Source: a virus. From it: a stretch of 41,897 nucleotides of DNA. Under the pieces are notes generated by a model. That model did not search any database and was not told where the DNA came from. It saw only the letters and a program-made list of their open reading frames with translations. The stretch lies in the IMG/VR virus record IMGVR_UViG_3300020469_000091, positions 1-41,897 of that record; one strand, given 5' to 3'. Shown one piece after another: positions 1-41,897 of this stretch (positions within the stretch are counted from its first letter, which is position 1; each line of letters starts with the position of its first letter). Both the position numbers and the translations under genes were made by a program.

Positions 1-1
1 T

Positions 2-586
2 GCTGAGGGTTACTGCGATTCTTGGTACGACCAGAGTGGCAATAGTAACGACGCTACGCAGAGCACTCCGGGAAGTCAGCCTCAGATTCATGGTGGCACG
101 GTCAATACGGACTTAAATACTGTAAACGGCAAACCCAACTTAGTCTGGACAAATGACTCTCTCACCTTTGCGAGTAGTTTGGTTAGTAATCCTATGGCGG
201 TCTTTCATGTTAAAGACGTACCGAGCAATCAATACTTTTTGCGGGATAGCATTACGAGCTATGTTTGGGCATACCTGTATAGCAGTCAAATTAGAACGAG
301 GTTAGGAAACATGCTTAACATCGACTCGGGCAAAACCTTTTCTAATGTTCAAAGCCTTTTGACGTTCATTAAAAAGGGAGTGGTGGGCGTAAGCAGTATC
401 CACTATAAAGACGGTGTAAATCAGTATACCGCTGGATATGAAGGCCTTGACGCACAAACAGGAACTTTGACTTCGTTGGGTGCTTACTCTGGAAACGCGC
501 AAGAGTTTGTATTTTATGACATTGACAAAACAAGCAACCGCACCGACATAGAAAACAACATGAACTCGCATTTTCAGATTTACTAA
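2..586 (+). CDS. Tail/receptor-binding protein, C-terminal part (cut by left edge)
   Basis: The reading frame is open from base 2 to the TAA at 584-586 with no upstream stop, so this is the last 194 residues of a longer protein. It carries the sequence WYDQSGNSNDATQSTPGSQPQ near its start and ends in a pattern (FVFYDIDKTSNRTDIENNMN) typical of concanavalin A/LamG-like lectin domains found at the tips of Bacteroidota phage tail proteins and in arabinofuranosidase-type modules. The same module, with divergent sequence, ends the 1801-residue tail protein at 14447-19852. By analogy it probably binds a cell-surface glycan. It lies directly upstream of the lysis genes, a common place for late tail genes. 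It is more AT-rich than the genes around it, which fits an exchanged receptor-binding domain. A first ATG at 188 or the GTG-like site at 179 would truncate the conserved motif and is unlikely to be the true start. Confidence 0.75.
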   Translation, partial: AEGYCDSWYDQSGNSNDATQSTPGSQPQIHGGTVNTDLNTVNGKPNLVWTNDSLTFASSLVSNPMAVFHVKDVPSNQYFLRDSITSYVWAYLYSSQIRTRLGNMLNIDSGKTFSNVQSLLTFIKKGVVGVSSIHYKDGVNQYTAGYEGLDAQTGTLTSLGAYSGNAQEFVFYDIDKTSNRTDIENNMNSHFQIY

Positions 587-589
587 TCC

Positions 590-1000
590 ATGAGCACAGT
601 ATACATCCCTATCGAGCCGGAATTGAGCTTGACCAGCGCCGAGCGGGCGGAAGCTATAGACGCACAAATTTGGTGCTTGCGCCGTCCCCTTTCTCTCCAG
701 TCACCTAACGACGTTACGAAGTATTACTTCCCTCGTATCACGCATCCAGATACAAACAAGGTTGCTATCGTAGGCGATACGGCGGAGGAGATTTACATGA
801 ACCCAGCCTTGGTTTTGGACGAGCTTGTTGCGCTTCTTCCCGGCGTGCCCGCTGCCGAGATGGATTCTTTGATTGCTTTGGTGGAGTCCAACAAGGGCGG
901 CACCGTTCCTTTCGAGCAGCTTATCCCATCCACTTGCGTACAGCTTACCGAAGAGGAGGCTAAGGAGCTGGGCTGGTTGCCAGAGGAGCCAGAGGAATAA
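590..1000 (+). CDS. Hypothetical protein, 136 aa, acidic
   Basis: I do not recognise this family. The protein begins MSTVYIPIEPELSLTSAERA, has no membrane segment or cysteine motif, and ends in an acidic helix (TEEEAKELGWLPEEPEE). The start ATG lies three bases after the stop of the tail protein, and its stop overlaps the ATG of a possible tiny gene at 1000 (TAATG), so it is translated as part of the same late operon. Position between a receptor-binding protein and the lysis cassette would fit a tail-fibre assembly chaperone or a small structural protein, but nothing in the sequence shows this. Confidence 0.7.
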   Translation: MSTVYIPIEPELSLTSAERAEAIDAQIWCLRRPLSLQSPNDVTKYYFPRITHPDTNKVAIVGDTAEEIYMNPALVLDELVALLPGVPAAEMDSLIALVESNKGGTVPFEQLIPSTCVQLTEEEAKELGWLPEEPEE

Positions 1001-1179
1001 TGTCGCTTAGGTATATTTACCATAGCAAAAGACACCAGCAATATTGGATTTACTGGGACGAACCTGAGTGGCAGGATAAAGCATCATGGACAGCACCATT
1101 ACCCTATTCGAAATCCTCACTCTCGCGGGGGCCCTCGTTGGGGTATACTTCAAGCTCCAAACCGAAATCGGAAAGCTGA
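1000..1179 (+). CDS. Possible small overlapping gene, 59 aa
   Basis: An ATG at 1000 shares bases with the upstream stop (TAATG) and opens a 59-codon frame to the TGA at 1177-1179. The first half is rich in aromatic and basic residues (MSLRYIYHSKRHQQYWIYWD). The second half overlaps the next gene (1086-1295) in another frame and is Ser/Pro-rich, as expected of unselected sequence. Without it, 85 bases between 1000 and 1086 would be empty, which is unusual here. It may be a real short gene or a re-initiation leader for the membrane protein downstream. Support is the overlap geometry only. Confidence 0.3.
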   Translation: MSLRYIYHSKRHQQYWIYWDEPEWQDKASWTAPLPYSKSSLSRGPSLGYTSSSKPKSES

Positions 1180-1295
1180 AGGCCCGCATCGCGATGCTAG
1201 AGAAACAGGAGTTGCAGGTCATGAGTATGCTGGAGAAGCTTGTTGTTTCCGTCGATGAGCTCAAGCTTTTGCTGGCACAGAAAGGCATCAAGTGA
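1086..1295 (+). CDS. Small membrane protein, holin candidate (69 aa)
   Basis: Residues about 5-23 (ITLFEILTLAGALVGVYFKL) form one hydrophobic segment. The rest is a charged coiled coil (KLKARIAMLEKQELQVMSMLEKL) rich in heptad Leu/Met. One N-terminal membrane helix followed by a coiled coil is seen in small phage proteins placed next to endolysins and often annotated as holins or spanin-like accessory proteins. The stop overlaps the GTG start of the M15 endolysin by four bases (GTGA), which implies coupled translation and supports a lysis role. A single-helix pinholin-like function, or an anchor for another lysis protein, are both possible. Confidence 0.55.
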   Translation: MDSTITLFEILTLAGALVGVYFKLQTEIGKLKARIAMLEKQELQVMSMLEKLVVSVDELKLLLAQKGIK

Positions 1296-1645
1296 AGTAT
1301 TTCAAATACGAAGAGTTCGATAGCCCGGACCAGCCGGGTTCTGGCCACGAGATGCAAGACATCTTTTTGGAAAAGCTCGATTTGGCTCGCGAGCTCAGCG
1401 GGGTGCCCTATGTCATCAACTCGGGTTTTCGTACGGCAGAGCACAACTCCGAGGTGGGCGGGGTACTTAACTCTTCCCATCTTACGGGTTGGGCTGCCGA
1501 CATCAGGACGGACAGTTCCAACCGTAGGTTCCTTGTTATCAAGGGTTTAATCGAGGCGGGATTCAATCGCATCGGCATTGGCCAAAGCTTTGTTCACGTG
1601 GACTGCGACCCAAGCAAATCTGGCAACGTAGCGTGGTTGTATTGA
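1292..1645 (+). CDS. Endolysin, peptidase M15 family (D-Ala-D-Ala carboxypeptidase type)
   Basis: This 117-residue protein matches the Peptidase_M15_3 pattern. Zinc-binding residues are visible in SSHLTGWAADI (His63, Asp70) and FVHVD (His102), with NSGFRTAEHN upstream as the usual substrate-binding loop. Enzymes of this family cut peptide cross-links in peptidoglycan, acting on the wall from the cytoplasmic side after membrane disruption at the end of infection. Length is normal for a single catalytic domain with no separate wall-binding domain. The start is GTG at 1292, overlapping the stop of the holin candidate; no ATG fits the conserved N-terminus (MKYFKYEEFDSPD). There is no signal peptide, so export would depend on a holin. 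Confidence 0.9.
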   Translation: MKYFKYEEFDSPDQPGSGHEMQDIFLEKLDLARELSGVPYVINSGFRTAEHNSEVGGVLNSSHLTGWAADIRTDSSNRRFLVIKGLIEAGFNRIGIGQSFVHVDCDPSKSGNVAWLY

Positions 1646-1663
1646 ATTCCGTACCTTGGTTCT

Positions 1664-1822
1664 ATGATTGACTTCATTATTGATTTCTGGGCTGAGCTTT
1701 TGCTCGCCACTCTGGCTTTCGCGAAAGTTGTTGTTAACCTGACTCCTACGCAGCAGGACAACCTTGTCTTTTCGTACATCGATATGCTCATCACCTCAAT
1801 TACTGGCGACCGCCGGAAGTGA
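1664..1822 (+). CDS. Small hydrophobic protein, 52 aa
   Basis: An ATG at 1664 opens a 52-codon frame ending at the TGA 1820-1822, one base before the ATG of the fibre-like gene at 1823. The N-terminal half (MIDFIIDFWAELLLATLAFA, then KVVVNL) is a hydrophobic helix; the C-terminus is basic (TGDRRK). It fills what would otherwise be a 177-base gap in a gene-dense operon. Its place directly after the endolysin suggests a second lysis membrane protein, for example a holin or antiholin. No family was recognised with certainty. Confidence 0.6.
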   Translation: MIDFIIDFWAELLLATLAFAKVVVNLTPTQQDNLVFSYIDMLITSITGDRRK

Positions 1823-2539
1823 ATGGCTAAGATTAGTACCTATACCGTCGTTACCCCTACGGCTACAGACAAAGTCATTGGTACTGATGACGTAGGGGGT
1901 ACAAACGCGACACAAAACTTTACGGTAGGCAGTATTGCAGGGCTTGCTGACTTGCAGTCTGTACTTACTGCGGGCGATTCTGCTACAGAAAATATTAATT
2001 TGACCGGTAACCTATCTGTTACCGGTACTGTAGCAGATAGCTCTGGCGATGTTGGCACCAACGGTCAGTTGCTAACGTCTACAGCTACCGGCACCAATTG
2101 GTCAAACACTGTTTCAGACCTTACGGTTAGTGGGACTCTTGCGGCAAATAATGTTAGTCAGTTGGCTACGGCAAGCGTTACGTTCGTAAAGATGAACAAC
2201 CTTGGTGCTAGTTCCAGCACCCTTATAGTTGCTCCCGGAGCAGGCAACTACATTCAAGTGGTGTCGGCTACGTTTAAGCTTGACTTCAACACTACGGCAT
2301 ATAGCTTCAGCACCGACTTGACGTTGGGTACGACTACGGCTGACCAGTTTACTCTTCCCTTTGGCGCAGTAAACTCTTCTTCCGATGCTGCGGCAGCATT
2401 CCTTCCTGCTACTGGCGCTACCGCAGGCGTGTTGGGTGCAAATCAAGCTTTGATTTTAGGCACGGCAAGCAATCCTAGTCCAACAACAGGAGATTCTCCT
2501 GTGACTATTGAGATACTCTACCGTATTATTACGGTGTGA
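1823..2539 (+). CDS. Virion fibre-like structural protein, 238 aa
   Basis: The N-terminus (MAKISTYTVVTPTATDKVIG) and the internal motif DVGTNGQLLTSTATGTNW (about residues 75-92) are of a kind widespread in marine-phage fibre and decoration proteins. The protein is rich in Ser, Thr, Gly and Ala with short beta-prone repeats (NLSVTGTV, DLTVSGTL), as in trimeric fibres. The last 110 residues look like a compact beta domain ending in PVTIEILYRIITV. It may be a head or tail fibre; the sequence does not decide which. The stop overlaps the GTG start of the next gene by four bases (GTGA). Confidence 0.6.
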   Translation: MAKISTYTVVTPTATDKVIGTDDVGGTNATQNFTVGSIAGLADLQSVLTAGDSATENINLTGNLSVTGTVADSSGDVGTNGQLLTSTATGTNWSNTVSDLTVSGTLAANNVSQLATASVTFVKMNNLGASSSTLIVAPGAGNYIQVVSATFKLDFNTTAYSFSTDLTLGTTTADQFTLPFGAVNSSSDAAAAFLPATGATAGVLGANQALILGTASNPSPTTGDSPVTIEILYRIITV

Positions 2540-2754
2540 GAGACATCCGCAAGATTTGTGTGGGTCCGAATTACAAGGACTCGATGTGTTACGTGGTGGG
2601 ACAAGCCGTTCTTGGCGGGTCTCACCATGTGCATTTAATTAAATACAGCGAAGGCAGCTTTCTCATATACATTGAGCAAGAGGATACCGTAATACTCTGG
2701 AAAGAGTTTACGGCGCCCATGCCAATTTCAATAGAATACAACATCAACTTTTGA
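2536..2754 (+). CDS. Hypothetical protein, 72 aa
   Basis: The gene starts with GTG at 2536 overlapping the upstream stop, and ends at TGA 2752-2754 overlapping a TTG start. The protein (MRDIRKICVGPNYKDSMCYV) is beta-rich with a His-His pair and no known motif. Both edges show four-base overlaps (GTGA, TTGA), so it is a genuine coupled gene. Similar short proteins sit next to terminase genes in Bacteroidota phages, but I cannot assign a function. Confidence 0.65.
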   Translation: MRDIRKICVGPNYKDSMCYVVGQAVLGGSHHVHLIKYSEGSFLIYIEQEDTVILWKEFTAPMPISIEYNINF

Positions 2755-3302
2755 GGGCAGTAGAGCAATTCATCGTAAAGGGAGAGAGATACGCCAACAC
2801 CAAAGGAGACCTTATCGTAAGTAGCAACGAAGAGGACCATCGGTTTTCGAACCGAGAGGGTGAGGTGGTAGCGCTCCCAGTGGGGTATACGGGCCCAATA
2901 CAAGTTGGCGATACGCTACTTGTACACCACAACGTATTCAAGCATTACAACGACATGAAGGGTCGCCGACAAAGCGGTCGCAGCTTTCTTCGTGACGACC
3001 TGTTCTTAGTAGACTTCGACCAGTTCTATATGTGGCGTCGGGATGGCGATTGGAACTCTCACGACAGGTTTTGTTTTGTTAGCCCTATACCTCCTCAGGA
3101 GTCTACCATATTCAAGCCTTTGACAGAAGAGCCTTTGATGGGGATAATGAGTTACCCAAATGATTATCTTATGGCCCAAGGAATTAAGTCTGGTGACACG
3201 GTAACCTTCAAGCCCGATAGCGAGTACGAGTTCAATGTAGGGGGTAAGAAGATGTACCGAATGTTTGACCACCAAATCACATGCAAGATTCAAGGAAGCT
3301 AA
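2751..3302 (+). CDS. GroES-like (co-chaperonin fold) protein, candidate
   Basis: Two stretches of this 183-residue protein resemble the core of GroES/Cpn10. The first is GEVVALPVGYTGPIQVGDTL (about residues 37-56), followed by a charged loop and FLVDFDQFYMW. The second is QGIKSGDTVTF plus EYEFNVGGKKMYRMF (about residues 142-170). The pattern G-E-V-x-A, then V-G-D-x-hydrophobic, is the GroES signature region. Phage co-chaperonins such as T4 gp31 help the host GroEL fold the capsid protein, and this gene sits just ahead of the packaging/head genes. The start is TTG at 2751, overlapping the previous stop; internal ATG codons would remove the N-terminal strand. A structural virion protein with a similar fold is an alternative. 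Confidence 0.5.
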   Translation: MRAVEQFIVKGERYANTKGDLIVSSNEEDHRFSNREGEVVALPVGYTGPIQVGDTLLVHHNVFKHYNDMKGRRQSGRSFLRDDLFLVDFDQFYMWRRDGDWNSHDRFCFVSPIPPQESTIFKPLTEEPLMGIMSYPNDYLMAQGIKSGDTVTFKPDSEYEFNVGGKKMYRMFDHQITCKIQGS

Positions 3303-3556
3303 AGGAACGCATCATCGCCGCAGGTAGGATAGCCGTAGAGCAACTCATTAAGGTTGCTCAGGAGGACATCCTCAAGCCGGGCGAAGATGACGACTTGGCT
3401 GCCGATAGGCTCAAGAACGCCGCTGCTACTAAGAAGCTGGCTATTATGGACGCCTTTGAAATTCTTAATCGCATAGACTCCGAAGAGGAGGAGTTGGAGT
3501 TGGGGTCCACCAAGACGGAAACGAAGGTGGGTTTTGCAGAACGACGCTCCAGATAA
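3281..3556 (+). CDS. Small terminase subunit candidate, 91 aa
   Basis: A short, highly charged helical protein (RKLKERIIAAGRIAVEQLI; DRLKNAAATKKLAIMDAFEI) directly upstream of TerL, which it overlaps by 23 bases. Small terminase subunits recognise phage DNA and are usually short, helical and encoded just before the large subunit. I see no clear helix-turn-helix. The assignment rests on position and helical character. The ATG at 3281 overlaps the end of the GroES-like gene by 22 bases. Confidence 0.5.
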   Translation: MQDSRKLKERIIAAGRIAVEQLIKVAQEDILKPGEDDDLAADRLKNAAATKKLAIMDAFEILNRIDSEEEELELGSTKTETKVGFAERRSR

Positions 3557-5762
3557 ACTGTACTCCATCCGTTATGACCATGTGTCTAAGGGGGTAGTAT
3601 CCAATAAGAACCGCGCTAAGACGTGGCAATACGGGTACAGCGAGAAATACGACATGGTCGTAATCTCTAAGACCGGACAGATTGGTGACATAATAGACAT
3701 CAACGGTCTTGTCATCGCCCTTCCTCTGGCTCCAAAAAAACTTAGCGAAGGCAACAAGTGGGTTCGTGAGCCGCTACCCAAAGCTCTGTCTAAAATCTCC
3801 AGCATCTTCCAGTGGAACGACATGCACAAGCTTTTCAAGGCAGAGTGGGTGGACTATATCGAAGAGGAATTTGACCGTCGCGAGCAAGGCTATTGGTTTT
3901 ATAATGACGGCACCCCGACGTATATCACTGGTGCTCACTACATGTACTTGCAGTGGACTAGCATCGACGTCGGGTATCCTGACTTTCGTGAGGCCAACAG
4001 GATATTTTTTATCTTCTGGGAGGCGTGCAAGGCAGACCCACGCAGCTTTGGTATGACGTACCTAAAGATTCGTCGCTCCGGGTTTTCGTTTATGGGGTCT
4101 TCCGAGTGCGTCAACACAGGAACACTAGCCAAGGATTCACGAGTTGGGATACTTTCAAAGACAGGTGGCGACGCCAAGAAGATGTTCACCGATAAGGTGG
4201 TACCCATCGCCAACCGCCTTCCATTCTTCTTCAAACCGATACAGGACGGCATGGATAAGCCGAAAACGGAACTGGCGTTTCGTATACCTGCTTCGAAGAT
4301 TACAAAGAAGAATATGTACGATGTGGAGGACGAAGAGATTTTCGGACTGGACACCACCATCGATTGGAAAAACACCGACGACAACTCTTACGACGGAGAA
4401 AAGCTTTTGCTCCTAGTCCATGACGAGAGCGGGAAGTGGGTCAAGCCCAACAACATCCTCAACAATTGGCGTGTTACCAAGACGTGTCTGCGCTTGGGTA
4501 GCCGAATTATCGGCAAGTGCCTTATGGGCTCTACGTCGAACGCCCTCGCCAAGGGAGGCTCAAATTTTAAGAAGCTATACGAGGATTCGGACCCGCGTGT
4601 GCGCAACGCCAACGGACAAACCAGAAGCGGCATGTACTCCCTCTTCATCCCAATGGAGTACAACATGGAGGGCTTCATCGATGAGTTCGGGCACCCCGTA
4701 TTCCGTGCGCAAGAAAAATCTGTGAAGGGTGTCGACGGGGAGATGATTCGTTCTGGCGCTATCGACTACTGGGAGGCGGAGGTCGAGAGCATGAAGAACG
4801 ACCCCGATGCGCTCAATGAGTTTTACCGTCAATTTCCTCGTACTGAGTCCCATGCTTTCCGGGATGAGAGTAAGCAGAGTTTATTTAATCTGACCAAGAT
4901 TTACCAGCAGATTGATTACGCAGACAGCCTTGTCAAAGAGCACTACCTCACGCGGGGTTCTTTCCAGTGGGAGAACGGCATTCGCGACAGCAAAGTTATT
5001 TTTAGCCCGGACAAACGCGGTCGCTTTAACGTGTCTTGGACACCTGCTAAGGGCATGCAAAACCGGTGGCTTGACAAGAGGGGCGTCAAATACCCCGGCA
5101 ATGAGCATATTGGTTCCTTTGGATGTGACTCCTACGACATTAGTGGTACTGTGGGTGGTGGTGGTTCTAACGGTGCTCTTCACGGAATGACCAAGTTCCA
5201 CATGGACGACGCCCCTACTAACGAGTTTTTCTTGGAGTATGTGGCTCGCCCGCAGACGGCAGAGATTTTCTTTGAGGAGGTCCTTATGGCTTGCGTTTTC
5301 TATGGCATGCCCATCCTTATCGAGAACAACAAGCCTCGTCTATTGTACCACTTCAAGAACCGTGGGTATAGAGGGTTCTGTATGAACAGGCCGGACAAAC
5401 ACTTCAATAAGCTCAGCAAAACGGAGCGGGAGCTAGGAGGTATCCCCAACAGTTCTGAAGACGTCAAGCAAGCTCACGCAGCGGCTGTCGAGAGCTATAT
5501 AGAAAAGCACGTGGGAATAGATATGGACGGCACCTTCCGCGATGCGGGGGAGATGGGCACTATGCCTTTCGTTAGGACTTTAGAAGATTGGGCTCGCTTT
5601 GACATCAGCAATCGTACTTCTTTTGACGCTACTATCAGCAGTGGTCTCGCGGTTATGGCAAACCAAAAGCACCTGTATACTCCTCAGGAACAGAAGAGTT
5701 CAATAAGTATTACCTTGCCTAAGTATAACAACCGTGGGTTTCGTAGTGAATTGCTGGACTAA
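3534..5762 (+). CDS. terL: Terminase large subunit (TerL)
   Basis: This 742-residue protein is the packaging motor ATPase and nuclease that pumps DNA into the prohead through the portal. A degenerate Walker A region is LKIRRSGFSFMGSS (about 177-190), Walker B is LLLLVHDES (Asp297, Glu298), and the coupling motif is GSTSN (332-336). The C-terminal RNase H-fold nuclease shows acidic residues in GSFGCDSYD (Asp532), ILIENNK (Glu597) and SSEDVKQAH (Asp643). The start is TTG at 3534, the only start that keeps the N-terminus without cutting into conserved sequence; the next candidate is a GTG at 3582. Gene order TerL-portal-scaffold-capsid downstream confirms the role. The long N-terminal extension before the ATPase is typical of Bacteroidota phages. 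Confidence 0.92.
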   Translation: MQNDAPDKLYSIRYDHVSKGVVSNKNRAKTWQYGYSEKYDMVVISKTGQIGDIIDINGLVIALPLAPKKLSEGNKWVREPLPKALSKISSIFQWNDMHKLFKAEWVDYIEEEFDRREQGYWFYNDGTPTYITGAHYMYLQWTSIDVGYPDFREANRIFFIFWEACKADPRSFGMTYLKIRRSGFSFMGSSECVNTGTLAKDSRVGILSKTGGDAKKMFTDKVVPIANRLPFFFKPIQDGMDKPKTELAFRIPASKITKKNMYDVEDEEIFGLDTTIDWKNTDDNSYDGEKLLLLVHDESGKWVKPNNILNNWRVTKTCLRLGSRIIGKCLMGSTSNALAKGGSNFKKLYEDSDPRVRNANGQTRSGMYSLFIPMEYNMEGFIDEFGHPVFRAQEKSVKGVDGEMIRSGAIDYWEAEVESMKNDPDALNEFYRQFPRTESHAFRDESKQSLFNLTKIYQQIDYADSLVKEHYLTRGSFQWENGIRDSKVIFSPDKRGRFNVSWTPAKGMQNRWLDKRGVKYPGNEHIGSFGCDSYDISGTVGGGGSNGALHGMTKFHMDDAPTNEFFLEYVARPQTAEIFFEEVLMACVFYGMPILIENNKPRLLYHFKNRGYRGFCMNRPDKHFNKLSKTERELGGIPNSSEDVKQAHAAAVESYIEKHVGIDMDGTFRDAGEMGTMPFVRTLEDWARFDISNRTSFDATISSGLAVMANQKHLYTPQEQKSSISITLPKYNNRGFRSELLD

Positions 5763-8198
5763 ATGAAGGACGTCAAGGTGAACATCTCTACTGCTGGTTT
5801 CCCCAGTCAGTTTGTTTCTGACGCGGAAAAAGCCAGCGACGAGTACGGCTTGATGGTCGGGCAAGCCATTCAATACGAGTGGTTTAAGAAGGATGGAAAC
5901 CAGTGTCGGTTCTACAACCAATGGCGCGACTTCAACCGTCTGCGCCTGTATGCCCGTGGCGAGCAGAGCGTCTCCAAGTACAAGAACGAGCTTGCCGTCG
6001 ACGGCGACCTTTCGTATTTGAATTTGGATTGGACTCCGGTGCCCATCTTGCCCAAGTTCATTGACATCGTAGTCAACGGTTTGTCGGAGCGCATCTTCAA
6101 GGTCAAGGCTTACGCGCAAGACGCTTTGTCTCAGGCCAAGCGCAGCAAGTATCAGGATATGATTGAGGGGCAGATGGTAGCCAAGCCTGTCTTGGACATC
6201 ATCCAGCAAAAGACTGGCGTCGACCCGTTCACTATGAACCCTGACGACCTGCCTAGCACCGACGAGGAGTTGCAGGTATATATGCAGCTCAACTACAAGC
6301 CTGCTATTGAGATTGCTGAGGAGGAAGCCATCAATACTATCCTCGAAGAAAACCACTACTCGGACTTGCGGAAGCGCATGGACTACGACCTCGCCGTTTT
6401 GGGCGTCAGTGTCGCCAAGCACGAGTTTTTGCCGGGTGCGGGTGTAGAGCTTTCGTATGTGGACCCTGCCAACGTGGTGTATAGCTACACCGAGGACCCA
6501 TACTTCAAGGACTGCTTCTACTGGGGTGAGGTTAAGACCCTCCCTATCACGGAGCTAATGAAAATCGACCCCAGCCTCACCAACGAGGACTTGGAGGAGA
6601 TTAGCAAATACAGTCAGAGTTGGTACGACTACTATAACGTGGCTCAGTTCTACGAGAACGATATGTTCTATCGTGACGTAGCTACGTTGATGTACTTCAA
6701 CTACAAGACGACCAAGAAGATTGTATACAAGCGTAAGAAGCTTGACGGCGACGGTGCCCGGATGATTGAAAAGGACGACCAGTTCAATCCGCCGGAGGAG
6801 ATGATGGAGGAGGGCAACTTCGAAAAGGTTGAGAAGACCATCGACGTCTGGTACGAGGGCATCATGGTTATGGGCACGAACATCTTGCTCAAGTGGGAGG
6901 TGGCAGAGAACATGGTTCGCCCTAAGTCTGCCAGCCAGCATGCGCTCCCCAACTATGTGGCTACAGCACCACGTATGTACAAGGGTGTCATCGAGTCTCT
7001 CACTCGGCGCATGATTCCTTTCGCCGACCTCATTCAAATCACGCACCTCAAGCTTCAGCAGGTTATCTCTCGCACTGTTCCTGACGGCGTTTACATCGAC
7101 GCTGACGGCCTCAACGAGGTCGACCTAGGGACGGGCAACGCATACAACCCGGAAGACGCTCTACGGCTCTATTTCCAAACGGGTAGCGTTATCGGAAGGT
7201 CATACACTCAGGACGGGGATTACAATCAGGGCAAGGTTCCTATCCAAGAGCTCAACAGCAACAGTGGTGCTGCCAAGACGCAGATGTTGATTGGCAATAT
7301 GAATCACTATCTGCAAATGATTCGTGACGTTACGGGCCTCAACGAGGCTCGCGACGGGAGCACTCCCGACCCTCGTGGCTTGGTGGGCTTGCAGAAGTTG
7401 GCTGCGGCGAACAGCAACACGGCTACGCGACACATTCTTGACGGCAGCCTATATATGTTCCGTACTCTGGCTGAGGCTTTGACATACCGGGTTAGCGACA
7501 TCCTTGAGTACGCAGACTTTAAGGACGAGTTTGTAAATCAGATTGGTAAGTACAACGTCAGTATCCTAAAGGAGATTAACGAGTTGTATATCTACGACTT
7601 CGGCATCTTCATTGAGATTAGTCCTGACGAGGAGCAGCGTGCGCAGCTCGAGGCCAATATCCAAATGGCTTTGAGCAAGGGTGGTATAGACCTTGAGGAC
7701 GCCATCGATATCCGTGAGATTAAGAACCTGAAGCTGGCCAACCAGCTCTTGAAGATTAAGCGTATTGCTAAGCAAGAGGAGGAGCGGCAGTTCCAACTTC
7801 AGCAGCAGCAGATGCAGGCCCAGAACAACATGCAGTCTCAGCAGATGGCTGCGCAGACGGCCATGCAAAAGATTCAAGCTGAGGGCCAGAGCAAGATGCA
7901 GGTGAAGCAGGCGGAGATTGCATTTGAGATTGAGAAGATGCAGGCCGAGGCACAGCTCAAGGCACAGCTTATGGAGCGGGAGTTCCAGTACCAGATGCAA
8001 ATCGCGGGCGTACAAGAGCAGGGGCTACAGTCTCGCGAGGACCGTCGCGAAGACGCTAAAGCCAGCCGCATCAGTCAACAGAACACGGAGCAGAGCAAGC
8101 TTATCGACCAGCGTAAGAACAACTTGCCTCCCATTGATTTCGAGTCGAATGAAGATAGCTTGGACGGCTTCGACTTGGCAGAATTTAGTCCGAGATAA
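5763..8198 (+). CDS. Portal protein
   Basis: An 811-residue protein starting one base after the TerL stop. Position and length fit the dodecameric portal through which DNA is packaged and ejected. Conserved-looking blocks include GLSERIFKV (about residue 107), the helical GLNEARDGSTPDPRGLVG (about 525-542) and KLAAANSNTATRHIL, which closely recall crAss-like portal proteins. The last third has a long Gln/Met-rich coiled coil (FQLQQQQMQAQNNMQSQQMA, about 680-760), probably forming the portal barrel that reaches into the capsid. The protein ends in an acidic, disordered tail. Confidence 0.88.
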   Translation: MKDVKVNISTAGFPSQFVSDAEKASDEYGLMVGQAIQYEWFKKDGNQCRFYNQWRDFNRLRLYARGEQSVSKYKNELAVDGDLSYLNLDWTPVPILPKFIDIVVNGLSERIFKVKAYAQDALSQAKRSKYQDMIEGQMVAKPVLDIIQQKTGVDPFTMNPDDLPSTDEELQVYMQLNYKPAIEIAEEEAINTILEENHYSDLRKRMDYDLAVLGVSVAKHEFLPGAGVELSYVDPANVVYSYTEDPYFKDCFYWGEVKTLPITELMKIDPSLTNEDLEEISKYSQSWYDYYNVAQFYENDMFYRDVATLMYFNYKTTKKIVYKRKKLDGDGARMIEKDDQFNPPEEMMEEGNFEKVEKTIDVWYEGIMVMGTNILLKWEVAENMVRPKSASQHALPNYVATAPRMYKGVIESLTRRMIPFADLIQITHLKLQQVISRTVPDGVYIDADGLNEVDLGTGNAYNPEDALRLYFQTGSVIGRSYTQDGDYNQGKVPIQELNSNSGAAKTQMLIGNMNHYLQMIRDVTGLNEARDGSTPDPRGLVGLQKLAAANSNTATRHILDGSLYMFRTLAEALTYRVSDILEYADFKDEFVNQIGKYNVSILKEINELYIYDFGIFIEISPDEEQRAQLEANIQMALSKGGIDLEDAIDIREIKNLKLANQLLKIKRIAKQEEERQFQLQQQQMQAQNNMQSQQMAAQTAMQKIQAEGQSKMQVKQAEIAFEIEKMQAEAQLKAQLMEREFQYQMQIAGVQEQGLQSREDRREDAKASRISQQNTEQSKLIDQRKNNLPPIDFESNEDSLDGFDLAEFSPR

Positions 8199-8217
8199 AT
8201 AATATAATTTTACAGCA
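8199..8217 (+). promoter_or_regulatory. A/T-rich leader before the scaffold-like gene
   Basis: The 19 bases before the ATG at 8218 (ATAATATAATTTTACAGCA) are almost pure A/T in a GC-richer region. No Shine-Dalgarno is present. A/T-rich leaders replace Shine-Dalgarno sequences in highly translated Bacteroidota genes. The TATAAT inside could also be part of a promoter, but no -35 or -33 element sits at proper spacing. Confidence 0.4.
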
Positions 8218-9285
8218 ATGGAAATCAAAGTCCGAGAGGTCACTGATGTGGAAGCCAAATCCACGCAACAGGTAGAGCAGGAGCTTCTAGAGAAGCATGA
8301 GGCGGAAGTAAGCGGAGAAACTACCGAAGAGCAGCCTGCTCCAGCGGAAGAGCCTGACGGCCTTTCCGAGGACGCCGTGCGTTCTTTTTTGAGTGAGCGT
8401 TACGGTCGGGAGATTACGTCTCTTGACGAGCTGGCCGAAGCCCGTTCCGAGGCTCCTGAGTTACCAGAAGATGTAGCTGCTTACTACAAGTTTAAGCAAG
8501 AGACCGGGCGTGGTCTCAACGATTTTATGAAGGTGAACCGCAACCTCGACGAGGCGGACGGAGACACCTTGCTAAAGGAATACTTCCTGATTACTGAAGA
8601 CGGCCTCGATTCTGAGGACGTGGAGATGATGATGGAGGATTACAAGTTTGATGCAGACCTCGACGACGAGGCTGATATCAAGAAGGCCAAGTTGGCCAAA
8701 AAGAAAGCTATTGCTAAGGCGAAGAAATATTTCGAAGAGCAGAAAGAGCAGTATAAAGCGCCTCTTGAGTCAAGGGGCGTGGACTCTCTGGAGAGCTCTG
8801 AGGAGTACCAATCGTACAAACAATATGTTGAGCAGGCGAAGACGTACCAAGAGGAACAGAAGCGCAGGAAAGAGTGGTTCGACGAGAAGACCAATGAAGT
8901 TTTCTCAGATGGATTCAAAGGTTTTGAGTTCAGTATCGACGACAAGTCCTACGTGTACACTCCCGGTGACCGCACTGAATTGAAGAAGCTCCAACAGACT
9001 CCGGAGGCTTGGTTAAACAAGTATCTGGATGACAAGGGCCTCGTCAAGGACGCAGCGGGATACCATAAGTCTTTGGCTGTCGCCATGAACCCCGAGAAGT
9101 TTGCCCAGTTCTTTTTTGAGCAGGGGCAATCCAGTGCGGTGGACGACGTCATGCGCAAGACAAAAAACATCAACATGTCTGAGCGCACGACGCCACAAGC
9201 CGTCAGCAAGGGGGGAATGAAAATCCGCGCCGTCACTCAAGATTCAGGCCGTGGCCTGAAGATTAGGAGCCGGCGCACCACCTAA
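8218..9285 (+). CDS. Scaffold-like head assembly protein, 355 aa
   Basis: The protein is very rich in Glu, Asp and Lys, mostly helical and without cysteine. The first 60 residues are acidic and Pro-rich (AEVSGETTEEQPAPAEEPDG), the middle is coiled coil (KKAKLAKKKAIAKAKKYFEE), and the C-terminus is basic (GGMKIRAVTQDSGRGLKIRS). This layout, with acidic helical rods ending in a basic capsid-binding tail, is the usual one for phage scaffolding proteins, which template the prohead and then leave. It is placed between portal and major capsid protein, as expected. Sequence similarity alone was not decisive. Confidence 0.75.
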   Translation: MEIKVREVTDVEAKSTQQVEQELLEKHEAEVSGETTEEQPAPAEEPDGLSEDAVRSFLSERYGREITSLDELAEARSEAPELPEDVAAYYKFKQETGRGLNDFMKVNRNLDEADGDTLLKEYFLITEDGLDSEDVEMMMEDYKFDADLDDEADIKKAKLAKKKAIAKAKKYFEEQKEQYKAPLESRGVDSLESSEEYQSYKQYVEQAKTYQEEQKRRKEWFDEKTNEVFSDGFKGFEFSIDDKSYVYTPGDRTELKKLQQTPEAWLNKYLDDKGLVKDAAGYHKSLAVAMNPEKFAQFFFEQGQSSAVDDVMRKTKNINMSERTTPQAVSKGGMKIRAVTQDSGRGLKIRSRRTT

Positions 9286-9304
9286 CTCTTAGAAAACAGA
9301 AAAC
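9286..9304 (+). promoter_or_regulatory. A-rich translation leader of the capsid gene
   Basis: The leader CTCTTAGAAAACAGAAAAC ends right at the ATG at 9305. It has A runs at the positions that drive initiation in Bacteroidota (upstream -3 to -15) and lacks a Shine-Dalgarno sequence. The capsid protein needs the highest translation of all phage genes. Confidence 0.45.
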
Positions 9305-10741
9305 ATGGCAGGTTCAGTACAAGCCACCCCGGGGTTCGATTTACAACCCAGCGCGGAGCGCGTTGCTCTCGCAACCAATTACATCACCAACTTCGACTTC
9401 CTCAATCAGTATCTCCCCGATACTTATGAGAAGGAGTTCGAGCGTTATGGCAACCGGACTGTGTCTGGCTTCCTTCGCATGGTTGGTGCCGAGATGCCCA
9501 CCAACTCCGACATGATTAAGTGGGCGGAGCAAGGTCGTCTCCACACCAAGTACACCAGCTGCACGTCGGCTGCCAATACTGCGGCAGACACAGCTACGTG
9601 GACGGTGAACGACACCCTCAACCCCGGCACTGGCGGCATCGCCATCCGCAAGGGTCAGACGGTGTTCATCACGGATAACACTGCGGCCAGTGGTCTCAGC
9701 AACAAAGCTGTTGTTACCGACGTCGATTACGCTAACGGCACTTTTGACGTTGCGTACTACGAAGGTGGCGGTCAGACTATGGCTGCTGCGACGGCTTGTA
9801 CCGTTATGATTTATGGCTCTGAGTTCAAGAAGGGGACTACTGGCATGGAGAACTCTCTCGAAGCCGACGACCTCATCTTCGACAACAAGCCTATCATCTT
9901 GAAGGACAAGTACGAGGTGTCAGGTTCTGACATGGCTCAGATTGGATGGATTGAGGTGACCACGGAGAACGGTGCTACCGGATACTTGTGGTACATGAAG
10001 TCCGAGCACGAGACCCGTCTCCGCTTTGATGACTACCTCGAGACAGCTATGATTGAGGCTGTGCCTGCTGGCGTGGGCTCTGGTGCTGCTACTGCACTCG
10101 GCGTTCCAAACGCTACTGCTGGCTCCCTCCAAGGCGCTGGTTCCGAGGGCATCTTCTACGCTGTAGAGACTCGCGGAAACCTGTGGTCTGGTGGCATCCC
10201 CTCAGCTTTGGCTGACTTCGATGCTGTTATCAGCCGCTTGGATAAGCAGGGCTCCATCGAGGAGAACGTTATCTTCGTGAATCGTGACATGAGCTTCGAT
10301 ATCGACGACATGTTGGCTGCACAGAACAGCTACGGTGCCGGCGGTACTAGCTACGGTCTCTTCGACAACGACGAGCAGATGGCGCTCAACCTTGGTTTCA
10401 CAGGCTTCCGCCGTGGTTACGACTTCTACAAGTCTGACTGGAAGTACCTGAACGACCCAACGATGCGCGGTGGCCTCACCAATGGTGTTGTCAACGGCTT
10501 GCTGGTTCCTGCTGGAAGCACCACGGTCTATGACCAAGTGCTCGGTAAGAACGCCAAGCGTCCGTTCCTGCACGTCCGTTATCGCGCAAGCGAAACCGAA
10601 GACCGTCGCTACAAGACGTGGATTACGGGTTCTGCTGGCGGAGCTGCTACGAGCACTCTCGACGCGATGGAGGTCAACTACCTCTCTGAGCGTGCCGTTT
10701 GCGTCATGGGCGCGAACAACTTCTTCCTGTTTAAGGACTGA
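9305..10741 (+). CDS. Major capsid protein
   Basis: At 478 residues, directly after the scaffold-like gene, this is the expected major capsid protein of HK97-type fold that forms the icosahedral shell. The N-terminal block YLPDTYEKEFERYGNRTVSG (about residues 37-56), followed by FLRMVGAEM, resembles capsid proteins of crAss-like and related podoviruses. An internal Gly/Thr-rich beta insertion (about residues 80-170) could be a surface loop or decoration domain. Codon use is strongly GC-biased with preferred C-ending codons, consistent with high expression, and it has an A-rich leader. A GC hairpin follows the stop. Confidence 0.88.
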   Translation: MAGSVQATPGFDLQPSAERVALATNYITNFDFLNQYLPDTYEKEFERYGNRTVSGFLRMVGAEMPTNSDMIKWAEQGRLHTKYTSCTSAANTAADTATWTVNDTLNPGTGGIAIRKGQTVFITDNTAASGLSNKAVVTDVDYANGTFDVAYYEGGGQTMAAATACTVMIYGSEFKKGTTGMENSLEADDLIFDNKPIILKDKYEVSGSDMAQIGWIEVTTENGATGYLWYMKSEHETRLRFDDYLETAMIEAVPAGVGSGAATALGVPNATAGSLQGAGSEGIFYAVETRGNLWSGGIPSALADFDAVISRLDKQGSIEENVIFVNRDMSFDIDDMLAAQNSYGAGGTSYGLFDNDEQMALNLGFTGFRRGYDFYKSDWKYLNDPTMRGGLTNGVVNGLLVPAGSTTVYDQVLGKNAKRPFLHVRYRASETEDRRYKTWITGSAGGAATSTLDAMEVNYLSERAVCVMGANNFFLFKD

Positions 10742-10756
10742 TTGTGAATCGGGTAT

Positions 10757-10780
10757 GGGGGGCGCAATGGGCGTCCCCCC
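10757..10780 (+). terminator. GC-rich hairpin after the capsid gene
   Basis: GGGGGGCGC pairs with GCG-T-CCCCCC around the loop AATGG (six G-C pairs, a bulged T, three more pairs). No T run follows, so it is not a complete intrinsic terminator. It may slow transcription, stabilise the 3' end of the capsid message, or mark a processing point that lowers expression of downstream genes. Confidence 0.4.
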
Positions 10781-10789
10781 TATCCACCC

Positions 10790-10804
10790 CTAATTAAAAT
10801 AAAC
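10790..10804 (+). promoter_or_regulatory. A-rich leader before the 244-aa head gene
   Basis: CTAATTAAAATAAAC lies directly before the ATG at 10805. It is the third A/T-rich, Shine-Dalgarno-free leader in the head module, and TAATTAAAAT again lacks a matching upstream promoter element. Confidence 0.35.
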
Positions 10805-11539
10805 ATGAATAAAGACAAGACGTACCGCCTGCTCCGAGGGCAGGCCCCCCTCTCTTTTATGATTCCCGGTCGCAGCACCACTCGCAAACCTCTTCTGTAT
10901 TGGGATGACGAAAAGGGTGAGAACCGCGTGCTACGCTATGCTCGAAACCAAAGGAGCCCCTTTGAAGATGAGCAGGACGGGAACGCTATCGTAGAGCCCA
11001 TCGTCTTTGAGGACGGTATGCTCCACGTTCCTAAAAACAATCCGGTTTTGCAGCAGTTCCTTGCTCACCACCCGTTTAATGGTGCGCAGTTTGAGGAGGT
11101 CAACCTCGAGCGCGACGCTGAGGCCGAGGTAGAGCAGTTGAATATGGAAGTCGACGCACTCATCGAGTGTAAGGCTTTGACGCTAGACCAGCTCGAAACC
11201 ATGTCTCGCGTTATGCTTGGCGTAGACCCCAGCAAGTACACTACGGCAGAGTTGCGACGAGATATGCTGGTTGCTGTACGCCGCGACCCCGAGCACTTCC
11301 TGACTTTGGTCAACGACCCCGACGTGAAGTTGCAGGGGCAGGTGCAGCGGTTCTTCGACGAGAGCCTCCTTTCCTTCCGTCGCAACAAGACAGAGATTTG
11401 GTACAATGGGCCTAACAACAAGAAGAAGCTTGTTACCATTCCACACGGCCAAGACTACCTGTCGGTTGCGATTTCATATCTACTTAGCGAAGAGGGCCTT
11501 GAGCACCTCCGCGCTCTCGAGGCCATGACCTCAGATTGA
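10805..11539 (+). CDS. Head-module protein of unknown function, 244 aa
   Basis: The protein follows the capsid gene, after a hairpin and an A-rich leader, and precedes a strong terminator, so it closes the head transcription unit. The N-terminal half (TYRLLRGQAPLSFMIPGRST) looks beta-structured; the C-terminal half is helical, with a SAP-like stretch (LTLDQLETMSRVMLGVDPSK) and then TTAELRRDML. Proteins of this size after the capsid gene are common in Bacteroidota phages and are generally unnamed. It may be a head decoration or completion protein. Confidence 0.65.
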   Translation: MNKDKTYRLLRGQAPLSFMIPGRSTTRKPLLYWDDEKGENRVLRYARNQRSPFEDEQDGNAIVEPIVFEDGMLHVPKNNPVLQQFLAHHPFNGAQFEEVNLERDAEAEVEQLNMEVDALIECKALTLDQLETMSRVMLGVDPSKYTTAELRRDMLVAVRRDPEHFLTLVNDPDVKLQGQVQRFFDESLLSFRRNKTEIWYNGPNNKKKLVTIPHGQDYLSVAISYLLSEEGLEHLRALEAMTSD

Positions 11540-11561
11540 TTCTCTCATACTACCAGAAAAG

Positions 11562-11587
11562 AGCCACCTTCGGGTGGCTTTTTTTTT
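11562..11587 (+). terminator. Intrinsic terminator ending the head module
   Basis: AGCCACC-TTCG-GGTGGCT forms a seven-pair stem with a UUCG tetraloop, followed at once by nine T residues. This is a textbook Rho-independent terminator, 22 bases after the stop of the 244-aa gene and 13 bases before the ATG of the secreted protein at 11601. Confidence 0.92.
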
Positions 11588-11600
11588 GGAACTTCATGTC

Positions 11601-12794
11601 ATGAAGCGTTGGCTCCTATTACTCTACTTCCCTCTTTCTTCTTATGCTCAATGTGACCTTGAGCTCCTTGACTTTGATGTAGTCGCGGGCACTGTTACTG
11701 TTGCTTTCAACAACACTGAAAACTGTGGCGGTACGGCAGGCCCTGACGGTATAGCAGAAATCCAGTTTGGTTTCCAAGCTGTAGACGACGACTGCAACGC
11801 CATCAATGCAGGGTGGGATTTCCCGTCTGGGTTTTCTATTTCTGACGACTCTCCCCATCCGGGTTGGATATACTCTGCCACCACTTCGGAAAGCTCTAAC
11901 AATTGGACAAACCTCTATGACGATGCGATAGACGCTCCGTATTACACTGGAGACACTGTCGTCTTTCCCATATACAACTCGTATCAAAGCGACTGTGTTG
12001 ACGGGCCTTATGCTGCGCAGCTATATTGCAATGTCGAGGGCTGCATACAGCACTGGCTTAGCCTTGGCTTGAGCATACAGGTTGTGATATGGCAAATCAG
12101 CTTTGGTCCAACTATGTACGCTGAAGACGGTGGTTGGGCTGAGGTCGGCGCCAACGGCGACGGTTCAAGTTGGGGTTCTGGGGTTTATGACGACGAAAAC
12201 TTTGAAGACAATTGGCTTGTAGTAGGCGGTTGTGGCGAACCCCTGCCTGAGGTTATCGTAGACACGGTTTACATAGAGCTGCCCCCAGACACCGTCATCG
12301 TTCTAGAGTACGACACCACGTATATCTACGTTACGGACACTGTTGTAGAATACGATACGGCGTATGTACAGCTACCGCCTATTACAGTGTATGATACCAT
12401 CACTGTTCCTATAAACTGGTATTTCTACGACACCACGTATGTAACGATTGTAGACACTATTGTCGTTGAGGTGGACTGCGTTACTGGCGAAGAGTGTTTA
12501 GAGGTCATAGAGTGCCCCGTATACATCCCCAACAGCTTTACTCCGGACAACGACGGCGTCAATGATTCGTGGCGAGTGGTGGCGGCAGAGGACTGCTGGG
12601 ATAATATTGACATTAGCGTTTACTCTCGATGGGGAGATATGGTTTGGATTTCCAACTCATTAGAAGAGCAGTGGGACGGCGGCTACACACGTGCTATGGT
12701 TCGCGACGACGTGTACAGCTACCGCTTTATTGCTAGGAATAAGTACACCTATCAGTGGGTAGAGCGCCTTGGTCACATAGTGGTGCTGAGATAG
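11601..12794 (+). CDS. Secreted protein with type IX secretion (type B) C-terminal domain
   Basis: I chose the ATG at 11601 because it begins a clear signal peptide (MKRWLLLLYFPLSSYA, then QCDLEL); an in-frame ATG at 11574 lies inside the upstream terminator. Residues 17-215 are a Cys-containing beta-rich domain with no recognised family. Residues about 218-293 are a DT-repeat linker (VDTVYIELPPDTVIVLEYDT and more). From about residue 307 the sequence YIPNSFTPDNDGVNDSW, then SVYSRWGDMVW and EQWDGGY, is the gliding-motility-associated/CHU_C domain (TIGR04131 type), the type B signal for the type IX secretion system. Known family behaviour: Sec export, then T9SS transport across the outer membrane. 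The product would reach the host surface or medium, not obviously the virion. It could mask receptors or bind the host matrix. It is isolated from the head genes by a strong terminator. Confidence 0.85.
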   Translation: MKRWLLLLYFPLSSYAQCDLELLDFDVVAGTVTVAFNNTENCGGTAGPDGIAEIQFGFQAVDDDCNAINAGWDFPSGFSISDDSPHPGWIYSATTSESSNNWTNLYDDAIDAPYYTGDTVVFPIYNSYQSDCVDGPYAAQLYCNVEGCIQHWLSLGLSIQVVIWQISFGPTMYAEDGGWAEVGANGDGSSWGSGVYDDENFEDNWLVVGGCGEPLPEVIVDTVYIELPPDTVIVLEYDTTYIYVTDTVVEYDTAYVQLPPITVYDTITVPINWYFYDTTYVTIVDTIVVEVDCVTGEECLEVIECPVYIPNSFTPDNDGVNDSWRVVAAEDCWDNIDISVYSRWGDMVWISNSLEEQWDGGYTRAMVRDDVYSYRFIARNKYTYQWVERLGHIVVLR

Positions 12795-12807
12795 TTATCT
12801 TTAGAGG

Positions 12808-13524
12808 ATGATTAACTCGGTCCGTGACACCGTATTGTCCATACTCAACAAGAACAACTACGGATACATTTCTCCTTCGGACTTCAACCTGTTTGCCAAG
12901 CAGGCGCAGCTAGAGATTTTCGGGGGTTACGCTACCGACCTCAACAAGGTCATCAACGCTGAGAACGCTCGCATGTCGGGTACGGAATACGCCGACCTCA
13001 ACAAGGGCGTTCGCGAAGACATCGACATTTTTTCTCGCACGGCTACGCTCACTCAGGATGCCGCCAATGCGTACTTCACTCCTAGCGTCGCCACTACAAG
13101 CGACGACTACTATTTGCTAAATAAGGTTTTGGCTGGTGGCGTAGAGGCGGAGCCAGTGCACCACAGCAAGATTACTTTGCTCAACGCGAGCCCGCTTACG
13201 GCGCCTTCGGTTCAGTACCCTGCGTATACTTTGGATACGGGCACGGGAGGGGCTCAGGTAGCCACTATCTACCCTGCCACCATCACCGGCGCCAACGATG
13301 TGGTGTGTCAATACATCCGTTACCCTAAAGACCCGAAGTGGACGTTTAGTGTTTTGACCAACGGCGAGCCCGTGTTCAACCAAAGCCTACCCGACTATCA
13401 AGACTTCGAGGTACCCATCGACGATGAGCCACGCCTCATATACCGCATTTTGCAATTGGCTGGCATGAGCATCCGCGAGGGTGACGTGTACCAGTTTGCT
13501 AACGCTGAAGAAGCCCAACAGTAA
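12808..13524 (+). CDS. Head-tail connector (ring/adaptor-type) protein, 238 aa
   Basis: The N-terminus (MINSVRDTVLSILNKNNYGY, then ISPSDFNLFAKQAQLEIF) is a helical pattern shared by conserved structural genes of crAss-like and Cellulophaga podoviruses located after the capsid gene. The C-terminus again is helical (PRLIYRILQLAGMSIREGDV). Position before another connector-like gene and a giant tail protein supports a role in the neck that joins portal to tail. The stop shares bases with the next ATG (TAATG), so the two are translated together. Confidence 0.65.
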   Translation: MINSVRDTVLSILNKNNYGYISPSDFNLFAKQAQLEIFGGYATDLNKVINAENARMSGTEYADLNKGVREDIDIFSRTATLTQDAANAYFTPSVATTSDDYYLLNKVLAGGVEAEPVHHSKITLLNASPLTAPSVQYPAYTLDTGTGGAQVATIYPATITGANDVVCQYIRYPKDPKWTFSVLTNGEPVFNQSLPDYQDFEVPIDDEPRLIYRILQLAGMSIREGDVYQFANAEEAQQ

Positions 13525-14447
13525 TGCCATACCTATCAGACTACGCGTATTACGAAAACGACGGCAACGCACCAGAAGATGCCAACTGGGGCAGCTACCA
13601 ATACGTTACGCTACAGGATATCGTAACCAACTATCAGCTCATGTATATGGGCAACCACTCGTTGGTCAATAACGAGGAGCGATACAAGGTCTTGTTCCAC
13701 GCCAAGCGAGCCATCCAAGAGTTGAACTACGATGCTTTCAAGGAGATTAAAATCCTTGAGCTCAACGTCTGCGACCAGCTTCGTTTCGTTCTGCCTTCCG
13801 ACTACGTCAACTGGGTTCGCATCAGCTTGTACAAGGATGGCGTTTTGCGGCCCTTGACAGAAAATATTCAGACTACGTTCAGCGCAGCGTATTTGCAGGA
13901 CAACGACTGCCGCATCCTGTTCGACCAGAACGGAAACGCGTTGCGGCCAGAGAACTCTACTATTGATTTCGACCGCATCAACGGAACCAAGAAGAGCATA
14001 TACCTGAACGGAGCGAGTCAATTCGATGGGCAACTAGGGTATTGCTGCGATGGCGATTGGTATTTCGACTACGCCATAGGTGCTCGGTACGGATTGAATA
14101 CGGAGACGGCTAACGCAAACCCCACGTTTGGTATCGACAGAAAGGGCGGCGTCATCAACTTCAGTTCTGACGTAGCGGGGGAGCTGGTTATAGTGGAGTA
14201 TGTCAGCGATGGCATGGAGGGCGGTGACAACACGGCCATCACGGTCAACAAGCTCTTCGAGGACTACGTATATGCGTATATCAACTACGCTATCCTAGAC
14301 GCTAAGTTGGGGGTTCAGGAGTACATCGTAAACAGAGCGAAGAAAAAGAAGAGCGCCTTATTGCGCAACGCGAAGATTCGCATCAGCAACATCCATCCGG
14401 GACGGTTGCTTATGAACCTCCGTGGCCGAGACAAGTGGATTAAGTAA
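13524..14447 (+). CDS. Connector/tail-ring structural protein, 307 aa
   Basis: The block FHAKRAIQELNYDAFKEIKI (about residues 58-77), followed by LRFVLPSDYVNWVRISLYKDG, recurs in virion ring or connector proteins of Bacteroidota and marine podoviruses. The C-terminal part is helical and very basic (NRAKKKKSALLRNAKIRISN), with a conserved-looking HPGRLLMNLRGRDKWIK end. It is linked by TAATG overlaps to genes on both sides. Probable role: part of the neck between portal and the large tail protein. Confidence 0.7.
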   Translation: MPYLSDYAYYENDGNAPEDANWGSYQYVTLQDIVTNYQLMYMGNHSLVNNEERYKVLFHAKRAIQELNYDAFKEIKILELNVCDQLRFVLPSDYVNWVRISLYKDGVLRPLTENIQTTFSAAYLQDNDCRILFDQNGNALRPENSTIDFDRINGTKKSIYLNGASQFDGQLGYCCDGDWYFDYAIGARYGLNTETANANPTFGIDRKGGVINFSSDVAGELVIVEYVSDGMEGGDNTAITVNKLFEDYVYAYINYAILDAKLGVQEYIVNRAKKKKSALLRNAKIRISNIHPGRLLMNLRGRDKWIK

Positions 14448-17400
14448 TGGCAAATCTGGTAAGGAACTTCATCAAGGGCCGGATGAACAAGAGCGTCGAC
14501 GAGCGCCTTGTTCCAGACGGGGAGTATATCGATGCTCAGAATATTCGGATGGGCTCTACGGAGGATTCCGAAATTGGCACGGTAGAAAACACCAAGGGCA
14601 ACACGCAACTTACCACTCTGGTGTACCCACCTACGGGCACGGCCTTGAGTGCTCAAGCCACGTGCATCGGGGCTTACAGCGACGGCGCCAACGAGACCAT
14701 GTACTGGTTCGTCCACGACCCTGCTTTCACTGTGGGCACGGTGGGGAAGCTCGACCTTATCGTCTCTTACAATACGCGTAACGACACCCTTACATACCAT
14801 GTGGTATCCATAAAGGATGCTACTGACGCGACGCGCACCACCCTCAACTTCGACCCTCAGAACTTGATTACTGGCGTCGATTTAGTTGACGGTCTTTTGT
14901 TCTTCACCGACGATAAGAACCCGCCAAGGCGAATCAACGTAGCCACCGCGTATCCTCAGCCGGTTACCAATCTCGACTACAACGTTCTTGGTGACGACAT
15001 CCGCGTTATCAAGGCACCTCCCACTGAGGCTCCCGTTGTTTTGGGCTCTCACGACAATAGTCAAAACGACTATATGGAGGACCGCATCATCTGTTTTGCA
15101 TACCGCTATGAGTATGAGAACGGAGAGTATTCGGCCACCTCACAATTCAGCGCCCCTGCTTTTGTAAGCAAGCCATTCAACTTCACTACTGCCTCGTTCC
15201 TAAACGAGGGTATGGAGAACGCCATCAATACCTGTGACGTTACGGTACGCACTGGAAGCTCTTTGGTGAAAGGTATCGACATCCTTTTCAAGGAGATGGA
15301 CGATAGCATTATCCGCGTCATTGAGCGCGTCGATAAAGCCACTACTGCGCTTACAGACAACGCGGACTACACCATCACGTTCAGCAAGAGCAAGATTTTC
15401 ACCATCCTTCCTGATAGTGAGATTCTTAGGCTCTACGACAACGTCCCTCGCTTGGCTAAAGCCCAAACCCTGATGGGCAACCGCCTTGTTTACGGCAACT
15501 ACCTTGAGGGATACGACCTAACCGACTCTAACGGTCAGCCTATTAAGTTCGGGTACGAGGTGTCTCACATGCAGACCCCGGTGGGAAACAGCATTGCGTC
15601 TGCTTCACCCACAAATACGCAAACCTACACCTTAACGGGAGGCAATACGACTCCGACCACCGTAGTCACAGTTGAGTTCGATGAGTTCAACTTGATTAAG
15701 GGAGATACGTTTACCGTTCAGTTTACGGTTCAGGGAGACACTCCCAACTGGACGCCTTCGGTCGCTACCACTCCCACTTCCTCTATGCCTGCCACAACGG
15801 TAGAGGTTCAGTATACGCTTACTGAGACTTTTGCTTCGGTGGTGGAGATGGTGGCCAGCACCAGCTTCCTAAACACTATCGGCACAGCTTCAAATATTGA
15901 GACTACGGCTGCCGACTTCGGAAGCTCCGACCAGCGCATTTGGACCAACGCATGGAACGCCTCCTTGCCACAGTCCGCTACAGGCGGTACCCCGGACCCC
16001 ATGGCTTTGAACGGCAGTGGAATCACTGCTTTGGGACAGCCCGCTAGTGTATTCGGTTCTACCGCCACTTCGTTTAGCGTGGCCTTCCCCATGCCTGAAT
16101 ATGAGGGGGGTGCAACGGATTACTACGAGCTGCTTATTGTCAGCGGCGTGTCTGTTTCGCTAAGCAACTTGGGTCCTCGCCCAAGCCTACACAGCAACCG
16201 CAGCTATGAAGTGGGCATCGTCTATATGGATGACTACGGAAGGTCCAGCACGGCGCTCGTCAACTTCGGTAACGACATCCAAATCCCTTGTTCGGATTCT
16301 ATTTTCCGCAATTACATACGTGTACAGATTCCCTCTGCTATGCGCGTACCCGCTTGGGCCGACAGGTATAAGTTCGTCATCAAGCCTGACGAGGAGACGT
16401 ACGAAACCATATACTCTAACATCATTACCAGCGCCGATAGTTCTGGCAACAGGTACTTCCTCTTGGAGGGTGAGAACGCAGCGAAGATAGAGACCGGAGA
16501 CAGGCTAATCGTCAAGGCGGATACGGCGGGCCCGTCCTCTACATGCACTTACGCTGAGGTTCTAGATAAAAAGGCTTACCCTGTAGATGGCGTCGCAAGT
16601 GGCATCCCGGCTGTAGCGGGGACGTACATGAAGATTCGTCCGGAGTTCAACGTGAGTCAGTCTTCGTCGGAGTTTTTCATTGGAGAAAAATCAGCCGGAA
16701 CCAACGGCGGTTCAGACCAAAACACAGACAGCACGAACGACTTCCCGGTTTTAGTTTATGATGGTTTTGCAACTATCGGTGCCATCCCTGCTGGGAGTAG
16801 GATTCGGCTTACGCTAAACTTCTCTCGTCAAGGTCGGGGCGACGCGGCGTGCGAAACCAGAACCTTGGACTTCGACCACACTTGGACTGCTGACGCGGAA
16901 TACACCAATATCATAAACTGGTTTTACAACCAAGATGGCGTCATCTCGACTATTGAGAACGCCACTGGTTTTTCTGGCGACCCCAATACCGCAGCGCCTA
17001 CAAACAATGTCTTGGCTGCCACCACTACAGCGGGGTCAGACTATGGTATTACGGGCTCTAACCTCGTAAACCAAATGAGGTGGCATACCAACAACCTCAC
17101 TAATCCCACTACGTTCGAGTTCATTGTTTTCGGAACCAACAAGTGTTCTGGTGGATTCGGTTCTGGTAGTAGCCCAAATCGTCGGTCTCGAGTAAAGGCC
17201 AACTGGACTGTTATTACGGCCAGCGAAACCTGCGTTTTCGAAACGGAGCCTAGCGCAGCGCTACCCGACTTGTGGTATGAATCCAGTGAGTCTTTCCAGA
17301 TTGATAAGCAAAATGGGTTGTATTACGGTAACGTACAAAACCAAACCGCTTCGCAACCCGCGATTATAGACACCGACTTCTTCAACTGCATCAGCTATGG

Positions 17401-19852
17401 CAATGGCGTTGAGAGCTATAAGATTCGTGACTCGGTAAAGGGAAAACCCCTTAGCCTCGGCAACCGCGTCACTACTGTCAGTGACCAAGACTACAAGGAG
17501 ATTCGTCGCTTTGCCGACCTGACGTACAGCGGCGTATACAACGATGAGACGAACTTAAACAAGCTCAACGAGTTCAACCTTGGCCTCCTCAACTTCAAGC
17601 CACTAGAGGATAGCTATGGCTCTGTAGAAAAGCTTTTTGCTCGCAAGACCGACATCCTCACTTTGCAGGAGGATAAGATTAGCTATGTGCTGGCGGGTAA
17701 GAACCTGCTTAGCGATGCCGTTGGAGGCGGCGTTATCTCGTCTGTTCCTCAGGTGCTCGGCACACAAGTGGCTAGGACTGAGGACTTTGGCATCAGCAAC
17801 AACCCCGAGAGCTTTGCCGAGTGGGGGCCCCATAAATTCTTTACCGACGCCAAGCGCGGAGCCGTTATACATCTGTTCGGCGACGGTCAAAATGAGAATC
17901 TCGAGGTCATCAGCGAAAAGGGGATGCGCGGGTGGTTCCGCGACGAGTTTATCTCTGGCTTCAACACTCAAAAGCTGGGAGGTTACGACCCGTATATGAA
18001 CGAGTATGTTCTAGCCAGTAACGATGTTTTGCTGCCGGGAGAGACTGCTTGCATAGAGTGCAATGCGATACAGACGTTCCTATTGACATCTGCGGGGGAG
18101 TCGTATTGCGTAGAGCTCGGAAACGAGGTTGGTAACGCTACGGTTAGCTACAATGTTATTGAGGCCTCGGGAGGCGACACCGCTGTTATCACGGGAACTT
18201 ACAATAACGTTTCTACCAATTCTGGCTCTATTGGTTCTGGCAGCACGGGGTCTTTTACTATCAACAAAGATTCTGTTTCTATTTCCAAGGCAGACATAGC
18301 CATTGCTCTTACGGGTAGTGGGCGTTTCGTGGTTCAAGTTATCGTTGAGTGCCCGTTGGTTACGGACCTCACTATGCACCTTGTTACGCTTAGTCGTCCT
18401 GAGTACCAGAAGCAGTCTATCCATAGTCAATACGAGTGGGCCTCAGGAAACTTTACGTCACCTTTGAGCAGCACTCCTGTCACGTTCCAGTTCGGTGGTT
18501 CGGCCCCTGTGGTTTCTGAGTGGATTGAGTTTACTTCAGCTCAGGGCTCCAACCTTGTGCCTACCAACGGCAGCGACCTCACTCTTATCTACAACAGGTT
18601 AGCTAACGATAGCTATACTTTGCGTGCTGAGGACCGCTTCCACCTCCTTCGCACTGCCACTAAGTACACTCAGTTTCAGGTCCCGTCTATTCTCGGTGAC
18701 GGCGCTCTCGTCACGGTTGTTCCTTCGGGCGCTCAACCTCGTTACATAGGCGACTTCGCTAACTTCCCTACCACGGGTGACAACGTATACCTAATCTGGG
18801 ACTATTCCAATGCCAGCGCGGGCTCCGGTGGCGGCGACTCCGGTGGCGGCGACTCCGGTGGCGGCGACTCCGGTGGCGGCGACTCTGGCGGTGGCGACTC
18901 TGGCGGTGGCGACTCTGGCGGTGGCGGTGAGACGGGCTTCCTTCTGGACCAGACGTATGCCACGGGCGCTGCGGCTGCATACTCTACGCGTCGCCTCTAC
19001 TCCCTTTATACTGGGGCAGCTATGCGTATTCGCCGAGATACGGGAGCCGGTAACGCTGGTCACGATGAAGAGGCGGACGTCCTATTCGATGCTAATGGAG
19101 ACTTGAACCTAAGCTGTTCCATCTCCAACGCGAGCTCAGGCGTTTCGGCCACTACTTTCGGTGAGTTCGTTGGTGCTACAGGCTATTCCGACCCCGACAG
19201 TGTTTCTTCGTACACGGTCCTCGCGTATGTGGATACTTGGTACGACCAGAGCACGGCGGGGGGCACGGGGTCTGGCAACGACGCAGAGCAGTCCACACCC
19301 GGCAGCCAACCGCAGATATACAACGGCTCTGCTGTAATTACTGAGAACGGTAAGCCAGCACTTGACTTTGATGGAAGCTCTGATACTTTAAAAATGAGCT
19401 TTGGAAGCAATGAGTCGCAGCCAAACCAAATATTGCTGGTGGCAACCAATGACACAACAAACTTTAGTTCTTATAGAGTTTTATTCTCAGGTTACAACTC
19501 TTCTTTTGCTCGCCACCAATTTGAGACAAGAATTGGCGCTCAAGCGGGTGAACTAGCTATGTACGCTGGCGCAAGCAATGCAAGCACTACGCAAATTGGG
19601 ACAAGCCAATCACTTTACAACAATCTTGTGGATGGGGCAAGCAGTGATATGCGCGTTAATGGCGCTAGTATAGCCCAAGGCGATGCTGGCAGTTTTGCAA
19701 TAGACGGTCTTACACTGGGCGCGAGGTTCAATAATATCTATCATTTTGACGGTCGTATGCAAGAGCTTGTTTTTTACCCGTCAGATAAATCAAGCAGTAA
19801 CAGCGGCATAGAGACGAACATTGATAATTACTTCAACATACCCGGAATGTAA
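14447..19852 (+). CDS. Large tail (muzzle/stabilisation-type) protein with lectin-like C-terminal domain
   Basis: This protein has 1801 residues. The N-terminus (FIKGRMNKSVDERLVPDGEY, then IDAQNIRMGSTE) is typical of the large tail stabilisation or muzzle proteins of podoviruses infecting Bacteroidota. Residues up to about 1455 form a long beta-rich body. Residues 1460-1494 are a glycine linker of six SGGGD units and one SGGGG. Residues about 1497-1801 form a ConA/LamG-like domain (AAYSTRRLYSLYTGAAMRIR; TWYDQS; GKPALDFDGSSD; NIDNYFNI end) related to the C-terminus of the protein at 2-586. The linker looks like a hinge for a receptor-binding tip. From about base 19330 composition becomes clearly more AT-rich, a sign that the tip has been exchanged. 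It starts in a TAATG overlap. Confidence 0.8.
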   Translation: MANLVRNFIKGRMNKSVDERLVPDGEYIDAQNIRMGSTEDSEIGTVENTKGNTQLTTLVYPPTGTALSAQATCIGAYSDGANETMYWFVHDPAFTVGTVGKLDLIVSYNTRNDTLTYHVVSIKDATDATRTTLNFDPQNLITGVDLVDGLLFFTDDKNPPRRINVATAYPQPVTNLDYNVLGDDIRVIKAPPTEAPVVLGSHDNSQNDYMEDRIICFAYRYEYENGEYSATSQFSAPAFVSKPFNFTTASFLNEGMENAINTCDVTVRTGSSLVKGIDILFKEMDDSIIRVIERVDKATTALTDNADYTITFSKSKIFTILPDSEILRLYDNVPRLAKAQTLMGNRLVYGNYLEGYDLTDSNGQPIKFGYEVSHMQTPVGNSIASASPTNTQTYTLTGGNTTPTTVVTVEFDEFNLIKGDTFTVQFTVQGDTPNWTPSVATTPTSSMPATTVEVQYTLTETFASVVEMVASTSFLNTIGTASNIETTAADFGSSDQRIWTNAWNASLPQSATGGTPDPMALNGSGITALGQPASVFGSTATSFSVAFPMPEYEGGATDYYELLIVSGVSVSLSNLGPRPSLHSNRSYEVGIVYMDDYGRSSTALVNFGNDIQIPCSDSIFRNYIRVQIPSAMRVPAWADRYKFVIKPDEETYETIYSNIITSADSSGNRYFLLEGENAAKIETGDRLIVKADTAGPSSTCTYAEVLDKKAYPVDGVASGIPAVAGTYMKIRPEFNVSQSSSEFFIGEKSAGTNGGSDQNTDSTNDFPVLVYDGFATIGAIPAGSRIRLTLNFSRQGRGDAACETRTLDFDHTWTADAEYTNIINWFYNQDGVISTIENATGFSGDPNTAAPTNNVLAATTTAGSDYGITGSNLVNQMRWHTNNLTNPTTFEFIVFGTNKCSGGFGSGSSPNRRSRVKANWTVITASETCVFETEPSAALPDLWYESSESFQIDKQNGLYYGNVQNQTASQPAIIDTDFFNCISYGNGVESYKIRDSVKGKPLSLGNRVTTVSDQDYKEIRRFADLTYSGVYNDETNLNKLNEFNLGLLNFKPLEDSYGSVEKLFARKTDILTLQEDKISYVLAGKNLLSDAVGGGVISSVPQVLGTQVARTEDFGISNNPESFAEWGPHKFFTDAKRGAVIHLFGDGQNENLEVISEKGMRGWFRDEFISGFNTQKLGGYDPYMNEYVLASNDVLLPGETACIECNAIQTFLLTSAGESYCVELGNEVGNATVSYNVIEASGGDTAVITGTYNNVSTNSGSIGSGSTGSFTINKDSVSISKADIAIALTGSGRFVVQVIVECPLVTDLTMHLVTLSRPEYQKQSIHSQYEWASGNFTSPLSSTPVTFQFGGSAPVVSEWIEFTSAQGSNLVPTNGSDLTLIYNRLANDSYTLRAEDRFHLLRTATKYTQFQVPSILGDGALVTVVPSGAQPRYIGDFANFPTTGDNVYLIWDYSNASAGSGGGDSGGGDSGGGDSGGGDSGGGDSGGGDSGGGGETGFLLDQTYATGAAAAYSTRRLYSLYTGAAMRIRRDTGAGNAGHDEEADVLFDANGDLNLSCSISNASSGVSATTFGEFVGATGYSDPDSVSSYTVLAYVDTWYDQSTAGGTGSGNDAEQSTPGSQPQIYNGSAVITENGKPALDFDGSSDTLKMSFGSNESQPNQILLVATNDTTNFSSYRVLFSGYNSSFARHQFETRIGAQAGELAMYAGASNASTTQIGTSQSLYNNLVDGASSDMRVNGASIAQGDAGSFAIDGLTLGARFNNIYHFDGRMQELVFYPSDKSSSNSGIETNIDNYFNIPGM
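18824..18928 (+). repeat. 15-bp in-frame minisatellite coding (SGGGD)n
   Basis: Seven tandem 15-base units: four TCCGGTGGCGGCGAC, then two TCTGGCGGTGGCGAC, then TCTGGCGGTGGCGGT. The unit keeps the reading frame, so copy changes alter only linker length between tail body and lectin-like tip. Two unit variants in blocks indicate expansion by slippage or unequal exchange. Confidence 0.95.
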
Positions 19853-20628
19853 TGAGCAACTACACGCTGACATACAGCCCGCCTGCTGAGGGGTGGCCTT
19901 CGTTCTACTCCTTCGAGCCTGAGTGGATTCAGGGCATGAACCAATACCTCTATACGTTCAGTGGCGGTAATATCTTCCGCCACAATACCAACACGGTGCG
20001 CAATAACTTCTATGGTACGCAGTACGATAGCACCTTGAAGAGTGTCTTCAACGACCAGCCCATAGAAAACAAGATTTTCAAGACGCTGCAACTGGAGGGC
20101 AACAAGCCTTGGGCGGCTGCCATGAGCAGCGACCAGCAGGACGGGAGGTTCATCAACGCCGAGTACTTCGAGAAAAAGGAAGGCGACTTCTTCGCGTTTG
20201 TACGCACGACAAACAATAACCCTGCTGAGCCTGACGACTACGCGTTGCGCTCACTCAATGGCATTGGTCAAAGCACCACCGTCGTTGGCAACGTCGTCAA
20301 CTTCCCGCTCACGGTTAGTATCGGCAGTGTCCTCAGCGTGGGCGACTCGTTCTACTTCTCTCCTTCCCCGTACACGGCCATCACCTTCGCTGGCTTCGTA
20401 ACCAACATCGAGGTCGATATCCCCAACGGTATCAACCGCGTTACGCACGACGGAAGCGGCGCTGCACCCGGCATCAACGACCCGCTTTGGCTGGGCATCA
20501 AGAACCAAGTGGCGGAGTCCAACGGCCTGCTCGGACACTACGGTGTCTTTGAGCTTACCAATACGGACACTACTGCTGTGGAGCTGTTTGTGGCACGGTC
20601 GGAGGTGATGAAGTCGTATCCCGGCTAA
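19852..20628 (+). CDS. Conserved virion protein of crAss-like/Bacteroidota podoviruses, 258 aa
   Basis: The N-terminal pattern WPSFYSFEPEWIQGMNQYLY (about residues 15-34), then GGNIFRHNTN and FYGTQYDSTLKSVFND, is a recurrent motif in structural proteins following the large tail protein in crAss-like phages. The second half (about 140-200) is beta-rich (VVNFPLTVSIGSVLSVGDSF). There is no enzyme motif. It shares the A of its start with the stop of the tail protein (TAATG). Probably a tail component that interacts with the large protein upstream; the exact position in the virion is unknown. Confidence 0.7.
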   Translation: MSNYTLTYSPPAEGWPSFYSFEPEWIQGMNQYLYTFSGGNIFRHNTNTVRNNFYGTQYDSTLKSVFNDQPIENKIFKTLQLEGNKPWAAAMSSDQQDGRFINAEYFEKKEGDFFAFVRTTNNNPAEPDDYALRSLNGIGQSTTVVGNVVNFPLTVSIGSVLSVGDSFYFSPSPYTAITFAGFVTNIEVDIPNGINRVTHDGSGAAPGINDPLWLGIKNQVAESNGLLGHYGVFELTNTDTTAVELFVARSEVMKSYPG

Positions 20629-20646
20629 TCCGTACTTTTATAGTTG

Positions 20647-21129
20647 ATGGAAGAGATTCTACGCCACGTACATACCGAGAGGGGTTTGCTTTGGGAATCC
20701 ATTGAGGATTTGCAGCTCGCTCTGGTGGGTTTGAACGAGACTGTAGAGCACCACACCGAGGAGATGCAGGAGGCATGTCCGGTTACCCATCACCTTGAGA
20801 ACGGATTGTATACGCGCGAGGTATTTATGCCAGCGGGTATGCTTGTCGTCAGCTTCATCCACAAGCAGAACCACCCCTCTTTCTTTATGGAGGGGGATAT
20901 GTCTCTACTCCTCGACGACGGCACGGTCAAGCGCGTCAAGGCGCCTATGGTGGTGCATACCGAAGTGGGCACGCAGCGCGTGGCGTATATCCATGAGGAC
21001 GTTACGTGGACGTGCGTATATCGCACCGATGCGGAGACGGTTGAGGAGGCAGAGAAAGAAGTTTATACCATGGACTTCCGGGAGCTTCCGGAGGCCGTAA
21101 TCCAAAAGAAAATATGGCAGGTGTCTTAA
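20647..21129 (+). CDS. Cupin-like phage protein, 160 aa
   Basis: After an N-terminal helix (about residues 1-42), residues 45-130 show a double-strand beta-helix pattern: VTHHLENGLYTREVFMPAGM, FIHKQNHPSFFMEGDMSLLL, then APMVVHTEVGTQRVAYIHED. This resembles small cupin-fold proteins common in phages near tail genes, whose function is not established. The His residues could bind metal, but the set is not the standard cupin HxH set. I chose ATG 20647 over the TTG just before it. It overlaps the next gene by 16 bases. Confidence 0.55.
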   Translation: MEEILRHVHTERGLLWESIEDLQLALVGLNETVEHHTEEMQEACPVTHHLENGLYTREVFMPAGMLVVSFIHKQNHPSFFMEGDMSLLLDDGTVKRVKAPMVVHTEVGTQRVAYIHEDVTWTCVYRTDAETVEEAEKEVYTMDFRELPEAVIQKKIWQVS

Positions 21130-21935
21130 TTGCAACGGCCCTTGGGGCAAGCGCCGCTACGGCTGCGGCTGTGGGTGGTGGAGTAGCGGCGGCTACGGCT
21201 ATCGGAGGTGGCGTCAAGTCTTTTAGTGAGGCCAGTAAGGCTAAGAAGCGGCAGGCAAATGCTGAGCGAGATGCTCAGAAAGCAATGGATGACGCTCGTA
21301 GAAGGTTAGGAGTAAACGTATTTGAGCAATTATCTATCCAGAAGGAGCCTTACGAGCTGGCTAGAGAAGCTGCTTTGGTAACCGGAGCCCAAGCGTTGCA
21401 GATGGGTCAAGAGGGCGACGAGCGTGGCGCCGCAGCTACGGCAGGTCGGGTCGCTATGGCTCAAGCTGCCGAGCAGGCCAGAATCCGTTCGGCTATGGGT
21501 CAGGAGCTTCAAGGCATTCAACAAAAGGTCGTAGCCGAAGAGGGCCGACTTTTAGATACGGGCATGAGTCTCGACCTCGGTGAGGTTGCTGGTCAACAGC
21601 AGATGGCCGCTGACGCTCAAAAAGACAGGGCTGCATATGTCACTCAGGGTCTTACTGCTTTGCAGCAAGGGGCCGAGCTGGGGCAGCAGATGGCTCCGCT
21701 ATATGGTGGCGGCGCCGCCCCTAAAGTGGATACGGTGGGAAATCAGAACATTGACTATTCTATGGCTCCATCTGTTGCGGCCCGTCTGGGACAGCCCACG
21801 CTTAATCAGAGTCAGTTTAGTGCTCCTAGTCAATTTAACCAGTACCAAAGTGGGGTTTTTCAGTCTATGCCAAATCCCTACGACCAATACCAAGGTTTAT
21901 TTAGCTCCTTCGGTGGACGAATCCCCATGCCATGA
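21114..21935 (+). CDS. Internal virion/ejection protein candidate, 273 aa
   Basis: The first 33 residues are a Gly/Ala-rich hydrophobic segment (MAGVLIATALGASAATAAAV) followed by a helical, Gln/Ala-rich core (about 38-185) and a disordered Gln/Ser/Pro/Tyr-rich tail. This arrangement matches small internal virion proteins of podoviruses (T7 gp14-like in layout), which are ejected and insert in the host envelope to form a DNA channel. It is followed by two further candidate ejection proteins, linked by an ATGA overlap. Confidence 0.65.
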   Translation: MAGVLIATALGASAATAAAVGGGVAAATAIGGGVKSFSEASKAKKRQANAERDAQKAMDDARRRLGVNVFEQLSIQKEPYELAREAALVTGAQALQMGQEGDERGAAATAGRVAMAQAAEQARIRSAMGQELQGIQQKVVAEEGRLLDTGMSLDLGEVAGQQQMAADAQKDRAAYVTQGLTALQQGAELGQQMAPLYGGGAAPKVDTVGNQNIDYSMAPSVAARLGQPTLNQSQFSAPSQFNQYQSGVFQSMPNPYDQYQGLFSSFGGRIPMP

Positions 21936-23860
21936 CAGCTTATAAGTACGTAGCACGCGATGAGGAGTCGCGAGTCAACTGGGGTGACATCAGCAAGAAG
22001 TGGTCAGACGCCATCATTACTGGTGAGGAGACCCGTGAGAAGAAGAGGCAGGATATCCAGACGGCTACCGACGAGCTTACCGATTCCATCATCAACGCCC
22101 CAATGGGCGAGAACGAAGGCATCAACGCTTGGTATTCTAATTTCGCTGACCAGTCGTCAGAGTACCTGTTAGACGCCAACCGCCGCCTCAAGTCTGGCGA
22201 CCTGAAGGTCCGCGACTACAACACCATCATGGCGAACATGACGCAGGGTACAGAGCGTATGACCGGCCTTGCTAAGGACTACTCTGACAACTACGCCATC
22301 AAGATGGAGCGGTTGCAGAACGATAAATCTCAACAGGCTGAGGTGGCTATGATGGAGCTGGCTGAGGGGTACGCCAACTTCACCAATACCCAAGGCATCG
22401 TCAACCCTACCAACGGGATGATTAGCATTGCCAAGAACGGCACCGGAGAGACGGTCACCATCCCGCAGATGCGGGCGTACATCAACATGCAGTACGACAA
22501 GTACGACGTTGGTGCCGCCTTGGATGAGGAGGTGGCTAGGCTTGCAGCGGACAAGATGGTCATCATGTCTGGCGATGTAAAGACGCGTGAGTCTCAACTC
22601 AGGGCTTGGAATATGTCTAAGGATAACCTCCTCGACGCCGAACTGGCTGACGGCCTCCACGTAAGCTCCATCTTAACAGAAGACGTAGGTGGATACAACG
22701 TGGTTACCGACGCTACTAAGGTGGGTGAGAACGACGTGTTGTTTGTCCTCGACCCCAGTCAGCCTAGCGCAGGATACCGCGTGCCTTTGTATGGTCTCGA
22801 CCTCAGCAATATGACCGAGGCTGACCTCGACATGATTTTCAGCGCCGACCTTGACGACACGCAGCGGACAGCACTTATCAAGCAGGCCGAAGAACAGAGG
22901 GGCACAGCACGGGAATGGCTCAACAACGACTTCGAGCGTAGGCTGGCTATTGTTGAAACGGCCCGTCAGGAGTTTGCTCCGTCTACCCGGCCGGGTCTTA
23001 GTGCCGCCGAGCGCGGGAAATATGCTGAGACGGAGTCGGGATTGGAGTCTTTGGCCAAGGTGTTCTATGGCGACAAGAAGCTTAGGCAAGAGGGATTGGA
23101 TGAGGTGTTTGGGCAGGATGAGACCATTACTTCTTACGGCGTTCGAGAACGTGCTGATGGACAGCAAGAGATTTTTGTTCAGAAGAGGCTTGATGACGGA
23201 ACCGTTGTTGCGCGTAGTGCTATCCCCTTGGGCGAAGCCTTCACTCAGTTTGCTAAGCCCGCTGGTACGCAGTTCTTTGACGCGGCATACATCGACGATG
23301 TACTACCCGGGATATTAAAGAAGTACGAGGGTAGAGAGCGCGGTTCAGGGGAGTACACCACCACGCGACAGCCTATCGTGACTGACTTGGGCTCGGTGGA
23401 AATTACCTACAGGAACGATAAGAAGACTGTTAGAGATTTGCTTAGTGGCCTTGATGCCGACCAGAAGCTTGAGGTTGACCCCGGTGTTGAAGCGGCTGAA
23501 AATGCTGATTTAATACGCTCGATTTTAGGTAGTCAGGAGATAGGTATTGACGCGACTGTAACGGGAGTCTCCGAAAACCAAATCCCCGAAAGCACTTTTT
23601 CTGGTATCCAGATTTATATCCCTAACAGGATGGATAAACCTATTGTTGTTCCAAATAGAAAGCGGCATCTAAACGCTTTACCTGCTTTGCTTCAAGAAAT
23701 AACTAGCAACCAGAGAATTAAAGCCGAGGACTTACTAAAGATTTTACCTCAAGACGACGTCCTTACGGCGTCTAACACCCCCGAGGTAATCAGTTCTATC
23801 TTCACGGAAGAAGTGACGGAGGAGGCTCCGAACTACAACTGGGCAACAGCAGGACAATAA
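21932..23860 (+). CDS. Internal virion protein candidate, 642 aa
   Basis: A soluble, mostly helical, acidic protein with no signal peptide or membrane segment (MTAYKYVARDEESRVNWGDI at its start). It lies between a small membrane-type internal protein and the giant polyvalent protein, the usual place for the second of three ejection proteins (like T7 gp15). I recognise no catalytic motif. Codon use in the last 350 bases (from about 23500) is more AT-rich than the rest. Confidence 0.6.
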   Translation: MTAYKYVARDEESRVNWGDISKKWSDAIITGEETREKKRQDIQTATDELTDSIINAPMGENEGINAWYSNFADQSSEYLLDANRRLKSGDLKVRDYNTIMANMTQGTERMTGLAKDYSDNYAIKMERLQNDKSQQAEVAMMELAEGYANFTNTQGIVNPTNGMISIAKNGTGETVTIPQMRAYINMQYDKYDVGAALDEEVARLAADKMVIMSGDVKTRESQLRAWNMSKDNLLDAELADGLHVSSILTEDVGGYNVVTDATKVGENDVLFVLDPSQPSAGYRVPLYGLDLSNMTEADLDMIFSADLDDTQRTALIKQAEEQRGTAREWLNNDFERRLAIVETARQEFAPSTRPGLSAAERGKYAETESGLESLAKVFYGDKKLRQEGLDEVFGQDETITSYGVRERADGQQEIFVQKRLDDGTVVARSAIPLGEAFTQFAKPAGTQFFDAAYIDDVLPGILKKYEGRERGSGEYTTTRQPIVTDLGSVEITYRNDKKTVRDLLSGLDADQKLEVDPGVEAAENADLIRSILGSQEIGIDATVTGVSENQIPESTFSGIQIYIPNRMDKPIVVPNRKRHLNALPALLQEITSNQRIKAEDLLKILPQDDVLTASNTPEVISSIFTEEVTEEAPNYNWATAGQ

Positions 23861-23864
23861 GAAC

Positions 23865-26800
23865 ATGGACGAGCAGGCAGTATCTAACCTACACGGTTGG
23901 GCTCAGAGTAAAGGATACCCCGGGTCAGTAGAGGAGTTCTCTGTACTCCTACAGTCTGATGATGGCGCCCTTCAAAGCGCGTATTCATACGCTCAAGAGC
24001 AAGGTTTTCCGGGAGATATTTCTGCTTTCGAAAACCTTGTTGGCCGAAAAAAAAAAGACGCTACGGAATCCGTATCGGACGATGGTTTATTGGAGTCTCT
24101 CCAGCCTGAAGTCGCTGTATCAGAGTCTGTTAGCGTTCAAGCTCCGCCTGAGCCGATAGAGCAGCTTGACGAAACTCCGACCCGAGTATTCGGTGAGGAC
24201 GTGGTAGAGCAGCAGGTTGACGAGATGCCCGTTGGGCAGTCCACAGCAGTAGATATGCCCGGTGCTCCCGAGCCTGCCCTTGACTTGAGGACTGGTGACG
24301 TTGAGTTCGACAAGTCCATTGAGTTTGTTGACGCCAGCCTTGTTGACCGTGGTGACGAGCGTCAGGTAGCACGGGAGCTAACGTCAGAGTTCAAGGACTT
24401 TGGTTTCGACTTTGAATCCACTGGAATCGGCGATGCTATCAAGGTCACTGCTCGTAATGGGGAAACCATGGTCGTGGACCTTGACCCCGCGTGGTACAAC
24501 TTCGGTGTTGACGAAGGTGAGGAGGCCAAGAGCCTGCGCAAGTTCCTGACAGACAATAAGGACACCAGTGAGCTTGTCGATGCTGAGGTAGCCTTGAAGG
24601 AGGCAGACCTCATAATGGATGAGTACCGTGCCGAGGAGGAAGAGATTATCAGGGAGTTTGAGGATGTAGATTCTCAGCTAAAAAAGTACAGTGAGGAAGA
24701 CGCCAAGGCTGACCCCGAAGGGTATCAAGCTTTGGTCGACAAGTTCAATATTTTGCTTGGCCGAGCGCAAAGATTGACGGTTGAAAGCGAGGATGCGAGG
24801 GTTTTGTACAATGAGTCACTGGCCAACTTTAACAGGGTGTCCAAGCCTCGAGAAAGCCTTACGGCGATGGAGCGAGCCTTCGGTCGTAACGCTTTTACAA
24901 ACTGGGTTTCAGACTTTACCGTACGCGCTATCGACCAAGGTTTAGCTCAAGGAGCTACCATCCGGGAAAACCTCAACCTAGCTGTCAATGCCAACGACGT
25001 TACCGATGAGGAGCTCGACCGTTTCCGTCGCGCCGTCTTAGCCTCTGCTGAGGCTGGTCCTTCGGAGGAGATGCAGGAGTTTGGCCGGAGGGTAGAGAAG
25101 AAGACCAAGGGCATGTCGTATGGCGGAAAGCTGTTGACCACACTGGTAGAGGTGGCTAAGAACCCATCTATCCTGCCCGAGCTAACTGTGTCGTCCGTGG
25201 CTATGATGGCCAATAAAGAGGTCGTGGGTGGTGGAGTGGCTGGAGGGGGACTGGGAGCAGGTACTGCTCTGGTTGCGGGCCAGCTCGGCCCTCAAGTTGC
25301 GCTACCCGAAGAGTTGATTACGGTACCCGGTTCGTTCCTTACTGGAGCTGCGGCGGGTGCAGCAACTACACTTGAGGCCGGCCTTTCTTTTGGAGAGTTT
25401 ATGATGGAGGAGCTCGCCGCCAAGCAGGGCGTAGACATCAACGAGGTGGATATGTCCAACGAGTCTTTGCGTGAGGTGCTGAGCGACTCCGAGGCTATGA
25501 GCCGAATGCGCAACCGTGCTTCGGGTCGTGGTGTTGCGATGGGATTGTTCAATGCAGTCACCAAGAACGTGGCGTCTAGTGTCACCCGCCGTGTTGTGGG
25601 TAAGACGGGAAGCAAGTTGAAAGGAGTCCTCGCAGCAGGCGCGGTGGACATGCCATTGGAGTCGGCAGGCGAAGCCATTGGAAGGATTGCCGGTAGGCAG
25701 GAGATGGACCCGATGGAGATTGTCCTTGAGGGTGCAGCCAAGGGACCCGGTTTTGTCCTCGGTGTAGGAGAGGGACTTGTGCGTTCACCGAAGTACACGC
25801 TAAATGGAGAGCGAGTCGGCGGTAAGGCGATGGCCAAGTTTATCAACGAGGCGTCGGAGGCTGACGTAGCCGGGGCTACCATCGAAATCAAGAACGATAA
25901 GGTCTTAGCTGGTCTAGCCAACGACAAACGGAACACGGCTCGGGAGCGCCAAATCATTGGCAAGCAGCTCCGTGAATCTGGTATCACCGACGATGCTAAA
26001 GTGCAGACCCTAACCGACCTTGAGTTGGAGAAGCGTAAGCTCAAGGGTAACGAGACCACTTCGGGGAAGAAAAAACGTGAGCGCATACAGCGACAGATTG
26101 ACGCCACGCTTGACGGAGACTCATACTTCTTTGAGGAAGAGACTGATGAGAAGGGTAACACCATCTCTAAGGAGGTGCGCGTTACGCGTGCCGAAGCCAT
26201 TCAAGCCCTGAGGGACGACGATATTAGCCGTCCTACGGAAAGGGAGATAGAACAGAAACAGGCCGAGCTCTTCCGAGACGCTATGGCTGAAATAGGAAAG
26301 GAAGATGCCATTCAAGAGCCAAGCCCAGCGCCGGTTCCTACACGCGACGAACCCGGAGTTAGCGCAGAAGTGGGAGAGGAAGTACAAGACGAGCAAGAAC
26401 CTGCCGTCGAAGCTGAAGAAGCGGAAGAAGCGGAAGAACTAGCCGAAAGGTTAGAGGCCGAGGGCACGCCAGATGTCACCGAGCAGCTTGGTGACAACAT
26501 CAGTGCCGAGCGCAGGCAGGGAACTACGTTGGGCAGGAAGCAAGAGAAGATTGTAGCTCAAGCCAAGAAGCGGGCGGCGGCACTGGCCAACTCTATCCCG
26601 GGCTTGCAGGTCAAGCTGTACGAAACCACCGCTCAATACCAGAGGGGCAGCGGCATTGAAGGCGAGGGCCGTGGCTCGTATACCTACGAGGATGATGTCG
26701 ACGTCGACGGTAATGTGGTGGGCAAGAAGAACCGTGTCATCCATATCAACCTTGAGACAGCCAACACCCGTACGGTAGCTCACGAGGCTTTCCATGCCGT

Positions 26801-29800
26801 GTTTTTGGAGAACCTCTCCGACCCCGAGTACCAGACGCAAGCCAAGGCTTTGATGTCTACGGTGCGAAAGGCTTTGGCCGACGACTCGGATATGGCTCGC
26901 CGCATCGATGAGTTCGTGGCAGCCTACGATGAGGCAGAGATTGACGAGGAGGCTTTGTCCGAAATCTTTGGTTACATATCTAATGGCTACGGTCAGCTTA
27001 GCGCCCCTGAACAGAGCCGAATTAAGGCTGCCATCAAGGCCCTTATTGAACGCGTAACCGGCATCAAGCTCGAGAGCGGGTGGTCGGAGGGTGACCAGAA
27101 CGTGCTTGACGTATTTAATACGTTGGCTCAGAAGCTGGAGGCCGGCGAAGAGGTTACTGCTGAAGAGATTGCCTCGCTCCGTGTGGGCGAAGAGCGTGTC
27201 GCCGAGGTCGAGGCTTCGGTAGATATCGACAGCCGTATCGCGTCTGCACAAGAGAAGGTTCGTGGCATTGGCGAAGCAGCGGTTGAGTTGTTAGGAGAGC
27301 TGGCCAACCTTGCTACTGAAGTTGATGATGAGGCTGGCCTCAATCTGGTTAAGTCTGTACGCAAAGCTATCAGTGAAAAGAAGGCTTCTGCTACCATCAA
27401 GAAGATGCGCGACATCAAGAAGTCGAAGCGCATGTCTGCTGACGACAAGGCCGAGCGACTCACAAAGTTGGAAGCTCAGTTGGAGGGTGAGTTAGAGCGT
27501 CTCAACGCTGAGAGAGAAAAGTCTGCAACCAAGATTGCAGAGGCGGTAGGTCGCCTCAAGCCTAAGGTTGAAGCTAAGCGTACTCAGGTATCAAAAGAGA
27601 AGCGCCTAAAAGAGATTAAAGAGGAGGGCAAGGCGATTACCAAGGAACGTGCTAAAGCCATTAGTAAGGCTAAGAAAGAGTTTGAGGGTGAAGACCTAAA
27701 GGCTGCTGTCGAGCTTATTGAGGAAGAGACCAAGGCAAAGCGCGACAAGCTCAAGGCCGAGAAAGCGGAGCTGGAGAAGAAGAAGAAGAAAGAATCCCCC
27801 CGAGGGGAAAAGCCTACGGACAAGAGAAGTAAGGCGGCTCGTGTAGGCGACGTAAAGGCCATGCTAAATAAGTTTCGGGCAGAACTTGAGCAGAGCGAAA
27901 AGGAACTCGCCAAACAAGAGGATAGCGGTGCGGAGAGTGAGGTGACCGATAAGCTACGGGGCGTTATTAAAAGTCAAAAAGAGACCGTGGCTAATCTAGA
28001 GGCTGCGGCTACCGAAGCTGTTGAGGCAGAAGAGAAGGCGCCTACCGTGGAGAAGGCGACGCGCAAAGCGCCTGCGAAGCCTGCTGCCAAGAAGGCGCCG
28101 ACGCGTAAAGCGGCTGCCAAGCCTGCTGCCAAGAAGCGCACTTCTAGGGAGATTTTTGAGGGGATGTTCGGCCCAGAGACCGAGCAGGCACGGGCGGCGG
28201 CTGACGCAAGGAACAAGCAGATTATGCTTGAGATGCAGGCCGAGGTCGAGGGCGTCAGCGTGGAGGAGTTGACCAAGCGAGAGGAGTCGAAGGAGCGACA
28301 GCGGAAAGACACGCTGTCTCGGCAGGCGAAGCGAGAGCTGGACGGACTGAAGGGTAAGACGGATAAGGCATCCAAGGCAAAGCGGGGCGAGCTCAAGGAG
28401 TTTGTGGCCAACCTCGGTACCATGTCCGTGGACGAGGCTCAGGCCAAGCGTACGGAGAGTAAGCTCAAGGCCCGCGAGCAGCGGGTAAGCGTAGACACCG
28501 AGGGTCCGACCATTGTATACCGGTCCGGAGCTGTAGACTCCAAGGCTGAGCCTCGAGGCATGATGGTCGGCAAGGGTCGACAAACGGGTCACTTTGGTAC
28601 TGGCGCGTACTTCTTCTCCGATAGGAAGCGGGCTGAAGAGTATGACGACCGTGACATCACCGCCGTAGATACTCGCGACTACAACCTCGCTCCGGCAAGC
28701 TGGTTCCTGCACAAAATGCTAAGGTCGATAAACGACAGGGTAAAGTATCGGAGTGATACGCCACATACGTTTACCGGAGAAGAGGTGCTCGACGTAATAG
28801 ACGCGCTTAGGTTTCCTGCTATTCAAACTGATGAGATGACCGCCCAACTAAAGGCTATGATGCCTGAAGCGAAGCGGGTAGCAAAGGAAGCCACCCGTCT
28901 GTACAACGAGCCGGGTAATATTGACAGCCCGTCTACGTCGGTAATGAAGGCATTTGGCTACGATGGTGTGTACGCCACCCCCGGTAGCGACATGGACAAC
29001 TCCACCTACGGCACGGTCATCTACGAGGTGAAGGCGCCCAAGGCCCGTGAGCAGCGTGCCTCGGAGGTGTTGGGTCGGTATAAGTTCCGTCCAGACGGAA
29101 GTCTGATTGGCGATGCTAAGTTGGCGTCAGAGCTCCGTGGCTACATGAAGAAGTTCGGCTTCGGAGTGGAGCAGTTCGGAGAGCGTGACGATAGGTTCTA
29201 TATCGTGGAAGACGGCAAGCGCGTCAAGCCCGCCGACGTAATCGCCAGCGACGAGACTGCCATTGCCGACCGAGAGGAGATTGAAGCGGCAGAGAGCTTG
29301 GCTCAGGCCGAGGTAGAAGAGAGTGCGCAAGCAGAGCTGCAACAGTACCAAGACCAGTATCAAGACTTCCCGGAGGGGATGATGGCCCCGAGTAGTCTGA
29401 ACGTAAGGCAGCAGAAGGGGAAGTTGAGCGCAGCAACGGAAGGGTTGTCCACCGCCGCTGTAGTGCAGTTCGCCAAAGAGCGTGGCTTCTCCGATAAGGC
29501 CATCCTAGCCATTCGACCCGGAGCACAGCAGGCAATAGACAAGTACGAGGCAAAGGCAGCACGCGTAAACAGGGAGGTGCAGGGCATCATCCAACGTACT
29601 CGCGAACGGGCACGTGGCGATAAGGATATCCAAGCTATCGAGAACAAGGGGCGTCGCACAAGGGCAGTCAACGACCGTATCGAAGAGGATGTCTTGGCAT
29701 ACCTGAAGGGAACCAAGTTGTACAAAGACGCATCCGATGTGGGCCGTGAGGCTATGGTTCGGGCAGTCCGAAAGCAGATGGGTCGCCGAATGAAGAGCGC

Positions 29801-32800
29801 ACCGTCGGTCATAAAGCTGGGTATCGACAACGGTATACCCACCATCGACAAGAAGGACCTCAACAGGCAAATCAGGATGATTGCCGAAAGCTCCCGGCAG
29901 ACGGCCCTCGCTATGCGCGAGGCCATGCGGGCTATCGGAAAAGATATCGAGCTGATGCAAGCCAAGGGGCTCATAACGGGCAAGCAGGCTACGCTCATCC
30001 TAAAGAAGCTGGCCGCAACAGACCCGCTCAACCCCGTGCAGGTGGAGAAGTTCACCGACTACGCCGCACGCGTCTTTGCCAATGCGGAGTACGAGCAGGA
30101 GGTGAAGCGCCTCAACGCCCGTCGCAAGCGTGCGTTCAAGCAGTTCGAAACCAAGCTGGGTGTACACAAGGACTATGCGCCCATGCTACGCACTCTGTTG
30201 CTAATCGACGCGACCATGATTCCCCAAGAGGTATTGGAGGAATATGGTATGCTCATCGACATGCTGGTCGAACGCAAGGCTGTGCTCGACCTCGACCAGT
30301 CGGTTATCGTAGGCGACCTCACAACGAAGGTGATGACTGCCGTCGACGAGGAGCTATCGATGAAGGAGGAGCTGCTGGCACGGTATGAGAACTACCCCAA
30401 CAAAAAGAAGGGGTATAGTTCGACCATCAACGCCATGGTAAAAGAGGGCGTACTCAGCGAAGAGAAGCGGTTGGATGTTGACGGAAACGAAATGCCCTCG
30501 GAGGCCGACATCCTTCGCAAGTATGTATCCGAGCTGGTAGAGGAAGAGGAAAAGAGCGAGGGTCAGAGGCAGCAGGAGGCAGAGGAGAAGAAGCGCATTG
30601 AAGAGCAGGAGATGGTCCGTCTGCGGCAGGCTTTACGTGTGCTGCGTAGGCCCGACGTAGACTTCGGGATGCGGGAGGAGCGGGAGCTGGTAAAGAAGTT
30701 CTACCGCATGGTAAGGTCCGAGGCGGTAGAGGGGCTGACGCTTCCGGAACTGAAGAACGCCCTGCGCGTAGCCGACAACATCGAGAACGGGTTCCTGCCG
30801 CACATGGCGCAGGTGTTGGTGGAGAAGATGGATGCCCACCAGAAGGCTAGGCAGGTGGAGCGGGCCATCAAGGAGGCGCGTATCCCCAAGAGGAAGTTGG
30901 CGTACTCGAAAGTGGCTGGCGTCTTTGGCGGTCCCAACGCTACCCTAGAACTCATCAAGCGCAACCCTCTGAGATACATAGACCAAGTGCTCGGGGACTT
31001 CAAGAGCACCCGCGTATACGACGCCGTGTTCAAGCCTCTGGCTAAGGCATACGCGCAGTACAACTCCGAGATGATATCCATTCAGGAGCGCCTCGATAAG
31101 GTAGAGGCTAGACTGGTTTCAAAGTACAAGCGTAACCCGAACGCCATAACGCGCTCCAAGTTCATCATCGGAGCGTACATGATGCAGCGAGAGTTTGAGA
31201 ACAACGTCGGTGTCGACGGCGTCTTCTCAGCCGAAGACCTGTTGCAGGCAACCATCGATGCTGATGGCGTAGGCGAAGCGTACTACACCGGAAAGACGAC
31301 CGAGATGCTAGAGGGCATACTCGAAGAGATAAAGGGCAAGACGGCTGACGAAATCGAAGCCAGCTTGAACGAGGAGGAGAAGGCAGTAGCCGAAGAGATT
31401 CGTGCTATCAACGATGAGCTTACGCCCAAGGCGCAATACGTAGCTGGCGTAATCCGTGGCGTTCCGTTCCGTCCGTTCTCGCAATACTTCCACCGCATCT
31501 CACTCAAGGATGACCAACCGGCAGGATTGGACGGCGTAAAGGGATTGATTGAGCAAGTCAACCAGAACATGCGGCCCTCGACGCGGGCCAAAAACTTGGA
31601 GGTGCGTACCGGAAGTATCGGCCCCGTTAACTTCGACCCGTTCGCTTCGGCCAACCGTGGCGCCAAGTTCGTCCTGACCGACTACTATATGACCGAGCCG
31701 GTGCGTACAGCCGGACGTATGGCCAACGACTTGAAGGGGGTGAAGGGGCTGACTGCGGCACAGAGAAGTCTGAGAGATGCGCTAACAGGAAAGAGAGGCG
31801 CCATCAACACTGCTATTGCAGACGTGCTGGTGCAGTCGTATACCATCAACACGCAGTTCGATAAGCTTCTTGAGTTCGTAAAGAAGCAAGCGTACCGCAT
31901 GGCTTTGGCAGATGGTCCAAGGTTTATTGCGGAGTTGTTGTCCAACCTTGCTTTCGTAGGTTTTGCCAACCCCGGCGGGTTCGCAGAGGGGGTGCGCATG
32001 ATGCGGGACGTCAAGACGATGAGGGAGCACAGCGGTGTAGACATCCTCCGCAACGTAGGTAGCGTTCAGACGACTCGACTCTTCCCCAAGTCTGACACCA
32101 TCAGCTCTCGCGTGGTCGACTCCCTGCGCACATCGCTCGGCCCCGACCAAAGCCGGGTTGGTGGAGCGGTAGAAAACAACCTCAAGCAGATTTGGGCGCA
32201 AACTGCACAAAGGCTTCAAGACGCGAAGGTCACTTCGCAGCTTGCCGACTGGATGATTACCACACCGGATAAGATGGTTACTCAACCAGTGTGGTTTGGT
32301 GTGTTCTCGAATACGTTCAAGGAGCAGACGGGGCAAGAGGTAGACTTCACCAAGCTGGCAGAGAACGACGAGGCGTATATGAACCAGTACGAAGACGCCA
32401 TCAAGGCAGCTACCGATGCTGCTGACGATGCGTCCGTGCGTACCGGAGCTACTGACAACGCGTTCCTTGGTATCCTACGCGGAACCATCCGGCCCGACGA
32501 TAGTTCCGTTCAGAGTTGGTTTGCCATGGCCAACTCATACATGACGAGATTCCTCATCTTCGAGTACGCCACTGCTAGGACGGCTATACAGGCGGCTATC
32601 GGTAATGGAACCATCAGTAGGGGCGAGGGTCGCAGTTTGATTATCGCCACCTCGGCACGTATGGTGCTCTACTCATTCATCGTAGATATCCTCCGCCGTG
32701 AGCTGGACAAGGCTCTTGGATTCACTGACGACGACGACGAGAAAGAGGCCGGAGATTTGATAGGAGACGCACTCCTTACCGGCGCTACGTCGCTTGTGTT

Positions 32801-33191
32801 TGGGCGTACGTCAGGACAGGTTGGAAGGGGACTGAAGGGTATGCTGGTAGAAAACCTCAACGAGAACTACTTGCACCCCGACGACTATGACTACGACGAG
32901 CGTATCATGATGCCCTTGATAGACCTTAAAGCTGCGGAGCGCAGGCCATACAAGGCCATTAATGATGTTGTTACTGCGTCACTCGGTCCGTATGGAGCCC
33001 CTGCGCGTACTGGAGTATTGGCAATCAAAAAAGCCACCGAAAAAGACAGAGTGAAGGGTTCGGCAATCGACCGTCAGGAGGCAGAGTTCAACCGCCTTTA
33101 CCTTGAGCTTGGTGGTATGTTCGGCTTCATCCCCATGTACAAAGACCTTCGGCGCTTGTACATCAAGGAGATATACAAGGACCTAGATTAA
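23865..33191 (+). CDS. Giant polyvalent ejected protein (3108 aa) with metallopeptidase-like and ADP-ribosyltransferase-like domains
   Basis: Two 27-residue repeats open the protein (GWAQSKGYPGSVEEF; SYAQEQGFPGDISAF). Residues about 66-130 are acidic linker. Residues about 435-650 are Gly/Ala-rich and hydrophobic. A zincin motif TVAHEAFHAVFL (His973, Glu974, His977) is followed by a possible third ligand in DEEALSEIF (about 1030). Residues 1120-1430 are Lys-rich coiled coil with KPAAKK repeats. Residues about 1549-1725 look like an ADP-ribosyltransferase (VYRSG, Arg1553; GHFGTGAYFFSD, 1575-1586; TVIYEVK, Glu1721), flanked by two identical KAREQR hexapeptides. The remainder to 3108 is helical with hydrophobic stretches (for example about 2920-2990). 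Such polyvalent proteins are packaged and injected with DNA to help entry and act on host targets. Catalysis here is inferred from motifs. An A10 run lies at codons 61-64. Confidence 0.75.
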   Translation: MDEQAVSNLHGWAQSKGYPGSVEEFSVLLQSDDGALQSAYSYAQEQGFPGDISAFENLVGRKKKDATESVSDDGLLESLQPEVAVSESVSVQAPPEPIEQLDETPTRVFGEDVVEQQVDEMPVGQSTAVDMPGAPEPALDLRTGDVEFDKSIEFVDASLVDRGDERQVARELTSEFKDFGFDFESTGIGDAIKVTARNGETMVVDLDPAWYNFGVDEGEEAKSLRKFLTDNKDTSELVDAEVALKEADLIMDEYRAEEEEIIREFEDVDSQLKKYSEEDAKADPEGYQALVDKFNILLGRAQRLTVESEDARVLYNESLANFNRVSKPRESLTAMERAFGRNAFTNWVSDFTVRAIDQGLAQGATIRENLNLAVNANDVTDEELDRFRRAVLASAEAGPSEEMQEFGRRVEKKTKGMSYGGKLLTTLVEVAKNPSILPELTVSSVAMMANKEVVGGGVAGGGLGAGTALVAGQLGPQVALPEELITVPGSFLTGAAAGAATTLEAGLSFGEFMMEELAAKQGVDINEVDMSNESLREVLSDSEAMSRMRNRASGRGVAMGLFNAVTKNVASSVTRRVVGKTGSKLKGVLAAGAVDMPLESAGEAIGRIAGRQEMDPMEIVLEGAAKGPGFVLGVGEGLVRSPKYTLNGERVGGKAMAKFINEASEADVAGATIEIKNDKVLAGLANDKRNTARERQIIGKQLRESGITDDAKVQTLTDLELEKRKLKGNETTSGKKKRERIQRQIDATLDGDSYFFEEETDEKGNTISKEVRVTRAEAIQALRDDDISRPTEREIEQKQAELFRDAMAEIGKEDAIQEPSPAPVPTRDEPGVSAEVGEEVQDEQEPAVEAEEAEEAEELAERLEAEGTPDVTEQLGDNISAERRQGTTLGRKQEKIVAQAKKRAAALANSIPGLQVKLYETTAQYQRGSGIEGEGRGSYTYEDDVDVDGNVVGKKNRVIHINLETANTRTVAHEAFHAVFLENLSDPEYQTQAKALMSTVRKALADDSDMARRIDEFVAAYDEAEIDEEALSEIFGYISNGYGQLSAPEQSRIKAAIKALIERVTGIKLESGWSEGDQNVLDVFNTLAQKLEAGEEVTAEEIASLRVGEERVAEVEASVDIDSRIASAQEKVRGIGEAAVELLGELANLATEVDDEAGLNLVKSVRKAISEKKASATIKKMRDIKKSKRMSADDKAERLTKLEAQLEGELERLNAEREKSATKIAEAVGRLKPKVEAKRTQVSKEKRLKEIKEEGKAITKERAKAISKAKKEFEGEDLKAAVELIEEETKAKRDKLKAEKAELEKKKKKESPRGEKPTDKRSKAARVGDVKAMLNKFRAELEQSEKELAKQEDSGAESEVTDKLRGVIKSQKETVANLEAAATEAVEAEEKAPTVEKATRKAPAKPAAKKAPTRKAAAKPAAKKRTSREIFEGMFGPETEQARAAADARNKQIMLEMQAEVEGVSVEELTKREESKERQRKDTLSRQAKRELDGLKGKTDKASKAKRGELKEFVANLGTMSVDEAQAKRTESKLKAREQRVSVDTEGPTIVYRSGAVDSKAEPRGMMVGKGRQTGHFGTGAYFFSDRKRAEEYDDRDITAVDTRDYNLAPASWFLHKMLRSINDRVKYRSDTPHTFTGEEVLDVIDALRFPAIQTDEMTAQLKAMMPEAKRVAKEATRLYNEPGNIDSPSTSVMKAFGYDGVYATPGSDMDNSTYGTVIYEVKAPKAREQRASEVLGRYKFRPDGSLIGDAKLASELRGYMKKFGFGVEQFGERDDRFYIVEDGKRVKPADVIASDETAIADREEIEAAESLAQAEVEESAQAELQQYQDQYQDFPEGMMAPSSLNVRQQKGKLSAATEGLSTAAVVQFAKERGFSDKAILAIRPGAQQAIDKYEAKAARVNREVQGIIQRTRERARGDKDIQAIENKGRRTRAVNDRIEEDVLAYLKGTKLYKDASDVGREAMVRAVRKQMGRRMKSAPSVIKLGIDNGIPTIDKKDLNRQIRMIAESSRQTALAMREAMRAIGKDIELMQAKGLITGKQATLILKKLAATDPLNPVQVEKFTDYAARVFANAEYEQEVKRLNARRKRAFKQFETKLGVHKDYAPMLRTLLLIDATMIPQEVLEEYGMLIDMLVERKAVLDLDQSVIVGDLTTKVMTAVDEELSMKEELLARYENYPNKKKGYSSTINAMVKEGVLSEEKRLDVDGNEMPSEADILRKYVSELVEEEEKSEGQRQQEAEEKKRIEEQEMVRLRQALRVLRRPDVDFGMREERELVKKFYRMVRSEAVEGLTLPELKNALRVADNIENGFLPHMAQVLVEKMDAHQKARQVERAIKEARIPKRKLAYSKVAGVFGGPNATLELIKRNPLRYIDQVLGDFKSTRVYDAVFKPLAKAYAQYNSEMISIQERLDKVEARLVSKYKRNPNAITRSKFIIGAYMMQREFENNVGVDGVFSAEDLLQATIDADGVGEAYYTGKTTEMLEGILEEIKGKTADEIEASLNEEEKAVAEEIRAINDELTPKAQYVAGVIRGVPFRPFSQYFHRISLKDDQPAGLDGVKGLIEQVNQNMRPSTRAKNLEVRTGSIGPVNFDPFASANRGAKFVLTDYYMTEPVRTAGRMANDLKGVKGLTAAQRSLRDALTGKRGAINTAIADVLVQSYTINTQFDKLLEFVKKQAYRMALADGPRFIAELLSNLAFVGFANPGGFAEGVRMMRDVKTMREHSGVDILRNVGSVQTTRLFPKSDTISSRVVDSLRTSLGPDQSRVGGAVENNLKQIWAQTAQRLQDAKVTSQLADWMITTPDKMVTQPVWFGVFSNTFKEQTGQEVDFTKLAENDEAYMNQYEDAIKAATDAADDASVRTGATDNAFLGILRGTIRPDDSSVQSWFAMANSYMTRFLIFEYATARTAIQAAIGNGTISRGEGRSLIIATSARMVLYSFIVDILRRELDKALGFTDDDDEKEAGDLIGDALLTGATSLVFGRTSGQVGRGLKGMLVENLNENYLHPDDYDYDERIMMPLIDLKAAERRPYKAINDVVTASLGPYGAPARTGVLAIKKATEKDRVKGSAIDRQEAEFNRLYLELGGMFGFIPMYKDLRRLYIKEIYKDLD
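24047..24056 (+). repeat. A10 homopolymer inside the giant gene
   Basis: Ten consecutive A bases code for Lys62-Lys64, just after the N-terminal repeats. Runs of nine or more A are prone to RNA polymerase slippage and to sequencing error. Either shift leads to a stop within a few dozen codons. Confidence 0.9.
28077..28136 (+). repeat. 18-bp direct repeat in Lys/Ala-rich region
   Basis: AAGCCTGCTGCCAAGAAG occurs at 28077-28094 and again at 28119-28136, a period of 14 codons. It codes for KPAAKK within a KAPAKPAAKKAPTRKAAAK tract that looks like histone H1-type or bacterial nucleoid-protein tails. Confidence 0.85.
28467..29057 (+). repeat. KAREQR hexapeptide repeats bracketing the ART-like domain
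   Basis: AAGGCCCGCGAGCAGCGG (28467-28484, residues 1535-1540) and AAGGCCCGTGAGCAGCGT (29040-29057, residues 1726-1731) match at 16 of 18 bases and code for the same hexapeptide. They sit immediately outside the first and last motifs of the ADP-ribosyltransferase-like domain. Confidence 0.85.
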
Positions 33192-33329
33192 CCAGTGTAC
33201 GTCGACGCCGCGTATCTCGCACTCCTCGTTTACGCAGCGCCATGAGACCATGATTCCTTCGTGACCGTCCTCGTCGGAGTCGTGGTCACCAGTCCACATC
33301 ATGTTCTTACGGCACTGCGGGCACTTCAT
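33183..33329 (-). CDS. Zinc-ribbon small protein, 48 aa
   Basis: On the minus strand, an ATG at 33329-33327 overlaps the stop of the upstream DnaA-like gene (ATGA) and opens 48 codons to the TAG at 33185-33183. The protein begins MKCPQCRKNMMWTGDHDSDE and later has WRCVNEECEIRG, giving two Cys pairs (CxxC and CxxxxC) spaced as in a zinc ribbon, with an acidic/His loop between. Such proteins bind nucleic acid or other proteins. It is the last gene of the minus-strand operon and overlaps the 3' end of the giant plus-strand gene by nine bases. Confidence 0.75.
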   Translation of the reverse strand: MKCPQCRKNMMWTGDHDSDEDGHEGIMVSWRCVNEECEIRGVDVHWLI

Positions 33330-33835
33330 AATCCGTTGTATAGCCTGTTGATTTTGTGCATGGTTTGCTCCACGTTGTCGCGCTTGGTGCGCCAGCGGAT
33401 AACGTTGAAGATGTCCGCGAGGTGGCGGTCCTCCTTGGCTTGCTGCTTGTATGCTTGAAGCTCAACGAACATCTTGTTGCGCTCGTTGCGTAGCTCCATA
33501 AACTTCTTGCGTAGCTCCGGAGCAGAGTAGTAGTACACCGGCTCCTTGCCAGAGTATTCCTCTCGGCACTTGACGAAGCGCTTCAAGAAAACTTTGTCGG
33601 TCTCCATAAGAGCCTCGCCGCGAGACCAGTAGTGCAATACAGTAGCATGGTTGCGGTCTAGAATCCTACCTATGTCGGAGCATCCGAGGCCCTGCTCGCG
33701 AAGCAAGAGCGAGAAGGCGATGCGTCCGTCGACGTGCTTGCGCTTGCGGCAACGCGTGAATACGTCTGAGCCGAAGCCAGTGAAACAGATGTCGGAAAGG
33801 CGGCGAACTTCTTTGGGGTCTTGTGCTGGAATCAT
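33326..33835 (-). CDS. DnaA domain IV-like DNA-binding protein, 169 aa
   Basis: Residues about 33-72 match the DNA-binding domain of the replication initiator DnaA: a helix (VDGRIAFSLLLREQGLGC) followed by the signature SDIGRILDRNHATVLHYWSR, close to the DnaA G-R-x-H-x-TVLH motif that contacts the DnaA box. There is no AAA+ ATPase domain. The C-terminal half is a charged coiled coil (KFMELRNERNKMFVELQAYK). The protein may bind DnaA-box-like sites in the phage origin, act as a transcription regulator, or compete with host DnaA. Start and stop both make ATGA overlaps with neighbours. Confidence 0.8.
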   Translation of the reverse strand: MIPAQDPKEVRRLSDICFTGFGSDVFTRCRKRKHVDGRIAFSLLLREQGLGCSDIGRILDRNHATVLHYWSRGEALMETDKVFLKRFVKCREEYSGKEPVYYYSAPELRKKFMELRNERNKMFVELQAYKQQAKEDRHLADIFNVIRWRTKRDNVEQTMHKINRLYNGL

Positions 33836-34143
33836 GATATGACTAGTTTATTGTCGACAAGCATATCCAAGTAGTCGTCGACTTGGACAAGCTTAAAGTC
33901 GAGGAGGACTGGAATCCAACCCTCCATATTAAAGTATTCGAATTGATAGAAGACCTCGGAACCCACACGACCCCCGGCAACAGTGGTGTCGTCATACGTG
34001 TATTCCAATTCTTCGATGGCACTATTTATTTGGCGTAAGACCCGGATGCGGTGATGGGCGCTAAGTTCCATAACGCCATCAACGAACCCCTCGTCCAACT
34101 CGTACGAGGAATCAACCTCGATATACCTCGGTCTCGATTCCAT
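33832..34143 (-). CDS. Hypothetical protein, 103 aa, acidic
   Basis: No recognised family. The protein starts MESRPRYIEVDSSYELDEGF and is acidic, with a short helical part (RIRVLRQINSAIEELEYTYD) and beta strands at the end. It is held in the operon by overlaps: 32 bases with the VRR-NUC gene upstream and ATGA with the DnaA-like gene downstream. Confidence 0.65.
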   Translation of the reverse strand: MESRPRYIEVDSSYELDEGFVDGVMELSAHHRIRVLRQINSAIEELEYTYDDTTVAGGRVGSEVFYQFEYFNMEGWIPVLLDFKLVQVDDYLDMLVDNKLVIS

Positions 34144-34351
34144 GTTGCCTTAGCTCTTTCATCCTGTACTCCTGCAACTTAGACACTACTCCCTTGGGTC
34201 TCTTGACTTCAGAAAATATTACTCCGCTATCAGGTGGGATGGCAATGAGGTCAGGGATACCGTTCTTGTTGGTCTTGATAAGCTTGATAACATAGTATCC
34301 CTGCTCTTCAAGTTCCTTGATACGGCGTGTCTGAATCTTCTGCTCCGTCAT
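34112..34351 (-). CDS. VRR-NUC domain nuclease, 79 aa
   Basis: The motifs of the VRR-NUC branch of PD-(D/E)XK nucleases are visible: KNGIPDLIAI (Gly31, Pro33, Asp34), VIFSEVKRPKG (Glu48, Lys50) and LQEYRMKEL (Gln60). At 79 residues it is a bare catalytic domain, normal for phage members, which are thought to resolve or nick branched DNA such as Holliday junctions. It lies five bases after the next nuclease gene and next to helicase and primase genes, in line with a replication/recombination role. Confidence 0.85.
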   Translation of the reverse strand: MTEQKIQTRRIKELEEQGYYVIKLIKTNKNGIPDLIAIPPDSGVIFSEVKRPKGVVSKLQEYRMKELRQHGIETEVYRG

Positions 34352-34356
34352 CCCAC

Positions 34357-34725
34357 CTACAAGGTAAAAACGAATTCGCAGAGCGGTATCATAATGGCGC
34401 GTGACGTGTTGTTGTCACCCATGTTCTTGATGCTACCCATTTCCCAGTAACGTCGGGATATATCTTTCAGCTTGTCTGTGTCTACCATGATGAAGGATTT
34501 TTTGGCACCTCTCTCATTGAATATGAAGCACCAGTAGTCCGCCTCGGTAGTTGCAATGCCGGAGGGTTTGCCACGGCTCTCGAACTCCACGGCAACCCGC
34601 TTGGTTTTGGCAATCCAACTGTCAGTCTTGACCTCGATGGTACTGCCCTCAAGGACGGCGGCAAGGTACCGCTCGCCCTTGTGTCCCACCTTTAGGTCGT
34701 ATCGAAAATCATTTTTGTATTCCAT
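34357..34725 (-). CDS. PD-(D/E)XK-type nuclease candidate, 122 aa
   Basis: The sequence shows GERYLAAVL (Glu18), STIEVKTD (Glu31, Lys33), VAVEFESRGKPSGI (Glu47, Glu49) and TTEADYWCF. The E-x-K followed by E-x-E and an ADxW turn suggests a resolvase or restriction-like nuclease fold, often seen as an unnamed phage endonuclease. It overlaps the helicase gene by 34 bases, implying related functions. The exact acidic residue that pairs with E-x-K is not certain, so the family call is tentative. Confidence 0.6.
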   Translation of the reverse strand: MEYKNDFRYDLKVGHKGERYLAAVLEGSTIEVKTDSWIAKTKRVAVEFESRGKPSGIATTEADYWCFIFNERGAKKSFIMVDTDKLKDISRRYWEMGSIKNMGDNNTSRAIMIPLCEFVFTL

Positions 34726-35930
34726 TTTTTGAAGTGATTCAAAGTGTAGTCTTTCTTTTCGGTAACGGCCTTGTATACCTGTGTCTCTATGCCCTTCTCA
34801 GCAAAGACCCAATAGATATCGCTCTCGGTTCTGTCCTTGGTCGTCATCCTATCGCGCGACTGCCAATAGCTTGTGGCGGAGAAGTCGATGTTGTAGTATA
34901 CCAAGGCTGAAGCCTGACGTAGGCTGATGCCCTCCCGCCCACTGACAATCTGTAGGGCTATGCTCTTGTCGCCCTCCTCAAATTCCTTCAGGTCCGTGGT
35001 AAGCTCATCGCCGTACACGGTCTTGAGCGCCTCTAGCTCAGCCTTGAACTTATAAAAGATGCCAATCTTATCTCGACAAAACCTATCGTAGATGAACTGC
35101 GCCTTGCTGTGGTCGAAGACCATGGCTTTGCCGCTCTCGAACTTAACGGTGCCGGAGTACATCTGGTGTAGCTTCTGCATAAGCTTGACCGGGGTGTCGG
35201 CCAAGACGACCTCCTCCTGTCCATCTATCACCCTGTCTTTGCGCAGCCGCTTGCACATATCGTACGTCCGCCCCTCCATGGGGACACGCAAGATGTGCTC
35301 CCGCAAGTCGCTCTTGAAGCCGGCCTCGCGCTGGCTGAAGCTAATCATGTATGGCTGCATAGCCGTAAGGATAGACGGCAATCCATTGTTGTAGAACTTA
35401 ATGGGAAGGGAGTTTACTATCTGCGTCTTCACGTCAACGTAGTCGTCGCAGAACCGATAGAAGTTCTTGTAGCTACGGAACGGATTGCTTGGGATGCCAT
35501 ACACCTGATGGTACATCTGGCTGTACGACTCTGGCGTAGGCGTACCCGAAAGCAATACGACATAGCTACCACGGATGAGGTTGCGCACGTCCTTGGCTCG
35601 CTTGCTAGGCTTGGGGAAAGCCCCTAATCCATGCGCCTCGTCGAGGATAACAAGGTCCCACTTTTTTTGCGGGAGCTTGTGCATGCTCTCGTAGTTGATG
35701 GCGAAGAACTCATACGAGGGACACAACATCTTGGCGTCCTCACCTATGCTTCCCAGAGCCTTCTTCTTAGTCAAGAACAAGACGCTGTTGACACCCATCT
35801 CCTCCGCTATACTCAGGGAGGTGAGGGTCTTCCCGGTGCGCACCTCCATAGCGAGGTATACGAAACGGTGTTGCTCGAGGATGCGCTTGGCACGGTGTAC
35901 GATGCGCTTCTGATAATTCCTTAGCTCCAT
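34692..35930 (-). CDS. SNF2/DEAD-type superfamily 2 helicase
   Basis: Starting at the ATG 35930 (MELRNYQKRI) the protein has 412 residues. Motif I is EVRTGKT (29-35), motif II DEAH (97-100), motif III SGTPTPES (128-135), and a C-terminal motif VI-like YWQSRDRM with an arginine finger. NYQKR near the start is the Q-like motif of SNF2 proteins. The enzyme would use ATP to move on duplex DNA, assisting phage replication, recombination or transcription. An ATG at 35981 adds 17 residues read in the primase 3' end and is unlikely. The start overlaps the primase stop by ten bases. Confidence 0.85.
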   Translation of the reverse strand: MELRNYQKRIVHRAKRILEQHRFVYLAMEVRTGKTLTSLSIAEEMGVNSVLFLTKKKALGSIGEDAKMLCPSYEFFAINYESMHKLPQKKWDLVILDEAHGLGAFPKPSKRAKDVRNLIRGSYVVLLSGTPTPESYSQMYHQVYGIPSNPFRSYKNFYRFCDDYVDVKTQIVNSLPIKFYNNGLPSILTAMQPYMISFSQREAGFKSDLREHILRVPMEGRTYDMCKRLRKDRVIDGQEEVVLADTPVKLMQKLHQMYSGTVKFESGKAMVFDHSKAQFIYDRFCRDKIGIFYKFKAELEALKTVYGDELTTDLKEFEEGDKSIALQIVSGREGISLRQASALVYYNIDFSATSYWQSRDRMTTKDRTESDIYWVFAEKGIETQVYKAVTEKKDYTLNHFKKWNTKMIFDTT

Positions 35931-38338
35931 GTCATCTCGCTTTGCTGTTCGCCCTCGTGCTTGTTGCGGATGCGTAACCAACGCCCAAGCCTATCGCGCC
36001 CCTCTTCCGGAGCTATGCCATACTTGTGCATGCAGTACGACACCAACCACTTGTAGAACTTGGTGCGGGAGATGCTCTGCTTGGCCGTAGGTCCGTAGTC
36101 AGGGTACTCCTGCACGAAGTCTAGGTATACGTCCTTCTTGTACAGCTTGACGTAGGGCTCAATGGTTTTGTTTTGCTCACCGTTGACTAGGCCGCACCAC
36201 TCTATGAAATCGTGGCTCGTCTCCGCACTGAGCTGCCTGATACCAAGGTTGATGAACTCGCTCTCTACCAAGCCGGTGTCGAGGTATCCACTAAGGCACG
36301 AGACCATGTAGTTGTCGAACTTGCACCAATCCTCGTCGTCCCAATCGGCAAAGAAGTGCTTCTTGAATTCGTCGATAGGCGTGAAGCCCTTGCTGTAGTA
36401 TTGGTGTAGCTCCAGCTCCCATTTCCTGCGTGCGAAGCTGTTGCCCGCACCCTTGATAGCGTAGTTGGTGGTGATGCCAATCTTGGGGGACTTCTCGAAA
36501 GGAATCTTGATGGCGTCCTTGTTCTTCTTCTCCAACGTCAACCCCTCTGTAACAACGCTAAATAGCCGCTCGAAGTCGAAGTTCTTCTTCACGTCATCGA
36601 AGCAAAGCAACTGAGTGTCAGCGCTTACGAGTTGGTATGGGAAGCTGCGCTCGAAAGCGAAAGCCTTGCCGTCGATGACGACCAGCTTCTTCATCTTGGA
36701 TAGCGCAGACATGAACAGTCCCTTGCCGGTGCCGCCCTCAGGGTTGTCGCTGATGACCTCGTCGTTGAGTATCACAGCCGGGCAATAGCTTAGGTTCTTG
36801 TATCCGTGAAGCATATATCCGATGGTGCTCTCCATGCTTTGCGTACGAGACGCATCGCTGCCAGAAATATTGGCTATGAACTTCTGATAGTCGAAGCCTT
36901 CGTGGTCGCAAGAATCGAACTGCCTGTCTATGATGTGGTCGCTCCATACGTACCCACCGAGGTCGAGGTAGTCTATGCCCTTGACTTCGTCAGGCGTAAC
37001 CCGAACCGCACAGTTCCTGTAGTATAGGTATGCCGTGGTGGCCGTGTCCTCCATGAAGTACACGTCTATGGTAGCCAGCAGGGTAAGGAACTCCTCACGG
37101 AAATACCGTACCGCATCGGCGAAGAAGTTGTAGATGGTCTTGTCGTCGTGCTCCAAGAGGTAGCCGAGGATGAAGTCCTTTATCTCCTTCTCCGTGGTGT
37201 GGTCGATGAGGTTGTTGGTGACCCTAACGAAAACATAGTTCTTGCTACCCTCGGGACAATACTTATAGAACCCGTTGTCTTCAAGGAAAGTCTTGAAATC
37301 CAAAGGGATAATCTTGATGACGCCCTTCTCGGTCTTGGTCCAAAAGGTTTGCTCCTCGTTCTCTTTCTCTACCCGCTCTATGACAGAGTCGATTACATCG
37401 CTCTCAACCTTGGACTCCTTGAGTTGGGAGCGGACTTCTTTTTTTGATACGCCGCGCTTGAGCTGTGCCTTGATGCTGTTGATGCGGTCCGAGTCCTCGT
37501 AGTATCGCGTACCGAAGTTGGCGGTGTTGCTATACGCCGAAGCCAAGGTGCGCTCTATCTCTTGGGACTTGAAGTCGGGCTGCTCAAACTGACGGAGTAT
37601 GTGCGAGGCGAGGCTGCGGTTTACGCCGAAGTCGTTGAACGCCATAGCCAACTTGTATAGGTTCTGGTTGCGCTCTCCGTCTACCATGCCATACTTCTTC
37701 GTCCACCACTTGAGCAGTATGTCTACGACCTTGTTCTCATCGGTGATGGGTATGGTGGGTGCGTCGCGCTGTACCTCCACCTCTACGTACTCTGCCTCTT
37801 CGACCTTGGCCCATACCGAGGAGTCTTCGTTGATGTATATGAGCGGGTCGAAGCTTTCGTAGCACACCCTGCTTATGTTCTTGCACGTCTTGTCGAAGTG
37901 CTCAGAGTTGAAGTGCTTCTCCAGTGCGTTGAAGTAGTTAGTGTGGTTGTCCGGGTCCTGCATGATGCGGACCAAAACCTTGAGGCCGTTGCCGGAGGGA
38001 GAGGTGAAGACGGAGAAGACGTACTTGTCTTTGCTCAGCCGCTCGCGCTCTGCCATCATTAGCTTCTTGGTATTGTAACCATCGAAGTCTAAGCAGATGA
38101 AGCCGCTGTGCTCCATGAGGTTGGCGTCGTTGCGCTTGTTGAATGTGCCGGAGAAACATACCGCAGGGAGCCCCTTCTTGAGCTCGTTGCGGGCGGACTT
38201 ATCCTTCTCCTTGCGGATGCGAGTGACCAGTTCTTTGGACGCTCCATCGCGGATTCTACCAAGCACAAAGTCCACGGAGCGGTGGAACGGAGTCTCCGTT
38301 TCCTTGATATCCTTGAAGATTGTGACGATTCTTGACAT
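35921..38338 (-). CDS. Primase-helicase (BT4734/VirE-like N-terminus, P4-type helicase C-terminus)
   Basis: From ATG 38338 the protein has 805 residues. The N-terminus is BT4734/VirE-like, related to archaeo-eukaryotic primases: GFICLDFDGYN (Asp84, Asp86), FTSPSGNGLKVLVRI (111-125) and SRVCYESFDP (156-165). A helical linker (about 225-350) follows. The helicase part has Walker A NPEGGTGKG (about 533-541), Walker B LLCFDDV (about 576-582) and IGITTNYAIKG. It should make primers and unwind the phage origin. The frame also runs up to an ATG at 38476, but that Leu-rich extension is read from a pyrimidine tract with tandem repeats and is not protein-like. Three direct repeats lie just before the chosen start. 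An A7 run lies near codon 299. Confidence 0.87.
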   Translation of the reverse strand: MSRIVTIFKDIKETETPFHRSVDFVLGRIRDGASKELVTRIRKEKDKSARNELKKGLPAVCFSGTFNKRNDANLMEHSGFICLDFDGYNTKKLMMAERERLSKDKYVFSVFTSPSGNGLKVLVRIMQDPDNHTNYFNALEKHFNSEHFDKTCKNISRVCYESFDPLIYINEDSSVWAKVEEAEYVEVEVQRDAPTIPITDENKVVDILLKWWTKKYGMVDGERNQNLYKLAMAFNDFGVNRSLASHILRQFEQPDFKSQEIERTLASAYSNTANFGTRYYEDSDRINSIKAQLKRGVSKKEVRSQLKESKVESDVIDSVIERVEKENEEQTFWTKTEKGVIKIIPLDFKTFLEDNGFYKYCPEGSKNYVFVRVTNNLIDHTTEKEIKDFILGYLLEHDDKTIYNFFADAVRYFREEFLTLLATIDVYFMEDTATTAYLYYRNCAVRVTPDEVKGIDYLDLGGYVWSDHIIDRQFDSCDHEGFDYQKFIANISGSDASRTQSMESTIGYMLHGYKNLSYCPAVILNDEVISDNPEGGTGKGLFMSALSKMKKLVVIDGKAFAFERSFPYQLVSADTQLLCFDDVKKNFDFERLFSVVTEGLTLEKKNKDAIKIPFEKSPKIGITTNYAIKGAGNSFARRKWELELHQYYSKGFTPIDEFKKHFFADWDDEDWCKFDNYMVSCLSGYLDTGLVESEFINLGIRQLSAETSHDFIEWCGLVNGEQNKTIEPYVKLYKKDVYLDFVQEYPDYGPTAKQSISRTKFYKWLVSYCMHKYGIAPEEGRDRLGRWLRIRNKHEGEQQSEMTWS

Positions 38339-38343
38339 GGCGG

Positions 38344-38415
38344 TGTCGATTTTGTGTCGATATTTTAGGGTTAGTTTATTGATACTCAGTACCTGTGACA
38401 GAAATGTCGATTTTT
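38344..38415 (-). repeat. Three direct repeats before the primase gene (candidate iterons/operators)
   Basis: On the minus strand AAAAATCGACA, AATATCGACA and AAAATCGACA occur at 38415-38405, 38364-38355 and 38353-38344. The last two are 11 bases apart, one helical turn; the first is 50 bases from the middle one. They lie 6-77 bases before the primase ATG, inside the largest non-coding gap of the early operon. They could be binding sites for a phage initiator or repressor. Confidence 0.65.
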
Positions 38416-38429
38416 CTTCCCGTATACGT

Positions 38430-38473
38430 AGGAGAAGAAGAGAAAGTAAAGAAAGTAAAAGAGAGAGTAGAGG
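38430..38473. other. Purine/pyrimidine-asymmetric tract with 9-bp tandem repeat
   Basis: The plus strand here is nearly all purine (AGGAGAAGAAGAGAAAG and onward), and the minus strand is pyrimidine. GAAAGTAAA is perfectly repeated in tandem at 38442-38459. The palindrome CGTATACG (38421-38428) adjoins it. With the repeats and hairpin on either side this forms a compact regulatory or origin-like block of about 190 bases without a gene. Confidence 0.55.
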
Positions 38474-38508
38474 CAAACCAAAAACGACACCCGCGTCACG
38501 GGATGAAA

Positions 38509-38528
38509 GAGGGGGCCGAAGCCCCCTC
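38509..38528 (-). terminator. Hairpin after the SSB-like gene (terminator or attenuator)
   Basis: Read on the minus strand, GAGGGGGC-TTCG-GCCCCCTC forms an eight-pair stem with a UUCG loop, 24 bases after the stop of the SSB-like gene, followed by TTTC only. A second small stem (CCCGTGACGCGGG) comes next. The weak T tract suggests partial termination between the recombination genes and the primase. Confidence 0.6.
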
Positions 38529-38552
38529 CCATTTTTGGCAATCGAAACAACC

Positions 38553-38807
38553 TTAGAAAGGCGCCTCGTCGTCTCGTGAGTCCTGAGGCTTGGGCTCCCA
38601 AGTGTCGAGCTCGAAGTAGTAGCGCCCGTCTTGGGCTTCCTTCATCTCGAAGTTAATCCATCCCGAAGGCTTGGCGTTCTCGTTGAGGAAGGCAACAAAC
38701 TCCTCTACCTTGATGCCCAACTTGGCTTTGACAAAGTCAGGAGCTCCGTCACGGGGTTGGCTCCAATTCATAGCGGGTGCAAAGACCCTTTCTTTCTGTT
38801 CACTCAT
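38553..38807 (-). CDS. Small protein with SSB-like acidic tail, 84 aa
   Basis: The protein (MSEQKERVFAPAMNWSQPRD at its start) has a central block PDFVKAKLGIKVEEFVAFLN and GWINFEMKEAQDGRYYFELD, a pattern shared by short phage proteins found next to recombinase genes. It ends SRDDEAPF, very like the DDDIPF tip with which bacterial SSB recruits its partner proteins. It is therefore probably a single-strand DNA-binding or SSB-mimicking accessory factor. No full OB-fold is recognisable by eye. Its ATG overlaps the stop of the exonuclease gene (ATGA). Confidence 0.6.
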   Translation of the reverse strand: MSEQKERVFAPAMNWSQPRDGAPDFVKAKLGIKVEEFVAFLNENAKPSGWINFEMKEAQDGRYYFELDTWEPKPQDSRDDEAPF

Positions 38808-39535
38808 AACGTCTGTTTGATATAAAAGGTTTCAATCGATTGTGTGGCATCGGTACCGAAGAACTTGTCGTGTACTTCGATGGCTCTCTCTACCTTATCC
38901 CTGCCACGTAGGATAAAGTCTTGGCTCGGCTCATACATGCCCATCATACCCGTTGTCTTGTCGATGGCGAAGAACACCAGCGGTTTGCCGAATAGGCTTT
39001 GGTAGATGTAGCATTGGCTGTCATATCCATACTTCCGGGCCGAGTACCGGAAGTCGTCAATCTTGCCTGTTGTTTTCAGGTCGATGATGCGCTCTGCACC
39101 AAGGATGTCTGCCTTACCCTTGAACTCCTTGCCCATGATGGTGCCCACGGCGGGCTCCTCATACACGTTGGCGTCGTCGCGGATGGCGTCGAAGAAGTCA
39201 AGGTTGGAAAGCATGGTGTCGGTCAGTCGCTTTATGTCGTCCATCTCTTTGCACAAGAGCATGAACTCCTTGCCTCGCTCGGCACAAGCCTCTTTGTAAG
39301 CCTTGCTGTTGCGGCTTGCGGTATTGACGCAGTCCACATCGGCAGCCTTTTCCGGCTCGAGGATGAGCTGATGGAAGAGCCTGCCCTTTGCAAAGGCCGG
39401 GTTGTCAGGAGTGGGTACGCCATACATCGACGGGTTGGTAAGCAGGGTTTTGATGTCCGAGTTGGACAAGAACTGCCTGCCTACCTTCCCGTAGTAGTTG
39501 GCGTCGTCACGCAACTGCTCGATGATATCGCTCAT
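38804..39535 (-). CDS. RecE-like PD-(D/E)XK exonuclease
   Basis: The 243-residue protein carries the exonuclease motifs GRLFHQLILEPE (His55), GKADIL (Asp143), IIDLKTT (Asp152, Lys154) and the QxxxY-like YDSQCYIYQ (Gln174). These match the RecE/lambda-exonuclease-like family, which degrades the 5' strand of a double-strand end to expose a 3' single strand. The gene is joined by ATGA overlaps to the annealing protein upstream and the SSB-like gene downstream, the classic partner set. The N-terminal SNSDIKTLLTNPSMY matches the usual start of this family. Confidence 0.85.
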   Translation of the reverse strand: MSDIIEQLRDDANYYGKVGRQFLSNSDIKTLLTNPSMYGVPTPDNPAFAKGRLFHQLILEPEKAADVDCVNTASRNSKAYKEACAERGKEFMLLCKEMDDIKRLTDTMLSNLDFFDAIRDDANVYEEPAVGTIMGKEFKGKADILGAERIIDLKTTGKIDDFRYSARKYGYDSQCYIYQSLFGKPLVFFAIDKTTGMMGMYEPSQDFILRGRDKVERAIEVHDKFFGTDATQSIETFYIKQTL

Positions 39536-40128
39536 CCGATGTTGTCCTTCAAAGCCTTCTGAACCTTGGTGCTGACCTTGTACTTGGTGCGCAGGTTCTT
39601 GAGCAATTCGTCGATGCCCTTGTCCTTGTTGGCCACCACGTACTTCAACACCTTAGCCCAGTTCTCATCGTCTACCTCGAGGCTGATGCGCTGTGCCGGC
39701 TCTTTAGAGGGGGCTTCCTTGGCCTCGGAGGGGGGCGACGGTACATCCTCACCTGTCCACAGAGAAAGTCCAAGGCCGTGCATCGCAATGGCCTTAGCCG
39801 TGGCGCGCTGTATGGTCTTGTTAACCTCGAAGCTGCAAAGCTTGTCGACAGTGATGGATTTGTTGCGGTGGTCCATCACACAAAGCATATCTATGTGCTC
39901 CAAGTCGTTGACCACAATGCCCACCTTGACATAAGCTGTCTTGCCATCGGTGAAGTAGTTGAGGCCCGTCTCAGGTTGCTCGTAAATAACGCGCTGAGCA
40001 TCAGGGTATACACTCTTCAACATGTCCCAAGCGTGAGCCCAAGAGAGGTAGTCGGCACGTCCTTTCTTCTCTGCCTTGGGCCGGACGTCGATGGCCTTGA
40101 GGCGATTGTAAACTGAATCTTTACTCAT
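39532..40128 (-). CDS. Single-strand annealing protein, Sak type (DUF1071)
   Basis: The 198-residue protein shows the DUF1071/Sak signature: YLSWAHAWDMLKSVYPDA (27-44), TDGKTAYVKVGI (60-71), VMDHRNKSI (84-92) and NKTIQRATAKAIAMHGLGLS (103-122). Family members are Rad52-related recombinases that anneal complementary single strands made by a partner exonuclease. The C-terminal 60 residues are a charged, partly disordered tail (SPPSEAKEAPSKEP) and a helix. The gene lies between the DnaA-like gene and the RecE-like exonuclease, overlapping each by four bases. Confidence 0.88.
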   Translation of the reverse strand: MSKDSVYNRLKAIDVRPKAEKKGRADYLSWAHAWDMLKSVYPDAQRVIYEQPETGLNYFTDGKTAYVKVGIVVNDLEHIDMLCVMDHRNKSITVDKLCSFEVNKTIQRATAKAIAMHGLGLSLWTGEDVPSPPSEAKEAPSKEPAQRISLEVDDENWAKVLKYVVANKDKGIDELLKNLRTKYKVSTKVQKALKDNIG

Positions 40129-40412
40129 TTCAATTGGTTGATTAGGGTGGTGTAGTCAGGGTCGTTGGATATGTGTGTCTCCACACGCTTCAAACCGTGG
40201 CCGATAGAGGGCAGGTCTATGTTGTAACCGTTCTGACCCATGTAGTGTCTGATGTATTGTTGAGGGATTTGCCTCTGGTGACAGAGGTAGTACAGCACAT
40301 GGCGTGCGTCAGATAGGCGGCGAGATTTGTCCTTGGTGAACATCTCTTCGCGGGTGATGCCGAACCGGTCAGCGACAAGGCTGGCATAGCTTTCAAAAAT
40401 TTCTCGTTTCAT
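40125..40412 (-). CDS. Second DnaA domain IV-like protein, 95 aa
   Basis: After a short N-terminal helix (YASLVADRFGITREEMFT), residues 30-80 read SRRLSDARHVLYYLCHQRQI, YIRHYMGQNGY and PSIGHGLKRVE. This is the helix pattern of the DnaA DNA-binding domain (basic R-x-x-DAR helix, then I-x-H-G helix), as found in stand-alone phage DnaA-like proteins. It has no ATPase part. It could bind sites in the candidate origin upstream of the primase gene or regulate early genes. ATGA overlaps tie it to both neighbours. Confidence 0.65.
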   Translation of the reverse strand: MKREIFESYASLVADRFGITREEMFTKDKSRRLSDARHVLYYLCHQRQIPQQYIRHYMGQNGYNIDLPSIGHGLKRVETHISNDPDYTTLINQLK

Positions 40413-40645
40413 TTTAGTTCGTCTGTAATAATAGCGGTGCCGACCAACACGCGGCTTGCAATGTTAGATGCGGCCATGTTGGTAGGCAAGCCCAATGAAG
40501 GAGCGTCCTTGTTGACCACAATAAAATTTTCGTTTGGGAGGTAGACAAGCTCAATCAAACCGCCTACCATCTTTTGCATATCGTAGAGAGAGAGGGGGCC
40601 CTTTACCTCCTCCCGGCTTCCGTCAAGGTGTAGTATCACAGTCAT
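40409..40645 (-). CDS. DUF3846-like protein, 78 aa
   Basis: The ATG at 40645 starts MTVILHLDGSREEV and follows directly on the previous stop (TAATG overlap). The frame continues upstream to 40777, but that part is antisense-like and not protein-like. Residues 22-75 (MQKMVGGLIELVYLPNENFI, NKDAPSLGLPTNMAAS, VLVGTAIIT) match the DUF3846 pattern of short phage and plasmid proteins of unknown function. Confidence 0.7.
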   Translation of the reverse strand: MTVILHLDGSREEVKGPLSLYDMQKMVGGLIELVYLPNENFIVVNKDAPSLGLPTNMAASNIASRVLVGTAIITDELK

Positions 40646-41367
40646 TAGAAGAACCTCAGATGGCTGCGCTTCTTGTGGTTGTATACCATCTCGAACATGC
40701 GCATGTACTCTTGTGTGGTCCCGGCATGGATGAACATATGTGGGTTCATCTCCGCCTTCTTCAACAGCTCCTTCCAATCGAAGTCATCGACGGTGCGCAT
40801 GCACCGAAGAAAGGCCGTGACGAAGTTGTTGTGGAGGTAGAAAGGGAACCTATTGAACTGACTCAAAGCATACAATCGCTTCAAGGCGTCTTCCTTGCTC
40901 GACCGGAACTTCCAATTGCCGCTGCCAAGGCTGGTTCCATTCTTCTTGTTGGAATGAGCGCTACTGCCTTGGGCAAGGAACGATGCCGAACGGATAGAAA
41001 ACTTGGGCTCTACCTCTTTGCACTCAGCATGGAACTCCAAGAGCTTGATGTAGTTCTGATTGCCCTGCGCAGCAAAGCTCTCCACCTTGTCCATTACAGA
41101 CCATGGCTTGCTCATGTTGTTGAGCTGAACGACATCAGACATCTCCATCTCGTCACGGATGATGTACTGTAACGGCAACCCCAACTCTCGGCACGCATGG
41201 AAGCGGTGTTGTCCGTCTATGATATGCCCTGAGGCAGTGACGATGATGGGTTGTACCAAGCCGTGAACCTTTATGTTCTTGGTTAGGCGTCGGACATGGG
41301 CGTCGTCGACGCCTCGGTTGAGTTCGTTGAAGTCGAACTGCTCGTAGTTACTCGTTGTGTGAATCAT
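40645..41367 (-). CDS. ParB/sulfiredoxin-fold protein
   Basis: The N-terminal 75 residues carry the ParB/Srx motif GHIIDGQHRFHACRELG (Asp51, Gly52, His54, Arg55), preceded by KNIKVHGLVQPIIV. In ParB this pocket binds CTP, and in relatives it has nuclease or ATPase activity. No ParA gene is visible, so partition is doubtful. The C-terminal 165 residues are helical and unfamiliar. Phage members may regulate transcription or modify DNA. It overlaps the upstream gene by 20 bases and the next by one. Confidence 0.75.
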   Translation of the reverse strand: MIHTTSNYEQFDFNELNRGVDDAHVRRLTKNIKVHGLVQPIIVTASGHIIDGQHRFHACRELGLPLQYIIRDEMEMSDVVQLNNMSKPWSVMDKVESFAAQGNQNYIKLLEFHAECKEVEPKFSIRSASFLAQGSSAHSNKKNGTSLGSGNWKFRSSKEDALKRLYALSQFNRFPFYLHNNFVTAFLRCMRTVDDFDWKELLKKAEMNPHMFIHAGTTQEYMRMFEMVYNHKKRSHLRFF

Positions 41368-41842
41368 GATTTAAAATGTATTCGGTGATGGCATTGAATT
41401 GTCGGGCGGCGTGGATGTCGTAGTCGCAGTCGGGGTAGCGCTGGGTGCGCATCCAATCCCTGAAGCCCCCCATGTTGTACCCAATCTCTTGGATGCTGTC
41501 GATGAAGTCCAAGTAGAAGTCAGTGATTCTACCGCCTTGCAAGGCGTTGCAGAACCCGTTGTTGTAGTAGTCGTACTGAAGACGACCCAAGGCACGGATG
41601 GCCTCGCCATACGGCGTGTCGGCCTCACCGCTTTCCGGGACGTGCTTGTCCCACAAAGCTTCCCACTCCGCCTGTCGGGGGTGGTTGTTGCCCCATATAG
41701 TGGGCTCGGTCATAGTGATGGTCAACAGACCGCCCTCGTAACCGTGTGACGCCGGCGTAACAATCTGGCCGTCGATAAGGAAGCGAACCTTTTTTGTGTC
41801 AGGGTGTCGCTCAATCACCCTGTTCCATTCTTTCAAGAACAT
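41348..41842 (-). CDS. Hypothetical early protein, 164 aa
   Basis: Residues about 83-100 (AIRALGRLQYDYYNNGFCNA) contain a G-x-L-x-Y-D-Y-Y-N-N-G motif that I have seen in unnamed phage and plasmid proteins. It is followed by helices rich in Asp, Tyr and aromatic residues. No catalytic motif is clear. The ATG at 41842 lies inside the end of a preceding frame, and the stop overlaps the ParB-like start, so the gene is early in the minus-strand operon. Confidence 0.6.
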   Translation of the reverse strand: MFLKEWNRVIERHPDTKKVRFLIDGQIVTPASHGYEGGLLTITMTEPTIWGNNHPRQAEWEALWDKHVPESGEADTPYGEAIRALGRLQYDYYNNGFCNALQGGRITDFYLDFIDSIQEIGYNMGGFRDWMRTQRYPDCDYDIHAARQFNAITEYILNHDSHNE

Positions 41843-41897
41843 TTTCTATTGTATTGATTGTATCGTTTAAAGATTCCCATACCACATCCTCGTACTG
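41811..41897 (-). CDS. C-terminal end of a gene cut by the right edge
   Basis: Read on the minus strand from the window edge, the frame QYEDVVWESLNDTINTIENV, then LERMEQGD, is open for 28 codons to a TGA at 41813-41811. It is acidic and helical. It overlaps the start of the 164-aa gene by 32 bases, an arrangement like other overlaps in this operon. The short length makes this uncertain. Confidence 0.4.
   Translation of the reverse strand, partial: QYEDVVWESLNDTINTIENVLERMEQGD

Follow-up and report, generated by a model that had tools for sequence, protein, structure and literature searches.

The window, a 41.9-kb IMG/VR virus record of 41,897 nucleotides, carries on its plus strand a gene (11601–12794, with an ATG at 11601) whose translation is a 397-residue protein made up of a signal peptide, an N-terminal domain, a linker, and a type IX secretion system (T9SS) type B sorting domain, the last assigned by Pfam and NCBIfam matches. 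This protein, here called the cargo, begins with MKRWLLLLYFPLSSYA, continues with QCDLE, and ends in GHIVVLR. The Sec-type signal peptide occupies 11601–11648, and cleavage between A16 and Q17 is predicted from the sequence and from comparison of 55 homologues. It is followed by a beta-rich passenger domain (residues 17–211; 11649–12233), delimited by alignment and an AlphaFold2 model; by a low-complexity DT-Y/V linker (residues 212–289; 12234–12467), predicted from its sequence and pLDDT to be disordered; and by the C-terminal sorting region (12468–12791), supported by profile matches and alignment, with its Pfam core at 12525–12734. All of these lie on the plus strand. An alternative in-frame GTG at 11574 would extend the reading frame to 406 residues, but it falls within a terminator.

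The same-strand neighbours are viral and comprise a terminase (phrog_6681), a P22-like portal, a major capsid-type virion protein (9305–10741; PHROGs match to phrog_13704), and tail-side virion proteins, which bears out the phage context proposed in the initial annotation. Upstream, the cargo slot is bordered by a gene for a conserved head-side protein (phrog_34748; 10805–11539) and downstream by one for a virion structural protein (phrog_14543; 12808–13524), both on the plus strand. An intrinsic terminator—a perfect hairpin, AAGAGCCACC-TTCG-GGTGGCTTTT, with a T run (11559–11587, plus strand)—closes the head-gene unit, 13 bases short of the cargo ATG, and terminators occupy the same place after the head-side gene in phi38:1, elemoE, Panino, and MW202828. 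On the far side, the element TATCTTTA (12796–12803, plus strand), single-copy in the window, stands just before the ATG of the downstream gene; its conserved form, TAnnTTTR, directly precedes that gene in 102 of the 104 loci scored, whether the cargo is present or absent. The element resembles the Bacteroidota −7 box, TAnnTTTG; were it such a box, the transcript of the first tail-side gene would be almost leaderless. Between the terminator and the TATCTTTA element, no promoter of the cargo gene's own was identified.

Judged by terminase and capsid, the closest named phages are MW202828 (74% and 68%, respectively), Maribacter phage Panino (capsid 53%), Elemovirus, and the Cellulophaga phages phi38:1 and Calle. 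From these relatives, the host of the window phage is probably a Flavobacteriia-type bacterium. The several groups of phages carrying the cargo probably infect Bacteroidota. Elsewhere in the window, positions 1–586 encode a LamG-like C terminus similar to the end of a 1801-residue tail-side protein (14447–19852), which also contains SGGGD repeats. A GroES-like protein is encoded at 2751–3302, before the terminase genes (Cpn10 E 0.0019, below the cut-off), and a GroES-like gene before the terminase is also annotated in Elemovirus and Panino.

Export signals and the passenger domain

The C terminus matches CHU_C (PF13585; E 7.5e-15, 55.3 bits against a cut-off of 27) and the T9SS type B sorting domain TIGR04131 (E 6.3e-12, 45.5 bits against a cut-off of 35), the profile match spanning positions 3–72 of 86; no further Pfam or NCBIfam match was obtained in the protein. 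The C-terminal domain (CTD) named in the initial annotation is thus present, and the export reading built on it survives the TIGR04131 search. In all 93 copies whose 3′ end lies on the contig—a count in which some contigs enter through two loci—the sorting domain forms the extreme C terminus; the strict motif is kept in 91 of these, and a single letter is changed in the other two. Each of 38 phage records encodes exactly one CHU_C protein. Type B domains possess five conserved motifs, A–E, within the last 100 residues, each required for secretion (PMC12618676).

The leader claimed for the N terminus is likewise retained. In a set of 55 distinct homologues, the residues that precede the invariant QCDLE vary freely (examples being MKRWLLLLYFPLSSYA, MKWIIPFMFPLLCSA, MRICKVFLILLWVTSPLYS, and MRFWIMILLLILSKILNG), yet they always form a short basic/hydrophobic leader, which in every case ends in A, S, or G. 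Cleavage by signal peptidase I between A16 and Q17 is consistent with this character. Judged by sequence, the cargo therefore has the features of a type B substrate: a CTD above curated cut-offs, an extreme C-terminal position for that domain, and a Sec-type leader. The full-length model is poor (pTM 0.47), but the CTD within it is well predicted; a weak structural match of this model to PorZ (E 2.8e-3, 96 columns) agrees with the CTD being a T9SS domain. Across model residues 201–282, corresponding to the linker, pLDDT falls below 50.

The passenger comprises 195 residues beginning with QCDLE and, in alignment, is beta-rich, with conserved cysteines and abundant conserved Trp, Tyr, and Gly. 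Differences between copies sit in indel-bearing loops, while the core is invariant. Its AlphaFold2 model is of moderate confidence (pLDDT 67.5, pTM 0.70) and leaves a highly conserved stretch, model residues 154–185, unresolved; hence, no activity can be read from it. Searches of the domain against Pfam, NCBIfam, PHROGs, PADLOC, and PDB sequences gave no identification, and a Foldseek search of the model against the PDB returned only insignificant Ig-like and C2 matches, in keeping with the earlier description of an unfamiliar beta domain. The viral structure library BFVD holds one clear relative by sequence, the uncharacterised viral protein A0A516LPX6, which is also 397 residues long, shares 55% identity across the aligned N-terminal domain, and has neither name nor function in its record tables. 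If the models are followed, the displayed part of the cargo would be a phage-specific globular domain on a flexible stalk.

Genomic sites and distribution of the family

The cargo gene was found in three phage lineages, defined by the terminase and flanking genes, and its site differs across at least these three. In lineage I, to which the window belongs, it lies between the phrog_34748 and phrog_14543 genes, at the head/tail junction. In lineage II, it directly precedes terL, and in one contig (L017), the end of the cargo gene and the start of terL share four bases. In lineage III, the gene has a DUF5675 gene on one side and other secreted-type genes on the other, and stands alone on its strand. 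On three 100-kb contigs (L035–L037), the cargo comes after an M43 peptidase with a signal peptide; in the first of them, an M43-type peptidase directly upstream of the cargo and a fasciclin-domain protein, both with signal peptides, are encoded at L035:7926–9968 and 6494–7114. Sampling of the nearest relatives marks the gene as accessory: it is present at 4 of 56 informative sites in lineage I and 10 of 61 in lineage II.

The two flanking genes of lineage I adjoin, with nothing between them, in phi38:1, elemoE, Gundel_1, and MW202828; in Panino, the interval holds small hypothetical genes and no cargo homologue. None of these five phages encodes a CHU_C domain. The cargo is thus inserted between genes that are adjacent in related phages, which is a property of a moron, and its position between a terminator and a probable start element is where a moron would be placed. 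The initial annotation had put the gene inside a virion operon: this stands as far as the flanking virion genes are concerned, but the upstream terminator, the downstream TATCTTTA element, and the empty slot in relatives all weaken the view of the cargo as a simple part of that operon.

In relatives without the cargo (for instance, L228, L229, L238, and L265), the slot between the counterparts of the genes at 10805 and 12808 often holds one or two beta-type proteins of 92–110 residues, possibly capsid decoration proteins. A slot that always holds exported proteins was considered and rejected: relatives have small proteins lacking a signal peptide, HNH genes, and the like at this position.

These sites bear on whether the cargo might instead be a virion component, assembled into the particle at the head-tail region with its CTD serving as an Ig-like ornament that perhaps touches T9SS or gliding surface proteins of the host. 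In lineage I, the gene does have capsid genes on one side and tail-side genes on the other, and in lineage II it adjoins terL; the 92–110-residue slot proteins of close relatives could be decoration proteins. Every copy, however, carries a signal peptide of the cleavable type, which is out of place in a virion assembled in the cytoplasm; the site changes between lineages; and the terminator parts the cargo from the head genes. Moreover, no cargo homologue was found in cultured phages, including among the virion genes of cultured relatives, whose annotated virion proteins lack it and which contain no CHU_C domain. A structural role of this kind is therefore considered very unlikely.

In total, the cargo family occupies at least 84 distinct IMG/VR contigs when a seeded scan of viral sequences (51 loci, nearly all matched over their full length) is combined with a profile search using the N-terminal domain (83 relatives in viral contigs). 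The reading frame is free of internal stops in 38 of 38 phage records, and the cargo is a real phage gene family. By comparison, no relative turned up in a seeded scan that covered 84,980 bacterial and archaeal species with one genome apiece, and profile searches of about 800 Bacteroidota genomes gave one weak and one strong match; among the bacteria searched, the N-terminal domain is almost entirely missing. The strong match (L215:8988–10430; Flavobacteriales) shares its contig with housekeeping genes. Its similarity to the cargo ends after about 160 residues, beyond which the frame runs on as an alpha/beta-hydrolase at the contig end and the GC content drops from 0.37 to 0.27. On account of these features, this copy, though ambiguous, may derive from a phage by transfer or be an assembly chimera. 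Recent acquisition of the gene from bacteria is unsupported, given one ambiguous copy in about 800 Bacteroidota genomes and none in the 84,980-species scan.

The Flavobacteriales copy is also the one observation in favour of a passive host gene, carried into viral records by transduction or contig contamination and having no function for the phage. Such an origin is extremely improbable: it sits poorly with at least 84 viral contigs in several lineages, with strong purifying selection (see below), and with intact frames throughout, while the bacterial copy itself is truncated, shows the drop in GC, and is perhaps of phage or chimeric origin. This distribution largely refutes it.

Selection and exchange of the passenger domain

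Median dN/dS is 0.10 for the N-terminal domain, 0.14 for the CTD, and 0.21 for the linker, and the N-terminal domain is under purifying selection. Trees of the N-terminal domain and of the CTD were built on the same 52 rows by a quick tree method, with lineage labels fixed from synteny beforehand. In the CTD tree, lineage I forms one clade (SH-aLRT 96). In the N-terminal domain tree, by contrast, the lineages are mixed: lineage I needs five label changes, at least three of them forced by well-supported branches, and a single lineage I clade is rejected (AU test p = 3.3e-5, log-likelihood difference 276). Individual pairs exhibit the same pattern. The lineage I contig L098 shares 94/91/95/79% identity with a lineage III contig (L033) over segments of the N-terminal domain and 44/31% over the CTD; with another lineage I contig (L007), the respective values are 75/66/55/79% and 93/92%, and the flanking capsid gene is 78% identical. 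These trees and alignments show the N-terminal domain to have been swapped between phage lineages, with the signal peptide and CTD remaining lineage-bound; recombination within the N-terminal domain itself is possible. The cargo thus extends beyond what had been noted for the window: it is an insert common to at least three phage lineages, among which the passenger domain has been exchanged.

This pattern also informs a different reading, in which the cargo jams the T9SS: its type B domain would compete for the shuttle or translocon and shut down the display of host adhesins, the N-terminal domain being secondary, with loss of gliding or of phage receptors as the proposed outcome. Type B substrates do serve gliding adhesins (PMC12618676), and a lineage-specific CTD is what would be expected of a domain fitted to one host shuttle. 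The N-terminal domain is, however, more constrained than the CTD (0.10 versus 0.14), and its exchange between lineages would be needless for a pure jammer, which makes jamming quite an unlikely main function.

Proposed export route and role at the infected-cell surface

The type B substrates known so far depend on Sec, on the T9SS translocon, and on a shuttle of the PorP/SprF type. Their final location is set by the CTD in Flavobacterium johnsoniae, and other passengers can be sent to the surface by a type B CTD (PMC12618676); in Porphyromonas gingivalis, PorP anchors a type B protein with an uncleaved CTD (PMC9143113). The initial annotation had proposed that the phage hijacks the host T9SS with PorP/SprF help. 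Export via the host T9SS is still the best reading of the cargo's signals, but the helper would not be of phage origin: a search for PorP/SprF (PF11751) in the 38 phage records gave no match, while all four bacterial positive controls matched. Four Bacteroidota genomes with similar CTDs each contain 6 to 15 PorP/SprF matches. It follows that the host must supply the shuttle and that a phage lacking its own depends on a match with its host. The missing nearby shuttle gene does not bar type B membership, because orphan substrates are known: three from F. johnsoniae that lack an adjacent sprF share one host shuttle (PMC12618676). Like the cargo, these proteins (Fjoh_1123, 1720, and 4934) combine a signal peptide with a type B CTD; unlike it, they are chromosomal putative adhesins and not phage genes (PMC12618676).

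The proposed sequence of events is as follows. The cargo would be made during infection and exported by Sec, with signal peptidase I cutting before Q17, a step strongly suggested by the sequence. By analogy with the family, the host T9SS translocon would then accept the CTD, and a host shuttle of the PorP/SprF type would collect it. Because PorP-like barrels anchor the type B domains known so far, the cargo would presumably remain exposed on the outside of the infected cell. On these signals, both its export by the host T9SS and its display on that cell are very probable.

What the displayed domain does is a more tentative matter. Superinfection block, altered gliding or adhesion, and release from a matrix, the uses suggested in the initial annotation, are all candidates as far as the sequence goes. 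Swapping of the passenger between lineages, together with differences confined to loops around an invariant core, points to a ligand-specificity module. Phages exchange specificity modules in this way, and for this reason, the favoured role is that the domain masks or occupies a surface structure to which phages adsorb, a form of receptor masking or superinfection exclusion; masking would spare progeny or competing phages from being lost on already infected cells or debris. This role is a possibility that we prefer without regarding it as probable. Against such a role, exclusion proteins of the T5 type are early and small, whereas in lineages I and II the cargo gene sits with late genes. The combined statement—that the infected cell displays the cargo, an orphan type B substrate, with masking marked only as the favoured role—is reasonably likely on the sequence comparisons presented here. 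More speculative is the broader idea that phages carry a class of T9SS-displayed specificity proteins whose signals are fitted to the host shuttle and whose head domains come from a pool common to distant lineages, much as tail-fibre tips are shared, and which would control adsorption to the infected cell. The role proposed has an analogue in Llp of phage T5, a phage protein exported to the outer membrane region that stops non-productive adsorption (PMC9586334). The likeness is one of role only: Llp is a small, early, periplasmic lipoprotein (PMC9586334), whereas the cargo is larger, of the T9SS type, and lacks a lipobox.

An exported cargo might also act as a secreted adhesin or substrate-binding auxiliary protein, helping the infected cell or released phage within a polysaccharide matrix, much like the endoglucanase and GH39 T9SS cargo of Cryophage. 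The plentiful conserved Trp, Tyr, and Gly of the N-terminal domain would suit such a function, as would the second, type A T9SS protein and outer-membrane-barrel-like protein of lineage II/III phages and the M43 peptidase directly upstream of the cargo in one phage. The cargo, however, matches no carbohydrate-binding or enzyme family, and its N-terminal domain is nearly absent from the bacteria searched; this function is accordingly rated as rather unlikely.

The open literature searched mentions the use of the type IX system by phages only briefly and at the level of annotation. The Cryophage genes described by Bellas and colleagues in 2020 (PMC7468147) resemble the window cargo in being phage genes with a T9SS sorting domain, and their products were proposed to be secreted by the host and to vary between phage variants. 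There, type A domains are joined to an endoglucanase, a GH39 enzyme, and a PA14 protein (PMC7468147); the window cargo differs in its type B domain, its phage-specific passenger, its presence in several lineages, and the passenger exchange seen in trees. The crAss-BACON cluster 2 contigs (PMC6949934) also place T9SS sorting domain proteins beside head genes, here of gut phages, but they differ in having BACON repeats, and no relation to the window N-terminal domain was found. No report of type B phage cargo was found in the open literature, with subscription papers and preprints outside the scope of the search. Phage T9SS cargo is thus already known, though scarcely described, and the type B recombining family adds a new form of it. 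This family is conserved, selected, and spread over several lineages, with an exchangeable displayed domain set apart from lineage-bound export signals; it yields a testable claim as to how phages of abundant Bacteroidota may remodel the infected-cell surface and supplies naturally occurring type B signals that have to function with a host shuttle.

Further T9SS-type proteins were encountered in other phages. Two huge uncultured phages, LR745206 and LR756502 (634 and 642 kb), encode four and three CHU_C domains, respectively; the two examined belong to proteins of 732 and 1670 residues (L209:4111–6309 and L210:1258–6270) that have signal peptides and are unrelated to the cargo. As these two proteins are unrelated, phages seem to have acquired type B export on more than one occasion. 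Lineages II and III also carry a second secretion cassette (L044:13450–15984, minus strand; L197–L208), which encodes a protein of up to about 900 residues with GCTDPxAxNY repeats and a type A-like T9SS domain (PF18962, over the cut-off in 2 of 15 records and weak in three more). After it come a 344-residue signal-peptide protein, ending in Phe like an outer-membrane barrel, and a small membrane protein.
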